From NCBI RefSeq assembly GCF_003258595.1, contig NZ_QHHQ01000007.1, positions 1-64,000 of the forward strand: 64,000 nucleotides of DNA, written 5' to 3'. A program made the translations under genes and the position numbers. The first letter of the stretch is position 1. Every line of letters begins with the position of its first letter. Positions 1 to 64,000 of this stretch are shown here, in pieces. The notes under the pieces were generated by a model. It saw only the letters and a list, made by a program, of their open reading frames with translations, ran no database searches and was not told where the DNA came from. This DNA comes from Acuticoccus sediminis (lineage in GTDB: Bacteria; Pseudomonadota; Alphaproteobacteria; Rhizobiales; Amorphaceae).

Positions 1-518
1 GGTGTGAGATCCGCAGGGACAACGCCGCCCACGTTTCTCTTTCTTCGCATTCACTTGTCAAAGAGCCCGGTACCCAGTGGCACCGTGGAAGACCATGTCT
101 TCCTGAATTCAGCGGAAAGAAGCCCCTGTCCCGATCTCTCGGGCCATCCGGCTCGACTTTCCGTGGAAAAGTGACGGGCCGGCAGCGCCAGAAGGCGGCG
201 TCGCCCCGTCGGTGGATGGGGATATACTCAGAGGGGCCTTGGGTGTCAACGACCGATTCGCAAAAAGTTCACGCGAAACGAACGGTCCTGTGATCGAGGG
301 TGCGTAAGTCACTGTAAAAACGTAGGAAAACGGGCCGGCGCGCGAATCGGTGCGGGACGCATGTGCGACGCGATGCACATCGTGCCACGCTCCAGCCCGG
401 GAGAAGGTGAGGGCGCGGAGTCAACCCCGGCCGCCGGGCGCGACGAAGTTCCATCCTTTCGTCGTGATTTCCGATCCCTTAGAAGGAAAGACTGTGTTTG
501 CGTAAGTGAGGATCGACC
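1..518. other. Intergenic region upstream of the M23 peptidase gene
   Basis: I see no gene here on either strand. The short minus-strand frames (for example 109-378) have Arg/Ser/Pro-rich translations without domain character and no ribosome binding site. The last 45 bases before the gene at 519 are relatively A+T-rich and end in a GAGGATC ribosome binding site, so the promoter probably lies in the right half. No tRNA or terminator with a U tract was recognised. Confidence 0.5.
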
Positions 519-2462
519 GTGGCCATAGACAGCCGCAAGCCAAGAGCCGTCGAACTCGGTGACGAACCGCCGATCATGATGGGCGATGCCGACCCGTCAC
601 GATATTCCCGGCGGGGCGTCAGCGTGCGCTGGCTGTTCGGCGCGGTGGTGACCGCCATCACCTCCACCGCCCTGATGGGAGGCGCCCTCTTCGCCGCCCT
701 CGACGGGCGCTACGTCGTCTCCGCGGAGGCCGCGCCGATCCGCGATCCCGAGGTCCCTCGCGCGCGCAAGGGAGAGAAGGGGGACCGCGTGCGTCCGACC
801 TTCGAGACCGTGTCCTCCCGGCGGATCATCGAGATCGCGACCGTGGTGCGCCGTGGAGACGAACGGGTCATCGCCAAGCGCCCCTACGTCATGGTGAACG
901 CCTCGCTGGTCCTCGACCCGGGCGAGATCGGCTCCATCCCGACGTTCAACGCCCGCGAGCTGGTGTCGACCGAGACCAAGGCGAGCACCAGCGCGGCCGA
1001 CACCATCTCCTCGCAGGAAGTCGACGGCGAGATCACCGTGTCGGTGTCGGACTTCCCGCTCGAGGAGGGCGTCACCTTCCAGGAGGACCTCGAGCTGAAG
1101 GACGGCGAGGTCGCCCGGCAGCTTCGCGGCACCGAGACGCCGGTGGCCGAGGGCGCGGAGGGCGAGCCGGCCGCGACCGGGCCGCTGCTGGCGTCGGCCA
1201 ACGGGACCGGGTTCGTCGACGACGGCTCGTTCGTGGACCCGTCCGAGGAGGTGGCCCCGAACGTCGTCGTCATTCCGGAGAACGTGTCGGAGCTGGTCAA
1301 GACCATCGACGTCGACGACGACGCCCCCAGCGACAACGAGCTCGTGGAGCTCGTCCAGCCGGGCGACACGCTGTCGAAGATCCTCGTCGGCAGCGGCGTC
1401 TCCGCCCACGACGTGAAGGCCATCGACGCGGTGCTGCGGGACGTCGGCGTGCAGACGCTGCGCCCCGGCCAGACGCTGCGCATCGCCTTCCAGCTCGACG
1501 AGGAGGGGGAGGAGGCGCAGCGCCGCCCGTCGCGCCTGTCGATCTACCAGAAGGACATCCACGTCGCGACGGTGGCGATGACCGACAGCGGCGAGTTCGT
1601 GCTGGGCGAGGCGCCGACCGGGCCCGCGCCGGACGTCAGTAGCCTCCAGGTGGCCGCGCCGCGCAGCAAGACGCCGTCGATCTACAACAGCCTCTACCAG
1701 ACGGCGATCGACCACGAGCTGCCGGACCGCGTGCGCGACATCCTCGTCGCCACATATGCCAACGAGGTGGACTACAATTCCTCCGTGCGCGCCGGCGACT
1801 CGCTGATGGTGCTGCACTCGCAGGTCCCCGAAGGGGCCGAAGAACCGGCCGAGCTCCTCTTCGCATCGCTCCGCGTGGGCGGCGTGGACAAGCGCTTCTA
1901 CCGCTTCAAGTCCAACGACGGGACGATCGACTATTATGACGAGGACGGCCGCACCGGCGACCGCTTCCTCATGCGCAAGCCCATGGAGCGCGGCATCTAT
2001 CGCTCGGGGTACGGCATGCGCCGCCACCCGATCCTGCGCCGTCAGCGCATGCACAAGGGCGTCGACTACGCGGCGCCGCGCGGCACGCAGATCTACGCGG
2101 CCGGCGACGGTGTCGTGACGGCGGCGGGCTGGAAGGCGGGCTACGGCCGGTGGGTCGCGATCCAGCACCTCAACGGCTACATGACCGGCTACGCCCACCA
2201 GTCGCAGATCGCCAAGGGCATCAAGCCCGGCGTCCGGGTGAAGCAGGGCCAGGTGATCGGCTATGTCGGCTCGACCGGCTACTCGACCGGCCCGCACCTC
2301 CACTTCGAGGTGCACGTCAACGGGCGTCCCGTGAACCCGCTGAAGATCCGCCTGCGCCGCGGCAAGGAACTGTCAGGCGATCAGCTGGTCGCCTTCCGCT
2401 CGGAACGCGACCGGATCGAGGCGCTGCTGGAAGAGAAGCGGATCGAGGTCGCCCGCCGCTGA
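519..2462 (+). CDS. M23 family metallopeptidase with LysM-like domain, membrane anchored
   Basis: Predicted zinc endopeptidase that cuts peptide cross-bridges of peptidoglycan, or an inactive amidase activator of the same fold. The 647-residue protein has one membrane segment near residues 35-60, a long acidic linker, a LysM/OapA-like segment near residues 285-330 (QPGDTLSKIL, RPGQTLRIAF) and a C-terminal LytM domain. Both zinc motifs are present: H512-x3-D516 (MHKGVDYAAPRGT) and HLHFEVH near residue 594, so I expect an active enzyme. The start is GTG, with GAGGATC six bases upstream. It is probably transcribed alone. A GC hairpin with one bulged base follows at 2464-2492. The exact substrate cannot be read from sequence. 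Confidence 0.92.
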   Translation: MAIDSRKPRAVELGDEPPIMMGDADPSRYSRRGVSVRWLFGAVVTAITSTALMGGALFAALDGRYVVSAEAAPIRDPEVPRARKGEKGDRVRPTFETVSSRRIIEIATVVRRGDERVIAKRPYVMVNASLVLDPGEIGSIPTFNARELVSTETKASTSAADTISSQEVDGEITVSVSDFPLEEGVTFQEDLELKDGEVARQLRGTETPVAEGAEGEPAATGPLLASANGTGFVDDGSFVDPSEEVAPNVVVIPENVSELVKTIDVDDDAPSDNELVELVQPGDTLSKILVGSGVSAHDVKAIDAVLRDVGVQTLRPGQTLRIAFQLDEEGEEAQRRPSRLSIYQKDIHVATVAMTDSGEFVLGEAPTGPAPDVSSLQVAAPRSKTPSIYNSLYQTAIDHELPDRVRDILVATYANEVDYNSSVRAGDSLMVLHSQVPEGAEEPAELLFASLRVGGVDKRFYRFKSNDGTIDYYDEDGRTGDRFLMRKPMERGIYRSGYGMRRHPILRRQRMHKGVDYAAPRGTQIYAAGDGVVTAAGWKAGYGRWVAIQHLNGYMTGYAHQSQIAKGIKPGVRVKQGQVIGYVGSTGYSTGPHLHFEVHVNGRPVNPLKIRLRRGKELSGDQLVAFRSERDRIEALLEEKRIEVARR

Positions 2463-2463
2463 A

Positions 2464-2492
2464 CCGTCCCGCGCTCCATGAAGCGCGGACGG
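2464..2492 (+). terminator. Stem-loop after the M23 gene
   Basis: CCGTCCCGCGCT pairs with AGCGCGGACGG across a six-base loop, with one unpaired C. It begins two bases after the stop codon. There is no U tract, so it may act as an mRNA 3' stem rather than a strong intrinsic terminator. Confidence 0.4.
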
Positions 2493-2627
2493 GGCTCCGG
2501 CCCTTCCTGATACGGGGACCGGCCCAGCCGCCCGGGCCGGCGGGCAGGGGACCTTCCCTCGGCGGGGGCCGGGCTCCCGGGTGTCCCGACGATGCGCGCG
2601 TCCGGACCGGCGCCGGCGGCGTCCCGG

Positions 2628-3026
2628 TCAGGCGAAGAGGCGGCGCGGGCGTCGGGGCTTGGTGGCGGCGACGCCGGGGCGGGGCCGCATCGCGAGGTCG
2701 TCCCCGGACGTGAGGACCAGCGGCAGACTCGCGAGGACCGCGCCGGACATGAGGGCGGCGACCACCGGTCCCAGGCAGAATGACGCGCCGATGGCGGCGG
2801 CGATGATCAGCACCCCGAACGTACGGTCGGGCCGGACCAGCGCGGCGAGCGCGAAGAGGCTGACGAGGACGCTGAAGGTGGCGCCGCAGGCTGCGAGGAC
2901 CGTCTGCACCGGCGTCAGCGGGTCGGCGAGCGGCTGCAGGAGGCCGGGCAGGGGGACCGGGACGAGCGTCGCCATACACGCTCCCGCCCCGAACAGCGCA
3001 GCGGTGACCGATCCGTAACGCAGCAT
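2628..3026 (-). CDS. Small hydrophobic membrane protein, unknown function
   Basis: A 132-residue protein made almost entirely of hydrophobic stretches, with roughly four membrane segments (about residues 5-25, 40-62, 66-86 and 87-108) and a basic tail ending KPRRPRRLFA. I do not recognise a family. The gene is supported by GGAGG six bases before the ATG and by a plausible sigma-70-type promoter just upstream. It converges on the M23 gene and has no partner on its strand. It could be a small stress or envelope protein, but the sequence does not say which. Confidence 0.55.
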   Translation of the reverse strand: MLRYGSVTAALFGAGACMATLVPVPLPGLLQPLADPLTPVQTVLAACGATFSVLVSLFALAALVRPDRTFGVLIIAAAIGASFCLGPVVAALMSGAVLASLPLVLTSGDDLAMRPRPGVAATKPRRPRRLFA

Positions 3027-3503
3027 TGCACGCCTCCAAAGCCTGAACGCGGGCGGACGATATCAACTTAAGGGTAGATATGCAATTTCAGGTTTATATT
3101 GCCTGCCGCGTCCATAAATCAGGCGGCCAAGTGCCCCGGTCTCCGGATGGATCCGCAAGCGCGGCGCGAGCCGGATACTTCCGTCCCGGACGAATGCGTC
3201 CAAACCCGGCAGCATGATGCCACTGGATCGCTTCAATTTCACCAGCCGATAAAGCAGGGATCCGAAGTTCGCCGAACCGGCCGTCCGTGCGATCCGGAGT
3301 GAGCGTCGCCGCCGGTGCGGGCCTCCTGCAATCCCGGGGTGTCGGCGCCGAGATCCCGGCCGGATGTGCCGAGAGGACACATCGCCAATCCCCTGACGTC
3401 AGGAGCGCCGGATATTCGGAGCGGCATCTGGCGGCGCATCGGGCCACCGCACAAGAATTGTCACGGCGCCGTATGGGGCCGCGGCCCGGCGGGGGCGGTG
3501 GGC
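3027..3503. other. Intergenic region between the small membrane protein gene and clpB
   Basis: About 480 bases with no convincing gene. Short frames on both strands are Arg/Pro-rich and lack start signals. The left edge holds the candidate promoter of the minus-strand gene that ends at 2628. The right edge is the clpB terminator. Nothing else was recognised. Confidence 0.5.
3057..3085 (-). promoter_or_regulatory. Candidate promoter of the small membrane protein gene
   Basis: On the minus strand, TTGCAT (3080-3085) is followed after 17 bases by TATCGT (3057-3062). This is spaced like a housekeeping promoter, about 30 bases before the start codon, in a locally A+T-rich patch. It is a motif match only. 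Confidence 0.3.
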
Positions 3504-3533
3504 AAGAAAAAGCCGGCCCCTCGAGGGGCCGGC
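3504..3533 (-). terminator. Intrinsic terminator of clpB
   Basis: Read on the minus strand, GCCGGCCCC and GGGGCCGGC form a perfect stem (3512-3533), followed by TTTTTCTT. It lies about a dozen bases after the clpB stop codon. This is a classical rho-independent terminator. Confidence 0.85.
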
Positions 3534-3544
3534 TGGTGGCGGCG

Positions 3545-6136
<2,592 letters not shown>

Positions 6137-6440
6137 GGGTCCTCCTGGTCCCGGCGCGCGGCGAGAGACGCCCGCGTGCCGTCACGTGGATGGCGCGGCG
6201 CAGGTGCCACCGCGAGTGCCGCTGTGAGAGCCGGCACCGACAGAAAGATAATGCGTTCAACGCCGAGCAAAAGGCACGATCGACGCTTCTCGTGGCGCTT
6301 TCGCATGTTGCAGCGACGGGGCGATTGACGCCGTGCTAAACCGCGAAAGGACCCCATGGAAATGCGTGACGGATCGGCCGTCGTCTCCTATCTTCGGATG
6401 ACGATACCGGACGAACGGGCCGCACATCGGGAGTAGTCGG
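6137..6440. other. Divergent intergenic region between clpB and a small membrane protein gene
   Basis: About 300 bases shared by two divergent genes. It must carry the clpB promoter (minus strand) and the promoter of the gene at 6441. The part around 6240-6320 is A+T-rich compared with its surroundings, but I cannot assign a confident heat-shock or housekeeping promoter. No gene was seen. Confidence 0.4.
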
Positions 6441-6776
6441 ATGCGCCGTACTCATGATTATCGTCTTATTCGCTTCCTGGCCGGGCACGCGGCCGTCGGC
6501 GCGCTGATCGCCGTCGCTGCCGTCTCCCTCCTCGTCATCGGCGACGTCGGCGGGCTGCGCGGCCTCGTGATGCGCAACGACGCCGGGTATCTGGCGCTTG
6601 CCGTGATGCTGGGCTTCTTCGTCATCACTTTCGCGAGCGTGCAGATGAGCGTCGCGCTGATGCTCCACACCGGGGAGGAGCCTGCCGGCCGCAAGGACCG
6701 GGACGTTCCCGCCGGCATGAAGCTCCAGCCGATCCGCATCACCGCCCGGGACCACCGCCCGACACGGCGCTACTGA
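6441..6776 (+). CDS. Small two-helix membrane protein, unknown function
   Basis: 111 residues with two predicted membrane helices (about residues 17-38 and 49-72) and a polar, basic C-terminal tail (KLQPIRITARDHRPTRRY). I do not recognise a named family, though small proteins of this layout are common in Hyphomicrobiales. The gene is supported by GGGAG eight bases before the ATG and by a clear hydrophobic pattern. It is divergent from clpB and followed by about 600 bases without a gene. Confidence 0.7.
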   Translation: MRRTHDYRLIRFLAGHAAVGALIAVAAVSLLVIGDVGGLRGLVMRNDAGYLALAVMLGFFVITFASVQMSVALMLHTGEEPAGRKDRDVPAGMKLQPIRITARDHRPTRRY

Positions 6777-7391
6777 CGCTCCGCCCGGTCCGGTCCTCAC
6801 CGGGCCGCCCATGACGACGGCGGGCCGAACCGCGCGCCGCCCGGTCGAGGTCCCGCGGCGAGCCGGGAAGGCCGATCGGACGGCGCGCATTCGAGTGCCG
6901 CCGTCGCGAAAGAGCACTCGATCGCGGCGGGTTCGGCTAGCACGAATACACAGGGCCGGGCGCTCTCGGTCCATAAGCGTATCTTGCCGCCGGATCGACC
7001 CGGCGGGCAGCCGCCCGGCATGCCGTCGCCGCGTTGCCGTCGAGCCCGGCCACACTCGCCGCGACCGGCTCGCCCGGTAGCCCGTTGCCGCATGGGTCGC
7101 CTCCAGCCGAGCCGTTCAGGCACCCTCCGCCGATCCGCGCACGAGGACCCGATTCGGCGCTCCGGGAGGGTCAAGAATTTGTACGGATGACTCATATCCG
7201 AACCCGATCGAGGGCCGGTCGATCGTCCGGGGCGACAGGAAATTTCCGACTGGATCTGCTACCGGAATGCCGCTTCCCAGATGCGACGCGGGGTTAGGCC
7301 GAGCTTATCGCTGCGACCGCTGCATCGCCCGCGTCACCACGTTTTTGCCAAAAAGCCTGTTGACGCTCGGCGGTTAGGCATGCCGTTATAA
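6777..7391. other. Long intergenic region before the ABC transporter operon
   Basis: About 615 bases in which I see no gene; frames are Arg-rich and lack initiation signals. It holds a ten-base palindrome GGAAATTTCC at 7238-7247, a possible operator, and near its right end TTGACG (7360-7365) and TATAAG (7387-7392). The last two may belong to the operon promoter, although they are too far apart (21 bases) to be an ideal pair. Confidence 0.4.
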
Positions 7392-8525
7392 GTGGCACCA
7401 AGCAACCTGACGGGTGACGCCCTGAGCTCACAACGAGAGACACCAGGCGCCGCGGTTAAGTTCGACGGCGTGCAAAAGAGTTACGACGGGGAGACCCTCG
7501 TCGTGAAGGACCTGAACCTCGACATCCGAGCCGGGGAATTCCTCACGATGCTCGGGCCGTCCGGTTCGGGCAAGACCACCTGCCTCATGATGCTCGCCGG
7601 CTTCGAGCCACCCACGCACGGCGAGATCTTCCTGGACGGCCAGCCGATCGGCCAGCTCCCGCCCCACAAACGGGGCATCGGCATGGTGTTCCAGAACTAC
7701 GCCCTCTTCCCCCACATGACCGTCGGCGAGAACCTCGCCTACCCGCTCAAGGTGCGGGGCCTGTCGAAGTCCGACATCAAGGCGAAGGTCGAGCGTGCGC
7801 TCGCGATGGTGGAGCTCTCCGGCTTCGGCGGCCGCCGCCCGGCCCAGCTCTCCGGCGGCCAGCAGCAGCGCATCGCCGTGGCGCGGGCGCTGGTGTTCGA
7901 ACCCAACCTCGTCCTGATGGACGAACCGCTCGGCGCGCTCGACAAGCAGCTGCGCGAGCAGATGCAGTACGAAATCAAGCACATCCACGAGAACCTCGGC
8001 GTCACCGTCGTCTACGTGACGCACGACCAGACCGAGGCGCTCACGATGTCGGACCGCGTCGCGGTCTTCAACGACGGCAAGATCCAGCAGCTGTCCCCGC
8101 CGGAGGAGCTCTACGAGCATCCGCACAACTCGTTCGTCGCCCAGTTCATCGGCGAGAACAACAAGCTGTCCGGCACCATCTCGAAGATGGTCAACGGCCA
8201 TTGCGAGGTGACCCTCGACACCGGCGCCACCGTCACGGCGGCGCCGATCAACGTCGAGGGCGAGGGCGCCCGCACGACCCTGTCGCTGCGGCCCGAGCGT
8301 GTGACGATCGGCCCGTCCGATTCCGACACGTCCCTCGACGGGCGCGTTGAGGAATTGATCTATCTGGGCGATACCATTCGCGCGCGACTTTCGGTTGCGG
8401 GGAACAGCGAGTTCATCGTCAAGGTGCCGAACCACAAGCGCACAGAGGCGCTGTCGGAAGGGTCCAACGTCACGGTCGGCTGGTCCACCGAGGACTGCCA
8501 CGCGCTCGACCCGATCGCCACCTGA
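7392..8525 (+). CDS. Spermidine/putrescine-type ABC transporter ATP-binding protein (PotA-like)
   Basis: Energises import by the transporter encoded in the next three genes. The 377-residue protein has Walker [10 protein letters not shown] (55-63), signature LSGGQQQR, Walker B LVLMDEP and the H-loop in [10 protein letters not shown], then a C-terminal TOBE/MOP-type regulatory domain (about residues 245-375), as in PotA, FbpC and MalK. The start is uncertain. GTG at 7392 follows an in-frame TAA and overlaps a TATAAG box, yet no other ATG, GTG or TTG precedes the first ABC strand. The substrate class (polyamine-like) is inferred from the whole operon; iron or another small molecule is not excluded. 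Confidence 0.9.
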
Positions 8526-8639
8526 CGGGGCCCGGCTGGCCACGCCGCCGCATCGCGTCGCACATCCGGGCCGGCCACGACGCCGGCCGAAGGACGACAG
8601 GCCGGTTCACCGGCGAAATCAAACAAGGGAGAAGTCATC

Positions 8640-9746
8640 TTGTTAAGGCACATTCTGATCGGCACGACCGCGTCGCTGCTCGGCATCGGCGCAGCCGTCG
8701 CGCAGGAGCCGCTCAACATCGTGTCCTGGGGCGGCGCCTACTCGATGAGCCAGCGCAAGGCTTATCACGAGCCCTACTCCGAGAAGACGGGCATCCAGAT
8801 CCTCGAGGAGGACAAGTCCAACCAGGCGCTCGCCGGCATCCGCAGCCAGGTCGAGGCCGGCAACGTGACCTGGGACGTCGTCGACATGCTGCAGGCCGAT
8901 GCCCAGCGTGCCTGTGACGAAGGCCTGCTCGAGGAGATCCCGTTCGACCAGCTCGCGACGGCGCCCGACGGCACCCCGGCGGCCGACGACTTCATCGAGG
9001 GCACCACCGGCGACTGCTTCGTGCCGCAGATCCTCTACGCCACCATGTTCGCCTACAACACCAAGGCGTACCCGGACGGCGGGCCGAAGACGGTCGCGGA
9101 CATCTGGGACGTCGAGAAGTTCCCCGGCACCCGCTCGTTCGAGAAGATCCCGCAGAAGAACCTCGAGTGGGCATTGATCGCCGACGGCGTCGATCCGGCC
9201 GAAGTCTATGACGTGCTGGCCACGCAGGAGGGCCAGGACCGCGCCTTCGCCAAGCTCGACGAGCTGAAGGACCACATCATCTGGTGGGACGCCGGCGCAC
9301 AGCCGCCGCAGATGCTGGCCGACGGCGAGGCGAACATCGTCACCGCCTACAACGGCCGCATCTTCAACGCCCAGGTCAACGAAGGCCAGCCCTTCGAGAT
9401 CATGTGGGACGGTCAGATGTTCGAGGTCGACGGCTGGGTCGTCCCCGTGGACACCGGCCAGTTCGAAGAGATCATGGACTACCTGAAGTTCGCCACCGAC
9501 ACCCAGCGGCTGGCCGACCAGGCGAAGTGGATCTCCTACGCTCCGGCGCGTAACTCCTCGGTCGACCTCGTGGGCAACCTCTGGAAGGAGGAGGGCGGCA
9601 AGGCCGTCGAGACCGACATCGACATGAAGCCGCACATGCCGACCTCGCCCGAGAACTTCCAGAACGCGATCCAGTTCAACACCGACTTCTGGGCCGACTA
9701 CGGCGACGCGCTCGAGGAGCGCTTCAACGCCTGGCTCAACTCGTAA
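8640..9746 (+). CDS. Periplasmic substrate-binding protein, PotD/spermidine-putrescine family
   Basis: Captures the substrate in the periplasm and delivers it to the permeases. The 368-residue protein starts at TTG with AGGGAGA eight bases upstream. It has a Sec signal peptide (about 1-21, cleavage near AVAQ-EP) and begins the mature domain with LNIVSWGGAY, the typical opening of PotD-like bacterial binding proteins (SBP_bac family). Repeated Trp and acidic residues (IIWWDAGAQPPQM, DGWVVPVD) suit recognition of a cationic ligand, which is an inference. It lies between the ATPase and permease genes, and its stop is followed by a series of GC hairpins. Confidence 0.92.
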   Translation: MLRHILIGTTASLLGIGAAVAQEPLNIVSWGGAYSMSQRKAYHEPYSEKTGIQILEEDKSNQALAGIRSQVEAGNVTWDVVDMLQADAQRACDEGLLEEIPFDQLATAPDGTPAADDFIEGTTGDCFVPQILYATMFAYNTKAYPDGGPKTVADIWDVEKFPGTRSFEKIPQKNLEWALIADGVDPAEVYDVLATQEGQDRAFAKLDELKDHIIWWDAGAQPPQMLADGEANIVTAYNGRIFNAQVNEGQPFEIMWDGQMFEVDGWVVPVDTGQFEEIMDYLKFATDTQRLADQAKWISYAPARNSSVDLVGNLWKEEGGKAVETDIDMKPHMPTSPENFQNAIQFNTDFWADYGDALEERFNAWLNS

Positions 9747-10006
9747 CGAGCGACAGGGGCGCCCGACCGCGCCCCTACAATTTGAATCGGGCGCGGTCAC
9801 GCGCCCGGCGATCGGGAACGGGGCGCGGCGTCGCGTCCCGGACCATCCGGGGCGTCGGGCGCGCCCAGATGCCCCGGCATCCCGGAACGTGGCGGGCGTC
9901 CGGCGTGCGCCGCGTCCGCTTGAAGGGGGCGCACCCGACGGGCGCTCCTACGGCTAAGAGGCGAGGGGACCACGCGCATTGACGCCAAGAGAGCATCGGA
10001 CCGAGC
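9747..10006 (+). repeat. Cluster of GC-rich stem-loops between binding-protein and permease genes
   Basis: GGGGCGC/GCGCCCC (9756-9775, six-base loop), GGGCGCG/CGCGCCC (9789-9806, four-base loop) and GGGGCGCG/CGCGTCCC (about 9820-9839) follow one another in a 260-base gap inside the operon. None has a U tract. Such intercistronic stems commonly stabilise the upstream message so that binding protein exceeds permease. That role is inferred, not shown. Confidence 0.5.
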
Positions 10007-11290
10007 ATGACTGACGCCGCCGTACCGGGGGCCATCCCAGTCCCCGAGCCGAAAGCCGCATTGACGACGGCGGACGGCAAGCCTCTGAAGCAGGCGCTCC
10101 GAAAGGCCAACGCCAAGGCCCGCCGCAACGCGCTGCTCCTCGTCCTGCCGCTCTTCGCGTTCCTGCTCATCACCTACACCATCCCCATCATCCAGATGAT
10201 GACGCGGTCGGTGTCGAACCCCGAGGTGGCGAGCTACCTGCCCAACACGGCGGAGGCCATCGCCGACTGGGACGGGACGGACCTTCCCTCCGAGGAGGTC
10301 TTCGCCGCGATGGCGACGGACCTCAAGAACGGCGGCCGCGCCACCATCGGCCGCGTCGCCGCCCGCCTCAACGCCGAGCTCGCGGGCATCCGCTCCACCA
10401 TGATGGGCGCCATGCGCTCGGCCGACGAGTTCCAGGCGCCCTTCAAGGAGGCGCTTCTCGCCGATGACGACGACTGGGGCGACCCGCGGCTCTGGAAGCT
10501 GATCCAGCGCGAGTCGCGGACGCTGACGCCGGCCTACTACCTCCGCGCGCTCGACTACGAGTACAACGAGGACGGCGACATCGTGCGCCGGCCGGACTAC
10601 CTGCGCGTCTACACCCAGACCTTCTGGCAGACCGCATGGATGAGCGCGCTCATCACCGTGCTGACGATCGTCCTCGGCTATCCTGTCGCGCACCTCCTCG
10701 CGACCCTGCCGGCCTCCCGCGCGAACCTCCTGATGATCCTCGTCCTGCTGCCGTTCTGGACGTCGCTCCTCGTGCGGACATCGGCGTGGATCGTGCTGCT
10801 CCAGCAGGAGGGCGTGGTGAACGACGTCCTTGTCCTCCTCCATGTCGTCGACGAGGACGGGCGCATCCGGATGATCTACAACCGGATCGGCACGATCGTG
10901 GCGATGACGCACATCCTGCTGCCGTTCATGATCCTGCCGCTCTACTCGGTCATGAAGACGATCCCGCCGTCGCTGACGCGCGCCGCCCGATCCATGGGCG
11001 CGACGCCGCTGAGGGCGCACCTCACGGTCTACATGCCGCTGACGGTCCCGGGGCTCGCGGCGGGTGTCCTGCTCGTCTTCATCCTGGCGATCGGGTACTA
11101 TATTACCCCGGCGCTGGTCGGCGGCGAGTCCGGCATCTTCATTTCCAACCTCATCGCCGACCGGATGACCGGCTCGCTGGCCCAGCTTCGCCTGGCGCTG
11201 GCGCTCGCCACCATCCTCCTCGTCGGGGTCCTCGTCCTCTACTGGCTGTTCAACAAGCTGGTGGGCGTGGACCGGCTGAAGTTCGGGTGA
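10007..11290 (+). CDS. ABC transporter permease, PotB-like, with large extracytoplasmic insert
   Basis: One of two membrane subunits of the polyamine-type importer. After a cytoplasmic N-terminus, membrane helix 1 lies near residues 42-63. It is followed by about 140 mostly hydrophilic residues, and the usual permease core starts near residue 205 (FWQTAWMSALITVL). The EAA loop (SLTRAARSMGATPLRAHLTV) that contacts the ATPase is present. At 427 residues it is about 150 longer than E. coli PotB. The extra length sits between helices 1 and 2, which would place it outside the membrane. It ends four bases before the next permease gene. Confidence 0.9.
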   Translation: MTDAAVPGAIPVPEPKAALTTADGKPLKQALRKANAKARRNALLLVLPLFAFLLITYTIPIIQMMTRSVSNPEVASYLPNTAEAIADWDGTDLPSEEVFAAMATDLKNGGRATIGRVAARLNAELAGIRSTMMGAMRSADEFQAPFKEALLADDDDWGDPRLWKLIQRESRTLTPAYYLRALDYEYNEDGDIVRRPDYLRVYTQTFWQTAWMSALITVLTIVLGYPVAHLLATLPASRANLLMILVLLPFWTSLLVRTSAWIVLLQQEGVVNDVLVLLHVVDEDGRIRMIYNRIGTIVAMTHILLPFMILPLYSVMKTIPPSLTRAARSMGATPLRAHLTVYMPLTVPGLAAGVLLVFILAIGYYITPALVGGESGIFISNLIADRMTGSLAQLRLALALATILLVGVLVLYWLFNKLVGVDRLKFG

Positions 11291-11294
11291 TCCG

Positions 11295-12140
11295 ATGGCA
11301 CGTCCCGCATACGAATCCCCCCTCGAGCGCGCGTGGCGGATCACCTACCTGGTGATCTGCGGCCTCATCTTCTTCTTTCTCGTCGCGCCGATCATCGTGA
11401 TCATCCCGCTGTCGTTCAACGCGACGCCGTACTTCACCTTCACGAAGGAGATGCTGTCGCTCGACCCGTCCGGCTACTCGACGCGGTGGTACGACAACCT
11501 CATCAACTCGGGCGAGTGGACGCGGTCGATCCAGAACTCGTTCTTCATCGCCACCATCTCGGCGATCATCGCGACGACGCTCGGCACGCTTGCCGCGCTG
11601 GGCCTCTCGCGGCGGGAGATGCCGGCGCGGGCGGCGATCACCGCCTTCCTGATCTCGCCGATGATCGTGCCGCTGATCATCACCGCGGCGGCCCTCTTCG
11701 CCTTCTACGCGCGGATCAACCTGTCGCAGACCTACTTCGCCATCATCATGAGCCACGTGGTGTTGGGCGCGCCGTTCGTGGTGATCACGGTGACGGCGGC
11801 GCTGTCGGGCTTCGACAACCAGCTCATCCGCGCCTCGCAGTCGCTCGGCGCGAACCAGACGACGACCTTCTTCAAGGTGATCCTGCCGCTGCTGACGCCG
11901 GGCATCGTGGCGGGCGCGCTCTTCGCCTTCATCACGTCGCTCGACGAGGTCGTCGTGGTTCTCTTCCTCGCCGGACCGAAGCAGGTGCCGATGACGGTGC
12001 AGATGTTCGGCAGCCTGCGCGAGGAGATCAGCCCGACCATCCTGGCGCTCGCCACCATCCTCGTCTGCCTCTCCATCCTGCTGCTGAGCTTCATGGAGAT
12101 GATGCGGCGCCGGACGGAGAAGATGCGCGCCGGGGGCTGA
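11295..12140 (+). CDS. ABC transporter permease, PotC-like
   Basis: Second membrane subunit of the importer. The 281-residue protein has six predicted helices, a normal length for PotC, and an EAA loop (NQLIRASQSLGANQTTTFFK) for the ATPase contact. The FNATPYFTFT segment after helix 1 resembles the region following the first helix in this family. Only four bases separate it from the upstream permease gene, so the two are surely cotranscribed and probably translationally coupled. The operon order is ATPase, binding protein, permease, permease. Confidence 0.93.
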   Translation: MARPAYESPLERAWRITYLVICGLIFFFLVAPIIVIIPLSFNATPYFTFTKEMLSLDPSGYSTRWYDNLINSGEWTRSIQNSFFIATISAIIATTLGTLAALGLSRREMPARAAITAFLISPMIVPLIITAAALFAFYARINLSQTYFAIIMSHVVLGAPFVVITVTAALSGFDNQLIRASQSLGANQTTTFFKVILPLLTPGIVAGALFAFITSLDEVVVVLFLAGPKQVPMTVQMFGSLREEISPTILALATILVCLSILLLSFMEMMRRRTEKMRAGG

Positions 12141-12183
12141 CCCGGCCGCTTCGCCGCACGCCCGGCTCGCCGCTGGCGCGCCG

Positions 12184-12936
12184 GTGCGAAAGCCTTATCT
12201 TCAGGGTGTGGCAAAGAACAACGACCATACTCCGGCCAGGACCGCCGATCAGGCACCGGCGGCCTCCAGCCGCGGCGAGATCGACGCCTTCCTGGCCCGC
12301 GCCAGCGCGACGGCGCCATCGACGGGAGGCGGGCGCGGCCGTCTGATCTTCGCGCTCGACGCGACGATGAGCCGGCAGCCCACCTGGGACCGTGCCTGCC
12401 ATATCCAGGCCGAGATGTTCGCCGAGGCCGCCTCGGTCGGCGGGCTCGACATGCAGCTCATCTATTTCCGCGGCTTCGGCGAGTGCCGGGCGTCGAAGTG
12501 GATCTCCGACGGCATCCGGCTCGGCGAGATGATGACGCGGATCGACTGCCGCGCCGGCCGCACGCAGATCTCGAAGGTGCTGGCGCGCGCGCTCGAGGAG
12601 ACGCGAAAGCAGCCCGTCCAGGCGCTCGTCTACGTCGGCGACGCGATGGAGGAGAACATCGACCTCCTCGGCGAGAGGGCGGGGCAGCTCGGGCTCTTGA
12701 AGGTGCCTATCTTCATCTTCCAGGAGCGCCGGGATCCGTCGGCGACGCGGGCGTTCGCGGAGATGGCGCGGCTCTCGAACGGTGCGCACCTCACCCTCGA
12801 CGGGGCGGCGAGCGCGGAGCTCGCCAAGCTGTTGAAGGCGGTCGCGGTCTACGCCGCGGGCGGCCGCAAGGCGCTCGCCGACCGCAGCGCCAGGGGAGAC
12901 GGAGGGGCGCGCCTTCTGCTGGAGAAGCTCTCGTGA
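12184..12936 (+). CDS. VWA domain-containing protein
   Basis: A 250-residue cytoplasmic protein with a von Willebrand type A fold. The strand RLIFALDATMS carries a MIDAS-like D59-x-T-x-S63, so metal binding is likely though the first Ser is Thr. The region VQALVYVGDAMEEN would be the fourth strand and metal site. The start is GTG. Its stop overlaps the start of the J-domain gene (GTGA), a sign of coupled translation. VWA proteins usually assemble or sense protein complexes; partner and pathway are unknown. It is separated by 43 bases from the transporter operon and could belong to it or have its own promoter. Confidence 0.85.
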   Translation: MRKPYLQGVAKNNDHTPARTADQAPAASSRGEIDAFLARASATAPSTGGGRGRLIFALDATMSRQPTWDRACHIQAEMFAEAASVGGLDMQLIYFRGFGECRASKWISDGIRLGEMMTRIDCRAGRTQISKVLARALEETRKQPVQALVYVGDAMEENIDLLGERAGQLGLLKVPIFIFQERRDPSATRAFAEMARLSNGAHLTLDGAASAELAKLLKAVAVYAAGGRKALADRSARGDGGARLLLEKLS

Positions 12937-13709
12937 TCGTCCTGCTTCTGCCGCTTCTTGTGGGGCTCGCGCTGTTCGGGGCGATGGTGCTCGGCGCGCG
13001 CTGGTTCGCCAACGCCAGCCCTCAGCTCCTCGCGCAGAAGATCCGCTCCGGCGGCAACGTCGGCCTCATCCTCGCCGGGCTCTTCCTGATGCTGCGCGGC
13101 CGCGTCGGGCTCGGGATCACGCTGATCGGCCTCGGCTTCGGCCGGCTGTCGGGGCAGGGGGCGTTCGCGGGAAACCCCTTCACCGGCGGATCGTTCGGCG
13201 GCTCCGCCCGCACGGGGAAGCGCTCGCGCCGGTCCGCGGGGACGGGCTCGAAGGTACGCACCGCCTCGCTGGAGGCGACGCTCGATCACGATTCGGGGGA
13301 CATGGACGCCGTCGTGATCAGCGGTCCGTTCACCGGGCGCGCCTTCTCGGCGATGGCGCTGCCGGAGCTCATGACGCTGCGGGCGGAATTCTCGCAGCGG
13401 AGCGAGGAGGACTCACGGCTCCTCGTGGAGGCATATCTCGACCGCCGGCAGCCCGGTTGGCGTGAAGACGCTGAGGCTGACGGCAACGGGCGGTCGAAGG
13501 GATCGCGCGGTCCTGGCCGCCCGAACGGCGGTGCCATGACCGAGCAGCAGGCCTACGAGGTGCTCGGTCTTCGGCCCGGTGCGTCCGAGGGCGAGATCCG
13601 CGCAGCGCACCGCCGCCTGATGAAACAGATGCATCCCGACCAGGGCGGGTCGAGTTTTCTGGCCGCCCAACTCAACGAGGCCAGGGACGTCCTTCTCGGA
13701 CGGAGTTGA
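12933..13709 (+). CDS. Membrane-anchored J-domain protein (TIM14/Pam18-like)
   Basis: A 258-residue protein with a hydrophobic N-terminus (about 1-25) and a second hydrophobic stretch (about 38-65), a basic Gly-rich linker, and a C-terminal J domain holding the HPD motif (H234-P-D) in KQMHPDQGGSSF. The HPD motif is what stimulates Hsp70 (DnaK) ATPase. The arrangement resembles mitochondrial Tim14 and its alphaproteobacterial relatives. The start GTG overlaps the stop of the VWA gene, so the two proteins are probably made together. It likely recruits DnaK to the membrane; the client is unknown. Confidence 0.85.
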   Translation: MIVLLLPLLVGLALFGAMVLGARWFANASPQLLAQKIRSGGNVGLILAGLFLMLRGRVGLGITLIGLGFGRLSGQGAFAGNPFTGGSFGGSARTGKRSRRSAGTGSKVRTASLEATLDHDSGDMDAVVISGPFTGRAFSAMALPELMTLRAEFSQRSEEDSRLLVEAYLDRRQPGWREDAEADGNGRSKGSRGPGRPNGGAMTEQQAYEVLGLRPGASEGEIRAAHRRLMKQMHPDQGGSSFLAAQLNEARDVLLGRS

Positions 13710-13735
13710 AACAACGCTCATCGCTCGGCTCACAA

Positions 13736-13757
13736 CTGGCGCGCATGGGCGCGCCAG
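13736..13757. terminator. Bidirectional stem-loop between the J-protein gene and dacA-like gene
   Basis: CTGGCGCGC and GCGCGCCAG form a perfect nine-base stem with loop ATGG, placed between two convergent genes (stops at 13709 and 13778). There is no U tract on either side. Confidence 0.5.
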
Positions 13758-13777
13758 TCATTGGGAGCGCCGGGGCG

Positions 13778-15565
13778 TTACATTGATACCGCCCAGCATG
13801 GCCGGTTATGGTTAGTGAAGAGTTTGCAAGCCGAAAGAGCTTCGGCTTCGGTGCCGAACCCGGCGAAGCGCGCGCGGTAAACCGTGCCGTTCGGGGTGGC
13901 CGTCGGTAGAGTTACCCGCACGCGCTGGGCCATAGCTGGCTCTGTGCGCTCGGCTTCCTCGAGGATGGTCTTCGCCGCCGATTCGCTGTTCACCGCTCCG
14001 AGCTGGATCTGCCACCCCTTCGGAATGGCCGAATCACGCGACGCGACGTTCTGATTCGCGGCCGTGTCGGTGAGCTGATTCGCGGCCGAGCGGGTCGGCT
14101 GGTGCGGGGCGACGGGGGCCTCGTTCACCGCGATCTCCATCCGGGTCCGGTTCTTCGGCGACCCCGGGTCGATCGGCGCACGGTCGCCGGCGGTCTGCGG
14201 CGCGGAGCCCATGGCGATGATCGTCAGCCCGCTCGTCGGCACCGTGCGGCGCGCGATGAGGGCCACCAGGTTGTCCTGGCCGGCGGAATTGGCCTCGCCG
14301 AACACCTCGAACGCGGCGCTGAAGCGGTGCGGACGGCCGGCGGACGGGCTCGGCACGATGGTCGGGTCGAGCGAGGCGACCTCCACCTCGGCGCCGGTGA
14401 CCGGCGCGGGGTCGTCGGGGAGCACGTTCTCGGAAATCGACGACGAGGAGGGGAGGGGGCCTGCGGACGGGGCCGGCGCGTCACCCTCGGAGCTGATCAC
14501 GGCCTGCAGCGCGTCGGTGGCCGTGCGCGGCGCGGCGTGGGCGATGGTGCCGGCGGCCTCGCGGGTCTGGGAGGCGAAGGCGAGGATCGTCTGGATGTCG
14601 TCGGACTGCGGCGTCTCCTCGCGCTCCTTGAGGCGCGACGCGAAGCGCACGGCGAGGGTCGGACGGACCTTCGGGATCGGCGGCGGGCCGTAGTCGCTCC
14701 AGGCCATGTACATGAGCTGGTCGCCGCGCTGCGCCTGCGGCAGGTACTTGGCGATGAGCTCGGCCATGTGGTTGTCGCGCGAGCGGCCGGTGCTGCCGCC
14801 CATCACCACGGCGACGAGCTGACGCCCGTCCCGGCGCACGGACGTCACGAGGTTGAAGCCGGAGGCGTTGATATAGCCGGTCTTGATGCCGTCGACGCCC
14901 TCGACCCGGCCGAGCAGGCGGTTGTGGTTGGCGTAGCGCCGCTTGCCGTACTCGAACACCCGAGTCTGGAACACGCCGTAGTACTGCGGGAAGTCGCGCT
15001 GGATGGCGATGCCGAGCTTGGCCATGTCGCGCGCGGTCGTCTTGTTGTTCGGGTCGGGCAGGCCGGAGGGGGTCGTGAAGGTCGTGTGCTTCATGCCGAG
15101 ACGGTGGGCGGTCTTGGTCATGCGCGCGGTGAAGGCCGGCACGGAGCCGGAGATGTTCTCCGCGACCATCGCCGCGACGTCGTTCGCCGACTTCGTCACC
15201 AGGGCCTTGATGGCGTCGCGCATCGCCATCGTCCCGCCCGGCCGGATGCCGATCTTGGACGGAGGCTGGGACGCGGCGTACTTCGACATCGTCAGGTCCG
15301 TGTCGAGCGTCATCCGGCCGGCGGAGAGCTCTTCGAACACGACGTAGAGCGTCATGATCTTGGTGAGGGAGGCCGGGTACCGCATCTCGTCGGCGCGGTC
15401 GGCGTAAAGGTCCTTTCCGCTGATCACGTCGATGACGAGGCCAGCATACTTTGGGTTCGCGGCGGCCGCTGGCGCGACAGCCACGAGCAACGGGAGAAGG
15501 ACGCTTAGGGCTCTGGTCAGCCAGAGCACGGAAGCGCTGCGGCGACGGGGGCTTGAGGCGTGCAT
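13778..15565 (-). CDS. D-alanyl-D-alanine carboxypeptidase (peptidase S11) with C-terminal SPOR domain
   Basis: Periplasmic penicillin-binding protein that removes the terminal D-Ala from peptidoglycan stem peptides. The 595-residue protein has a signal peptide (about 1-36), then all three catalytic motifs: S66-L-T-K69, S126-A-N128 and K228-T-G230. A long Ser/Pro/Ala-rich linker follows, then a SPOR domain (about 517-595, starting GWQIQLGAV), which in other proteins binds denuded glycan at the division septum. This suggests recruitment to the septum. It lacks an obvious C-terminal amphipathic anchor, and the SPOR domain may replace it. It is monocistronic and divergent from the gene at 15794. 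Confidence 0.93.
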   Translation of the reverse strand: MHASSPRRRSASVLWLTRALSVLLPLLVAVAPAAAANPKYAGLVIDVISGKDLYADRADEMRYPASLTKIMTLYVVFEELSAGRMTLDTDLTMSKYAASQPPSKIGIRPGGTMAMRDAIKALVTKSANDVAAMVAENISGSVPAFTARMTKTAHRLGMKHTTFTTPSGLPDPNNKTTARDMAKLGIAIQRDFPQYYGVFQTRVFEYGKRRYANHNRLLGRVEGVDGIKTGYINASGFNLVTSVRRDGRQLVAVVMGGSTGRSRDNHMAELIAKYLPQAQRGDQLMYMAWSDYGPPPIPKVRPTLAVRFASRLKEREETPQSDDIQTILAFASQTREAAGTIAHAAPRTATDALQAVISSEGDAPAPSAGPLPSSSSISENVLPDDPAPVTGAEVEVASLDPTIVPSPSAGRPHRFSAAFEVFGEANSAGQDNLVALIARRTVPTSGLTIIAMGSAPQTAGDRAPIDPGSPKNRTRMEIAVNEAPVAPHQPTRSAANQLTDTAANQNVASRDSAIPKGWQIQLGAVNSESAAKTILEEAERTEPAMAQRVRVTLPTATPNGTVYRARFAGFGTEAEALSACKLFTNHNRPCWAVSM

Positions 15566-15793
15566 ACGGTCCTTCGGCGCTCCGGCAGCGGATACCCGCT
15601 TTCAGGCCGGTCGGTTACGAGACAACACGCACCGCACTGCACACGTTAGGAGGTTACTTGCGGCTGAACCGACACGGTTAATACGGATATACCGACAAGG
15701 TCTGGATTGAAGCTTGCGAGGCAGCAAGCGCCGGAACGGCCCGAGACCCGGGCGCTCAACACATATTTCCCCACAGTGAGGAGATTTTGCAAC

Positions 15794-16738
15794 ATGCAGG
15801 CCGCACTCGACGACGAGCCCCGCGCCGCGCGCACCGTGCCGGGCCCGGCAAGCGCGGCGGAAATCGCGGAGGCCCGCGCCGCCGCCGTTTCGGTCCGGCC
15901 GGACCTGAGGCGCGCGACCGCCGAGGTGCAGGCCGTCGGCTGGGACTGTCTCGGGCTCCGTTTGGGCGACGCGATGTTCAAATTTCCCCGCACCGAGGCC
16001 GCTGCATGGCGGCTCTGCGGCGAGCCGGCACGGCTCGCGCTGGCGCGGCGTCATCTCGCCACACCGCGCATTCCGGACATGACTGTCCACAGGGCGCCGA
16101 GGCTGTTCTCGGAGCATCCGTACCTGGAGGGCGCGCTGGTCGACCCCGCGACCTACCATGCGATGCCGGAGACGGCGCGTGACCGGCTCGCCGACGAGGT
16201 CGCGGCCGTCTACGTCGCCCTCCACCGGATCCCCGTCGCCGAGGTGGAGGAGGCGGGGATCGGACGCGTCGCGGCGTGGCCGTCGGCCGAAAGGTTGTTC
16301 GACGCGGCCGCGCGGGTGCTCGACCCGCCGCTGCTGGCCTCCGTCGGCGCAACGCTGGGCCGCGTTTCCGTCAGCCTTCCCGACACCATGGTGTTCGGAC
16401 ACTTCGACACGCACGGCTGGAACATGGCGTGTGATACGGCCACCGGCCGGCTCGACGGGCTGTTCGACTTCGGCGACGCCGGGCTCGGGCCGCGTCACAC
16501 GGACCTCTCCTACCCGTCTTTCGTCTCGCCGGATCTGACCCTTAGGGTCCTGAGGCGCTACGAGGCGCGGGGTGGGCGGCCGGTCGACGTGGACCATGTG
16601 ATGGACCTCCACACGGTGCTGAGGGTGGTCGAGGTCGTGAAGGCTGGCGAGCGGCCGGCGCCGTTCGTATGGGCGTTGACGGATTGGTTGGCTGCGCTCG
16701 ATCGTAGTCGATCAGAAGGTGAATTTGGGGCGGGCTAA
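15794..16738 (+). CDS. Aminoglycoside phosphotransferase (APH)-fold family protein
   Basis: A 314-residue protein with the small-molecule kinase signature: H203-x-D205-x4-N210 (GHFDTHGWN) as catalytic loop and D225-F-G-D (LFDFGDAG) as metal-binding motif. The N-lobe contains MFKFPR, where the Lys would be the ATP-contact residue. The family includes antibiotic, choline and homoserine kinases, so the substrate is unknown; I would not call it a resistance gene. I chose the ATG at 15794 because GAGGAG lies ten bases upstream. It is divergent from the carboxypeptidase gene and ends about 200 bases before clpS. Confidence 0.8.
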
Positions 16739-16934
16739 CGCGTTGGTATGGCGGGGTGGCTTGTCCCTAGAAGATTGGATTCCCATGTTGGGTCATGTCG
16801 GCGTCGGCCTCTTGCCAAGCAGTCTGTTGAGATTACCATCGCCCGGAGGCGCCAGAATCTCCCGATGGACTGAGCCGGTATCATCGCTAGGTATCGGCTT
16901 GCGCGATGTTCTTCGACGTTTCAGGATGGCGACT

Positions 16935-17372
16935 ATGACGAGGGGACCGGATCGTACGGCACCGAGGCGGATGACGAAGGCGTTTGCGCGCCTGTCTGCA
17001 TCGCCTTTCGGCCCCGGTCCGGCGGCCTCGGGCAAGGACGAGGGCGATACTGGGGACGACGGCGGTGACGGGACCGATCCCGGCACGCTGGTCATCACCC
17101 GGCCGAAGCCGAAGACGAAGCGCCCAAACATGTACCGGGTGCTTCTTTTAAACGACGACTACACCCCGATGGAGTTCGTCGTACACGTTCTGGAACGCTT
17201 CTTCCAAAAGAACCGTGAAGAAGCGACCAGAGTTATGTTGCATGTTCATCACCACGGCGTCGGCGAGTGCGGCGTTTATACCTACGAGGTCGCCGAGACA
17301 AAGGTGACGCAGGTGATGGACTTTGCTCGAAAGCATCAGCATCCTCTCCAATGTGTGATGGAGAAGAAGTGA
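16935..17372 (+). CDS. clpS: ATP-dependent Clp protease adaptor ClpS
   Basis: Adaptor that delivers N-degron substrates to ClpA-ClpP. The core from about residue 60 contains the classical [17 protein letters not shown] stretch, with the two Asp of NDD that bind the substrate alpha-amino group, and [20 protein letters not shown] chose ATG 16935 because AGGA lies eight bases upstream. That gives 145 residues with an acidic, Gly-rich disordered N-terminal tail, which in ClpS inserts into the ClpA pore. ATG 16926 and 16971 are alternatives. It precedes clpA by nine bases, with the clpA ribosome site overlapping its stop codon. Confidence 0.93.
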
Positions 17373-17381
17373 GGAGCGACC

Positions 17382-19766
17382 GTGCCGTCATTCTCCCGAA
17401 GCCTTGAAAAGGCGCTGCACCAAGCGCTCGCTGCAGCCAACGAACGCCGCCAGGAATACGCGACGCTCGAACACCTCCTCCTCGCTCTCGTCGACGATCA
17501 GGACGCGGCCTCCGTCATGAAGGCCTGCAATGTCGATCTGGACCGGCTCCGCCGGGACCTCAGCGACTACATCGATACGGAGCTAGACAACCTAGTCGTC
17601 GATGGTGACGACGATTCCAAACCCACGGCCTCATTCCAGCGCGTGATCCAGCGCGCGGTCATCCACGTTCAGTCTTCCGGCCGAGAGGAAGTGACGGGTG
17701 CGAACGTGCTCGTCGCGATCTTCGCCGAACGCGAAAGCCACGCGGCATACTTCCTGCAGGAGCAGGAGATGACGCGCTACGACGCTGTCAACTATATCAG
17801 CCACGGCATCGCAAAGCGCGCTGGCGCCGGTGCCGAGCGCACCCGCGAGGCCGAAGAAGATATGCCGCAGGACGAAGCTGCGGGCCCGAAGCGGAAGACC
17901 GACGCGCTGGAGGCCTACTGCATAAATCTGAACGAGAAAGCCCGGAAGGGTAAGGTCGATCCGCTGATCGGCCGGGACCAGGAGGTGCGCCGCACCATCC
18001 AGGTCCTCTGCCGCCGGCAGAAGAACAACCCCCTGTTCGTTGGCGACCCGGGCGTCGGCAAGACGGCCATCGCCGAGGGCCTCGCCAAGCGGATCGTCGA
18101 GGGCGAAGTGCCGGAAGTGCTCGCCGAGTCCACCATCTTCGCGCTCGACATGGGCGCGCTGCTGGCCGGCACGCGCTATCGCGGCGACTTCGAGGAGCGG
18201 CTGAAGCAGGTCGTCAAGGAGATCGAGGAGTATCCCGGCGCCATCATGTTCATCGACGAGATCCACACCGTCATCGGTGCGGGCGCGACGTCGGGCGGCG
18301 CGATGGATGCTTCCAACCTCCTGAAGCCCGCGCTCTCGTCGGGCGCGATCAAGTGCATCGGGTCGACCACCTACAAGGAGTACCGTCAGTTCTTCGAGAA
18401 GGACCGCGCCCTGGTGCGTCGCTTCCAGAAGATCGACGTGCCCGAGCCGAACGTCGAGGACGCGATCGAGATCCTCAAGGGCCTGAAGCCGCGGTACGAG
18501 GAATTCCACGGCCTCAAGTACACCAACGAGGCGATCAAGTCGGCTGTCGAGCTCTCGCATCGCTACATCAACGACCGCAAGCTTCCCGACAAGGCGATCG
18601 ACGTCATCGACGAGACCGGCGCGTCGCAGATGCTGCTGGCGGAGAACAAGCGCCGCAAGCAGGTCGACGTGAAGGAGATCGAGGCGACCGTCGCGACGAT
18701 GGCCCGCATTCCGCCGAAGTCCGTCTCCAAGGACGACGCGGAGGTTCTGCGCACCATCGAGACGAACCTGAAGCGGGTCGTCTACGGTCAGGACGGGGCG
18801 ATCGAGACGCTGTCGTCGGCGATCAAGCTGTCCCGCGCCGGCCTGCGCGAGCCCAACAAGCCGATCGGCTCCTACCTCTTCTCCGGCCCCACGGGCGTCG
18901 GTAAGACCGAGGTGGCCCGCCAGCTCGCCGAGCTGATGGGCGTGGAGCTCCTGCGCTTCGACATGTCGGAGTACATGGAGCGCCACACGGTGAGCCGCCT
19001 GATCGGCGCGCCTCCGGGCTATGTCGGGTTCGACCAGGGCGGCCTGCTGACCGACGGCGTCGACCAGCACCCGCACTGCGTCCTGCTGCTGGACGAGATC
19101 GAGAAGGCCCATCCGGACCTCTTCAACATTCTCCTGCAGGTGATGGACCACGGCAAGCTGACCGACCACAACGGCAAGAAGGTCGACTTCCGCAACGTCA
19201 TCATCATCATGACGACGAACGCGGGCGCGGCCGACATGGCCAAGGCGCCGATCGGCTTCAACCGCGCACGCCGCGCGGGCGAGGACCAGGAGGCGATCAA
19301 CCGCCTGTTCACGCCGGAGTTCCGCAACCGGCTCGACGCCATCGTGCCCTTCTCGCCGCTGCCGGCGGACGTCGTGCACCGCGTGGTCGAGAAGTTCGTC
19401 ATGCAGCTCGAGGCGCAGCTCGCGGACCGCAACGTCACCTTCGAACTGTCGGAGGACGCCGTCGCGCTGCTGGCCGAGGAAGGCTACGACGAGAAGATGG
19501 GCGCCCGCCCGCTCGGCCGCGTCATCCAGGAGCAGATCAAGCGGCCGCTGGCCGACGCGGTCCTGTTCGGCGAGCTGAAGAAGGGCGGCACGGTCAAGGT
19601 CACGGTGACCGAGGACGAGGACGGCAAGAAGAAGCTGTCCCTCGAGGCGATCGCCGACCCGAACGCGCCGGAGACCGACATCGACGACGAGGACGAGACC
19701 TCCGATCCGGAGGCGACCTCGGGCCCGGGCTCGTCGGGCATCCCCCGCGTCCCGCTCTCCGGCTGA
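17382..19766 (+). CDS. clpA: ATP-dependent Clp protease ATP-binding subunit ClpA
   Basis: Hexameric AAA+ unfoldase that feeds substrates to ClpP. The 794-residue protein has the Clp N domain (1-145), where ClpS docks, AAA+ module 1 with GDPGVGKT near residue 222, and module 2 with GPTGVGKT near 506. There is no ClpB-type middle coiled coil, which supports ClpA over ClpB. An acidic tail follows the second module. The start is GTG, with GAGGAG five bases upstream, overlapping the clpS stop. This clpS-clpA pair is the standard alphaproteobacterial arrangement. A strong intrinsic terminator follows. Confidence 0.97.
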
Positions 19767-19811
19767 CGCGGGCCCCGACACCAGCCGCTCGGCTCGGCCA
19801 AAGCGAAACAG

Positions 19812-19845
19812 AAGCGCCCCGCCCCACGGCGGGGCGCTTTTTTTG
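19812..19845 (+). terminator. Intrinsic terminator of clpS-clpA
   Basis: A twelve-base perfect stem AAGCGCCCCGCC / GGCGGGGCGCTT with loop CCAC is followed by a run of seven T. It lies about 45 bases after the clpA stop. This is one of the two clearest terminators in the window. Confidence 0.9.
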
Positions 19846-20328
19846 TCCGCCGCCTTCCGTGCGCGGCTTGTCTCGCGGTGCGGGCGTATACCCCTCCGTC
19901 AATGGGCGGGTGCCGGGCGCGATCCCTTGCACGACCGGCCCCGAGCCCGCGGTCCTGCCGGTCACGCCACGGCAGTGGGCGACCGGGAGGCGCACGCCGC
20001 GGCCGTTCGGACACTGCACCTTGGTCGCGTAAATTGCGCCGGCACGAAACTAAATACGGCCCAGGGGTATTGTCACAGGACGGCTCCGACCAACAACGGA
20101 AGCCTGAGACGCGCGCAATCTGCGACCGGATGTCCCGCACCGCGAGGACCTGCGTTCACGGACCGGACGCCTCGATCCCCATGCCCGGAGGCGCGTCCTC
20201 CGTCGGATCGGCCGTGTCCCCGCCAGCCCGATCCCCAGTGTGGATCGACCTTCGCGATGGCCTGGTCCGTGTCGCCGGCAGGATCGTGCCGCGACCGACA
20301 TTACGACGTGCCACAATTGGGAGAGTCC
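19846..20328. other. Intergenic region upstream of the BCCT transporter gene
   Basis: About 480 bases without a convincing gene. The reading frame of the transporter is open upstream through this region, but the extra translation is Arg/Pro-rich and unlike transporter N-termini, so I treat it as non-coding. The stretch 20030-20080 is relatively A+T-rich and is where I would look for the promoter. No operator was recognised. Confidence 0.5.
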
Positions 20329-22014
20329 ATGACCGATGCAGTCAGTCCAACACCGATAACCATCGACGACATCGACTACGAGGTTGGCCAGGACAACATC
20401 ACGGCCAAGGTCGGCCCGCTGGAAATCGATGTCCACAACCCGGTGTTCGCGATCGCCGCCCTCGGCATCATCGCCTTCGTCGTCGCGACAGTGTTCGCGC
20501 CCGACACCGCGACCACCGTCTTCGAGGGCGTGCGCGGCTGGCTGACGTCCAACTTCTCCTGGTTCTTCATCCTGGCCGGCAACATCTTCGTGCTGTTCGG
20601 CCTGATGCTCGTGGTGACCCCGCTCGGCAACATCCGCCTCGGCGGTCCGGACGCGAAGCCCGACTACGGCTACCTCGGCTGGTTCGCCATGCTGTTCGCC
20701 GCCGGGATGGGCATCGGCCTCATGTTCTACGGCGTCTCGGAGCCGCTGTCGCACTACGGCACATCGGTCGCCGAGTCGGCGGGAACGCCCGGGAGCTGGG
20801 CGCCCATCGGTGGCGCGCCGGGGAACCCCGAGGAGGCTGCCCGCCTCGGACTGTCCGCGGCGATCTACCACTGGGCGCTCCACCCCTGGGGCATCTACGC
20901 CGTGGTGGCGCTGGCGCTCGCGCTGTTCTCGTACAACCGCGGCATGCCGCTCGCGATCCGCACCGCGTTCTACCCGATCTTCGGCGACCGCGTGTGGGGC
21001 TGGACCGGCCACATCATCGACGTCATCGCCGTGTTCGCCACGCTGTTCGGCCTCGCGACCTCCCTCGGGATCGGCGCGGAACAGGCGATCGCCGGGTTCA
21101 ACTTCCTGTTCGGCTCCGGCAACCTCGAGGAGGGGACGCGGGAGGTGTTCGGCTTCGCCTACACCGGCGCGTCCGGCCAGGGCGGCGGCGCGGACCTCCT
21201 GAAGATCATCTTCATCTGCATCATCACCGCGATGGCGACCATGTCGGTGGTGACCGGCCTCGACGCCGGCGTGAAGCGCCTGTCCGAGGCGAACCTCATC
21301 CTCGCGACGCTGCTGCTCCTCTTCGTGTTCTTCGTCGGGCCGACGGGCGACCTGATCTCGATCCTGTTCGGCTCGCTGGCGGACTACATCACCAACCTGC
21401 CGGCGCTCGCGAACCCGTTCGGGCGCGAGGACACCAACTTCGCCGAGGGCTGGACCTCGTTCTACTGGGCGTGGTGGATCTCCTGGTCGCCGTTCGTCGG
21501 CATGTTCATCGCCCGCGTCTCGCGGGGGCGCACGGTCCGCGAGTTCGTCGTCTGCGTGCTGCTCATCCCGTCGCTGGTGTGCGCCACGTGGATGGCGATC
21601 TTCGGCGGCACCGCGATCCATCAGGTGATCATCGACAACTTCCAGGGCGCGGCGGACGCCGACCTTCCGGTGCAGCTCTTCGAGATGCTCTCGCGCCTGC
21701 CGCTGGCGCAGATCACCTCGCTGATCGGCATCGTCCTCGTGGTGGTCTTCTTCGTGACCTCCTCGGACTCCGGCTCGCTGGTGATCGACACGATCACCTC
21801 CGGCGGCAAGATGGACGCCCCCGTCCCGCAGCGCGTCTTCTGGTGCGTGTTCGAGGGCGTCGTCGCGATCGTGCTGCTGGCGGGCGGCGGGCTCGCGGCG
21901 CTGCAGGCGATGGCGGTGGCGACGGGCTTCCCGTTCGCGATCCTGCTCCTCCTGATGTGCGTGTCGATCTTCATCGCGCTGCGCGAGGAACGCCAGGTCG
22001 CGGCGGCGGCCTGA
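20329..22014 (+). CDS. BCCT family transporter (betaine/choline/carnitine type)
   Basis: Twelve-helix secondary transporter for quaternary ammonium compounds, coupled to Na+ or H+ and often used for osmoprotection. The 561-residue protein starts at ATG 20329 with GGGAGAG four bases upstream. Family motifs are visible: GMGIGLMFYGVSEPLSHY near helix 3 and WAWWISWSPFVGMFIARVSRG in the Trp-rich substrate region. The N-terminal polar stretch of about 35 residues (MTDAVSPTPITIDDIDYEVG) is cytoplasmic. The substrate cannot be fixed from sequence alone. It could share a transcript with the AzlC gene 118 bases downstream, but no functional link is obvious. Confidence 0.93.
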   Translation: MTDAVSPTPITIDDIDYEVGQDNITAKVGPLEIDVHNPVFAIAALGIIAFVVATVFAPDTATTVFEGVRGWLTSNFSWFFILAGNIFVLFGLMLVVTPLGNIRLGGPDAKPDYGYLGWFAMLFAAGMGIGLMFYGVSEPLSHYGTSVAESAGTPGSWAPIGGAPGNPEEAARLGLSAAIYHWALHPWGIYAVVALALALFSYNRGMPLAIRTAFYPIFGDRVWGWTGHIIDVIAVFATLFGLATSLGIGAEQAIAGFNFLFGSGNLEEGTREVFGFAYTGASGQGGGADLLKIIFICIITAMATMSVVTGLDAGVKRLSEANLILATLLLLFVFFVGPTGDLISILFGSLADYITNLPALANPFGREDTNFAEGWTSFYWAWWISWSPFVGMFIARVSRGRTVREFVVCVLLIPSLVCATWMAIFGGTAIHQVIIDNFQGAADADLPVQLFEMLSRLPLAQITSLIGIVLVVVFFVTSSDSGSLVIDTITSGGKMDAPVPQRVFWCVFEGVVAIVLLAGGGLAALQAMAVATGFPFAILLLLMCVSIFIALREERQVAAAA

Positions 22015-22132
22015 CGAAAAGAGGCGGCCTGCCGGCGGCGGGCCGCCAGGGCCGGGCGGTGGACCCCTTCGTCTGGCCCCCATAGGTTCGTGCGATATGG
22101 CGCCTCGCACCGGCCGGGTCTACTGAGGCGGA

Positions 22133-22867
22133 ATGTTGTTGCAGCAGTCCCCACCGGTCGACTCGGCCAGCAGATGGTTCTGGCGCGGCGTCCTCAATGT
22201 CTTCTCGATTCCGGCGCTGGTGCTCTTCTCGGCCCAGATCGGGTTCGCCGCGCTCGCGCGCGAGGCGGGCTTCTCCGCCAGCGAGACGATGCTGATCGCG
22301 CTCACCGTCTACGCGCTGCCGGCGCAGGTGGTGTTCGTCGGCTTCGTCGCATCGGGGATCAGCCTGCCGGCGGTGGCGCTCGCGGTGGCGCTGTCGTCCG
22401 TGCGGTTCCTGCCCATGGTGCTCGCCTGGGCGCCGGTCGTGCGGCCGGAGAAGGGCGGGCGCTGGGCGATGCTTCTCGCGTCCCTCTTCGTGGCGGTGAC
22501 CGCGTGGGTGTTCGCCATGTCCCACCTGCCGCAGTACGAGCGGCGGGCGCGGCTCCCCTTCTTCATCGGCTTCGGCGTGACCCTCGCCGTGGTCAGCACG
22601 GTCGTGGTGGGCGTCAGCCACGTGCTGCTCGACCGCCTGCCGCCGCTCGTCGCGGGCGGTCTGGTCTTCCTGACGCCGATCTACTTCATCTGCGCCCTCT
22701 GGGGCGCCGCGCGCGCGGATGCCGACCGGCTGGCGCTGCTTTTCGGCCTCGTCGCGGGGCCGATCGCGGCGGCGCTGGTGCCGGGCCTCGATCTCCTCGT
22801 CGCGGGGCTCGTCGCCGGCACGCTGGCCTACGTCGTCGGCCGCGTCACGACACGGCGCCGCGCATGA
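22133..22867 (+). CDS. AzlC family branched-chain amino acid exporter, large subunit
   Basis: Large membrane subunit of an AzlCD-type exporter; in other bacteria the pair exports branched-chain amino acids or analogues. The 244-residue protein has about six to seven helices and family features such as ALREAGFSASETMLIALTVYALPAQ and the SSVRFLPM motif after helix 3. The start is ATG, preceded by GAGGCGG. Its stop overlaps the start of the small-subunit gene (ATGA), so synthesis is coupled. The substrate is an inference from the family. Confidence 0.88.
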   Translation: MLLQQSPPVDSASRWFWRGVLNVFSIPALVLFSAQIGFAALAREAGFSASETMLIALTVYALPAQVVFVGFVASGISLPAVALAVALSSVRFLPMVLAWAPVVRPEKGGRWAMLLASLFVAVTAWVFAMSHLPQYERRARLPFFIGFGVTLAVVSTVVVGVSHVLLDRLPPLVAGGLVFLTPIYFICALWGAARADADRLALLFGLVAGPIAAALVPGLDLLVAGLVAGTLAYVVGRVTTRRRA

Positions 22868-23232
22868 CCCCACCGTCCGGAACGGAGACGCTGCCCGCGC
22901 TCACGACCTTCGGGCCCTACCTCGCCATCCTCGTCGGCGCGGCCCTGCCGACGCAGATCTGGCGCTGGCTCGGCGTCATGCTCGCCGGGCGCGTGGGGGA
23001 TGCGTCGGAGGTCTTCATCTGGGTGAAGGCGGTGGCGACGGCGCTGGTCGCGAGCGTCGTCGCCAAGCTGATCCTGTCGCCGGGCGCGGACCTCGCCACC
23101 ACGCCGCTGGCGCTGAGGGTCGGCGCCGTTGCCGCCGGGTTCGCGCTCTACCTCGCGACCGGACGGCGCCTCTGGCTCGGGATCGTCGTGACCGAGGCGG
23201 TGCTCCTCACCGGCTGGCTGCTGCTGCGCTAG
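22864..23232 (+). CDS. AzlD family small membrane subunit
   Basis: Small partner of AzlC. 122 residues with four predicted helices and the typical opening PYLAILVGAALPTQIWRWLGV. It starts at an ATG that overlaps the azlC stop by four bases. The product is needed together with AzlC for export in characterised systems. A GC stem-loop follows at 23239-23260 before the convergent HIT gene. Confidence 0.87.
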   Translation: MTPPSGTETLPALTTFGPYLAILVGAALPTQIWRWLGVMLAGRVGDASEVFIWVKAVATALVASVVAKLILSPGADLATTPLALRVGAVAAGFALYLATGRRLWLGIVVTEAVLLTGWLLLR

Positions 23233-23238
23233 CCCATC

Positions 23239-23260
23239 CTCCGCCCGATCCGGGCGGGAG
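23239..23260. terminator. Stem-loop between convergent azlD and HIT genes
   Basis: CCGCCCG (23241-23247) pairs with CGGGCGG (23251-23257) across loop ATC, and can be extended with one bulged G. There is no U tract. Its position between two stop codons 50 bases apart supports a terminator role. Confidence 0.4.
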
Positions 23261-23281
23261 GGGGGGCCGGCGCGGCCGTCC

Positions 23282-23707
23282 TCAGTCGTTGAGCGCGGCG
23301 CGCAGCTTGGAAGCGGCGGCGGCGACCTCCTCGGCCGGTGCCACCTGGCCCGAGTGCGGCTTCAGCGCGACGCCCTCGTGGCGCGGCAGGACGTGGAAGT
23401 GGGTGTGGAACACCATCTGCCCGCCGGCACCCTCGGAGAACTGCTGCACCGTGATGCCGTCGGCGGCGAACGCCTCCTTCGCGGCGCGGGCGACCTTCTG
23501 CACGATGGCGATGGTCGACGCCAGCGAGTCGGGCTCGATGTCGAGGATGTTGCGCGACGGAGCCTTCGGGATCACCAGCGCATGGCCGGTCGCGCGGGGC
23601 ATGATGTCCATGATCACGCGCGTCGTATCGTCCTCGTAGACCGTCTCCGACGGGATCTCGTTGCGCAGGATCTTGGCGAAGATGTTGTCGGGGTCGTAGG
23701 CGGTCAT
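23282..23707 (-). CDS. HIT family nucleotide-binding protein
   Basis: Histidine-triad hydrolase of the Hint branch, acting on purine nucleoside phosphoramidates or related adenylates in the cytoplasm. The 141-residue protein has the triad H101-T-H103-F-H105-V and the N-terminal IFAKILRNEIPSETVYEDD typical of Hint. The start was placed at ATG 23707, with GGAGGAGA six bases upstream. It lies 76 bases downstream of the DUF482 gene on the same strand and is probably in its operon. The cellular role of these proteins is usually unclear. Confidence 0.92.
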   Translation of the reverse strand: MTAYDPDNIFAKILRNEIPSETVYEDDTTRVIMDIMPRATGHALVIPKAPSRNILDIEPDSLASTIAIVQKVARAAKEAFAADGITVQQFSEGAGGQMVFHTHFHVLPRHEGVALKPHSGQVAPAEEVAAAASKLRAALND

Positions 23708-23783
23708 CGGGTCTCCTCCGGGCTCTCGTGCGCGGCGCCCCCTTGTAGCGGGGCTTTGGCGCGCACGCACGCCCGTCCGTCGA

Positions 23784-24989
23784 TCAGCAGGTCGGGTCGT
23801 CGCCCTTGCGGAAGGGAAGCGCCTGGTTGAGGTAGCTCTGGTGCGCCTCCACCTCGCGCCGCTCCGCCTCCAGGTAATGCGCGACGGCCGTCCGGAGGCC
23901 CGGATGGCCGATATAGTGCGCCGAGACGGTCTGTGTCGGCTCGTAGCCGCGGGCCAGCTTGTGACCGCCCTGAGCGCCCGCCTCGACGCGCTTCAGCTTG
24001 TGCGCGATGGCGAAGTCGATGGCCTGATAGTAGCAGACCTCGAAATGCAGGAACGGGTGGTCCTCGGTGCAGCCCCAGTAGCGCCCGAACAGCGTGTCCG
24101 AGCCGATCAGGTTGAGCGCCCCGGCGATCGGCCGCCCCGCCCGCTCGGCGATCATCAGGCACACGCAGTGGCCGAGCCGCTCGCCGAGCAGCGAGAAGAA
24201 CTTGCGGTTGAGGTAGGGCCGGCCCCACTTGCGTGAGCCGGTGTCCATGTAGAACTCGTAGAACGCGTCCCAGTGGGCTTCGGTGATGTCGTCGCCGGTC
24301 AGCCAGCGGATCGAGATGTCGTTCGCCAGGGCGTCGCGCCGTTCGCGCTTCACCTGCTTGCGCTTGCGCGAGGCGAGGGCGGCGAGGAAGTCGTCCGGCG
24401 TCTCGTATCCGTCGTTGGTGAAGTGGAACTGCGTGTCGGTCCGCAGGAGGTAGTCCTCCGCCTGAAGCGCGGCCACGTCGTCCGACTGGAGGAAGGTCGC
24501 GTGGATGGAAGAGGCGTCGACCTCGTCCGCCAGCGCCACGAGCGCCCTGCCGACGAGCTGGCGTGCCTCCGCCGAACCCTCGCCGACGAGGAGCCGCGGC
24601 CCCTGCGCCGGGGTGAACGGCACCGAGACCTGAAGCTTGGGATAGTAGCGCCCGCCGGCCCGCTCGAACGCGTCGGCCCAGCCGTAGTCGAAGACGTACT
24701 CGCCCTTGGAATGGGTCTTCAGGTACGCCGGCGCCGCACCGATCAGGCTCCCCTCGGCCCCGCGGATCAGCAGGTGGCGCGGATACCAGCCGCTCCGCCC
24801 GCCGACGCAGCCCGCGTCCTCGAGCGCCCGGAGGAAATCGTACGTGACGAACGGGTTGAAGGCGTGGCTGCCGCCACCCGACACGCGCCCGCCGTCCTCC
24901 ACGATCCAGCCCGGGTTGGCGAGATCGTCCCATTGCTGCTTGTCGACGGTCTCCAGGCTGCCCGTGGCCTCGACGGTCATGGTTGGCAT
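23784..24989 (-). CDS. DUF482/COG3146 GNAT-fold family protein
   Basis: A 401-residue cytoplasmic protein of the FemAB/GNAT-like DUF482 family, annotated in many Proteobacteria as an N-acetyltransferase-like or peptidoglycan-biosynthesis-like protein. Recognisable stretches are NPFVTYDFLRALEDAGCVG near the start, YLKTHSKGEYVFDYGWADAF, GRYYPKLQVSVPFTPAQGPR and LFGRYWGCTEDHPFLHFEVC. The activity has not been established for the family as far as I know. The start was chosen at ATG 24989, which has GGAGGACCG upstream. It lies between the glycerophosphodiesterase and HIT genes on the same strand. Confidence 0.88.
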   Translation of the reverse strand: MPTMTVEATGSLETVDKQQWDDLANPGWIVEDGGRVSGGGSHAFNPFVTYDFLRALEDAGCVGGRSGWYPRHLLIRGAEGSLIGAAPAYLKTHSKGEYVFDYGWADAFERAGGRYYPKLQVSVPFTPAQGPRLLVGEGSAEARQLVGRALVALADEVDASSIHATFLQSDDVAALQAEDYLLRTDTQFHFTNDGYETPDDFLAALASRKRKQVKRERRDALANDISIRWLTGDDITEAHWDAFYEFYMDTGSRKWGRPYLNRKFFSLLGERLGHCVCLMIAERAGRPIAGALNLIGSDTLFGRYWGCTEDHPFLHFEVCYYQAIDFAIAHKLKRVEAGAQGGHKLARGYEPTQTVSAHYIGHPGLRTAVAHYLEAERREVEAHQSYLNQALPFRKGDDPTC

Positions 24990-25142
24990 GACGGTCCTCC
25001 TACTACTCACCACCGCAAAACGGCCGCACCACCGCAAAGCGCGGCAGATTCAATAGGATATGGTCCCGATGGTCGACCTGTCACACCGCGGCGCATCGCG
25101 CCGCGCCGCCGGTCGGCCATGCCGGCCGGAGGGGGCGCGCCC

Positions 25143-25874
25143 CTACGGACGGAAATCCTCGAAAATGATCTGGTCCACGTACGGTGCGAGCCGCTTCGCC
25201 TCCATCGGCGAACGCACGGTCCATGCCAGGACGGGGCGTCCGCGACGCCGCGCGATGGACGGGCCGGGATGCGGCAGCGCCGTCGCGTAGTAGGAGACGA
25301 AGTCCGGCCTGGTGCGCGGGGTGTGAAGCAGCATGTCCCGCCCGAAGCGCGACACGAGGGAGCCGTGCTCCTCGCCGCCCGCGAGGATGCCGAGGGGCGT
25401 GTCCGGCAGCGCCTTGCGCAGGAGCGCGAGGAGGTCCGGGTCGAAGGTCATCACCGCCGCGGCCCCGCCGTATTCGGACAGGGCGCGGGTGATGGCGCTC
25501 GTCATCGCCGCCTTGGCGGCGGGGTGCACCGGGGCCTTCGCCTCCAGGAACAGGGGCGAGCGGCCCGACGTCAGGGCGAGCAGGTCGGTGATGGACGAGA
25601 ACGTCTCGTCCGACCCGGTGATGGTGATCGCCCGCAGCTCGTCCAGCGTGCGGTCGGCGACGCGGCCGGTGGCGTTGGTCATCCGGTCGAGCGTCGAATC
25701 GTGCGTGATCACGAGGCCGCCGTCGGCGGTGAGCTGCAGATCGACCTCGATCGCGTAGCCCGCCTCGATGGCCGCCTCGACCGCTCCCAGCGTGTTTTCG
25801 ACATGGGACGCGCCATGCAGACCGCGGTGCGCGATCGGCCGGCGCGTCAGCCAGTCGGGAACGATGCCGGTTAT
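25143..25874 (-). CDS. Glycerophosphodiester phosphodiesterase, apparent ATA start
   Basis: Hydrolyses glycerophosphodiesters to glycerol 3-phosphate and an alcohol. Catalytic motifs of the UgpQ/GlpQ family are intact: H16-R17-G, E26-N27, E43-V-D45 and H58-D. The first two lie upstream of the first in-frame ATG (25712), so a start there would remove the active site. No ATG, GTG or TTG exists between the motifs and the preceding gene. The best start is ATA at 25872-25874, overlapping the ridA stop as ATAA, with GAGG seven bases upstream. That gives a 243-residue protein of normal length. It lacks a signal peptide, so it is probably cytoplasmic. Confidence 0.82.
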   Translation of the reverse strand: MTGIVPDWLTRRPIAHRGLHGASHVENTLGAVEAAIEAGYAIEVDLQLTADGGLVITHDSTLDRMTNATGRVADRTLDELRAITITGSDETFSSITDLLALTSGRSPLFLEAKAPVHPAAKAAMTSAITRALSEYGGAAAVMTFDPDLLALLRKALPDTPLGILAGGEEHGSLVSRFGRDMLLHTPRTRPDFVSYYATALPHPGPSIARRRGRPVLAWTVRSPMEAKRLAPYVDQIIFEDFRP

Positions 25875-26335
25875 GATGCGACCTCGATGACCGCCTCGAC
25901 TTCGACGGCGACGCCGAAGGGGAGGTTCGCGACGCCGACTGCCGCGCGGGCGTGCTTGCCCTTGTCGCCGAAGAGCTCGACCATCAGGTCCGAGGCGCCG
26001 TTGATCACTTTCGGATGATCGCCGAACGCCGGGGCGGAGTTCACGAAGCCGTTCAGCTTCACGACGCGGACCACCTTGTCGAGCGAGCCGACGGCGGCCT
26101 TCACCTGCGCGAGGATCGCGAGCGCGCAGCGCTGCGCGGCGGCCTGGCCCTCTTCTACGCCGATGGTCTCGCCGCAGCGGCCCTTCATCATCGCGCCGTC
26201 GGCGTCGACGGAGATCTGGCCGGAGACGTAGAGAAGGTTGCCGGTCAGCACCGTCGGAACGTACGAACCGGCCGGTGCGCCCGCCTCGGGCAACACCAGG
26301 TCCATCTTTGCCAGTTTCTCTTCGACCTGCGACAT
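25871..26335 (-). CDS. RidA family protein
   Basis: Member of the RidA/YjgF/UK114 superfamily. RidA itself hydrolyses reactive enamine/imine intermediates released by PLP enzymes; other subgroups lack that activity. The 154-residue protein has YVSGQISVDADGAM, SLDKVVRVVKLNGFVNS and the C-terminal GVANLPFGVAVEVEAVIEV. The last places Val where the archetype has the catalytic Arg context (RVEI/ARVEV), so I am cautious about imine hydrolase activity. The start is ATG 26335, with GAGGGA upstream. The stop TAA overlaps the proposed start of the glycerophosphodiesterase gene. Confidence 0.9.
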   Translation of the reverse strand: MSQVEEKLAKMDLVLPEAGAPAGSYVPTVLTGNLLYVSGQISVDADGAMMKGRCGETIGVEEGQAAAQRCALAILAQVKAAVGSLDKVVRVVKLNGFVNSAPAFGDHPKVINGASDLMVELFGDKGKHARAAVGVANLPFGVAVEVEAVIEVAS

Positions 26336-26475
26336 GGTGATCCCTCGCTGTTGGCTGTTATTGGCTCGTCTACGAGGGCCCGCCGGTCTGTGCAAGCGTG
26401 AGCTTTATAAGCCTTCACTTGACGCCCCGGCAGCACCGTGCGCTATGCCGCCGCAATCCTGTCACGGAGCCGTCC

Positions 26476-27399
26476 ATGTCATCTCTCGCTGGCCGTGCCG
26501 GTCCTCGTCGCGTCTTTGGCCCCGCCGGGCACGCCGTCCGCATCGCGACGGCGGCGCTGGCGAGCCTTCTGGCGGCTTCCGCCGCGGCGTCAGCGCCGCA
26601 ACCGGCCCTTGTCCCGCACCGTGCGGTATATGACCTGTCGCTGGCACGCGTGGAGCCGAGCGTCTCCATCCTGTCGGTCAACGGCACGCTGGTCTACGAG
26701 CTCGAGGGGTCGCCCTGCGACGGCTACACGGTGACGTCGACCTTCCAGACCAACACCGTCGACCGTGAGGGGCAGATGTCGCGCACCGACCTGCGCACCT
26801 CGACCTACGAGACGGTAGGCCCCGCCGAGTTCCATTTCCTCAACCAGACCTTCGCGCAGGACGACGGCAAGACGCTGGTCGACGGAACCGCCACCGGAAC
26901 CGCGACCGGCACGATGGTCGAGATCAACAAGCCCAAGCCGGCCAGCTTCGAACTGTCGCGCGCCGTCTTCCCGACCCAGCACACGCGCCTCGTGCTGATG
27001 GCCGCCGCCAACGGCGAGCGGGTCCTGGAAGCGCCGATGTTCGACGGCGGCGGCGCGGCCGACACCGTCTACGACACCACCACGGTCATCGGCCCGGCGG
27101 TCACCAACCTGCCCGGCGCGACGGATCGCGAGCGGGAGGCGTTCGGCGCGCTCGCCGATGCGACCAACCGGCCGACCTACACCACCTCGATCTCCTACTT
27201 CGACCAGGCGGCCGACAGCGGCGAGACGGTGCCGGACTACGTCATCTCGTTCCGCATGATGGACAACGGCATCTCTTACGCCGCGACCTTCGACTACGGC
27301 AATTTCGTGTTGAACGGCCGGCTCATCGACCTCGAGGTCATGCCGCAGCCGCAGTGCCCGGCCACCGCCGGCGGATCGGAGTCCGACGGGACGAAGTAG
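26476..27399 (+). CDS. eipB: EipB family (DUF1849) periplasmic cell envelope integrity protein
   Basis: Secreted protein of the DUF1849 family, whose Brucella member EipB forms a beta-spiral fold in the periplasm and is needed for envelope integrity. The 307-residue protein has a signal peptide (about 15-41), then the characteristic LVPHRAVYDLSLARV. Two cysteines, C81 and C294, correspond to the disulfide known in EipB. The start chosen is ATG 26476, with CGGAG nine bases upstream. The last 106 bases overlap the 3' end of the convergent methyltransferase gene. It is divergent from ridA. Confidence 0.88.
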   Translation: MSSLAGRAGPRRVFGPAGHAVRIATAALASLLAASAAASAPQPALVPHRAVYDLSLARVEPSVSILSVNGTLVYELEGSPCDGYTVTSTFQTNTVDREGQMSRTDLRTSTYETVGPAEFHFLNQTFAQDDGKTLVDGTATGTATGTMVEINKPKPASFELSRAVFPTQHTRLVLMAAANGERVLEAPMFDGGGAADTVYDTTTVIGPAVTNLPGATDREREAFGALADATNRPTYTTSISYFDQAADSGETVPDYVISFRMMDNGISYAATFDYGNFVLNGRLIDLEVMPQPQCPATAGGSESDGTK

Positions 27400-28163
27400 T
27401 CGTTCGCCGGGCACCCCCACGGGTGCGAGACGCGCGTCGCGGCCGGCTTCGGCACGGGGGAGAGCGACGGCACGAGGTCGGCGAGCTTGCGTGAGCGGAT
27501 CGGGATGCCGCGCGTCAGCGTCTTGCGGCCTTCGATCGCGACGAGGCCGGCGAACCGCGGCATGACGCGCTTGCCGACATTCTCCCACGCCCGCGCCGAG
27601 CCGAGCACGAACCGGGAGTTGGTCGGCGGCACGTAGAGGCAGCGGCGCACCGCCATCGGCTCGATCCAGCTCTCGTGCATCAGCCGGGCGAGCTGCATGC
27701 GCGAGAAGGGGCGGCCGAGGCCCATCGGCGTCGAGTCGGCGCGCGCCCAGGCGCCGGCGCGGTAGGGGACGACCGCCAACACCCGGCCCGACGGCACCAG
27801 CACCCGCCACGCCTCCCGCAGCACCTCCAGCGGGTCCTTCGTCGCCTCCAGCAGGTGGACGATCAGGAGCTTGTCGATCGAATTGTCCGGCAGCGGCAGA
27901 CGATCCTCGTAGGCGAGGGCGGTCAGGTTGGCGCCGTCCGGGGGCCAGTGCATCACGCCCTCCGCGGCCGGCATCACCGCGATCACCCGCTCCGCCTCGC
28001 CGATGAACGGGCGCAGGTACGGCGTCGCGTGTCCGAGCCCGACGACGCGCTCGGCGCGTACGTCCGGCCACAGCGCGCGCACCTCGGCCGTCACGATCTG
28101 TCGGGCGATCCGGCCCAGCGGAGTGACGTAGAATGCACTCAACTCCGCGGCGTCGAGGTGCAT
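27294..28163 (-). CDS. Class I SAM-dependent methyltransferase
   Basis: A 289-residue protein with a Rossmann-type methyltransferase domain. ERVVGLGHATPYLRPF stands in for the SAM-binding glycine motif, and DRLPLPDNSIDKLLIVHLLEAT followed by LVPSGRVLAVVPYR are strands 4-5 of Methyltransf_11-type enzymes. The glycine motif (GLGHATPYL) is unusual. The substrate is unknown. The C-terminal 35 residues are encoded by sequence that is also, on the other strand, the 3' end of eipB. They follow a Cys/Pro-rich turn and look like low-complexity extension. Confidence 0.85.
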   Translation of the reverse strand: MHLDAAELSAFYVTPLGRIARQIVTAEVRALWPDVRAERVVGLGHATPYLRPFIGEAERVIAVMPAAEGVMHWPPDGANLTALAYEDRLPLPDNSIDKLLIVHLLEATKDPLEVLREAWRVLVPSGRVLAVVPYRAGAWARADSTPMGLGRPFSRMQLARLMHESWIEPMAVRRCLYVPPTNSRFVLGSARAWENVGKRVMPRFAGLVAIEGRKTLTRGIPIRSRKLADLVPSLSPVPKPAATRVSHPWGCPANDYFVPSDSDPPAVAGHCGCGMTSRSMSRPFNTKLP

Positions 28164-28286
28164 ACGATCAATCCTTGCTTTTCATCTTCGCATAGCATGC
28201 GGTCCGATAAGGACCCAAATAGGGGACGATGGTGGACGTGGTGAGCCTGCTGCGCCAAGGTTCCGCCAAAACGTGCAGGAGCGATC

Positions 28287-29045
28287 ATGGCGGACGTACG
28301 GCTCATTCCGTGCCTGTCGGACAATTACGCGGTGCTTGTCCATAAGGATGGCGAGACGATTCTCGTCGACGCGCCGGAGGCCGGCCCCATCAAGGCGGCG
28401 CTGGAGGAGACCGGGTGGACGCTGACGAGCGTCCTCGTCACCCACCACCACTCCGACCATGTGCAGGCGATCGGCGCGGTGAAGGGCTCGGCGACCGTGA
28501 TCGGGCCTGAGGGCGAGGCCGACCGCATCAAGGGCCTCGACCGGACCGTCGCCGACGGCGAGGAGTTCAAGCTCGGCCCCGTCAGGATCCGGGCGATCTC
28601 CACCCCCGGCCACACGTCCGGCCCGCTCTGCTACTACCTGCCGGAGGAGCGGATCGCCTTCACCGCGGACACGCTGTTCGCGATGGGCTGCGGCCGGCTC
28701 TTCGAGGGCGACGCTGCGACCATGTGGCGCTCGCTGCAGACCCTGCGCGCGGCGCTGCCCGACGATACCGACATCTACTGCGGCCACGAGTACACGCTCA
28801 CCAACGCCCGCTACGCGCACGAGACGCTGCCGGACGACGTCGCCATCGCCGAGCGGCTCGAGGTCGTCCGCGAGGCGCGCGAGCGCAAGGAGCCGACCGT
28901 GCCGACCACCATGGCTGCGGAGAAGGCCACCAACCCGTTCCTGCGGGCCGACGACCCGACCGTCGCCGCGGCGCTGGGGATGGAGGGTGCCGAGCCTGCC
29001 GAGGTGTTCGCACGGCTCCGCAAGGGCCGGGACGGGTTCTCTTGA
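28287..29045 (+). CDS. gloB: Hydroxyacylglutathione hydrolase (glyoxalase II)
   Basis: Second enzyme of the glyoxalase pathway: S-D-lactoylglutathione to D-lactate and glutathione in the cytoplasm. The 252-residue protein carries the binuclear metal motif T-H53-H-H55-S-D57-H58, the further His in STPGHTSG, the Asp in FTADTLFAMGCGR and the C-terminal GHEYT of the GloB substrate domain. The start is ATG, with AGGAGCG upstream. It is followed directly by the DUF985 cupin gene, with which it is probably cotranscribed. Confidence 0.95.
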   Translation: MADVRLIPCLSDNYAVLVHKDGETILVDAPEAGPIKAALEETGWTLTSVLVTHHHSDHVQAIGAVKGSATVIGPEGEADRIKGLDRTVADGEEFKLGPVRIRAISTPGHTSGPLCYYLPEERIAFTADTLFAMGCGRLFEGDAATMWRSLQTLRAALPDDTDIYCGHEYTLTNARYAHETLPDDVAIAERLEVVREARERKEPTVPTTMAAEKATNPFLRADDPTVAAALGMEGAEPAEVFARLRKGRDGFS

Positions 29046-29056
29046 GCGCGCCCGGC

Positions 29057-29494
29057 ATGAACGCGAAGGCCATCATCGCGGCGCTGGACCTCAAGCCGCA
29101 TCCGGAAGGCGGCTACTACACCGAGACCTACCGCGATGCGCCGGACGGCGGCCGCGGTCATTCGACGGCGATCTACTACCTGCTCGAGGCCGGCGACTGC
29201 TCGGCCTGGCATCGCGTCAACGACGCCGCCGAGGTCTGGCACCACTACGCCGGCGCGCCCCTCGCGCTGACGATCTCGCCGAACGGACATGATGCCACAT
29301 CCTACCGGCTCGGACCCGACATCGCGGCAGGCGAGCGGCCCCAGGTCGTCGTCCCCGCGGGACAGTGGCAGACCGCGGAGTCGCTGGGGGCCTTCACCCT
29401 CGTCGGTTGCACGGTCGCGCCCGGATTCGCCTTTGAAGGCTTTGAGATGGCTCCCCCGGACTGGCGCCCGACGCCACGTCCATCGAGCGGCTGA
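29057..29494 (+). CDS. Cupin domain protein, DUF985 family
   Basis: A 145-residue single-domain cupin. DUF985 proteins start with LKPHPEGGYYTETYR and carry the double-stranded beta-helix metal-site region, here SAWHRVNDAAEVWHHYAG, then LVGCTVAPGFAFEGFEMA. The enzymatic role of the family is not established. Two starts are possible: ATG 29057 (chosen) or TTG 29042, which overlaps the gloB stop as TTGA. Either way translation is probably coupled to gloB. Confidence 0.88.
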   Translation: MNAKAIIAALDLKPHPEGGYYTETYRDAPDGGRGHSTAIYYLLEAGDCSAWHRVNDAAEVWHHYAGAPLALTISPNGHDATSYRLGPDIAAGERPQVVVPAGQWQTAESLGAFTLVGCTVAPGFAFEGFEMAPPDWRPTPRPSSG

Positions 29495-29562
29495 GCATTG
29501 AAAACGCGGCTCCGCGTTCCCACACCTCAGCGGTCCGATCGGTCCCACCCAAGGTAGCCTTC

Positions 29563-30507
29563 ATGACTCTCGCCCTCTCGATCGTCGGTGGGCTCGTCGG
29601 CCTTTTCGTAGGCGGCGAGTTGCTGGTACGCGGTGCCAGCAACGTCGCCATACGCTTCGGCATGTCCCCGCTCGTGGTGGGCGTGGTCATCGTCGGGTTC
29701 GGCACCTCCGCGCCCGAGCTTGTGACCTGCGTGCGGGCCGCTCTCGGCGGCTCGCCCGGCATCGCGGTCGGCAACATCGTCGGCTCCAACATTGCCAATA
29801 TCCTGCTGATCCTCGGGGCCGCGGCGCTGATGCGGCCGTTCGTGACGAGCCGTGCCGCCGTGCTGCGCGACGGGTCGATCGTCATCCTCACCGCCGTCGC
29901 CTTCATGGGCGTCGCGATGACGGGGATGTTCACCCGTGTCTCCGGCCTGGTCTTCGTCGCCGCGCTGATCGCCTACGTCGTCTACATCATCCGCTCCGAC
30001 CGGAAGGAGGCGGCCAAGTCGGACGACGTGCCGGGCGAGATGTCGTCCTCGCTGGGCCTGTCGATCTTCTACGTGCTCCTCGGCCTCGTCGGCGTCATCG
30101 CGGGCGCGGAGTTCCTGGTGTCCGGCTCCGTCGAGCTTGCGCAGCGCTACGGCGTGTCGGAGGAGGTCATCGGACTGACGATGGTCGCCGTCGGCACCTC
30201 GCTGCCGGAGCTCGCGACCTCGGTCGTCGCGGCGCTGCGCAAGCACTCCGAGATCGCGCTCGGCAACGTCCTGGGCTCCAACGTCTACAACGCCATCGGC
30301 ATCACGGGGCTGACGGCGGTGGTCCAGCCCGTGCCGGTCTCGCCCGGCATGCAGGCGTTCGACATCCCGCTGATGGTGGCGATCTCGGTGCTGCTGGTGG
30401 TCGTCGTGGCGACGGGGCAGCGGGTGACGCGCTGGGAGGGCGGCCTGCTGATGGCTCTCTATGGCGGCTACATCGCCTTCCAGGCCACGCACGGCGCCGC
30501 GACCTGA
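29563..30507 (+). CDS. Calcium/sodium antiporter, CaCA family (YrbG-like)
   Basis: Inner-membrane cation exchanger with ten predicted helices in two inverted repeats. Both alpha repeats are visible: FGTSAPELVTCVRA with NIVGSNIANI, and GTSLPELATSVVA with NVLGSNVYNAIG. The Glu in each GTS(A/L)PE motif binds the cation. The 314-residue length is normal for bacterial members. It could exchange Ca2+ for Na+ or H+. It is followed by a set of GC stem-loops and then the convergent phbB gene. Confidence 0.93.
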   Translation: MTLALSIVGGLVGLFVGGELLVRGASNVAIRFGMSPLVVGVVIVGFGTSAPELVTCVRAALGGSPGIAVGNIVGSNIANILLILGAAALMRPFVTSRAAVLRDGSIVILTAVAFMGVAMTGMFTRVSGLVFVAALIAYVVYIIRSDRKEAAKSDDVPGEMSSSLGLSIFYVLLGLVGVIAGAEFLVSGSVELAQRYGVSEEVIGLTMVAVGTSLPELATSVVAALRKHSEIALGNVLGSNVYNAIGITGLTAVVQPVPVSPGMQAFDIPLMVAISVLLVVVVATGQRVTRWEGGLLMALYGGYIAFQATHGAAT

Positions 30508-30528
30508 AGGTCAGAGGCCGGAGAGGCG

Positions 30529-30583
30529 GCCGCCCCTCGGGGCGGCGCCATTCGATGCCGCGGCGCGCCCTGTGGGGCGCGCC
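30529..30583. terminator. Paired stem-loops between convergent exchanger and phbB genes
   Basis: GCCGCCCC/GGGGCGGC (30529-30546) and GGCGCGCCC/GGGCGCGCC (30562-30583, perfect nine-base stem, loop TGTG) lie between the stop codons of two convergent genes. Neither has a U tract, but the placement fits a bidirectional terminator. Confidence 0.5.
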
Positions 30584-30602
30584 TGCCCGTCGCAGGGCGC
30601 CG

Positions 30603-31325
30603 TCAGGTGATGTACTGGCCGCCGTTGATGGTCAGCGTCGCGCCGGTCATGAACGCGGCCTCGTCGGAGGCGAGGTAGACACAGAGCGCGCCGATCTCCT
30701 CGGCCTTGCCTAGGCGGCCCACCGGAATGCCGGAGACGATCCCCTCCAGCACCTTCTCCGGCACCGCGGCGACCATGTCGGTGTCGATGTAGCCGGGCGC
30801 GATGGCGTTCACGGTGATGCCCTTGCGCGCGTTCTCCTGCGCCAGCGCCTTGGTGAAGCCGATGACGCCCGCCTTTGCGGCGGAATAGTTCGCCTGGCCC
30901 ATCTGGCCCTTCTGGCCGTTGATCGACGAGATGTTGATGATGCGGCCGAAATTGCGGTCGCGCATGCCGTTGATGAGCGGACGCGTCACGGCGAACATCG
31001 ACCCGAGATTGGTGTCGACCACCGCCTTCCATTGCTCGTAGGTCATGCGGTGGAAGGTGCCGTCGCGCGTGATCCCGGCGTTGTTGACCAGAACATCGAT
31101 GGGGCCGACGCTCGACTCGATGCCGGCGAGCTTCTCCTCGCACGCGGCCGGGTCGCTGACGTCGAACTTGGCGACGGTGATGCCCGTCTCCTCCTTGAAG
31201 GCGTTGGCCTTCTCGTCGTTGCCGGCGTAATTCGCCACGACGGTATAACCAGCGGCCTTCAGAGCTTTCGAAATGGCTGCGCCAATACCTCGGGTTCCAC
31301 CCGTCACAAGTGCAACGCGTGCCAT
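30603..31325 (-). CDS. phbB: Acetoacetyl-CoA reductase (PHB synthesis)
   Basis: NADPH-dependent reduction of acetoacetyl-CoA to (R)-3-hydroxybutyryl-CoA, the monomer for polyhydroxybutyrate. The 240-residue short-chain dehydrogenase has the cofactor motif G9-GTRGIG and the catalytic S134-Y147-K151 set, and is highly PhaB-like (TGATLTINGGQYIT at the end). The start is ATG 31325, with GGGAGG seven bases upstream. A hydrolase gene sits between it and phbA, and a 105-base A+T-rich gap upstream may hold its own promoter. Confidence 0.95.
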   Translation of the reverse strand: MARVALVTGGTRGIGAAISKALKAAGYTVVANYAGNDEKANAFKEETGITVAKFDVSDPAACEEKLAGIESSVGPIDVLVNNAGITRDGTFHRMTYEQWKAVVDTNLGSMFAVTRPLINGMRDRNFGRIINISSINGQKGQMGQANYSAAKAGVIGFTKALAQENARKGITVNAIAPGYIDTDMVAAVPEKVLEGIVSGIPVGRLGKAEEIGALCVYLASDEAAFMTGATLTINGGQYIT

Positions 31326-31381
31326 AATTCCTCCCATGAGTCGTCCGCTGCGCGGATCTGTTTGTCCCAGATTCATGACCG

Positions 31382-31401
31382 TTGACAATGAGGTGCGTCA
31401 A
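31382..31401 (-). promoter_or_regulatory. Inverted repeat and candidate phbB promoter element
   Basis: TTGAC (31382-31386) and GTCAA (31397-31401) form an inverted repeat with a ten-base spacer in the A+T-rich gap before phbB. On the minus strand, TTGACG (31401-31396) could also serve as a -35 box. The match is weak evidence on its own. Confidence 0.25.
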
Positions 31402-31430
31402 TTGCCTCGGCGAATGAAAAAGAAAATCGC

Positions 31431-32258
31431 TTACGTACTGATCGAATTAAAAAACCTTAGCGTGTTTGCTGCGACCGCGTCGGTCGTCTCAAGCTGCGGC
31501 AAGTGTCCGGCGCCGTCGAGGCGGACGAATTCGGCAGTCGGAACAAGATCATGGAGCGCCTCGCCGCGCGCCAGCGGGATCCACGGATCGTCGACGCCCC
31601 AGAAGATTGCCGTGGGGCAGCGGATGGTGCCGAAGAGCGGCTCAACCTCTGCGGTATATCGCTCGTCGGCCTGGGCGAACTGACGGTAGAAGCTCGTGCG
31701 CCCCGCCTCGGTGAGCCAGGGGCCGGCAAGCGCGTCGAGATCGGCCTGCGGCAGCGGGTTCACCAGCGCGCCGGCGATGTAGGCGCGCACCACCGCCTCG
31801 TGGATGTGCGGTGGCAGGCCGGTGAAGGCCTCCACGTGGCGGCCGACATGGTCGAAGAAGGCCGAGCCCCACGGGCGCATCGCGACGACGTTCATGAGGA
31901 TGTAGCCGGCGTAGTCGCGACCGTGCAGCAGGTGGGCGCGCAGGGTGGCGGCACCGCCGAAGTCGTGCGCGAGGACGAGCGGGCGGTCGAGGCCCCAGTG
32001 GTCCAGCATGTCCGCGAAGACCTCGCCCTGGACGTCGAGCGAGGTGGCCTGCTCCGCGTCCATCCCGGAGCGGCCGAAGCCGGGCATGTCGTAGTAGTGA
32101 AGGCGGAAGTGGGGCTCCAGCAGCGGGATCAGCCGGTGCCAGGAGAAGGACGACCAGGGCCAGCCGTGCGCGAGCACGAGGTCCGGTCCGTCGCCGCTGT
32201 GACCCGCCGCGACGGCGCCTGCGCGCGTCGCGACGGTTTCGTCGAGTGTCCAGCTCAT
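31431..32258 (-). CDS. Alpha/beta hydrolase with Asp nucleophile, between phbA and phbB
   Basis: A 275-residue alpha/beta hydrolase with HGWP oxyanion region (LAHGWPWSSFSWHRL), nucleophile elbow H-D-F-G-G where Asp replaces Ser, and GAGHLPQLE holding the catalytic His. An Asp nucleophile is typical of haloalkane/haloacetate dehalogenases and epoxide hydrolases, not of PHB depolymerases, which use Ser. The substrate is unknown. The start is ATG with GGAG upstream. It is 35 bases after phbA and 105 before phbB on the same strand, so it interrupts the usual phaAB pair. Confidence 0.88.
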   Translation of the reverse strand: MSWTLDETVATRAGAVAAGHSGDGPDLVLAHGWPWSSFSWHRLIPLLEPHFRLHYYDMPGFGRSGMDAEQATSLDVQGEVFADMLDHWGLDRPLVLAHDFGGAATLRAHLLHGRDYAGYILMNVVAMRPWGSAFFDHVGRHVEAFTGLPPHIHEAVVRAYIAGALVNPLPQADLDALAGPWLTEAGRTSFYRQFAQADERYTAEVEPLFGTIRCPTAIFWGVDDPWIPLARGEALHDLVPTAEFVRLDGAGHLPQLETTDAVAANTLRFFNSIST

Positions 32259-32293
32259 CGGGGCTCCGTGATGGGGCCGCCGGGCGGCCCTCG

Positions 32294-33475
32294 TTAGTTG
32301 AGGCTCTCCACGCACAGGGCGACGCCCATGCCGCCGCCGATGCACAGCGTAGCAAGACCCTTGGACGCGCCGCGACGCTTCATTTCGAACAGCAGCGTGG
32401 TCAGGACACGGTTGCCCGAGGCGCCGATCGGATGGCCGATGGCGATCGCGCCGCCGTTGACGTTCACGATCTCGTCCGACCAGCCCATGTCCTTGTTCAC
32501 GGCGCAGGCCTGCGCGGCGAAGGCCTCGTTGGCCTCCACGAGGTCGAGGTCGCCGACCGACCAGCCGGCCTTCTCCAGCGCCTTCTTCGACGCCGGGATC
32601 GGGCCGCTGCCCATCACCTTCGGGTCGACGCCGGCGGTCGCCCAGGAGGCGATGCGCACCAGCGGGGTGATGCCGCGCTTGGCCGCGTTGGACTCGCTCA
32701 TCAGCACCATCGCCGAGGCGCCGTCGTTGATGCCCGACGCGTTGCCGGCGGTGACGGTGCCGTCCTTCTCGAAGGCCGGGCGCAGCTTGGCGACGCTGTC
32801 GAGGGTGGCGCCGTGGCGGATGTACTCGTCGGCGTCGACGACGGTGTCGCCCTTGCGGCCCTTCACGGTGACGGGGATGATCTCGTCCTTGAACCTGCCG
32901 GCCTTCTGTGCGGCCTCGGCCTTGTTCTGCGAGGCGACGGCGAAGGCGTCCTGCTGCTCACGGGTGATCTGCCACTCGCGCGCGACGTTCTCGGCGGTGC
33001 CGCCCATGTGGTAACCGTTGAAGACGTCCCAGAGGCCGTCCTTGATCATCGTGTCGATGAAGGAGACGTCGCCCATCTTGTGGCCGGCGCGCAGGTGCGC
33101 GGCATGCGGCGAGAGAGACATGTTCTCCTGGCCGCCGGCGACGATGATGTCGGCGTCGCCGGTGAGGATCTGCTGCATGCCGAGGCAGACCGAGCGCAGG
33201 CCGGAGCCGCACACCTGGTTCAGGAGCCACGCGGTCTTCTCTTTCGGGACGCCGGCGGCCATCGCGGCCTGCCGCGCCGGGTTCATGCCACAACCGGCGG
33301 TGAGAACCTGACCGAGGATCACCTCGTCCACCTCGTCCGGAGACACGCCGGCCCGCTCGAGTGCGCCGCCGATGGCGGTGGCGCCCAGCGTGGCGGCAGG
33401 AACGGTGGCGAACGACCCGTTGAACGCGCCCACGGGTGTCCGGGCTGCGCTGGCGATCACGACGCTTTCGGCCAT
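32294..33475 (-). CDS. phbA: Acetyl-CoA acetyltransferase (beta-ketothiolase)
   Basis: Condenses two acetyl-CoA into acetoacetyl-CoA, the first step of PHB synthesis. The 393-residue thiolase has nucleophilic C89 (NQVCGSG), H348 (IGHPIGASG) and C378 (LCIGGGMG), the same numbering as the well-studied Zoogloea enzyme. The ATG is preceded by GAGGAGAC. It is divergent from phaR, with 260 bases between. The PHB synthase gene is not in this window. Confidence 0.96.
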
Positions 33476-33532
33476 GTGAGTCTCCTCTTCCTCGGCCGCG
33501 CGATGTCCGCGGCGGCCGCTCTTATTGAATTG

Positions 33533-33554
33533 TGCGGGAACTCAAGAACCCGCA
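33533..33554. promoter_or_regulatory. Inverted repeat in the phbA-phaR divergent region
   Basis: TGCGGG (33533-33538) and CCCGCA (33549-33554) form an inverted repeat with a ten-base spacer, 58 bases before phbA. PhaR proteins are known to autoregulate and to bind GC-flanked TGC/GCA repeats near phasin and pha genes, so this is a candidate operator. The assignment is inference. Confidence 0.3.
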
Positions 33555-33735
33555 TTCGGATGCTGTCAACCAATGCCCCGGATTGGGGCGAGTTCGCAAT
33601 CGCAGCAATCCCTCTGGTGCAGCGCCGCGTTTACCCTTAAGTTGCTCGGGATCAACGAATATGCGGGGGTTTGCCACCCACAGTCGCGTGGGGCACGGCT
33701 GACGCCACATGTACCCCTTCTTCCACGAGGTAAAG

Positions 33736-34497
33736 ATGACAATCGAAAAGCCTTCGACGGTCATCAAGAAGTACGCCAACCGGCGCCTGTATCACACCGG
33801 GTCAAGCGCGTACGTCACGCTGGACGACCTGGCCGACATGGTGCGGTCCGGCGAGGATTTCGTCGTACAGGACGCCAAGACGGGGGAGGACATCACCCGG
33901 GGCGTGCTGGGCCAGATCATTTTCGACGCCGAGAGCAAGGGGGGCGGTTTGCTGCCAATTGCATTTTTGCGCCAACTGATCACCTTCTACGACGGTCGCA
34001 TGCAGACCATCGTGCCGACCTATCTGGAGCATTCCCTCGCGTCGTTCGCGCGCGAGCAGGAGAAGCTGCGGCAGCAGTGGAGCGACGCGGTGGGCGAAAA
34101 GGCCTTCTCCGTCGTCGAGGATCAGGTGCGGCGCAACATGGACATGTTCCAGCGCTCGATGCGCATGTTCATGCCCTTCGCGACCGAGGCACCGCAGGCC
34201 GCGCCGCCGACTCAGCCTCAGCCGCCGGCCGAGAACCTGGCCGAGAGCGTCGCCGCCCTCCGGTCCGAGCTCGCCACGCTCCAGGCGCGGATGGAGGCGC
34301 TCACCTCGGCCGAGCCCAAGCCTACCGCCACGAAGCCTGCCGCCGCCAAGCCGGCCGACGGGGACGGTGCCGAGCCGGCCCGGAAGGCCGATCCCGTCCA
34401 GGCCTATTCCGAGCACGCCTACACCGAGCAGATGGACGCCGAGGAGGAGCTGGAGACGGCCGATCCGAAGCCGGCGGAAGCCAAGTCCACCGACTGA
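33736..34497 (+). CDS. phaR: Polyhydroxyalkanoate synthesis repressor PhaR
   Basis: DNA-binding protein that represses phasin and its own gene and is released by binding PHB granules. The 253-residue protein has the N-terminal PHB_acc_N domain (IKKYANRRLYHTGSSAYVTL, about 9-70) followed by the PHB accumulation domain (about 75-150), then a Pro/Ala/Glu-rich disordered tail. The start is ATG 33736, with GAGG five bases upstream. It is divergent from phbA, as in many Alphaproteobacteria. Confidence 0.95.
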   Translation: MTIEKPSTVIKKYANRRLYHTGSSAYVTLDDLADMVRSGEDFVVQDAKTGEDITRGVLGQIIFDAESKGGGLLPIAFLRQLITFYDGRMQTIVPTYLEHSLASFAREQEKLRQQWSDAVGEKAFSVVEDQVRRNMDMFQRSMRMFMPFATEAPQAAPPTQPQPPAENLAESVAALRSELATLQARMEALTSAEPKPTATKPAAAKPADGDGAEPARKADPVQAYSEHAYTEQMDAEEELETADPKPAEAKSTD

Positions 34498-34508
34498 GCC
34501 GTCGTGAA

Positions 34509-34526
34509 GGAGGGGGCCCGCCCTCC
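34509..34526 (+). terminator. Short stem-loop after phaR
   Basis: GGAGGG and CCCTCC pair across a six-base loop eleven bases after the phaR stop. There is no U tract, so it is only a possible terminator. Confidence 0.3.
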
Positions 34527-34656
34527 GCTCCTGCGTGTCCGTTCCTACCCCCCGGACCGCCTTCGCCCGCCCCTTGATGGGCCGACTCGGGGGGAGTCCG
34601 ATCGGGGAGGGTTCCGCCGGGTCCACGTAGCGGGCCGCTGCCTGTCGGCACATACG

Positions 34657-34697
34657 AAAAGCGCCGCCGGCCGGGGTGCTCTCCGGCCATGCGGCGC
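34657..34697 (-). terminator. Intrinsic terminator of the small membrane protein gene
   Basis: Read on the minus strand, GCGCCGC pairs with GCGGCGC and CCGGCC with GGCCGG around an eight-base loop with small bulges, followed by TTTTCG. It lies 44 bases after the stop of the minus-strand gene at 34741. Confidence 0.65.
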
Positions 34698-34740
34698 CGT
34701 TCGGCCCCGAGAGGGGCCGTTCGATCGGGCGGGTGGGTCG

Positions 34741-35178
34741 TCAGTCCGGGACGGCCTCGACCTTGCTGTGCGAGGCGACCAGCGAGACGGACACGGTCGA
34801 CAGCGTGTCGACGAGCGCGACCATCGTCAGCAGGAAGAAGGTCGACGTTCCGGCAAATTCCACCGACAGGAACATGATGATGTACACGCAAAGGACGAGC
34901 ACCATCACCATGTTGCCGAGCACGGTCATGCGGCTCTTGCTCGCCGTGCGCAGGATGCTGAACAGCAGCAGCACGATGGCGAACGCCACCAGGAGGTCGC
35001 TGTAGCTCAGCGTCCACTCCTGGCCTGAGACCAGCGTAACGTCGACGACGGTGTTGCTCCAGAACGGGATGACGTTCGGATCCCCTGCGTTCGGCGCCAC
35101 AAGCGGCTCCTGATACAGGAACAATCCCGCAAAAACGTAGAGCAGTAGCGGAATGAGAGTGAACGGGAAGAGGCCCAT
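34741..35178 (-). CDS. Four-helix membrane protein, unknown function
   Basis: 145 residues with predicted helices near 3-22, 60-80, 87-107 and 110-133. The first two are separated by a polar loop (PNAGDPNVIPFWSNTVVDVTLVSGQEW). I do not recognise a family name. The start is ATG with AAGG upstream and there is a good terminator, so the gene is well supported. Just upstream lies a striking nested inverted repeat (35193-35235) that may control it. It is on the same strand as rpmF and mtgA but is probably a separate unit. Confidence 0.75.
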   Translation of the reverse strand: MGLFPFTLIPLLLYVFAGLFLYQEPLVAPNAGDPNVIPFWSNTVVDVTLVSGQEWTLSYSDLLVAFAIVLLLFSILRTASKSRMTVLGNMVMVLVLCVYIIMFLSVEFAGTSTFFLLTMVALVDTLSTVSVSLVASHSKVEAVPD

Positions 35179-35192
35179 TGGAACTGCCTTGC

Positions 35193-35235
35193 GATCATTT
35201 CATACGCTCGTTTGGTCGAGCGTTACCGAATGATC
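35193..35235. promoter_or_regulatory. Nested inverted repeat upstream of the four-helix membrane protein gene
   Basis: GATCATT (35193-35199) and AATGATC (35229-35235) enclose CGCTCG (35205-35210) and CGAGCG (35217-35222) around a TTTGGT centre. The whole element is nearly symmetrical and 15 bases from the start codon of the minus-strand gene. It looks like a repressor operator or a leader hairpin; it might also end rpmF transcripts. Confidence 0.45.
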
Positions 35236-35316
35236 AAGCCTTGCAAGGCGCGATCGGTTCCATGAACCGGCCGATGTGATCACGCCGGCCGGCGTCCTCC
35301 CCCGATCGAGGGCCGC

Positions 35317-35502
35317 TTAGTCGTCGCTCTTCTGCACCAGGATCTGGCGGCCCCGGTAGCGGCCGGTCTTCAGATCGATGTGGTGCGGCCGACGCAGCTC
35401 GCCCGAGTCCTTGTCCTCGATATAGGACGGCGCCTTCAGGGCGTCGGCAGAGCGGCGGAAGCCACGCTTCATGCGGGTGGTCTTGCGCTTCGGCACAGCC
35501 AT
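35317..35502 (-). CDS. rpmF: 50S ribosomal protein L32
   Basis: Large-subunit ribosomal protein, 61 residues, beginning [22 protein letters not shown], with the basic N-terminus and the [16 protein letters not shown] segment typical of alphaproteobacterial L32. No zinc cysteines are present, as in the Cys-free form common in this class. It follows mtgA on the same strand after 115 bases, the order found in many Hyphomicrobiales. Confidence 0.97.
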
Positions 35503-35617
35503 GGTCGAAACTCCATAAACCGCGCCTTCGCCGCGCGGAACGTCTCAAGAATGTCGGGAGGCGGGTAAACCGCCGGAAGCGGAGCCAATACAGGCTCGCG
35601 CGCGCGGACGCAACCGC

Positions 35618-36298
35618 TCACGAGCGAAAGGGCGCGGAGAGACATGTAAAGACCCACGGCGCGCGGTCAAGCTCTCTTTCGACATGAGCGATCACCGCGC
35701 GCTGTCTTCTCGACGGACGCGCGGCCTTCCGGGCTGACGGAGCGGGCAGGACGGTCGCCAGCGCCAGCGCCTGCTCGCGCGTGAGGTCGCCGGCGCTCCT
35801 GTCGAACGCCTGCTGCGCCGCCGCCTCCACCCCGTAGGCCGAACCGCTGAACTGCGCCGTGTTGAGGTAGATCTCGAGGATCCGCTTCTTCGACAGGACG
35901 AGGTCCATCCAGAGCGCCAGCGGCACCTCGACCGCCTTGCGCAGATAGCTCCGCTCCGGCCACAGGAAGAGGTTCTTGACCACCTGCATGGTGATCGTGC
36001 TCGCCCCGCGCGGCGCCTCGCCGGACATCGCCTCCTCGACGACGAGGCGCATCTGCCGGAGGTCGAGCCCCCAGTGCAGGCAGAAGCGCGCGTCCTCCGC
36101 CATGATCACGCCGCGCACGAGGTCCGGCGACATCTCGTCGAGCGGGATCCACTCCTGGTGGACGGTGTCTCCCGCGTCCTGACGACGCATGATCGCGAGG
36201 GAGGGCGGGTCCATGTAGGCGTAGACCACCGTCAGGACCAACGGGATCATCACCACGGTCGCCACCGCGGCGCCGAGCGCCTTCAGAATGGCTCCCAT
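35618..36298 (-). CDS. mtgA: Monofunctional biosynthetic peptidoglycan transglycosylase
   Basis: GT51 glycosyltransferase that polymerises lipid II into glycan strands without transpeptidase activity. The 226-residue protein has an N-terminal membrane anchor (about 8-28), then the GT51 signature with catalytic E68 in AEDARFCLHWG, GASTITMQVVKNLFL and KKRILEIYLNTAQF. The start is ATG 36298, with AGAGGAGACC upstream. It is divergent from the polyprenyl synthase gene, with 95 bases between, and upstream of rpmF. Confidence 0.95.
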   Translation of the reverse strand: MGAILKALGAAVATVVMIPLVLTVVYAYMDPPSLAIMRRQDAGDTVHQEWIPLDEMSPDLVRGVIMAEDARFCLHWGLDLRQMRLVVEEAMSGEAPRGASTITMQVVKNLFLWPERSYLRKAVEVPLALWMDLVLSKKRILEIYLNTAQFSGSAYGVEAAAQQAFDRSAGDLTREQALALATVLPAPSARKAARPSRRQRAVIAHVERELDRAPWVFTCLSAPFRS

Positions 36299-36393
36299 GC
36301 GGTCTCCTCTCGTCGGTCCATATCCAGCGTCACGAACTGGCGAGCGCCTCGGCAGTTCCCTATCATGCAAGTCCGACGATGAGGGAGGAACGA

Positions 36394-37266
36394 ATGGATT
36401 TCGCCGCACGGCTGGCCGCGGCTGCCGAGGCGACGAACCGGGTCATGGATCAGGCCTTGCAGCCATCCCCCGCCGTCCCGGACCGTCTTCTGAATGCGAC
36501 CCGCTATGCGACCCTCGCCGGTGGCAAGCGCTTCCGACCCTTCCTCGTGATCGAATCCGCCGCGCTGTTCGACGCCCCGGCCGATGCTGCCGCCGCCGTT
36601 GCCGCCGCCTTCGAGTGCCTCCATTCCTACAGCCTCGTCCATGACGACCTGCCGGCCATGGACGACGATGACCTAAGGCGCGGTCAGCCGACCGTCCACA
36701 AGGCGTACGACGAGGCGACGGCGATCCTGGTCGGCGACGGCCTCCAGGCGCTGGCGTTCGAGCTGATCACCGGCGACCCGGTCCCGTCCGACGTCGCGGG
36801 CCCGCTCGCCCACCTCCTGGCGCGCGCGTCCGGCAACGCGGGGATGGTCGGCGGGCAGTACCGCGACCTCAACGCCATCGGCCTCGACGCGGAGGGGATC
36901 CGGCTGATGCAGGCGATGAAGACGGGCAGGCTGATCGCCGGTGCGTGCGAGGCGGGCGCGGTGCTGGGCCGGGCCGACGCCGGGGCGCGCGCCGCCCTGG
37001 TGCGGTACGGTGATCTGCTGGGCGAGGCTTTCCAGCTCGCCGACGACCTCCTCGACGTCGAGGGCACCGCCGAGGAGACCGGCAAGCGCGTCGGCAAGGA
37101 CGCCGGGGCGGACAAGGCGACGCTCGTCGGCCTCATCGGTCCGGCCGCGGCGCGCGCCCGCCTCGCCGAGATCGTCGCCGCCGCGGCCGACACGCTGGCT
37201 CCCTTCGGCGACCGCGCGTCGGTCCTGAGGGAGGCGAGCCGCTTCGTCGCCGACCGCCGCTCCTAG
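36394..37266 (+). CDS. ispA: Polyprenyl synthetase, probable farnesyl diphosphate synthase
   Basis: Chain-elongating prenyltransferase that condenses isopentenyl diphosphate with allylic diphosphates in isoprenoid synthesis. The 290-residue protein has the first Asp-rich motif DDLPAMDDDD (FARM, with the two-residue insertion typical of bacterial short-chain FPP synthases) and the second in LADDLLDVEG, plus GGKRFRPFLV. The start is ATG 36394, with GGGAGG six bases upstream. Geranylgeranyl synthase specificity cannot be excluded by sequence reading. Confidence 0.9.
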   Translation: MDFAARLAAAAEATNRVMDQALQPSPAVPDRLLNATRYATLAGGKRFRPFLVIESAALFDAPADAAAAVAAAFECLHSYSLVHDDLPAMDDDDLRRGQPTVHKAYDEATAILVGDGLQALAFELITGDPVPSDVAGPLAHLLARASGNAGMVGGQYRDLNAIGLDAEGIRLMQAMKTGRLIAGACEAGAVLGRADAGARAALVRYGDLLGEAFQLADDLLDVEGTAEETGKRVGKDAGADKATLVGLIGPAAARARLAEIVAAAADTLAPFGDRASVLREASRFVADRRS

Positions 37267-37431
37267 CGCGGCGCGTCGCGGGCGGCCCGCAGGCATTTCC
37301 GAGGGTTTCCGGGGGTGGGGCCGGCGCCGGTCGGGGCGGCCGCCAACCTGACGTGGAGGTGAACGGCCGGCTCAGCACCGCTTCAGCCGCCGCCTGCGAA
37401 TGTCCTCCCATCAGCAATGGAGGACCTGACC

Positions 37432-37809
37432 ATGACGATCATTCGAACCGCATTGACCGCCGCCGTGCTGGCCGTCCTGCCGATCGCCGCCGCGTCGGCC
37501 GCGCCCGGCCCCTCCCAGGCCCGCACAGCGACCATCGAGGGCGGCGTGACGGCCGTGCACTACAACAAGCACGGCAACAAGCACGGCGGCCATCACGGCA
37601 AGAGCCACCATCGCGGCAAGGGTGGCCACCACGGCTACTACAAGCGCCCGCCGCACCGCTACGCGCCGGCCTACTACCCGCGGCACCGCGCCTACGGCAG
37701 CACGACACGCTACGTGAGCCGCAACGGCTGCCGGGTCCGCGTCGTCGAGCGGACGCGCTACGGCAAGCGCGTTCGCGTCGTCAATCGCTGCGGCTACCCC
37801 TACTGGTAA
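37432..37809 (+). CDS. Secreted His/Gly-rich small protein
   Basis: 125 residues with a signal peptide (about 1-24, cleavage near ASAAP) and a mature part starting with repeated Lys-His/Gly-His-His units (NKHGNKHGGHHGKSHHRGKG), then Tyr/Pro/Arg-rich sequence. Two cysteines (NGCRVRV and NRCGYPYW) may form a disulfide in a short C-terminal basic domain. I do not recognise a named family. His clusters suggest metal binding in the periplasm, which is inference. The start is ATG 37432 with GGAGGAC upstream. Confidence 0.8.
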   Translation: MTIIRTALTAAVLAVLPIAAASAAPGPSQARTATIEGGVTAVHYNKHGNKHGGHHGKSHHRGKGGHHGYYKRPPHRYAPAYYPRHRAYGSTTRYVSRNGCRVRVVERTRYGKRVRVVNRCGYPYW

Positions 37810-37861
37810 GCCGCCGCCGGAGCCTAGCCGCGGGGCGAGGCTCGAAAGGGCCGGCCTGGCG

Positions 37862-39418
37862 CTACGCCGCGAGGGCCGCGACGAGGGCCTGCGCGGCGAG
37901 GCGCCCGGTCTGGGCGCCGCCGTTCATGTAGCCGTAGTAGGCTGCGGAATACTGCTCGCCGGCGAAGGCCAGGCGGTCCCGCGCTACGGGGTTCGCGACG
38001 GCCGCGTCCGCGGTCTCGGTCCAGAAGCAGGACGCAAAACGTGTCTTCTGCCCTGGGCCGAGATTGGTGTAGCTCCCGCCGAGCCAGGGGGTGCGCACCC
38101 ACCCGGTGTTGCCGGCGAGGCCTGTGTAGGCCTCCGGCAGGCCGGGAAAGTCACGGCCGAGAGCGGTGAGGGCGTCCGCCACGAAGGCCTCGGGGCCGTA
38201 GCGGTGGATGTCCTCGGTCTGCGCGCCACCGACGAGGAAGGTGACGCCGCTGTTGGTCTTCTCCGGCTGGCGCACGCCGTCGTCCCAGATGACCGAGGCG
38301 GCGATGTCGCTCCACAGGTCGAGGGCGAAGCCGTCCTCGCGCTGCCAGGGGCGGCTGTCGAACCCGGCGAAGACCTTCTCGTTGCGGCCGAGGCGGACCT
38401 CGGCGGCGAAGTTCGGCATCAGCGGCGGGACGGGGACGCGGACGCGCATGCCGCCGATCGCCGGGAACGGGACCGCGAGCACCGTGGCGTCGGCGCCGAC
38501 GCTGCTGCCGTCGGTGAAGGTGATGCGATGGCCCTTGCCGTCCGGCTCGATCAGCGAGGCGCGCTTGCCGCGCTCGATCCGACCGTCGAGCCGCCCGGCG
38601 AGGGCGGTCACGATCCTCTCGCTACCGCCCTCCACCATGAACATCCCGTCGCGGCCGGACGTCAGGTCGACGCTGTCGCCGGCGACGGACGGGAGCGCAG
38701 AGATCAGCCCCAACACCGACGCCTCTCCGGTCTCGACGCCGTACTCCGCACGGACCAGCGCGGCCATCAGGCCGAGCGACTCGCGCGTCAGCTTGTCCTT
38801 GTTCCAGAAGAAATACTCGGCGACCGACATCGCATCGAGCTCGGGCGCGACGGTGGCCCAGTCGGCGTCGAGCCGGGCCGCGTCCTCGGCGAATTGCCGG
38901 GCGAGTGGGGTGAGGGCGTGGGCGAGGTCGGCTTCGTCGATCCGCCCGCCTGCGACGTGGTACGCGGTCTTCGGCGCGGCGACGGCGGCCGCGTTCGCGT
39001 CCACGTTGACGAGGCCGATACCGAGCGCGCGCGCGAGGGCGATCATGTCGGCATGGTCGGAGCTGATGTACTGGCCGCCGAACTCGGTGATGATCCCGTC
39101 GGCGACGAGGCCGACCATGGAGCGGACGCGCCCGCCGACCCGGCCGGACGCCTCGTAGACGACCGGCTCGTGGCCCGCGTTGAGGAGGTGCCACGCGGCG
39201 CTGAGCCCGGCGAGTCCGCCGCCGATGATGGCGACCGTCGCCCCTCCGGCACCGGCGAGGGCCACCGGCGCGTTGCCGGCGACCACCGACGCGGCGGCCA
39301 TGGACTGGAGCATGCGGCGGCGGGTGAGGCCCCCGCCGCTTCCGCGTGGCCGTCCTGCTTCCGCCAGGGCCTCGCCCAGCATCTTGTCGGCACGACGGAA
39401 CACGAGCGAATGCGCCAT
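37862..39418 (-). CDS. Tat-exported flavin monoamine oxidase family protein
   Basis: FAD-dependent amine oxidase family, oxidising primary or secondary amines with release of H2O2. The 518-residue protein has a twin-arginine signal (TRRRMLQSMAAASVVAG, residues 32-48), the FAD Rossmann motif IIGGGLAGLSAAWHL from about 64, the YEASGRVGGRVRS second motif and a C-terminal FAGEQYSAAYYGYMNGGAQTG that closes the FAD site. The substrate is unknown; polyamines or aromatic amines are possible. ATG 39418 was preferred to GTG 39424 because GGGG lies six bases upstream. It is monocistronic. Confidence 0.9.
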   Translation of the reverse strand: MAHSLVFRRADKMLGEALAEAGRPRGSGGGLTRRRMLQSMAAASVVAGNAPVALAGAGGATVAIIGGGLAGLSAAWHLLNAGHEPVVYEASGRVGGRVRSMVGLVADGIITEFGGQYISSDHADMIALARALGIGLVNVDANAAAVAAPKTAYHVAGGRIDEADLAHALTPLARQFAEDAARLDADWATVAPELDAMSVAEYFFWNKDKLTRESLGLMAALVRAEYGVETGEASVLGLISALPSVAGDSVDLTSGRDGMFMVEGGSERIVTALAGRLDGRIERGKRASLIEPDGKGHRITFTDGSSVGADATVLAVPFPAIGGMRVRVPVPPLMPNFAAEVRLGRNEKVFAGFDSRPWQREDGFALDLWSDIAASVIWDDGVRQPEKTNSGVTFLVGGAQTEDIHRYGPEAFVADALTALGRDFPGLPEAYTGLAGNTGWVRTPWLGGSYTNLGPGQKTRFASCFWTETADAAVANPVARDRLAFAGEQYSAAYYGYMNGGAQTGRLAAQALVAALAA

Positions 39419-40004
39419 GGCCACCCCCGCATGGAGCGCGCCACCCGTACCGTGGCCCGCCCACCGTCAGCCAAGGCTAGCTCATGGCCGCCGACCCCTC
39501 AATCGTATCGGTCGACTTTTGCGCACTGTGTGCACAGTCGTGAGCGGCTCTGATGTCGGATATTGCCTGGATGCATCCACGGACCATACCTCATCCGGCG
39601 TGATAGTTCCGCCAGTTCCCTTGGGAGCCCCCGTTCAAAGCCGGTGCCGTGGCGCGTTGTCACGCGATATTGTGCATCGATGCGATCACGCCACCCGTGC
39701 CTGTCGATTCAATTTATGAAGAGCGGGTGACACCGCGTGGGAGACGGCGGGTCGTCACTCGTCGGCCGACGCAGGCGCGGCTTCGTTGTGCGCCGGGTGC
39801 GCCTTCGGCATTCGCCGCCTTTGCCGATCTCGATCCGAGAGGCTGGACGTCGAATTCCGGCGGTCTGGGGGAGTGCGAAGTGAGCCGGGCGCCTTCGGGC
39901 GACGGATCGCGAGGACTGCGGCTCGATTCTCGCGTCGGCGGTTTATCCGCCGACGCCCGTGGCGCGCGTGCCATCGGGAACGGCACGCGGCGCCATGCGG
40001 TGGG
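39419..40004. other. Intergenic region between amine oxidase and leuC genes
   Basis: About 590 bases with no gene that I can support; frames are Arg/Pro/Ala-rich shadows. At 39525-39538 ACTGTG and CACAGT form an inverted repeat with two bases between, about 110 bases upstream of the amine oxidase start, a possible operator. Around 39540-39720 the sequence is less G+C-rich than usual here. The right end is the leuC terminator. Confidence 0.45.
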
Positions 40005-40036
40005 TCCGCCGGCGTCCGCGTCGCGGCGCCGGCGGA
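40005..40036 (-). terminator. Stem-loop terminator after leuC
   Basis: A perfect ten-base stem TCCGCCGGCG / CGCCGGCGGA (40005-40014 with 40027-40036) has an inner CCGCG/CGCGG stem inside its loop. It lies 12 bases beyond the leuC stop. There is no clear U tract. Confidence 0.55.
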
Positions 40037-40047
40037 GAACGGCGATG

Positions 40048-41448
40048 TCAGAGCTTGCGCACGTCCACGAAGTGGCCTGCGACGGCAGCAGCGGCGGCCA
40101 TCGCGGGCGACACGAGGTGCGTGCGGCCCCGGAAACCCTGGCGGCCCTCGAAGTTGCGGTTCGAGGTGGAGGCGCAGCGCTCGCCCGGCGACAGACGGTC
40201 GGCGTTCATGCCGAGGCACATGGAGCAGCCCGGCTCGCGCCACTCGAACCCGGCGTCGATGAAGAGCTTGTCGAGGCCCTCGGCCTCGGCCTGCGCCTTC
40301 ACCAGGCCCGAGCCCGGCACGATCATCGCCGAGACGCTCTCGGCCACCTTGTGGCCGCGGATGACGTCGGCCACGGCGCGCAGGTCCTCGATCCGCCCGT
40401 TGGTGCAGGAGCCGATGAAGACCTTGTCGATGGCGATGTCCGTCATCGGCGTGCCCGGGGTCAGGCCCATGTACTGGAGCGCACGCTCCATCGCCCGGCG
40501 CTTCTGCGGGTCGGTGACGTCGGCCGGGTTCGGCACCGCGCTGTCGATGCTGGTGACGGCCTCGGGCGAGGTGCCCCAGGTGACGATCGGCGGCAGGGCC
40601 GCGGCGTCGAGGCTGATCTCGCGGTCGAAGTGCGCGTCGGCGTCGGACGGCAGCGACCTCCAGTAGGCGAGGGCGTGCTCGAACGCGGTCCCCTGCGGCG
40701 CCTTCGGACGGCCCGCGATGTACTCGAACGTCGTCTCGTCCGGCGCCACCATGCCGGCACGTGCGCCGCCCTCGATGGACATGTTGCAGACCGTCATGCG
40801 GCCTTCCATCGACAGCGAGCGGATCGCGTCGCCGGCGTATTCGATGACGTAGCCGGTGCCGCCGGCGGTGCCGATGGTGCCGATGATCGAAAGCACGATG
40901 TCCTTCGCGGTCACGTGCGGCGGGATGACGCCGTTCACGTTGACGCGGAAGTTCTTGGCCTTGCGCGTCACCAGCGTCTGCGTGGCGAGGACGTGCTCGA
41001 CCTCGGAAGTGCCGATGCCGTGCGCGAGCGCGCCGAACGCACCGTGCGTCGAGGTGTGGCTGTCGCCGCAGACGATCGTCATGCCGGGGAGGGTGAAGCC
41101 CTGCTCGGGACCGACGATGTGCACGATGCCCTGCCGGCGGTCGAGCTCGTCATAGTACTCGATGCCGAAGTCGGCGGCGTTCTGCGCCAGCGTCTCGACC
41201 TGGGTGCGGGACTCGGGATCGTCGATCCCGGCCGAGCGGTCGGTCGTGGGCACGTTGTGGTCGACGACGGCGAGCGTGCGCGTCGGCGCATGGACCTTGC
41301 GGCCGGCGATGCGCAGCCCCTCGAAGGCCTGCGGGCTCGTGACTTCGTGGACGAGGTGACGGTCGATGTAGAGAAGCGCCGTGCCGTCGTCCTGGAGCTC
41401 GACGAGGTGATCGTCCCAGATTTTGTCGTACAGCGTGCGCGGCGCCAT
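40048..41448 (-). CDS. leuC: 3-isopropylmalate dehydratase large subunit
   Basis: Aconitase-family enzyme that isomerises 2- to 3-isopropylmalate in leucine synthesis, together with LeuD. The 466-residue protein has the normal length. The 4Fe-4S ligands are the Cys of GSCTNG and the two of GCSMCLG. Other signatures include [20 protein letters not shown] and [16 protein letters not shown]. The start is ATG 41448, with GGAGACGGGAG upstream. leuD is not adjacent; downstream is a terminator and an empty region. Confidence 0.97.
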
Positions 41449-41788
41449 GGCTCCCGTCTCCTTTGTTCTTGAACAATCCCAGATGCCAACGCGAGCGCCC
41501 GTTGGCAAGCGTCACGACGCCCTTCGGGCTATAGGACTGCGCGATAGGGCAAAAACGACCGCTCCCGCCCGAAGGGCGGCGCGACCCGTGACGGCCCCGC
41601 CTGCGCGATTTCCGTCCCGAAGCGGGCGGGGCGCCGATGCTACCCTGAATTGCGCGAACGTGCGAGGCCGCGGCGGCGGTCCGCGCCGGCCGGTATCGAT
41701 GCGCGGGGAATCCGTCGCAAGCGGTCGAATCGGCGCCCGCGAACAGGGCGGCGCGCCGTCCGACCTCGCGCCGGGGGCGCGGGCGGTC
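41449..41788. other. Intergenic region between ptsN and leuC
   Basis: About 340 bases. It should contain the leuC promoter and any leader (minus strand) near 41450-41560. I looked for a leucine-rich leader peptide with regulatory hairpins and did not see one. The ptsN end (41700-41788) is a set of GC-rich repeats capable of forming stems. No gene was recognised. Confidence 0.4.
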
Positions 41789-42250
41789 TCAGCTCGCGGC
41801 GACGGGGGCGCGCGTCAGGAGATCGTAGAGCTCGGCCGCGTTCTCGGCGTTGCGCAGCGCGTCGGTCATGCCGGGCTGCTTGATGGTGCGGGCGATCTTG
41901 TTCAGCGCCTTCAGGTGGTCGGCGCCGGCATCCTCGGGCGCCAGAAGCGCGAAGATGAGATCGACCGGCTGGTCGTCGAGGGCCTCGAACTCGATGGGCC
42001 GGGCCAGGGTGAAGAAGAAGGCAGACAGCTTCGGCAGGCCGACGAGCTTCCCGTGCGGAATCGCGATGCCGTGGCCGACACCGGTCGACCCGAGGCGTTC
42101 GCGCTGCAGCAGGGTGTCGAAGACTTCCCGCTCCGGGAGCCCCGTCTGCCGTGCAGCGAGGCTCGCGATTTCTTGGAGGGCCTGCTTCTTGGAGCCGACG
42201 TCCAGACCCTGGACGACGGCCTCAGGAGCGAGCAGGTCGGTTAGTACCAC
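41789..42250 (-). CDS. ptsN: PTS IIA-like nitrogen-regulatory protein PtsN (EIIA-Ntr)
   Basis: Terminal phosphoacceptor of the nitrogen PTS, controlling K+ transport and other processes by its phosphorylation state. The 153-residue protein has the EIIA type 2 fold with the phosphorylated H66 in GIAIPHGKL. The start is GTG 42250, four bases after the hpf stop, which gives MVLTDLLAPEAVV and the normal length. An ATG further upstream would run through hpf and adds a non-family sequence. It is the last gene of the lptB-rpoN-hpf-ptsN series, a widely conserved order. Confidence 0.94.
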   Translation of the reverse strand: MVLTDLLAPEAVVQGLDVGSKKQALQEIASLAARQTGLPEREVFDTLLQRERLGSTGVGHGIAIPHGKLVGLPKLSAFFFTLARPIEFEALDDQPVDLIFALLAPEDAGADHLKALNKIARTIKQPGMTDALRNAENAAELYDLLTRAPVAAS

Positions 42251-42254
42251 AGGA

Positions 42255-42869
42255 TTAATCCGCAGTGGTTTGAGTCGTGTCGGCCGAGCCGGTGCTCGCG
42301 GCGAGCGACGGGTCGATCCAGCCGACATTGCCGTCCGAACGTCGGTAGACGACGTTGTGAGACCCATTTGCGGCATTTCGGAACATGAGCGCTGGGGCAT
42401 CGATGAGATCAAGCTGCAGGACCGCCATCGAGACGGTCATGGTACGAATTTTCGTTGGCGTCTCGGCAACGACGAGGGGCGCGTAGTTTTCCGCAAGCTC
42501 CTCATCCTCGTCGGGCGCGGCGAGAACGGTGTAGTTCGCGACTGCGGCTTCGACGTCCGCCGAGGACGGCCCGGACTTGTGAGCCTTCAGGCGGCGCTTG
42601 TAGCGGCGCAGACGCTTGTCGATCCTCTCGGCGGCCTGCTCGAACGCTTGTGTCGCGTCTCCGGCCGTGGCGGAGGTCTTGAGCACGACGCCCGTGTCGA
42701 GGTGAAGCGTGCAATCCGCCTCGAACCCGGCGCCGGACTTCGAAACGGTCACCTGGCCACTATGGTTCCCGTCAAAGTACTTTCCGACGGACGCGGCGAT
42801 GCGATCTTCGATCCGCTGCCGAAGAGCGTTGCCGACGTCCATGTTTTTGCCAGCGATAGTGAGGGCCAT
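42255..42869 (-). CDS. hpf: Ribosome hibernation promoting factor, long form
   Basis: Binds the 30S subunit in stationary phase and, in the long form, drives dimerisation of 70S ribosomes to 100S. The 204-residue protein has the S30AE/YfiA domain (about 1-105, MALTIAGKNMDVGNALRQRI, and the basic KRLRRYKRRLKAHK) and a C-terminal HPF-long tail (about 140-200, with APALMFRNAANGSHNVVYRR). The start is ATG 42869. It is four bases upstream of ptsN and separated by about 210 bases from rpoN, so it may have its own promoter. Confidence 0.95.
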   Translation of the reverse strand: MALTIAGKNMDVGNALRQRIEDRIAASVGKYFDGNHSGQVTVSKSGAGFEADCTLHLDTGVVLKTSATAGDATQAFEQAAERIDKRLRRYKRRLKAHKSGPSSADVEAAVANYTVLAAPDEDEELAENYAPLVVAETPTKIRTMTVSMAVLQLDLIDAPALMFRNAANGSHNVVYRRSDGNVGWIDPSLAASTGSADTTQTTAD

Positions 42870-43083
42870 GACAATCTCGAATCGTTTCTGTGTCGTCTTC
42901 GACGAACCTTGGGCGGAGACCTTAGCCGGACGATGGCCCGTCGTCTCCGCGACATCAGAAACCAAGACTGTCACGGACACGAGAGCGTCGTTGGCGCCGA
43001 GCCGTGGCGCGGCCTTCTAGGCGCGCCCGACAGTGGTGTCAATGACCGGCGTCCTGTCCGGACAATTTGTGTGAACATGCCCG

Positions 43084-44427
43084 TCACCGGCGGATCCCGG
43101 CCGAGCTGAACGCGTCGTGACGCGCCATTCTCCGCCGCTCCACTGAGGAGGGGATGTTCATCGCTTCGCGGTATTTCGCCACCGTTCGCCGTGCGATCAC
43201 GATACCGCTGTTTTTAAGCGTTTGCACGATCTCGTCGTCGGAGCGCACGTGGGTTGCGGTTTCCGTGTCCACAATGCGGCGAATTTGCGCGCGCACCGCC
43301 TCGGCCGAGACGGCGCCGTCGCCGGCGTCGATCGCCACCGCGAAGAAGGCGCGGAAGGGGAAGACGCCGCGGGGGGAGGCGAGGGCCTTGTTCGAAACGA
43401 CACGGCTGACCGTCGATTCATGCATGCCTATGTCCTGCGCCACCTCGCGCAGGGTGAGCGGCGAGACGTGCTGCGCCTCGCCCTCGAAGAAGGCCCGCTG
43501 GCGCGACACGATGGCCGAGGCGACCTTGACGATCGTGCGCGCCCGCTGGTCGAGGCTGCGCGTCAGCCAGTGCGCCGAGCGCATGCACTGGTTGGCGAAG
43601 GACACCGCGGCGGCGTTGCCCATCGCGGTGACCTCGGCGTGGTAGTCGGCGTCGACGAGGACGCGCGGCAGGCGCTGCGTGTCGAGCGAGACGATGAACC
43701 CGCCCTCGGCCCGCCGGCGCACGATGACGTCCGGCTCGATGGCGACGAGGGGCGTGGTGTCGAATGCGAGGCCCGGCCGCGGGTCGAGGCCGCGCAGCCG
43801 GCCCAGCACGTCGATGACCGCCGCCTCGGAGGCGTTGCAGACGTCGGCGAGGCGCCGCACGTCGCGCTTGGCAACGAGGGCGAGGTTCTCGATGACCTTC
43901 TGGGCGAGGGTGTCGTAGTCGTCGCTGGCGCGCAGCTGCAGGGCGAGGCACTCGCCGAGATCGCGGGCGAAGAGGCCCGCCGGCTCGATCGTTTGGACCT
44001 TGGCGAGGGTGGCGGCGACGTCCGCCGGCGAGACGCCGAGGCCGACGATGGTGTCGTCGAGCGCGTCGCCGGGGAGGCGTCCGTCCGGATCGAGGGAGCC
44101 GATCAGGAAGTCGGCGATGGCGCGCTCTTTGGTGTCGAGCTTGAGGCCGGCGACCTCGCGGCGGCAGTGGTCCGCCAGGGTCTCGCGCACCGGCACCGCG
44201 GCAAACGGGTCGAGCGGGCTCGCCGAGTGCGACACGTCGCGCTTGGGAGCGACGCGGCCGTCGCCGCGCGGAGACAAGGTCAGGAAGGGGTTTTGGTCGA
44301 CTTCTTCACGAACCGCGGCCTCCAGCTCGAGATTGGACATTTGCAGCAGCTTGATGGCCTGCATCAGCTGCGGGGTCATGGCCAATGTCTGTCTTTGCGA
44401 CTGAACGAGCCGGAGAGATGGTGTCAC
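43084..44427 (-). CDS. rpoN: RNA polymerase sigma-54 factor
   Basis: Alternative sigma factor that recognises -24/-12 promoters and needs activator ATPases, controlling nitrogen and other genes. The 447-residue protein has the Gln/Leu-rich region I (SQRQTLAMTPQLMQAIKLLQM), an acidic spacer, the core-binding domain and the DNA-binding part with RpoN box ARRTVAKYRE (412-421). The start is GTG. It lies 63 bases downstream of lptB on the same strand, the usual alphaproteobacterial order. Confidence 0.96.
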   Translation of the reverse strand: MTPSLRLVQSQRQTLAMTPQLMQAIKLLQMSNLELEAAVREEVDQNPFLTLSPRGDGRVAPKRDVSHSASPLDPFAAVPVRETLADHCRREVAGLKLDTKERAIADFLIGSLDPDGRLPGDALDDTIVGLGVSPADVAATLAKVQTIEPAGLFARDLGECLALQLRASDDYDTLAQKVIENLALVAKRDVRRLADVCNASEAAVIDVLGRLRGLDPRPGLAFDTTPLVAIEPDVIVRRRAEGGFIVSLDTQRLPRVLVDADYHAEVTAMGNAAAVSFANQCMRSAHWLTRSLDQRARTIVKVASAIVSRQRAFFEGEAQHVSPLTLREVAQDIGMHESTVSRVVSNKALASPRGVFPFRAFFAVAIDAGDGAVSAEAVRAQIRRIVDTETATHVRSDDEIVQTLKNSGIVIARRTVAKYREAMNIPSSVERRRMARHDAFSSAGIRR

Positions 44428-44490
44428 GATTGTGAAATCCGTTTGGCGCGATCCTTGCTTCCAGATTGATTAAACATCCGGCGGGCTGAG

Positions 44491-45315
44491 TCAAAGCCGG
44501 AATTGCTCACCAAGGTATAACCTCCGCACATCGCGGTTTTCGACGATTTCCTGAGGCGTGCCTTCCGTCAGGACCTCGCCGTTGGCGATAATTGTCGCCC
44601 GGTCGATAAGTCCCAACGTTTCCCGAACGTTATGGTCCGTTATAAGGACACCTATGCCTCGCTGCGTGAGGTGGCGAACCAGCGTCTGAATATCTGCGAC
44701 GGCGATCGGATCGACACCGGCGAACGGCTCGTCGAGGAGCATGAAGTCCGGTTTCGATGCGAGCGCCCGCGCGATTTCGACGCGGCGACGCTCGCCGCCG
44801 GAGAGGGCCGTCGCGGGGGAGCCGGCCAGTCTCGTGAGACCAAATTCCTCGAGGAGCTCGTCCAGGGTCTCGCGCCGGCGCCGTTTGTTGGGCTCCGTCA
44901 GCTCCAGGATCGCCAGCACGTTCTGCGCCACGGTCAGCCCGCGGAAGATGGAAGCTTCCTGCGGCAGGTAGCCGATACCGAGCCGTGCGCGGCGGTACAT
45001 CGGCAGGTGCGTGATGGGGAAGCCGTTGAGCGTGATGGCGCCCTTGTCGGGCTTGATGAGGCCGGTGATCATGTAGAACACCGTCGTCTTGCCGGCGCCG
45101 TTGGGGCCGAGGAGGCCCACCGTTTCGCCCTGCGACAGGTGCAGCGAGACGTCGCGGACGACGGTCCGGCGCCCGTAGGTCTTGGCCAGTCCGGTAACGA
45201 CCAGCCCCTGCGTTGCACCATCGTTCGGCTCGGCCTGTGGTGCCGCGCCGTTGCCCGCGTTAGGTTGGCGCGACGCGCGCCCGGAGCCGGGCCGAGGGAT
45301 GGCAGATTGATCCAT
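44491..45315 (-). CDS. lptB: LPS export ABC transporter ATP-binding protein LptB
   Basis: ATPase of the LptB2FG complex that extracts lipopolysaccharide from the inner membrane. It has Walker A GPNGAGKTT (70-78), LSGGERRRVEIARAL signature and Walker B FMLLDEPFAGVDP, and ends with the NRDVRRLYLGEQFRL typical of LptB. At 274 residues it carries about 35 extra Ala/Pro/Gly-rich residues before the ABC domain, and the ribosome binding site is weak, so the true start may be later. lptA and lptC, often upstream, are absent here; ispZ is divergent instead. Confidence 0.94.
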   Translation of the reverse strand: MDQSAIPRPGSGRASRQPNAGNGAAPQAEPNDGATQGLVVTGLAKTYGRRTVVRDVSLHLSQGETVGLLGPNGAGKTTVFYMITGLIKPDKGAITLNGFPITHLPMYRRARLGIGYLPQEASIFRGLTVAQNVLAILELTEPNKRRRRETLDELLEEFGLTRLAGSPATALSGGERRRVEIARALASKPDFMLLDEPFAGVDPIAVADIQTLVRHLTQRGIGVLITDHNVRETLGLIDRATIIANGEVLTEGTPQEIVENRDVRRLYLGEQFRL

Positions 45316-45412
45316 AGCCAGAATTTTACCGCGTTACGTGTTGCACTGCCCGCGGCACACCGCATCTGGCAATTGCGTTCGGTCGTCAAGGAAGCCCTAA
45401 GATGGAGGTATT

Positions 45413-46051
45413 ATGGCCACGCACCAGAAGGGTAGCGTTCTCAAGCTGATTCTGGAGCTTGGACCACTCGTCACCTTCTTTGCCGTTAACGCGAAGGCAA
45501 ATGACTGGGGGCTCGACGCTTTTGCCCCCTTCCAGGGCCTGAAGCCCGAGACCGTCCCGATCATGGCTGCCACCGCTGCCTTCATGCTCGCGACGGTCGT
45601 GGCGCTGTCGGTGTCGATGGTCGCCTACCGTCGCATCCCTGTCATGCCACTGGTATCGGGCGTCATCGTGATCGTGTTCGGCGGTCTGACGCTCTACCTG
45701 CAGAACGACACGTTCATCAAAATGAAGCCGACGATCGTGAACCTCGTGTTCGCGACGACGCTCCTCGTCGGGCTCTACCTCTTCAAGCGGCCGCTGCTCG
45801 CCATCGTGTTCGACAGCGTGTTCCAGATCGACAACGAGGGATGGTGGAAGCTCACGCTGCGCTGGGGGCTTTTCTTCCTCGTCCTGGCGGCGTTGAACGA
45901 GATCGTGTGGCGCAATTTCTCGACCGACACCTGGGTCACCTTCAAGGTGTTCGGCACCATGCCGCTGACGATCCTCTTCACCGTCAGCCAGCTCCCGCTG
46001 CTGCAGAAGCATGCACTGGAGCAGGAGGCGGAACCGGAATCAGCGGCCTGA
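45413..46051 (+). CDS. ispZ: Inner membrane-spanning protein YciB (septation protein A family)
   Basis: Intracellular septation protein A/YciB family, a multi-pass inner-membrane protein linked to envelope biogenesis and cell division in enterobacteria. The 212-residue protein has about five to six helices and the conserved [12 protein letters not shown] near the start, [17 protein letters not shown] and [22 protein letters not shown]. The start is ATG with GGAGG five bases upstream. It is divergent from lptB. A strong hairpin follows. Confidence 0.94.
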
Positions 46052-46123
46052 TCAGCCACCTGGAGGCGCCGGGCGGGATCGTCCGGACTGCCCAATTCGT
46101 GTGCAGATCGGCCTTGCCCATGG

Positions 46124-46158
46124 GATGCGGCGTGCCGGGTGGCCCGCCACGCCGCATC
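46124..46158. terminator. Bidirectional hairpin between ispZ and DUF1192 gene
   Basis: GATGCGGCGTG (46124-46134) and CACGCCGCATC (46148-46158) form a perfect eleven-base stem, extended inside by CGGG/CCCG around a three-base loop. It sits between convergent genes. There is no U tract, but its stability and position support termination in both directions. Confidence 0.65.
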
Positions 46159-46165
46159 AGGACCC

Positions 46166-46354
46166 CTAGAACTTGAAGACGCTCGCCGCCGCTTCCCGCG
46201 AGCGGTCCTTGGACACGATCTCCCGGTCGATCCGGTCGATCTCGGCCCGACAGGCCGCCTTCAGCTCCTCAAGATCACGCACCGACATGCGGTCCAGGCT
46301 GTCACCCAGGGCATGGGCCCTGCGCGGTGGACGCGGTTCGTCGTCCAGATCCAT
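46166..46354 (-). CDS. DUF1192 family small protein
   Basis: 62 residues, starting with an acidic/basic stretch MDLDDEPRPPRRA and continuing as one long helix (LEELKAACRAEIDRIDREIVSKDRSREAAASVFKF), probably coiled coil. This layout and ending are the hallmark of DUF1192, restricted largely to Alphaproteobacteria and of unknown function. The ATG has GAGGGG about nine bases upstream. Confidence 0.88.
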   Translation of the reverse strand: MDLDDEPRPPRRAHALGDSLDRMSVRDLEELKAACRAEIDRIDREIVSKDRSREAAASVFKF

Positions 46355-46499
46355 GGCGCAATCCCCCTCGTTCAGCGTCGTAGTGCAGTCTGCAACCCCG
46401 TCTGCGCAGGGGGCAAGACCCTGTCGCAAGCCGGGGCAGGCAGCGCTACGTTGATGTAAGGCGGCCCGCGCCGCGATCCACGATACCGGAGGCCTTTCC

Positions 46500-47489
46500 A
46501 TGTCGATCCCCACCACCATGCGCGCAGTGACCGCACCGTCCCCCGGCGGTCCCGATGTCCTGGAGGTCGGCGAATTCGCGGTGCCGAAGGTCGAGAGCGG
46601 GGAGATCCTCATCAAGGTGGAGGCGGCCGGCGTGAACCGGCCGGACTGTCTGCAGCGCGCCGGGAACTACCCGCCGCCCCCCGGGGCCGGCCCGATCCTC
46701 GGCCTCGAGGTTGCCGGCGAGGTCGTCCACACCGGCGGGGCCGCGACGCGCTTTGCCGTCGGCGACAAGGTGATGGCGCTGGTGGTGGCCGGCGGCTACG
46801 CGGAGTATGTCGCGGTCCCGGAGACGACGGCGCTCCCGATCCCGGACGGCCTCTCGATGGAGGAGGCCGCGGGCATTCCCGAGACGTACTTCACTGTCTG
46901 GAGCAACGTGTTCGACCGCGGCGGCCTCAGGGCGGGCGAGACCTTCCTCGTCCACGGCGGCACGTCGGGGATCGGCACCACGGCGATCCAGCTCGCCAAG
47001 GCGTTCGGCGCGACGGTGATCACCACGGCCGGGTCGGACGAGAAGTGCGCCGCCTGCCTCGAGCTCGGCGCCGACCGGGCGATCAACTACCAGAAGGAGG
47101 ACTTCGTCGCCGCCATCAAGGACTTCGCCCCCGGCGGCGTGCACCTGACCCTCGACATGGTCGGCGGCGACTATGTCGTGAAGAACTGGAAGGTGGCCGC
47201 CGTCGAGGGGCGCATCGTCCAGATCGCGACCCTGAACGGTCCCTCCGAGGCGAACTTCTCGCTCCTGATGATGAAGCGCCTCGTCCATACCGGCTCGACG
47301 CTGCGGGCGCGCGAGGTGCCGTTCAAGGCCGAGATCGCGCGCAAGCTGGAGGACGAGGTCTTCCCGCTCTTCGCCGACGGCCGCACCAGGGTGGTGATGG
47401 ACCGGACCTTCCCCCTCGGCGAGGCCGCCGAGGCGCACCGGCGGATGGAGGGGTCCAGTCACATCGGCAAGATCGTGCTGGTGCCCTAG
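46500..47489 (+). CDS. NAD(P)H:quinone oxidoreductase, zinc-free MDR family (PIG3/QOR type)
   Basis: Reductase of the medium-chain dehydrogenase superfamily, probably reducing quinones or enones with NADPH. The 329-residue protein has the GroES-like N domain (GVNRPDCLQRAGNYPPPPGA) and the Rossmann motif HGGTSGIGTTAIQLAKAFG, close to TP53I3/PIG3-type quinone oxidoreductases. It lacks the zinc ligands of alcohol dehydrogenases. The start is ATG 46500 with GGAGG upstream. It is divergent from DUF1192 and probably monocistronic. Confidence 0.92.
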   Translation: MSIPTTMRAVTAPSPGGPDVLEVGEFAVPKVESGEILIKVEAAGVNRPDCLQRAGNYPPPPGAGPILGLEVAGEVVHTGGAATRFAVGDKVMALVVAGGYAEYVAVPETTALPIPDGLSMEEAAGIPETYFTVWSNVFDRGGLRAGETFLVHGGTSGIGTTAIQLAKAFGATVITTAGSDEKCAACLELGADRAINYQKEDFVAAIKDFAPGGVHLTLDMVGGDYVVKNWKVAAVEGRIVQIATLNGPSEANFSLLMMKRLVHTGSTLRAREVPFKAEIARKLEDEVFPLFADGRTRVVMDRTFPLGEAAEAHRRMEGSSHIGKIVLVP

Positions 47490-47607
47490 CAGGCCTCGCG
47501 GACGGGCCTCCGTCGGCGGCGCACGTCGGTCCGCCGGGGGCGCGTGGGTTTCCCCGCTCGAATGTTTTCCACTCGGGCGGGGAATGACCCTTCCCGCGAT
47601 TCACTCT

Positions 47608-47625
47608 GTCCGGACCAGTCCGGAC
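47608..47625. promoter_or_regulatory. Tandem palindrome GTCCGGAC upstream of trcR
   Basis: Two identical eight-base palindromes separated by CA, about 195 bases upstream of the trcR start. The spacing puts their centres one helical turn (ten bases) apart, which suits cooperative binding of a dimeric regulator. The regulator is unknown. Confidence 0.35.
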
Positions 47626-47664
47626 GGACGGTTCGGCAGGGTTTCTGCGAAAAGACGTGGTTTG

Positions 47665-47672
47665 TTAACCAT
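47665..47672 (+). promoter_or_regulatory. CtrA half-site-like TTAACCAT upstream of trcR
   Basis: Matches the TTAACCAT half-site used by the alphaproteobacterial cell-cycle regulator CtrA; the second TTAA half-site is not present. It is about 147 bases upstream of the trcR start codon. Confidence 0.3.
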
Positions 47673-47818
47673 GTTGCGAAGGTGATCTCCGCACGGTCCG
47701 GTGGCGCTCGCCGATTGCGTCAGAGGCCGATGCGACTTATATCTGCGTCATTCCTCAAAAACCCGGCCCACGTTCGGGTTCTCGCGCTCCAGCCAGCGCG
47801 AGAGCGCAAGGAGACTTT

Positions 47819-48550
47819 ATGCAAGCCGATCCCGACACTCCCTTGATGCCGAAGGCTACGGCGGTCTGGCTGGTGGACAACACGTCTTTGACGTTCGACC
47901 AGATCGCGGCGTTCTGCCGGCTTCATCCGCTCGAGGTCGGGGCCATCGCCGACGGTGACGCGGCGCAGGGGATCAAGGGGGCCGACCCGATCCAGAACGG
48001 TCAGCTCACCCGCGCCGAGATCGAGCGGGCGGAGAACAACCCGACCTATCGCCTGAAGCTCTCCAAGCCGAAGACGATCGTTCCGGAGCTGAAGCGCAAG
48101 GGCCCGCGCTACACCCCGGTGTCGAAACGGCAGGACCGGCCGAACGCCATCCTGTGGCTGGTGCGCCATCACCCCGAGCTGAAGGATCAGGCCGTGATCC
48201 GTCTGGTCGGCACGACGAAGGCGACCATCGCCGCGATCCGCGACCGCACGCACTGGAACTCGGCGAACCTGACGCCGCTCGACCCGGTGACGCTGGGTCT
48301 GTGCAGCCAGGTCGACCTCGACCGGGAAGTGGACAATGCCGCCCGCGAGTCCGGCATCACGCATCAGCCGGCGCTGGCGCCGGGCCTCGGCGAGCAGCCG
48401 GACGCCCTGATGCCCGTGGAGCAGAGCCTCGATACGTCCGATCACATGGACGACGACCCGCGCGGCGGCCAGTACGACCCCGACGCGGTCTTCTCCGGCC
48501 TGCAGGCCTGGAAGAAGGGCGAGCGCCACGACGACGACGACGAGGATTGA
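47819..48550 (+). CDS. trcR: Cell cycle transcriptional regulator TrcR (DUF1013 family)
   Basis: Alphaproteobacterial regulator first described in Caulobacter as a cell-cycle transcription factor. The 243-residue protein shows the family core MPKATAVWLVDNTSLTFDQIAAFC, HPLEVGAIADGDAAQGI and LWLVRHHPELKDQAVIRLVGTTKATI, which form helix-turn-helix-like segments, then an acidic tail ending HDDDDED. The start is ATG 47819, with AAGGAG five bases upstream; an internal ATG at 47846 is possible. A long stem-loop follows at 48571-48603. Confidence 0.92.
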   Translation: MQADPDTPLMPKATAVWLVDNTSLTFDQIAAFCRLHPLEVGAIADGDAAQGIKGADPIQNGQLTRAEIERAENNPTYRLKLSKPKTIVPELKRKGPRYTPVSKRQDRPNAILWLVRHHPELKDQAVIRLVGTTKATIAAIRDRTHWNSANLTPLDPVTLGLCSQVDLDREVDNAARESGITHQPALAPGLGEQPDALMPVEQSLDTSDHMDDDPRGGQYDPDAVFSGLQAWKKGERHDDDDED

Positions 48551-48570
48551 TCTTCGTCCCACACGACCCC

Positions 48571-48603
48571 GTCCGGGTCCGGGTGGCCGCACCCGGGCCG
48601 GAC
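48571..48603 (+). terminator. Stem-loop terminator after trcR
   Basis: GTCCGG and CCGGAC form an outer stem around CCGGGTG / CACCCGG with a GCCG loop. It starts 20 bases after the trcR stop. There is no U tract. Confidence 0.55.
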
Positions 48604-48702
48604 GTCTGACGGCGCGCGACAACGGGCGCGCCGACTGGCGCTCCTGGGCTTTGGCAGGGCGTCAAATCCGACATTGAGGACCGCCGCGCGGGTCGCCCGT
48701 CC

Positions 48703-49389
48703 TTACCGGGCGATCCGGAGGTCCTCGCGGAAGGCGCGCTCCCCGGCCGGTGTCACGATGACCGAGCGCGTCCCCGCCACGCGCCGCACCCAGTGCCGAT
48801 CCACGAAGGCCGAGAGGAGCGCGGCGCCGAGCGCGCCTGCGAGGTGATGCCGCCGCTCGCTCCAGTCGAGGCAGGCCCGGCACAGCGGCCGCCGCCGCGC
48901 CTCCAGCGCCGGCAGGTCGATCCCGAGATCCGTTAGCCGGACGCGTCCCGGCGCCGTCAGCGCCAGCGCCTCGTCCGTACGCGCGAATACCCCGTCGTCC
49001 ACGAGAGCGTCGAGGATCGCGACCGCCAGCGTACCGGCGAGGTGGTCGTAGCAGACGCGTGCGCGCCGCAGTTCCGGGTCGCGCGGGCCCGTTCGGGGCC
49101 TGTAGCCGGCCGGCCCCGCCGCGAAGACGCCCAGCGCCTCGATCAGCCGCGCCACGTCGTCGGTCGCGAGGCGGAAGTAGACGTGCCGGCCCTGCTTCTC
49201 GCGCGCGAGAAGGCCGCCGTCCTCGAGCTGTGCGAGGTGGCCGCTCGCGGTGGGGCGCGTGACGCCCGCGACGTCGGCGAGCTCGCCCGCCGTCAGCGCC
49301 ATGCCGCCGAGGAGGGCGTTGAGCATTCCCGCCCGCGCCGGATCGCCGATGAGCGCCGCGACGCGCGCGATATTGGGTCCTTCCACCAT
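48703..49389 (-). CDS. ArsR-type winged-helix transcriptional regulator
   Basis: 228 residues. The N-terminal ArsR/SmtB winged helix (about 1-90) has IARVAALIGDPARAGMLNALL and the recognition region TRPTASGHLAQLEDGGLL. The C-terminal half contains a Cys pair and an Arg/His-rich helix (PLCRACLDWSERRHHLAGALGAALL) plus a second winged-helix-like end. It lacks the classical ELCVCDL metal site, so the signal is unknown. The start is ATG 49389. It is divergent from the DUF1127 gene and may control it, which is inference from position. Confidence 0.88.
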   Translation of the reverse strand: MVEGPNIARVAALIGDPARAGMLNALLGGMALTAGELADVAGVTRPTASGHLAQLEDGGLLAREKQGRHVYFRLATDDVARLIEALGVFAAGPAGYRPRTGPRDPELRRARVCYDHLAGTLAVAILDALVDDGVFARTDEALALTAPGRVRLTDLGIDLPALEARRRPLCRACLDWSERRHHLAGALGAALLSAFVDRHWVRRVAGTRSVIVTPAGERAFREDLRIAR

Positions 49390-49589
49390 GGCCGCGCATC
49401 CTCCCCGGAGCAGGTTTCGTGTCGGGCGTGACCGGCCGTTGGCGATCCACGCCGGGCGCCGGATCATCGCACCGTTTCACCGCGCCGCCATATCGGTAGC
49501 GCGCTGCAGGGCCGGATGCTTCGGCCGGCCCCGAACCATCGGCCGGCCGGCTGCGCCTATCGAGGCGGCAGCAGAGGGAGCCCGCCGCC

Positions 49590-49868
49590 ATGTCCGACCA
49601 TATCGCCGACGCCCCGTCCTTTACGACCCACGTCCGGGCCCGGCGCGCTGCCGTCGCCCGGCTCGGCGGCCTGATCGGCGCCGTCCTGCCGCGCTTCGCG
49701 GCGGCGCTGGTGCGCATCCGCCAGCGCCGCGAGACGCTTCGCGCACTGCGCCACCTCGACGATGCCGCGCTGCGCGATATCGGCGTCACCCGTTCGGAGC
49801 TGCCGCACGAGACGCTCTACGCCCTCTCGTCGCCCGCCGTCAGGTCGCTGGAGCGATGGGGGCGCTGA
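49590..49868 (+). CDS. DUF1127 domain small protein
   Basis: 92 residues, with a basic Arg-rich helix (VRIRQRRETLRALRHL) followed by the DUF1127 core LDDAALRDIGVTRSEL. Short DUF1127 proteins in Agrobacterium and relatives influence phosphate, carbon and RNA metabolism; some bind RNA. This member has an N-terminal extension of about 45 residues. The start is ATG 49590 with GGGAG upstream. It ends six bases before the convergent PBP1C stop. Confidence 0.9.
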   Translation: MSDHIADAPSFTTHVRARRAAVARLGGLIGAVLPRFAAALVRIRQRRETLRALRHLDDAALRDIGVTRSELPHETLYALSSPAVRSLERWGR

Positions 49869-49874
49869 CCCGGC

Positions 49875-51956
49875 CTATTCGACGGTGAAGGTGACCCGCT
49901 CGGACACGCCGTCGGCGGTGACGACGGTGAGCGTGTGCGGGCCGGTCGCGACGTCGATCTGCGCGGTGCGGCGGCCGGGCCGCACGTCGACCGGCCGCCC
50001 GTCGAGCAGCCAGGCGTCGACCCGCTTGCCGAGGACCCGGGCCGTCAGCGGCATGCGCTCGCCGCCCGGTCCGCCGAGCGCGACGGTCGCGTCGGCGGGC
50101 GGGAAGGCGATGGCGAGGTCGCTCTCGGCCTCGCGCTGCGCGCCGCGCGGCAGGAAGCGCTGCAGCGGCGGCGGGAGCTCGGATGTCGGCGTCTGCACCG
50201 GCCGCGGCGGGCGCGGCTCGATCCCGATGCGGGCGAACGCGTCGAAGAGGAGGGGCGCCGCATCGGTCCAGCCGGTGAGCTGAGCGACCGGCGTGCCGTC
50301 GGGGCGCCCGACCCAGACGGCGATGACGTGGCGCGCGTCGTAGCCGACGGCCCAGGCGTCGCGGTAGCCGTAGGAGGTGCCGGTCTTGTAGGCGATCAGC
50401 CCCGGCCGCGCATTCCGCGGCGGCTTCATCTCGGCGAGGATCGCGTCGATGGACGCCGCCGCGCGCGGTTCCAGCAGGCGGTGGTTGGCGGGCGGGCGGG
50501 GGCCGCTGGAATAGAGCGGCACCGGCCGGCCACGGTTGCCGAACGCGGTGTAGAGCTCGGCGAGATCCTCGAGCCGCGTGCCGAACCCGCCGAGGCCGAT
50601 CGCGAGCGTCGCCGTCTTGTCCGGCGGCAGGGCGACGAGGGCGCCCGCTTCCTGCAGCCGCACGGCGAGCCGGACCGCACCGAGCGAATCGAGGAGCATC
50701 ACCGCCGGCACGTTCAGCGATCGGCGCAGCGCCTCCGAGGCGGTGACGAGGCCCTGGAAGGTCTCGTCGAAGTTTTCCGGCTCGTAGCCCGCGAAGGTGG
50801 ACGGGGTGTCGCGCAGCAGCGTGTTGGCCGCGATCAACCCGGCCTCCATCGCCATGCCGTAGATGAACGGCTTCAGCGTCGAGCCTGGGGAGCGCACCGC
50901 GTGGACCATGTCGACGTGCCCCGCGCGCCGCTCGTCTAGGAAGCGGGCGGAGCCGACGCTGGCGCGGATCTCGCCGGTCCTGACGTCGGCGACGAGGATT
51001 GCGGCGGAGACGTTCGGGCCGATGAGGTCGACCCGCTCGCCGGCCAGCGCCTCGAGCCGGGCCTGCCAGTCGGCGTCGAGCGTGGTCTCGAAGCGCGTCA
51101 CGCCAGGCGCGGAGGCGACGAGGTCGCGGGCGAGATGGGGGGCGAGGCGGGGGACGGCGCGGCGGCGCGTCGGCACCGGCTCGCGTTTCGCTTCCGCCGC
51201 GTCGCGCCCGGTGATGACGCCGCGCTGCAGGAGGCGGTCGAGGACGCGCGCCCGCGCCGCCTCGGCGGCCTGCGGATTGCGGTCCGGCCGCCGCGCCTCG
51301 GGCGACTGGGGGAGCGCGACGAGCAGCGCCGCCTGCGCCAGCGTCAGCCGCGCCGGCTCACGGCCGAAGTAGGCGAGGGCGGCGGCGCGGACCCCTTCGA
51401 TGTTGCCGCCATAGGGCGCCTGGTTGAGGTAGATGGTGAGGATCTCGTCCTTGGAAAGGCGCCGCTCCACCTGCAGCGCGCGCACCAACTCGTTCAGCTT
51501 GCGCCACGGGGTGCGGTCGCGCGCGTCCGTCATCAGGCGGACCGTCTGCATCGTCAGTGTCGAAGCGCCCGAGACGATGTGCCCCGACGCCAGAGCCTGC
51601 CCGGCCGCCCGCAGCAGCGCGCGCGGGTCGACGCCGGCGTGCTCGTAGAAGCGCTGGTCCTCGTAGGCGGTGAGGATCTCGATGAAGCGCGGGTCCACGT
51701 CGGCGGCGGTCACCGGGAGGCGCCAGCGTCCGCCGCTGTCGGTGAACGCGCGCAGCAGCGTGCCGTCGCGGTCGACGACGACGGCGGACGGCTCGGCGCG
51801 CCGGATGTCGGGCGGGAAGGCCCGGTCGAGCGCGGGGAGCCCCGCCACCCCTGCCGCGACGAGGGCCGCGACGCCCGCGAACGCGGCAACCCAGAGCCGC
51901 GAGGGGGCGCCGCGCCGGGGCGGGCGCCCGGAGGAGGGGGGAGCCGGCTCGCTCAG
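49875..51956 (-). CDS. pbpC: Penicillin-binding protein 1C, probable CTG start
   Basis: Bifunctional peptidoglycan synthase. It has the GT51 domain with catalytic E99 (YEDQRFYEHAG), the transpeptidase domain with S359-x-x-K362 (SPGSTLKPF) and YKTGTSYGYRDAW, and a C-terminal BiPBP_C beta domain. The first GTG (51848) would cut the only membrane helix (LWVAAFAGVAALVAAGVAGL, about 21-40) in two. The frame is open upstream with no ATG, GTG or TTG, but CTG at 51954-51956 overlaps the preceding TGA stop as CTGA and restores a normal N-terminus (693 residues). PBP1C next to a bacterial alpha-2-macroglobulin is a well-known pair. Confidence 0.9.
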   Translation of the reverse strand: MSEPAPPSSGRPPRRGAPSRLWVAAFAGVAALVAAGVAGLPALDRAFPPDIRRAEPSAVVVDRDGTLLRAFTDSGGRWRLPVTAADVDPRFIEILTAYEDQRFYEHAGVDPRALLRAAGQALASGHIVSGASTLTMQTVRLMTDARDRTPWRKLNELVRALQVERRLSKDEILTIYLNQAPYGGNIEGVRAAALAYFGREPARLTLAQAALLVALPQSPEARRPDRNPQAAEAARARVLDRLLQRGVITGRDAAEAKREPVPTRRRAVPRLAPHLARDLVASAPGVTRFETTLDADWQARLEALAGERVDLIGPNVSAAILVADVRTGEIRASVGSARFLDERRAGHVDMVHAVRSPGSTLKPFIYGMAMEAGLIAANTLLRDTPSTFAGYEPENFDETFQGLVTASEALRRSLNVPAVMLLDSLGAVRLAVRLQEAGALVALPPDKTATLAIGLGGFGTRLEDLAELYTAFGNRGRPVPLYSSGPRPPANHRLLEPRAAASIDAILAEMKPPRNARPGLIAYKTGTSYGYRDAWAVGYDARHVIAVWVGRPDGTPVAQLTGWTDAAPLLFDAFARIGIEPRPPRPVQTPTSELPPPLQRFLPRGAQREAESDLAIAFPPADATVALGGPGGERMPLTARVLGKRVDAWLLDGRPVDVRPGRRTAQIDVATGPHTLTVVTADGVSERVTFTVE

Positions 51957-54900
51957 CGGGTCGGCACCACGGAGACGAAGCCCGCCTCCGACCGCGCCAC
52001 GAAGTTCGGCTGGTACATGGCGCTGACTTCGCTCGCCGGCAGAGTGAACGTCCCCGGCGTCACCGCGCGCACGATGTAGGACACGGTGATCGGCACGTCC
52101 TGGCTGCCGCGGGAGAGGTCCCAGGCCGCGGCGAAGCGGTCGTCGCGGAACTCGGTGTGCTCGGGCGACTGGCCGCTGCGGGCAAGCGGGATGGCGGCGA
52201 GGTCGTTCTCGCCGACGAGGCGCGGATTCTCGATCTCGAAGCCCGCCGGCAGGAGGTCGGTCAGCATCACGTGCATCGCGTCGCCGACGGTCTTGGTGAA
52301 GGTGACGCTGACGACGATGCGCGTGTTCTGCGCGACGCTCGAGATGTCGATCTCCTCGCCCTCCAGGGTGTGGAAGGTGCGCTCGACCGTCAGCCCGGCC
52401 TGAACCGGCGGCTGCGGGGCGAGGGGCGAGCCCGTCACCGTCGTCGCGACGGCGAGCGGGCGGTCCTCGAGGTTCGACAGGAGGAGGCCGCCGGCGAGCT
52501 CGTCACGGGTCACGCCGCGGCTGAAGGGAGCCTTGGTGGTGACGCCGTCGACGCTGACGTCGCTGGTGCTGCCGCGCAGCGCGTTGGCGCTGAGGAGGAG
52601 CCAGGCCGCCTCCTGGGTGGAGTAGTTGCGCTCGAGGCCCGCCCGCAGCGCGTCGAGCCGCGCCTCGAGGTCGTCGAGCACCGGGGCGGAGACGCGCGAT
52701 TCCGCCGCCAGCGCCACGATGGCGGCCGCGTCGCGCACCGAGGTGCCGAAGTCGACGCGGAAGAGGCGCGGCAGGTCGAAGGCCTCCGGCAGCGCCGTCG
52801 CGAAGATGCGCTCGGCGAGGCCCTCGTCGCCGTTGAGGGCGAGGCTCGCGGCGAGCTGGGCGCGGGCGAGCGGGGCGGGGAAGTCGTCGAGCCGCTCCTC
52901 GGCGAAGTAGCGCACGTCGCCGATGGCCGCGCGGCCGTTCCGGGCCAGCACGTAGATCGCGTAGGCGATCTCGGCGCCGCGCTCGCCCTCGATATCGCCG
53001 ACGTAGGAGAGCACCGACTGCAGGCGGTCGAGGCCGGACTGGAAGGCGATGGTGGGCACTTCGTAGCCGGCTTCTCGCGCCCGCGTCAGGAAGTCCATCA
53101 CATAGGCGGTGAGCCACAGGTCGTAGCCCGGCGACCACAGGCCGAACCCGCCGGAAGAGGACTGGTTGGCGAGGACACGGCTGACCGCCTGGCGGATCCG
53201 CTCGGGAAGCTCGGTGTCCGGGTCGATGCCGAGCGCCTTGCCGACGTCGTTCACGTAGAGGAGCGGCAGGGCACGGCTGACGGTCTGCTCCGAGCAGCCG
53301 TACGGGAAGCGGTCGAGCATCCGCAGGAGGCCGGCGATGTCGAGGTCGCCCTCGCCGACGGACAGCGTCACCTCCGCGTCGCTGTCGTAGGGGCGCAGGA
53401 TGGTGTCGGACAGGGTGAGGCTCTCGCCCGGATTGAGGACGGAGACGCGGCGCTCGCGGACCTCGGCCGCCGCGGGCCGCACGACGAGCGTGTAGTCCTT
53501 CGCGATGGAGAGCCCGTCCGGGCCGTCGAGGCGGGCGATGATGGTCGCCTCGCCGACGCCGGTCGCCGACAGCGGGATCTCGAAGGAGGTGCGCTCGTCC
53601 TGGTCGAGGGTGAAGGTCTCGGCCTCCCGGTCGAGCGCCACCGGGCCGCCGGCGGCGACGGCGAGGCGGTATTCGCCCGCCGCGTGGGCGACGTTGTGCA
53701 GGTCGATGCGCATGCGCGTCGCGTCGCCGGGGGCGAGGAAGCGCGGCAGCGTGCCCGCGACCACCACCGGGTCGCGCACGACCATGTCCCTGTCGGCGTT
53801 GCCGACCTTGTCGTCGGTCCAGACGATCGCCATCAGCCGGAGCGTGCCGTTGAAGGACGGAATGTCGAGCGAGGCCATGGCCTTGCCGTCCGGCCCCGCG
53901 GTGAGGACGCCGGTGAAGAGGGCGACGGGCTCCTCCGACAGCGGCAGCGCCTCGGTGCCCGAGCCGGGCCCGTCGCCGCCGGAGCGGATGCGCCCGCGCA
54001 GCGCGCCCGAGGCGTCGATGAGGTCGCCGTAGAGGTCGCGCAGCTCCACCGCGAGGCGACGCTGGCCGAGGTAGTGCTCGGCCGCGTCCGGCGCCTCGTA
54101 GCCGGTGATGTTGAGGATGCCGACGTCGACGGCGGCCAGCGTGAGGTAGGCCGTCTCGCCCGGGTCGAGGTTGCCGACGGTGACCGGCACGTCCAGCGTC
54201 TGGCGCGGCCCGGTCATGTCCGGCGCATCGATGGCGACGTCGAGCCGCCGCTCGGCGGTGCCGACGGACATGTGGGCGATGCCGATGGAGCGTTGCGGCA
54301 GCGGCTGGCTGCCGGCGGCGATCTCCACCGGGCGGAACAGCGTCGCGGCGACGTAGGCGCCCGGCGCCCATCCGTCCTCGACCGTGAGCGGGACGTCGGC
54401 GCCGGTGGCCGGCACGTCGACGAGCCGGTGGTGCCGCACGCCGCCCGACAGCACCGTGACGAGGGCCTTGCCGGCGTAGCGCGGGACGATCCTGAGGGTC
54501 GCCGTCTCGCCGGGGCTGTAGCTCTCCTTGTCGAGGTGCACCTCCAGGATATCCGGCGTGTCGGCCGCGCCCTCCTCGCTGACCCAGCCGCCGTCGAAGG
54601 CAACGGAAGAGGCGATGCGCTCGTCCGACTGGTCGACGACCTCGAGCCGGTAGCGGCCCCATTCGACGGGCACCGAGATCGCGGCGGGGTTGCCGGCCTC
54701 GATGTCCACGGTGCCACGCGCGACCTCTTCGAGCCGGTCGACGCTGTCGTAGAACCAGGACCCGCCCCGGCGGTACCACTGGTAGTCGCGGCTGATGCGG
54801 GTCAGCGTCCACTCTGCGCCGGCGGGGATGCGCTCGTGCGCCGAGGAGAGGGCGATGACGTCGAACCCGGCGCGGGTGCCCTCGCCGACGCGGCCGTCGC

Positions 54901-57433
54901 TGAACTTCGGGCGGATGCCGATGAGGGGACGGTCGGTCGCGAGCGGCAGCGTCAGCGCGTCGGACACCTGCCGACCGCCTGGCTCGCGCACGGAGATGAC
55001 GAGGCGTGCCTCGAGTGCGGCGGAGACGTCCTCCAGCTCGGGGACCTTCACGGCGAGCTGCGCGAGGCCGCCGCTCCCGGTGCGCGGCAGGTCGAAAAGG
55101 GGCGTGCGGGTCGGGGTGAAGGGCTCCTGGACGAGGCCGAACCGGTAGCCGTCGAAGCCTTCGAGGCCGGCGGCCTGACGCACCGTGAGCGAGCCTTCCA
55201 TGATGAGGTCGGCGGCGGGGGCACCGTAGAGGAACTCGGCCTTGACGGTGGCGTCGATCACCCCGCCGGCGGTCACCTCCTCGAGCGCGGAGGTGACGTT
55301 CACCTCGATGCGCTGGGGCACGTAGTCCTCGACCAGGAAGGTGGTCTGGCCGACGGCGTTGCCCTTCGGGTCGATGTAGGCGGCGACGGTCCAGGTGCCG
55401 GTGGCGGCGTTGCTCGTCAGCGGCATGTCGAGAGCGAGGCCGCCGGCGCTGTCGGCCCGCGCGGTGAGGGTCCGCGAGACGACGCCATCGGGCCGCGTCA
55501 GGCGGACGGTCACCGGCAGCGGCAGGGCGCGGGCGCTGTCGTCGCGCACGAGGGCGGTGAGGTGCACCGTCTCGCCGCCACGGTAGACGCCGCGCTCGGT
55601 GGCGAGGAAGGCGTCGACCGGGCCGGGAGCGGCGCGGCCGGAAACGCCGCGGTCCGTCAGCTCGAAGGCGCTGCCCTTCAGCGGCAGGAAGGCGTAGTCC
55701 TCGCCCGCATGGGCGGTGACGAGGACCGGCGCCTGGCCGCCGTCCGTCGGCGCGGACGACACCAGGCGGGCGTGGCCGTCCGCGTCGGTGGTGGCGGTCG
55801 CCAGCACCTCGTCGTTGCGCGCGAGCAGCGTCACCTCGACGCCGTCCAGCGCATCGGCCGAGAGCAGCGAGCGGACGAAGACGTCCACCGTGCCGCCGGA
55901 GGAGAAGGTCGAGAGGCCGAGGTCGGAGACCACGAACCACTGCGTTGCCATCGGGTTGGAGCGGTCGGCGAGTTCCACCGGGACGGCGGTCATCACGTAG
56001 ACGCCCGGCTCGGTCCGGCGGATGATGTTGTCGAGCGGGATGAGCGTGCGCACGTCCTCGTTGCGCGTGTTCTCGACCGAGAGGGTGCCCTCCCAGACCA
56101 GCGAGCCGCTCTCCTCCGTGATGTCGTCGGCCTCATAGGGGTAGAGGGCGCGCTTGAAGTCGTCGCGGCGCACGACGTCGGCGATGTTGCGGTCGTTGAC
56201 GCGGTAGAGCTTCAGTTCGAGCTCCTCGGAGTTGACCGAGGTGACGGGGACGCCTTGCGCGGCGGCGGGAAGCACGAAGCGGTTGGTCTCGAAGCGGGCG
56301 AGCGGCGAGCGGTCACGCACATAGGCACGGAACTCGGCCGGCTTGGCGAGCGTCTCGCTGACGGTCGAGGGCAGGCCCTCGCGCACCGTCACGATATACC
56401 GCCCGCCGTGCTCCAGCCCCTCGACGCAGAGCTGGCTCGCCTCGACCGAGATCGTCGGGTCGGCGATACCGTCGACGGTGACGAAGCGCTGCAGGTCCGT
56501 CGCCTCGCCCGACAGCGCCTCGGAGAACTGGATGCACAGGCGCGGCGCGGTCGTGTCGGAATCGACGTTGTAGTCGAGGACGCGGAAGCCGTGCTGCGAG
56601 CGGAGCTCGGCGAGGCGGTCGCGTTCGGTGGCGTTGAGGTAGAGCGAAAGGCTCGCCGCCGAGGCCTCGATGGCCGGGCGGAAGAGGCCCTGGTCCTCCA
56701 TCACGCGCGAGATGAGGGCGAGGGCGCGGCCCTGCTGCGGCGGGGAGATCGCGCTCTTGAGGCCGAGATACGCGGCGGCGCCGGCGATGCGGGTCGCCTC
56801 CTGCCGGTCGAAATAGTCCTCGAAGTTGGCGTTCCGGAGCGACTCGGCGAGGGCGAGGTAGTCGTCCGCGCGCTGCCGGGACGCGGTTTCGGCGAGGGCC
56901 GGCGTGATGAGGCCGACCTTGCTGCGGGTGCGCCGGACGGCGGCGAGCTGGGCCTCGAGGCGCCCGGCGTCGGCCTCCAGCGAGGCGGGGAGGTACGCGA
57001 TGTCGGGCAGCGGCAGCGTCTGGCCGGGATCGGCGGTCTCGCGCACGATGCCGGAGGTCGCGCCCGGGTAGGAGACGCGTTCGCCGACGGTGGACTTCAG
57101 GAAGCACCAGCGGGCACGTTCGTTGTAGGTGAAGGCGGCGCAGCCGCTGTCGCCGAGGCAGGCGTCCTCGCACTGCTCCAGCGGGACGGAGCGCAGGGTG
57201 CGGTAGTCGGCGCCGGGGAGGTCGAAGTCGGAGAGGCGCTCCAGCGTCCGGTCGGCGAACGCGGTGCCGGTGCCGGCGAGGCCGGCGACGAGCGCGACGG
57301 CGGCGACCTTTGCGGCGAGGCCGGCGGTGCTGCGGGTGAACCCGGCGGCGTGGCGGGCGTATGTGGCGGCCTTCATGGCGAGCCGCTCACGGGTGCCCGG
57401 GCGGCGCGTGGCGCCGGTGGTGGTGTGGTCCAT
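51953..57433 (-). CDS. Alpha-2-macroglobulin family protein with PAN domain and thioester motif
   Basis: Large periplasmic protease trap thought to protect the cell when the envelope is breached. The 1826-residue protein has a signal peptide (about residues 40-62), a PAN/Apple-like Cys-rich domain (about 65-130, EQCEDACLGDSGCAAFTYN), MG-type beta domains, and the intact thioester motif C1380-S-E-Q in YGCSEQTVSRALPLL followed by the thioester helical domain. No lipobox is seen, unlike E. coli YfhM, so it may be soluble. The start is ATG 57433, with GGGAGGG upstream. It is cotranscribed with pbpC and divergent from the channel gene. Confidence 0.95.
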   Translation of the reverse strand: MDHTTTGATRRPGTRERLAMKAATYARHAAGFTRSTAGLAAKVAAVALVAGLAGTGTAFADRTLERLSDFDLPGADYRTLRSVPLEQCEDACLGDSGCAAFTYNERARWCFLKSTVGERVSYPGATSGIVRETADPGQTLPLPDIAYLPASLEADAGRLEAQLAAVRRTRSKVGLITPALAETASRQRADDYLALAESLRNANFEDYFDRQEATRIAGAAAYLGLKSAISPPQQGRALALISRVMEDQGLFRPAIEASAASLSLYLNATERDRLAELRSQHGFRVLDYNVDSDTTAPRLCIQFSEALSGEATDLQRFVTVDGIADPTISVEASQLCVEGLEHGGRYIVTVREGLPSTVSETLAKPAEFRAYVRDRSPLARFETNRFVLPAAAQGVPVTSVNSEELELKLYRVNDRNIADVVRRDDFKRALYPYEADDITEESGSLVWEGTLSVENTRNEDVRTLIPLDNIIRRTEPGVYVMTAVPVELADRSNPMATQWFVVSDLGLSTFSSGGTVDVFVRSLLSADALDGVEVTLLARNDEVLATATTDADGHARLVSSAPTDGGQAPVLVTAHAGEDYAFLPLKGSAFELTDRGVSGRAAPGPVDAFLATERGVYRGGETVHLTALVRDDSARALPLPVTVRLTRPDGVVSRTLTARADSAGGLALDMPLTSNAATGTWTVAAYIDPKGNAVGQTTFLVEDYVPQRIEVNVTSALEEVTAGGVIDATVKAEFLYGAPAADLIMEGSLTVRQAAGLEGFDGYRFGLVQEPFTPTRTPLFDLPRTGSGGLAQLAVKVPELEDVSAALEARLVISVREPGGRQVSDALTLPLATDRPLIGIRPKFSDGRVGEGTRAGFDVIALSSAHERIPAGAEWTLTRISRDYQWYRRGGSWFYDSVDRLEEVARGTVDIEAGNPAAISVPVEWGRYRLEVVDQSDERIASSVAFDGGWVSEEGAADTPDILEVHLDKESYSPGETATLRIVPRYAGKALVTVLSGGVRHHRLVDVPATGADVPLTVEDGWAPGAYVAATLFRPVEIAAGSQPLPQRSIGIAHMSVGTAERRLDVAIDAPDMTGPRQTLDVPVTVGNLDPGETAYLTLAAVDVGILNITGYEAPDAAEHYLGQRRLAVELRDLYGDLIDASGALRGRIRSGGDGPGSGTEALPLSEEPVALFTGVLTAGPDGKAMASLDIPSFNGTLRLMAIVWTDDKVGNADRDMVVRDPVVVAGTLPRFLAPGDATRMRIDLHNVAHAAGEYRLAVAAGGPVALDREAETFTLDQDERTSFEIPLSATGVGEATIIARLDGPDGLSIAKDYTLVVRPAAAEVRERRVSVLNPGESLTLSDTILRPYDSDAEVTLSVGEGDLDIAGLLRMLDRFPYGCSEQTVSRALPLLYVNDVGKALGIDPDTELPERIRQAVSRVLANQSSSGGFGLWSPGYDLWLTAYVMDFLTRAREAGYEVPTIAFQSGLDRLQSVLSYVGDIEGERGAEIAYAIYVLARNGRAAIGDVRYFAEERLDDFPAPLARAQLAASLALNGDEGLAERIFATALPEAFDLPRLFRVDFGTSVRDAAAIVALAAESRVSAPVLDDLEARLDALRAGLERNYSTQEAAWLLLSANALRGSTSDVSVDGVTTKAPFSRGVTRDELAGGLLLSNLEDRPLAVATTVTGSPLAPQPPVQAGLTVERTFHTLEGEEIDISSVAQNTRIVVSVTFTKTVGDAMHVMLTDLLPAGFEIENPRLVGENDLAAIPLARSGQSPEHTEFRDDRFAAAWDLSRGSQDVPITVSYIVRAVTPGTFTLPASEVSAMYQPNFVARSEAGFVSVVPTR

Positions 57434-57532
57434 CGTACCCTCCCCGATTGGCGCCTTTTTATCGCCTTTCACAGGGCGGTGGAACGCGGCATGTGTTCAA
57501 CGCGTAGTGACTGAAAGCGGGAGCGGAGCGGT

Positions 57533-58354
57533 ATGGGGCGTGGGTTGGCGGAGGGCTTGCCGGAGGAAACATCGTCGCGGTGGTCGCGGTTTCTGCAGAC
57601 TTTGCGCGAGCTCTACTTCGGCTTTTCTCCGATGTCGCGCCGCTTCCGGTTCGGGCTGCTCATCTTCGACGTCATCACAATCACGTATTTCGTGGTGACG
57701 ACGATCACCGGCACCGCGGCCGCCTTCCAGGTCATCGACGTGGTGATCGGCATTCTGCTGTCGATCGACCTTTTGGCGCGCACGGTGGCGATGCGCCGCT
57801 CGCTGCTGCAGCTGCGCAGCGCGATGTTCTACGTCGACCTCGTGGTCATCGTCTCGCTGTTCGGGTCGGTGTTCTTCGCGCAGGACCTGGCGCTGGCGCG
57901 CGTCCTCAGGATGCTGCGGGTCCTGCGCTCCTACCGCCTGGTCGTCGACCTGAGGCGCGACTCGCCGTGGTTCCGGCGGCGCGAGGAGGTGATCGAGGCG
58001 GCGCTCAATCTCGTCGTCTTCGTGTTCATCACGACGTCGCTGGTGTTCGTGATCGAGCGGCCGGTGAACGACGAGATCAACACGTTCGTGGATGCGCTCT
58101 ACTATACCGTCGCAACGCTGACGACGACCGGGTTCGGCGATATCACCGTCACCGATACCACCGGGCGGGCGCTGACGATCGTGATCATGGTCGTCGGCGT
58201 CGGCCTGTTCCTGCGGCTGGTTCAGGCGATCTTCCGGCCCGCGAAGGTGACCTACGAGTGTCCCCGGTGCGGGCTGGCCAAGCATGACCTCGACGCGGTG
58301 CACTGCAAGCACTGCGGCGAGGTCGTCAACATTCCCACCGAGGGGGCGGTGTAG
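57533..58354 (+). CDS. Voltage-gated-type potassium channel with C-terminal zinc ribbon
   Basis: Six-helix ion channel of the ion_trans family, 273 residues. The S4-like helix LARVLRMLRVLRSYRLV has regularly spaced Arg, and the pore has selectivity filter T198-T-G-F-G-D203. A second feature is a C-terminal zinc ribbon, C243-x2-C246 and C258-x2-C261 (CPRCGLAKHDL, HCKHCG), in the cytoplasm. The filter is TTGFGD, which usually means K+. The start is ATG with GGAGCGG upstream. It is divergent from the macroglobulin gene and converges on the L,D-transpeptidase gene, four bases apart. Confidence 0.92.
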   Translation: MGRGLAEGLPEETSSRWSRFLQTLRELYFGFSPMSRRFRFGLLIFDVITITYFVVTTITGTAAAFQVIDVVIGILLSIDLLARTVAMRRSLLQLRSAMFYVDLVVIVSLFGSVFFAQDLALARVLRMLRVLRSYRLVVDLRRDSPWFRRREEVIEAALNLVVFVFITTSLVFVIERPVNDEINTFVDALYYTVATLTTTGFGDITVTDTTGRALTIVIMVVGVGLFLRLVQAIFRPAKVTYECPRCGLAKHDLDAVHCKHCGEVVNIPTEGAV

Positions 58355-58358
58355 TCCG

Positions 58359-58799
58359 TCAGTAGCGGATGCGGATGCTGGTGTTGCCGCGGCCGTGCTG
58401 CTGGACGAGGTCGTAGAACGCGCGGGCCGCGGTCGGGTGCAGGCGGATGCAGCCGTGCGAGGCCGGGCGGCCGAGGTTCTTCACGTACCCCGTGCCGTGG
58501 ATCGCGTAGCCGCCCCGGAAGAAGACCGAGTTCGGCATCGGCGCGTTGTCGTACTTCTGCGAGTAGTATTTGCGGTACATCCGCGTCGGCCGATAGGTGC
58601 CTGTGGGGGTCCTGTAGCCTTTGCGGCCCGACGAGATCTTCCACGTGTAGGCGTGAGTTCGGCCGACGGAGACGTACATGCGCTGCGCGCTGAGATCGAC
58701 CGTGGCTGTGACGCCCGCCGCCTGGGCCGATGTTGTGGCGGCGATCATGCCGCCGGCGAGAAGGGCGATGGCGCACAGTCTGGAAAACCACTGACGCAT
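58359..58799 (-). CDS. L,D-transpeptidase (YkuD family)
   Basis: Periplasmic enzyme that forms 3-3 cross-links in peptidoglycan or attaches proteins to it. The 146-residue protein has a signal peptide (about 1-28) and the YkuD catalytic motif HGTGYVKNLGRPASHGCIRL, with the nucleophilic Cys in SHGCIRL. It is a minimal catalytic domain without LysM. The start is ATG 58799, with GAGC upstream. A TTAACCAT motif lies about 137 bases upstream. Confidence 0.94.
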   Translation of the reverse strand: MRQWFSRLCAIALLAGGMIAATTSAQAAGVTATVDLSAQRMYVSVGRTHAYTWKISSGRKGYRTPTGTYRPTRMYRKYYSQKYDNAPMPNSVFFRGGYAIHGTGYVKNLGRPASHGCIRLHPTAARAFYDLVQQHGRGNTSIRIRY

Positions 58800-59109
58800 G
58801 GGACAGCTCCGAAATATCAACAGAATGATTTCTCAAAAGGTCGGTGATGGATTGAGGTGATTCAATCCAAAAGAAGTCGAACACTTACACATTCCCGGCA
58901 TCTTGTTGCGCCGTTGCATCGCAAGTTTGCTACTGTTAACCATAAATGAGGCGTTGCTTGGGGCTTATTGGGCGCATTCAACTCAAATACACGCTCGCCG
59001 CATCACGACCTCGTGATAGCCACCCCGTGGCACGTGTGTGGCGCGCCCGGTTCCGCCGGCGCACGCCGTCGCGCCGGGCGCGGTGCGGGCGGCCCGGCAG
59101 GACGGGGCA
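58800..59109. other. Divergent intergenic region between L,D-transpeptidase and YkvA genes
   Basis: About 310 bases. The part 58810-59000 is clearly richer in A+T than the surroundings, as expected for promoters of the L,D-transpeptidase gene. It contains TTAACCAT (58936-58943), the usual CtrA half-site. No gene was seen; an in-frame ATG upstream of YkvA at 59038 lacks a ribosome binding site. Confidence 0.4.
58936..58943 (+). promoter_or_regulatory. CtrA half-site-like TTAACCAT upstream of the L,D-transpeptidase gene
   Basis: An eight-base match to the CtrA half-site, followed by AAATGAG, which is not a good second half-site. It is the second such copy that I noticed between genes in the window, the other being upstream of trcR. 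Confidence 0.25.
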
Positions 59110-59490
59110 ATGATCGACGCGGCGAAGCGGTGGGCGAGGGGGCTGAAGGCGGAGGTGCGGGCGCTCGCCATCGCGGCGCGGGACCGCCGCACGCCGTGGT
59201 ACGCGAAGGCGCTCGCGCTCGCGGTGGTCGCCTACGCGGTGAGCCCGATCGATCTGATCCCGGACGCGATCCCGGTGCTCGGTTACCTCGACGACCTCGT
59301 CATCGTCCCGCTCGGCATCCTCCTCACCGTCAGGCTCATCCCGGCGCCGCTGATGGCCGAGTTTCGCCGCATGGCGAGCGAGAGCGACGCCCTGCCGTCC
59401 GGGCGGTTCGGCGCGGCGCTGGTCGTCGCGGCGTGGCTCGCCGTCTCGGCGGCAGGGGTCTGGTGGCTCGCCGGCGTCTTGCGGGGCTGA
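59110..59490 (+). CDS. YkvA family (DUF1232) membrane protein
   Basis: 126 residues with the DUF1232 core AYAVSPIDLIPDAIPVLGYLDDLVIVPLGI, a hydrophobic hairpin-like segment found in many bacterial small membrane proteins of unknown function, and a C-terminal membrane helix (about 103-122). The start is ATG 59110; AGGA lies upstream with normal spacing. It converges on the TlpA-like gene with 25 bases between. Confidence 0.88.
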   Translation: MIDAAKRWARGLKAEVRALAIAARDRRTPWYAKALALAVVAYAVSPIDLIPDAIPVLGYLDDLVIVPLGILLTVRLIPAPLMAEFRRMASESDALPSGRFGAALVVAAWLAVSAAGVWWLAGVLRG

Positions 59491-59515
59491 CCGCGACGCG
59501 GCGCCGGCGGGCGCC

Positions 59516-60157
59516 TCAGAGGGCGGAGACGGCCGCGTCGACCAGCTTCTTCGCGTCCGGGCCGTCCCACGGCGCGGCGCCGGAGAGGACGCCGGCGACG
59601 CAGCCGTCGGGGCCCAGCAGCAGCGTCGTCGGCATCCCCTGGGCGAGCCCGGCCGAGCGCAGCGAATTGAACAGCGTCAGGCTCGGCTCGCGGTAGTAGT
59701 CGAGCGCCTCGGCTCCGGTCTCGGCGAGGAAGTTCTCCGGGTGGTTCTGGTCGCGGTCGTCGATGGACGTCGCGATCACCACGAAGTCGTCGCTCTCCTT
59801 CTCGGCGTTGAGGGCGGCGAGGGACGGCATCTCCGCCCGGCAGGGCGCGCACCACGTGGCCCAGAGGTTGAGAAGGGTGACGCGCCCGTTGAGCGCCTCG
59901 ATGGTGCGGGCGTCCTCGCCGGTGCCGTCGAAGGGAAGGGCGTTGACGTCGGACGGTGTCACGGGCTGGAATGCGGCCACCTGGCCCCGGGCGAAGGGCT
60001 TCACCGCCTCGGCGATGGCGCTCGCCGCCTGGCATTGCGGCCCGCGAACGAGGTCACTAAAGAGGGTCGGACGGGCGGTGTAGATGACCGTACCCGCAAA
60101 GATCGCCAACGCGCCGAGCGCGGCCCCGCCATAAGAAAGCCATCGATGCCGCGACAC
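59516..60157 (-). CDS. tlpA: TlpA family thiol:disulfide oxidoreductase, membrane anchored
   Basis: Periplasmic thioredoxin-like reductase; Bradyrhizobium TlpA supports cytochrome aa3 maturation by reducing copper-chaperone and CoxB cysteines. The 213-residue protein has an N-terminal anchor (about 8-26), active site W-C103-A-P-C106 and two further Cys (C42 and one in GPDGCVAG), matching the extra structural disulfide of TlpA. The start is GTG 60157 preceded by AAGGACAAG; TTG 60193 is an alternative. It is divergent from argH, the usual rhizobial arrangement. Confidence 0.92.
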
Positions 60158-60210
60158 GCCCTTGTCCTTTCGTTTCGGCCCCTGACCGGGCAACCGACCT
60201 GGAGGCTCCC

Positions 60211-61623
60211 ATGAACCGCCCCGTGACCCCCCTTGGCAATGCCCTCTGGGGTGGACGCTTCGAGGCGGGACCCGGCGCCATCATGGAAGAGATCAACGCC
60301 TCGATCGATGTCGACAAGGCGCTGGCGACCCAGGACATCGCCGGTTCTCTGGCACATGTGGCCATGCTCGCCGAGACCGGCATCGTGTCGCACGAGGACG
60401 CTGCGGCGATCACCAAGGGCCTTAATCAGATCGCCGGCGAGATCGCGGCGGGGACGTTCCCGTTCAGCCGCGCCCTCGAAGACATCCACATGAACATCGA
60501 GTCACGCCTCAAGGACATCGTCGGCGATGCCGCCGGCCGGCTCCACACGGCCCGCTCGCGCAACGACCAGGTCGCGACCGACTTCAAGCTCTGGGTCCGC
60601 GAGGCGCTCGACGCCCTCGACGAGGAGCTCCTCGACCTGCAGCGCGCCTTCGTGGAGCGCGCCGAGGAGTTCGCGGACACCGTGATGCCGGGCTTCACGC
60701 ACCTTCAGTCCGCCCAGCCGATCACGTTCGGCCACCACATGATGGCCTACGTCGAGATGCTGGCGCGCGACCGCGGCCGGATCGCCGACGCGCGGCGCCG
60801 CATGAACACCTCGCCCCTCGGCGCCGCGGCGCTCGCCGGCACCGCCTTCCCGATCGACCGCGAGATGACCGCGAAGGCGCTCGGCTTCGATGGTCCGGCG
60901 CGCAACTCCCTCGACGCGGTCTCCGCGCGCGACTTCGCGCTGGAGGCGCTGGCGGCGGCCTCGATCTGCGCGGTGAACCTGTCGCGCTTCGCCGAGGAGA
61001 TCGTCATCTGGTGCTCGTCGCCGTTCTCCTTCATCCGCCTGTCGGACGCCTACACCACCGGGTCGTCCATCATGCCGCAGAAGAAGAACCCGGACGCGGC
61101 CGAACTGGTGCGCGCCAAGGTCGGCCGCATCGTCGGGGCGCTCAACACGCTCCTCATCGTCATGAAGGGCGTGCCGCTCACCTACTCGAAGGACATGCAG
61201 GAGGATAAGCCGCCGCTGTTCGACGCGCTGCCGGCTCTCTCCCTCTGCGCCCGTGCCTCCGCCGGCATGGTCCGCGACCTGACGCCGAACACCGAGGCGA
61301 TGCGCAAGCTCGCCATCAAGGGGCACACCACCGCGACCGACCTCGCCGACTGGCTGGTGCGGGAGGTTGGGCTGCCGTTCCGCGACGCGCACCACATCAC
61401 CGGCGCCTGCGTCCTCGCCGCCGACAAGGCCGGCAAGGAGCTCTCCGACCTCACCGCCGAGGAACTCGCCTTCGTGGATCCTCGCATCACCCCGGCGGCG
61501 CTCGAGGTGCTGTCGGTCGACAAGTCGGTCGCAAGCCGCACCTCGCTCGGCGGTACCGCGCCCTCGCGCGTCCGCGAGGAGGCGGCCCGCTGGCGCGCCG
61601 CGCTCTGGGGGGACAACTCGTGA
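60211..61623 (+). CDS. argH: Argininosuccinate lyase
   Basis: Final step of arginine synthesis: argininosuccinate to arginine and fumarate. The 470-residue protein has the fumarase/aspartase superfamily signature [11 protein letters not shown] (with the catalytic Ser at about 285-286), LWGGRFE at the start and [13 protein letters not shown]. The start is ATG with GGAGG upstream. Its stop overlaps the lptM start (GTGA). Confidence 0.97.
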
Positions 61624-61808
61624 AGCCTGCGCTCCTCATCGCCCTCGCCCTCGCTCTCGCCGTGGCGCTCGGCGCCTGCGGCCGCCGCGCCGCGCCGTCG
61701 ATCCCCGAGTCGGCCGAGAACCTGCCGCGCGTGGAGCGCTTCCCGCACGATCCGGGCAGCCAGCGGGTGCCCGACCGTAAGTTCATCCTCGATCCGATCC
61801 TGCAGTAA
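61620..61808 (+). CDS. lptM: LPS translocon maturation chaperone LptM (lipoprotein)
   Basis: 62-residue outer-membrane lipoprotein of the LptM/YifL family, which helps assemble the LptDE translocon. It has a signal peptide with lipobox LGAC (lipidated C20), then the short tail [16 protein letters not shown] and KFILDPILQ. The start is GTG, overlapping the argH stop as GTGA; its stop TAA overlaps the lysA start. The argH-lptM-lysA order is common in Alphaproteobacteria. Confidence 0.93.
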
Positions 61809-63121
61809 TGCACCATTTTGCCGACCGTGACGGAACGCTCCACGCCGAAGAGGTGTCGCTGACGGCGATCGCCGAGGCCGTCGGGACGCCGTGCTACGTC
61901 TATTCGTCCGCGACGTTCACCCGCCACTACCGCGTGTTCGCCGACGCGCTCGCCAAGGCGGGCGTGCCGACGCTCGTCTGCTTCGCCATGAAGGCGAACT
62001 CCAACCAGGCGATCCTGTCGCTGCTGGCGCGCCTCGGCGCGGGGATGGACGTCGTCTCGGGCGGCGAGCTGCAACGGGCCCTGGCAGCGGGCGTCCCGGG
62101 CGAGCGCATCGTCTTCTCCGGCGTCGGCAAGACGGACGCCGAGATCGCGGCGGCGCTCGACGCACGCATCATGTGCTTCAACGCCGAGTCCGAGAGCGAG
62201 CTCTTCCGCCTCTCCGCGATCGCCACCGAGAAGGGCGTCACCGCCCCGGTGTCGCTGCGCGTCAACCCGGACGTCGACGCCAAGACCCACGCCAAGATCG
62301 CGACAGGCGCCTCGGAGACGAAGTTCGGCATCCCCGCCTCGCGCGCCCGCGAGATCTACGCCGAGGCGGCCTCGCTGCCGGGGATCCGGGTGTGCGGCGT
62401 CGACATGCACATCGGCTCGCAGATCACCGCGCTGGAGCCGTTCGACGCGGCCTTCACGGTCCTCGGCGACCTCCTCGACACGCTCCGCAGCGACGGCCAC
62501 CGGATCGAGCACATCGACGTCGGCGGCGGCCTCGGCGTGCCGTACGACCCCGCGGTTCCCGACCCGCCGCTGCCGGTCGACTACGCCGCGCTGGTGGCGC
62601 GTCACGCCAACCGCTTCGGCTGCCGCGTCGTCCTGGAGCCGGGCCGCATGATCGCCGCCAACGCCGGCATCCTGCTGACCCGCGTGATCCATACCAAGAC
62701 CGGCGAGGCGAAGTCCTTCGTGATCGCCGACGCGGCGATGAACGACCTCATCCGCCCGACCCTCTACGACGCGCACCACGAGATCGTCCCGGTCGCGCCG
62801 CGCGAAGGCGCGCGCAAGGTCGTCGACGTCGTCGGGCCGGTCTGCGAGACGGGCGACTATCTGGCGCTCGGGCGGGAAATGCCGCCGGTCGAGCGGGGCG
62901 ACCTCCTCGCCATCATGAGCGCCGGCGCCTACGGGGCGGTTCAGTCGTCCACATATAATACGCGCACGCTGGTGCCGGAGGTGCTCGTCTCCGGCGACCG
63001 CTACGCCGTGGTGCGCCAGCCGATGACCCCGGCCGAGCAGATCGCCCGGGACAGCGTGCCGGACTGGATCGGCGAGGCGGCAGCGCTCGCCACCGAAGGA
63101 CTCGGCACGGGGGACGCCTGA
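61808..63121 (+). CDS. lysA: Diaminopimelate decarboxylase
   Basis: PLP enzyme converting meso-diaminopimelate to lysine and CO2, the last step of lysine synthesis. The 437-residue protein of fold III type has the PLP lysine K62 in CFAMKANSN, HIGSQI, GGGLGVPY and the second motif VCETGDYLALGR, where the Cys takes part in catalysis from the other subunit. The start is ATG, overlapping the lptM stop (TAATG), so translation is coupled. Confidence 0.97.
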   Translation: MHHFADRDGTLHAEEVSLTAIAEAVGTPCYVYSSATFTRHYRVFADALAKAGVPTLVCFAMKANSNQAILSLLARLGAGMDVVSGGELQRALAAGVPGERIVFSGVGKTDAEIAAALDARIMCFNAESESELFRLSAIATEKGVTAPVSLRVNPDVDAKTHAKIATGASETKFGIPASRAREIYAEAASLPGIRVCGVDMHIGSQITALEPFDAAFTVLGDLLDTLRSDGHRIEHIDVGGGLGVPYDPAVPDPPLPVDYAALVARHANRFGCRVVLEPGRMIAANAGILLTRVIHTKTGEAKSFVIADAAMNDLIRPTLYDAHHEIVPVAPREGARKVVDVVGPVCETGDYLALGREMPPVERGDLLAIMSAGAYGAVQSSTYNTRTLVPEVLVSGDRYAVVRQPMTPAEQIARDSVPDWIGEAAALATEGLGTGDA

Positions 63122-63495
63122 CCGCCGCTTGCGGGACGTGGGGCATCACCCAACCGCCTGACCGGCAACGGGCCGCCATCTGCCCGCCGCGCGGTGTACG
63201 CGGAGTTGATGCCGCAGCGCGGGGCGGCGGCGTTGCGCCGGCCGGTGCGGCGATGGTATCGCTGATACGGCCGAAGGGGTGGATCCGGTGGTCCGCCGCG
63301 ACGGTTTCGACGACCGCGCGAAAAGAAACTTGCAGCATTCTGAAAATTGCGCGGGGCTTGTGGCGGGACGTTCCGCCACAGTCTGAAGCACGCTTTCGTG
63401 ACGTGTTTAACCCCCACATGGCTTGCCGCATGCATTCTCGCAGCTAAGCTCGCCACCGGCTCGCGCCAACCATGCGTATCAAGGGGACGTGCACT
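63122..63495. other. Intergenic region between lysA and the DUF4175 gene
   Basis: About 375 bases with no gene that I can support. The last 200 bases are a little richer in A+T (for example around 63300-63345 and 63390-63430) and probably hold the promoter of the next gene. No clear hairpin terminator for lysA was found. Confidence 0.4.
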
Positions 63496-64000
63496 ATGGC
63501 CTCACCGCTGAACACGCGATTGTCGCGCCTGATCCTGTCCGCCAGGGCGGCAATCGCCTGGGAGCGGCTCTGGCCGGCCCTCGCGCCGATGGTCGGCGTG
63601 GTCATCCTGTTCGTCGCCTCGGCGTGGATGGGGCTGTGGGTCGGCCTCTCGCCGACGGCGAAGATCATCGCCCTCGCGGTGTTCGCGGTCCTGTTCGTGC
63701 TCGCCGGCTGGCGCCTCGTGGCCGTGACCATGCCCGGCCGCAACGAGGCGATGCGGCGCCTGGAAACCGACGCCCACCTCGAGCACCAGCCCCTCAACGC
63801 GTACGAGGACGAGCTCGCCCCGGGGGGCGACGCCTTCGCGCAGCGCGTCTGGCAGGCGCACCGCAAGCGGGCCGAGGCGCGCCTCGCCAGCCTCCGCGTT
63901 CCCCTCCCGCGCGCCGACCTCGCGCCGCACGACCCCTACGCGGTCCGCGCGGCCGTCGGTATCGTCGCGTTCATCGGCGTCGTCGTGGGGGCGGGCGCGC
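63496..64000 (+). CDS. TIGR02302/DUF4175 family membrane protein, 5' part
   Basis: The reading frame is open from ATG 63496 to the end of the window (168 codons), so the 3' end is missing. Two hydrophobic helices (about residues 31-51 and 55-76) and the family motif GRNEAMRRLETDAHLEHQPLNAYEDELA are visible; a third helix starts near residue 155. Full-length members have about 800-850 residues and are of unknown function, found downstream of lysA in Hyphomicrobiales. GGGGACG lies upstream of the ATG. Confidence 0.88.
   Translation, partial: MASPLNTRLSRLILSARAAIAWERLWPALAPMVGVVILFVASAWMGLWVGLSPTAKIIALAVFAVLFVLAGWRLVAVTMPGRNEAMRRLETDAHLEHQPLNAYEDELAPGGDAFAQRVWQAHRKRAEARLASLRVPLPRADLAPHDPYAVRAAVGIVAFIGVVVGAGA

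Follow-up and report, generated by a model that had tools for sequence, protein, structure and literature searches.

The gene for a glycerophosphodiester phosphodiesterase (GDPD) in Acuticoccus sediminis raises the question of how translation begins in a frame whose HRG and EN motifs precede its first in-frame canonical start codon. The gene lies on the minus strand (25143..25874) of the window, the 64,000-nucleotide stretch of DNA that was analysed, and its upstream partner is a ridA-like gene of the RidA/YjgF family (25871..26335, minus strand; 154 residues) whose product scores above the cut-offs of PF14588 and PF01042. Read from an ATA codon at 25872..25874, the GDPD frame encodes 243 residues and ends at a TAG stop. 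The product is similar to solved GDPD structures and belongs to PF03009, with a score of 92 bits against a gathering cut-off of 23.6 (E 8.6e-26, profile positions 1-232 of 244) when the N-terminal part is included.

Numbered from ATA, HRG occupies residues 16-18 and EN residues 26-27. Upstream of ATA the frame continues for 483 bases to an in-frame stop, and ATG, GTG and TTG are all absent from that interval. The first canonical codons downstream are a GTG at codon 55 (25712) and an ATG at codon 65. A start at the codon-55 GTG would remove both HRG and EN, and the form beginning at 25712 aligns with Pfam GDPD from profile position 40 to 232 only, with 41.6 bits compared with 92. The original prediction had taken ATA as the apparent start on the grounds that these motifs precede the first in-frame canonical codon, and this reading was borne out; judged from the sequence, ATA is the best start candidate of the Acuticoccus GDPD gene.

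On the minus strand the end of ridA reads ATC GAG GTC GCA TCA TAA and the GDPD frame reads ATC ATA ACC GGC ATC GTT CCC GAC TGG. The ATA (25874-25872) and the ridA stop TAA (25873-25871) have two bases in common, forming ATAA in the -4 arrangement, and a Shine-Dalgarno-like GAGG (25885-25882), positioned over a ridA Glu codon, ends seven bases 5' of ATA. Both the overlap and the GAGG had been predicted, and both were read directly in the minus-strand sequence.

Conservation of the junction in Acuticoccus

A search for GDPD across 101 genomes gave a match in 91, and 30 of the matching loci were retrieved and inspected. The family set comprised 10 genomes and the genus set eight, all with the gene; the latter include A. 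yangtzensis, A. mangrovi and A. kalidii together with two MAGs (named 'Alphaproteobacteria' and 'uncultured Rhodobacteraceae'). In all eight, which are relatives and not independent draws, ATA ACN GGN stands at the same place in GDPD genes whose products are 65-83% identical to that of the window, and the junction is ATAACNGG, with ATA overlapping the ridA TAA. The -4 stop/start overlap of termination-reinitiation pairs is thereby present as ATAA in 8/8 genomes, and AUA occupies the start position in all eight genomes of the genus, as it does across species in the ccpN type of conserved AUA start. The original prediction had envisaged a single G-to-A change from ATGA, had named a sequence error at the base as a possible refutation and had suggested looking for ATGA in close relatives. 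That comparison gave ATAA in 8/8 and no common canonical start elsewhere, which supports neither a change private to the window's genome nor a base-calling error.

ATA is conserved beyond what chance would give in these two genes. In codon alignments of the eight genomes, A occurs at the third position of 5.2% of ridA codons and 4.5% of GDPD codons, and only two ungapped columns have it in every genome, the last codon among the 154 of ridA and codon 1 among the 242 of GDPD. These two columns hold exactly the two A's that form the junction ATA. Elsewhere in ridA and GDPD just one of 145 Ile codons is ATA. Fourfold sites are 42-69% identical between genome pairs in ridA and 47-68% in GDPD, so common descent by itself accounts poorly for the retention of ATA.

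The ridA stop is TAA in 8/8 genomes, compared with TAA at the end of only 25 (G000) or 15 (G004) of 134 sampled frames, a sample that includes some antisense frames and in which TGA is the commonest stop (84 and 92 of 134). A single change to ATGA would create both the commonest sampled stop and the commonest -4-overlap start, and it is seen in none of the eight genomes. This absence suggests selection either for a weak start or for TAA, the two being inseparable here. The third letter of ATA is the middle letter of the ridA stop, and part of its conservation may reflect selection on that stop.

Translation appears to begin before the residues that follow ATA, given that T2, G3, P6, D7, W8 and L9 of GDPD are invariant in Acuticoccus, mostly with synonymous changes. 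This pattern bears on a start at codon 9, which would retain HRG and which is CTG in six genomes and TTG in two (G004 and G003), TTG being canonical. With some start-like codon there in 8/8 genomes such a start has a rationale, but we regard it as very unlikely: the residues before it (T2, G3, P6, D7 and W8) are invariant, T2, G3 and P6 with synonymous changes; PDW-L also occurs in relatives that start upstream of it (L012, L019, L027); and no Shine-Dalgarno-like run was seen just 5' of codon 9 in the window. In three congeners the open stretch of the GDPD frame contains a GTG or TTG well upstream of ATA. No canonical start is common to all eight genomes, and no alternative near-cognate codon near the GDPD start is identical in all of them.

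The open frame upstream of ATA, which extends for 81 to 570 bases in the eight genomes, would also accommodate a RidA-GDPD fusion produced by -1 frameshifting late in ridA. We consider this highly improbable, as the last 81 bases of ridA contain no X_XXY_YYZ heptamer in any of the eight genomes, the GDPD-frame codon preceding ATA is variable, and ATA itself would be unnecessary. The junction also shows no stable or unusual RNA folding (z of -1.5 to 1.4 against 100 plain shuffles). The missing canonical start might otherwise mark a decaying, incompletely translated gene, but the intact frame and the invariance of HRG and EN in 8/8 genomes make this scarcely credible.

GDPD starts outside the genus

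Outside Acuticoccus, 96 of 97 GDPD loci, from two partly overlapping sets, have a canonical start. In the first set one precedes HRG in 22/22 loci, two of which belong to the sister genus. The second consisted of the best 80 of 88 named loci and was scanned with two patterns, one of which (ITG..PDWL) biases it towards proteins like the window GDPD; eight loci that the pattern missed or misplaced were judged by eye. Five of the 80 are Acuticoccus, all with ATA, and correspond to G002, G003, G005, G006 and G001 of the eight-genome set, so they add no independence. A canonical start lies between the upstream stop and HRG in 74 of the other 75, the exception being Sphingobium scionense. In that locus (L082, near 2990) a CTG just 5' of the ridA stop may serve as the start, and a TTG lies nearby in many other Sphingobium GDPD loci.

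The distance between ridA and GDPD was surveyed with a rough script at 97 loci, 86 of which were scored: four have a -4 overlap, 23 other overlaps, 58 no overlap and one no canonical start. In two sister-genus genomes GDPD starts with GTG and ATG and does not overlap ridA in the ATAA manner; an ATGA ancestor of the Acuticoccus junction is possible.

Apparent non-canonical starts elsewhere in Acuticoccus

Further cases were sought by three screens of reciprocal best pairs. The first set 381 kb of contig 7 of G000 against equal lengths (381 kb each) from G004 and G002 and gave 69 and 32 pairs, respectively, with mainly third-position changes in 48 and 25. Against G002, the longest such stretch before a first canonical start was that of GDPD (52 codons, with a borderline third-position share of 0.50), and against G004 the gene did not pass on third-position changes, since its aligned frame extends through ridA as well. 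The screen also flagged rpoN, which was dismissed because it has a GTG. The second screen used a chunk around infC (134 pairs kept), and the third, under less strict criteria, retained 58, 26 and 129 pairs and flagged 13 candidates, six of which were read; it pointed to rnpA. Screens 2 and 3 both missed infC; the screens are therefore insensitive and say nothing about whether the ATA start is unique.

The infC gene, identified like rnpA by family search, starts with ATT, a start of the classic IF3 type, in 8/8 Acuticoccus genomes (L117-L124), after a GGAG or similar run, and no canonical start common to all eight was found before its conserved region. Its recovery indicates that reading junctions by homology detects a known kind of case. 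AUU initiation also occurs in IS911.

Across 762 kb of G000, a codon-usage score was used to count overlaps of the -4 type. Among 102 sites the start is ATGA in 42, GTGA in 21 and TTGA in eight. A canonical codon follows within 1-7 codons in 23 (CTGA 17, GTAG 4, GTAA 2), and the first canonical codon is at least eight codons on in the remaining eight (CTGA 4, GTAA 1, GTAG 1, ATAG 1 and, at GDPD, ATAA 1). At the ATAG site an ATG 15 codons on looks like the true start, as does an ATG 10 codons on at one CTGA site. Several genes near such sites were named from the look of their proteins, and we take them to be rlmH, rsfS (upstream of rlmH), rpmH, meaB and pbpC. Among the four long-gap CTGA sites rlmH holds up. 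The meaB-like gene (G000:C5, chunk position E+149363) has no canonical start at its CTGA overlap and was set aside for a GTG five codons upstream. The pbpC-like gene (G000:C7, chunk position A-329044), with a CTGA overlap and no canonical start there, is a possible further case.

An apparent CTG start overlapping TGA is present in rlmH in 8/8 Acuticoccus genomes (L275-L282; own copy at G000:C5:472463-472930, minus strand). In five of these an in-frame GTG 13 codons upstream could be used instead of CTG; the remaining three have an in-frame stop roughly ten codons 5' of CTG, and the interval contains no canonical codon. Canonical codons downstream are a TTG at codon 4 in G007 and a GTG at codon 8 in G001. 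Order relatives have ATG, GTG or TTG at the same codon in 22/22 loci read, drawn from 52 non-genus genomes with a match, and in seven of the 22 the start is followed by A to give the letters NTGA, a possible overlap with the upstream gene's stop. In rnpA a CTG overlaps TGA in G000 (L226; G000:C5:318963-319274, minus strand), G002 and G004 (L225 and L227 between them). No canonical start lies between this CTG and RLKRR in G000 and G002. An in-frame GTG is found 54 codons further upstream in G000, and G004 has a TTG just before CTG. The gene starts with ATG in G003, GTG in G007 and TTG in G001, and G005 and G006 fall outside the pattern.

Proposed initiation at AUA and comparison with known systems

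We propose that GDPD is probably translated from AUA, at low yield, by ribosomes coming directly from ridA termination. The ATA codon, its conservation, the lack of a common alternative start and the coding constraint from codon 2 on are seen in the sequences; from them we infer initiation at AUA, coupling to ridA, a low yield, checking by IF3 and selection for the low yield. After terminating on the ridA UAA, the ribosome or its 30S subunit would be held close by GAGG, and because AUA overlaps the stop, a short backward step would suffice to bring it into the P site. There the initiator fMet-tRNA (anticodon CAU) would read AUA with a mismatch at the third base only, and proximity would replace a good start codon. 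Since the yield at AUA would be low, the amount of GDPD would be small relative to RidA. The low expression foreseen in the original prediction is plausible if the gene is translated from ATA. In Staphylococcus, AUA starts give about 10% of AUG, and up to 30% (PMC13009471, available portion). An altered initiator tRNA was considered and rejected: the 42 tRNAs of the window's genome include three with CAU and none with a UAU anticodon, in a set that lists no Ile-GAU and may be incomplete.

Initiation at AUA could also proceed de novo via GAGG, independently of ridA termination, the overlap being an accident of compact gene order. A Shine-Dalgarno-like run does lie 7-8 bases 5' of ATA in 8/8 genomes (GAGG in six, GGAG in two), and AUA starts in Staphylococcus depend on such pairing (PMC13009471, available portion). 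We nevertheless think this unlikely, given the exact ATAA overlap in 8/8 genomes, against the varied ridA distances at other GDPD loci, and pairing of just 4-5 bases in four of the eight. With an assumed anti-Shine-Dalgarno tail, the predicted duplexes range from -6.4 to -11.6 kcal/mol, with 4-5 pairs in G000, G004, G005 and G007, seven in a row in G001, and more but gapped pairs in G002, G003 and G006. The GAGG may instead be present for a protein-coding reason, over the ridA Glu codon.

Re-initiation after ridA accords with some published observations and less well with others, as far as the available text of each source goes. NTGA, at -4, is the commonest gene spacing, and the choice between 30S and 70S and the role of IF3 in re-initiation are treated as open (PMC12548453). 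Re-initiation from non-AUG codons has been demonstrated with mutant initiator tRNAs in E. coli, where raised IF3 reduces re-initiation when no Shine-Dalgarno sequence is present (PMC2268962); the latter counts against the proposal, as re-initiation would still be subject to checking. At the third base of the codon IF3 permits weaker pairing, and it requires Watson-Crick pairs at positions one and two (PMC10158994), a rule that fits AUA and fits CUG badly and so counts against one simple account of both.

More broadly, we tentatively suggest, at somewhat less than even odds, that stop-overlapping starts in Acuticoccus escape the restriction to ATG, GTG and TTG. Re-initiating ribosomes would accept AUA (GDPD) and CUG (rlmH, and rnpA in a subclade), and the genus would retain weak codons to hold protein ratios in operons at set values. 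The GDPD junction is a natural, conserved test case of whether coupled re-initiation loosens start-codon choice. Gene finders restricted to three start codons would cut or miss such proteins, and overlap surveys with the same restriction would overlook the genes; the GDPD, which would lose HRG and EN if called from its first canonical codon, is a warning in this respect.

By title, the papers matched for AUA or ATA start codons concerned mitochondria or mitochondrial genes, and among the matches listed no title was on point for CUG starts with overlapping genes in bacteria or for start codons in Acuticoccus. The available text of PMC5622118 contains neither AUA nor ATA. The closest precedents are infC, ccpN and citZ of S. 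aureus, which start with AUA, that of ccpN being conserved to Bacillus subtilis (PMC13009471, available portion). They share with GDPD the AUA at the start position and, as predicted for Acuticoccus, reduced expression. The S. aureus starts, in a member of the Firmicutes, have an extended Shine-Dalgarno sequence and were established by profiling and reporters, whereas the Acuticoccus case is read from sequence, comes from an alphaproteobacterium, overlaps an upstream stop and has a short Shine-Dalgarno sequence in several genomes. Streptomyces sigR likewise keeps a non-canonical start across a genus (GTC in 32/34 species), but it uses another codon, has an extensive ribosome-binding site and is repressed by IF3 as determined by experiment (PMC5472188, available portion). 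The infC gene, which starts with AUU in E. coli (same source), has a non-canonical start genus-wide in the same Acuticoccus genomes (ATT, 8/8), but unlike GDPD it is subject to IF3 autoregulation and lacks a -4 overlap. In -4 pairs that undergo termination-reinitiation the start and stop also share two bases, but published descriptions give ATGA or NTGA (PMC6728339, PMC10666635, PMC12548453), and 'ATAA' does not occur in the available text of the first two. Conserved AUA starts have been published before, in Staphylococcus and Bacillus; what is new here, as read from the genomes, is a probable AUA start inside a stop codon, in an alphaproteobacterium.
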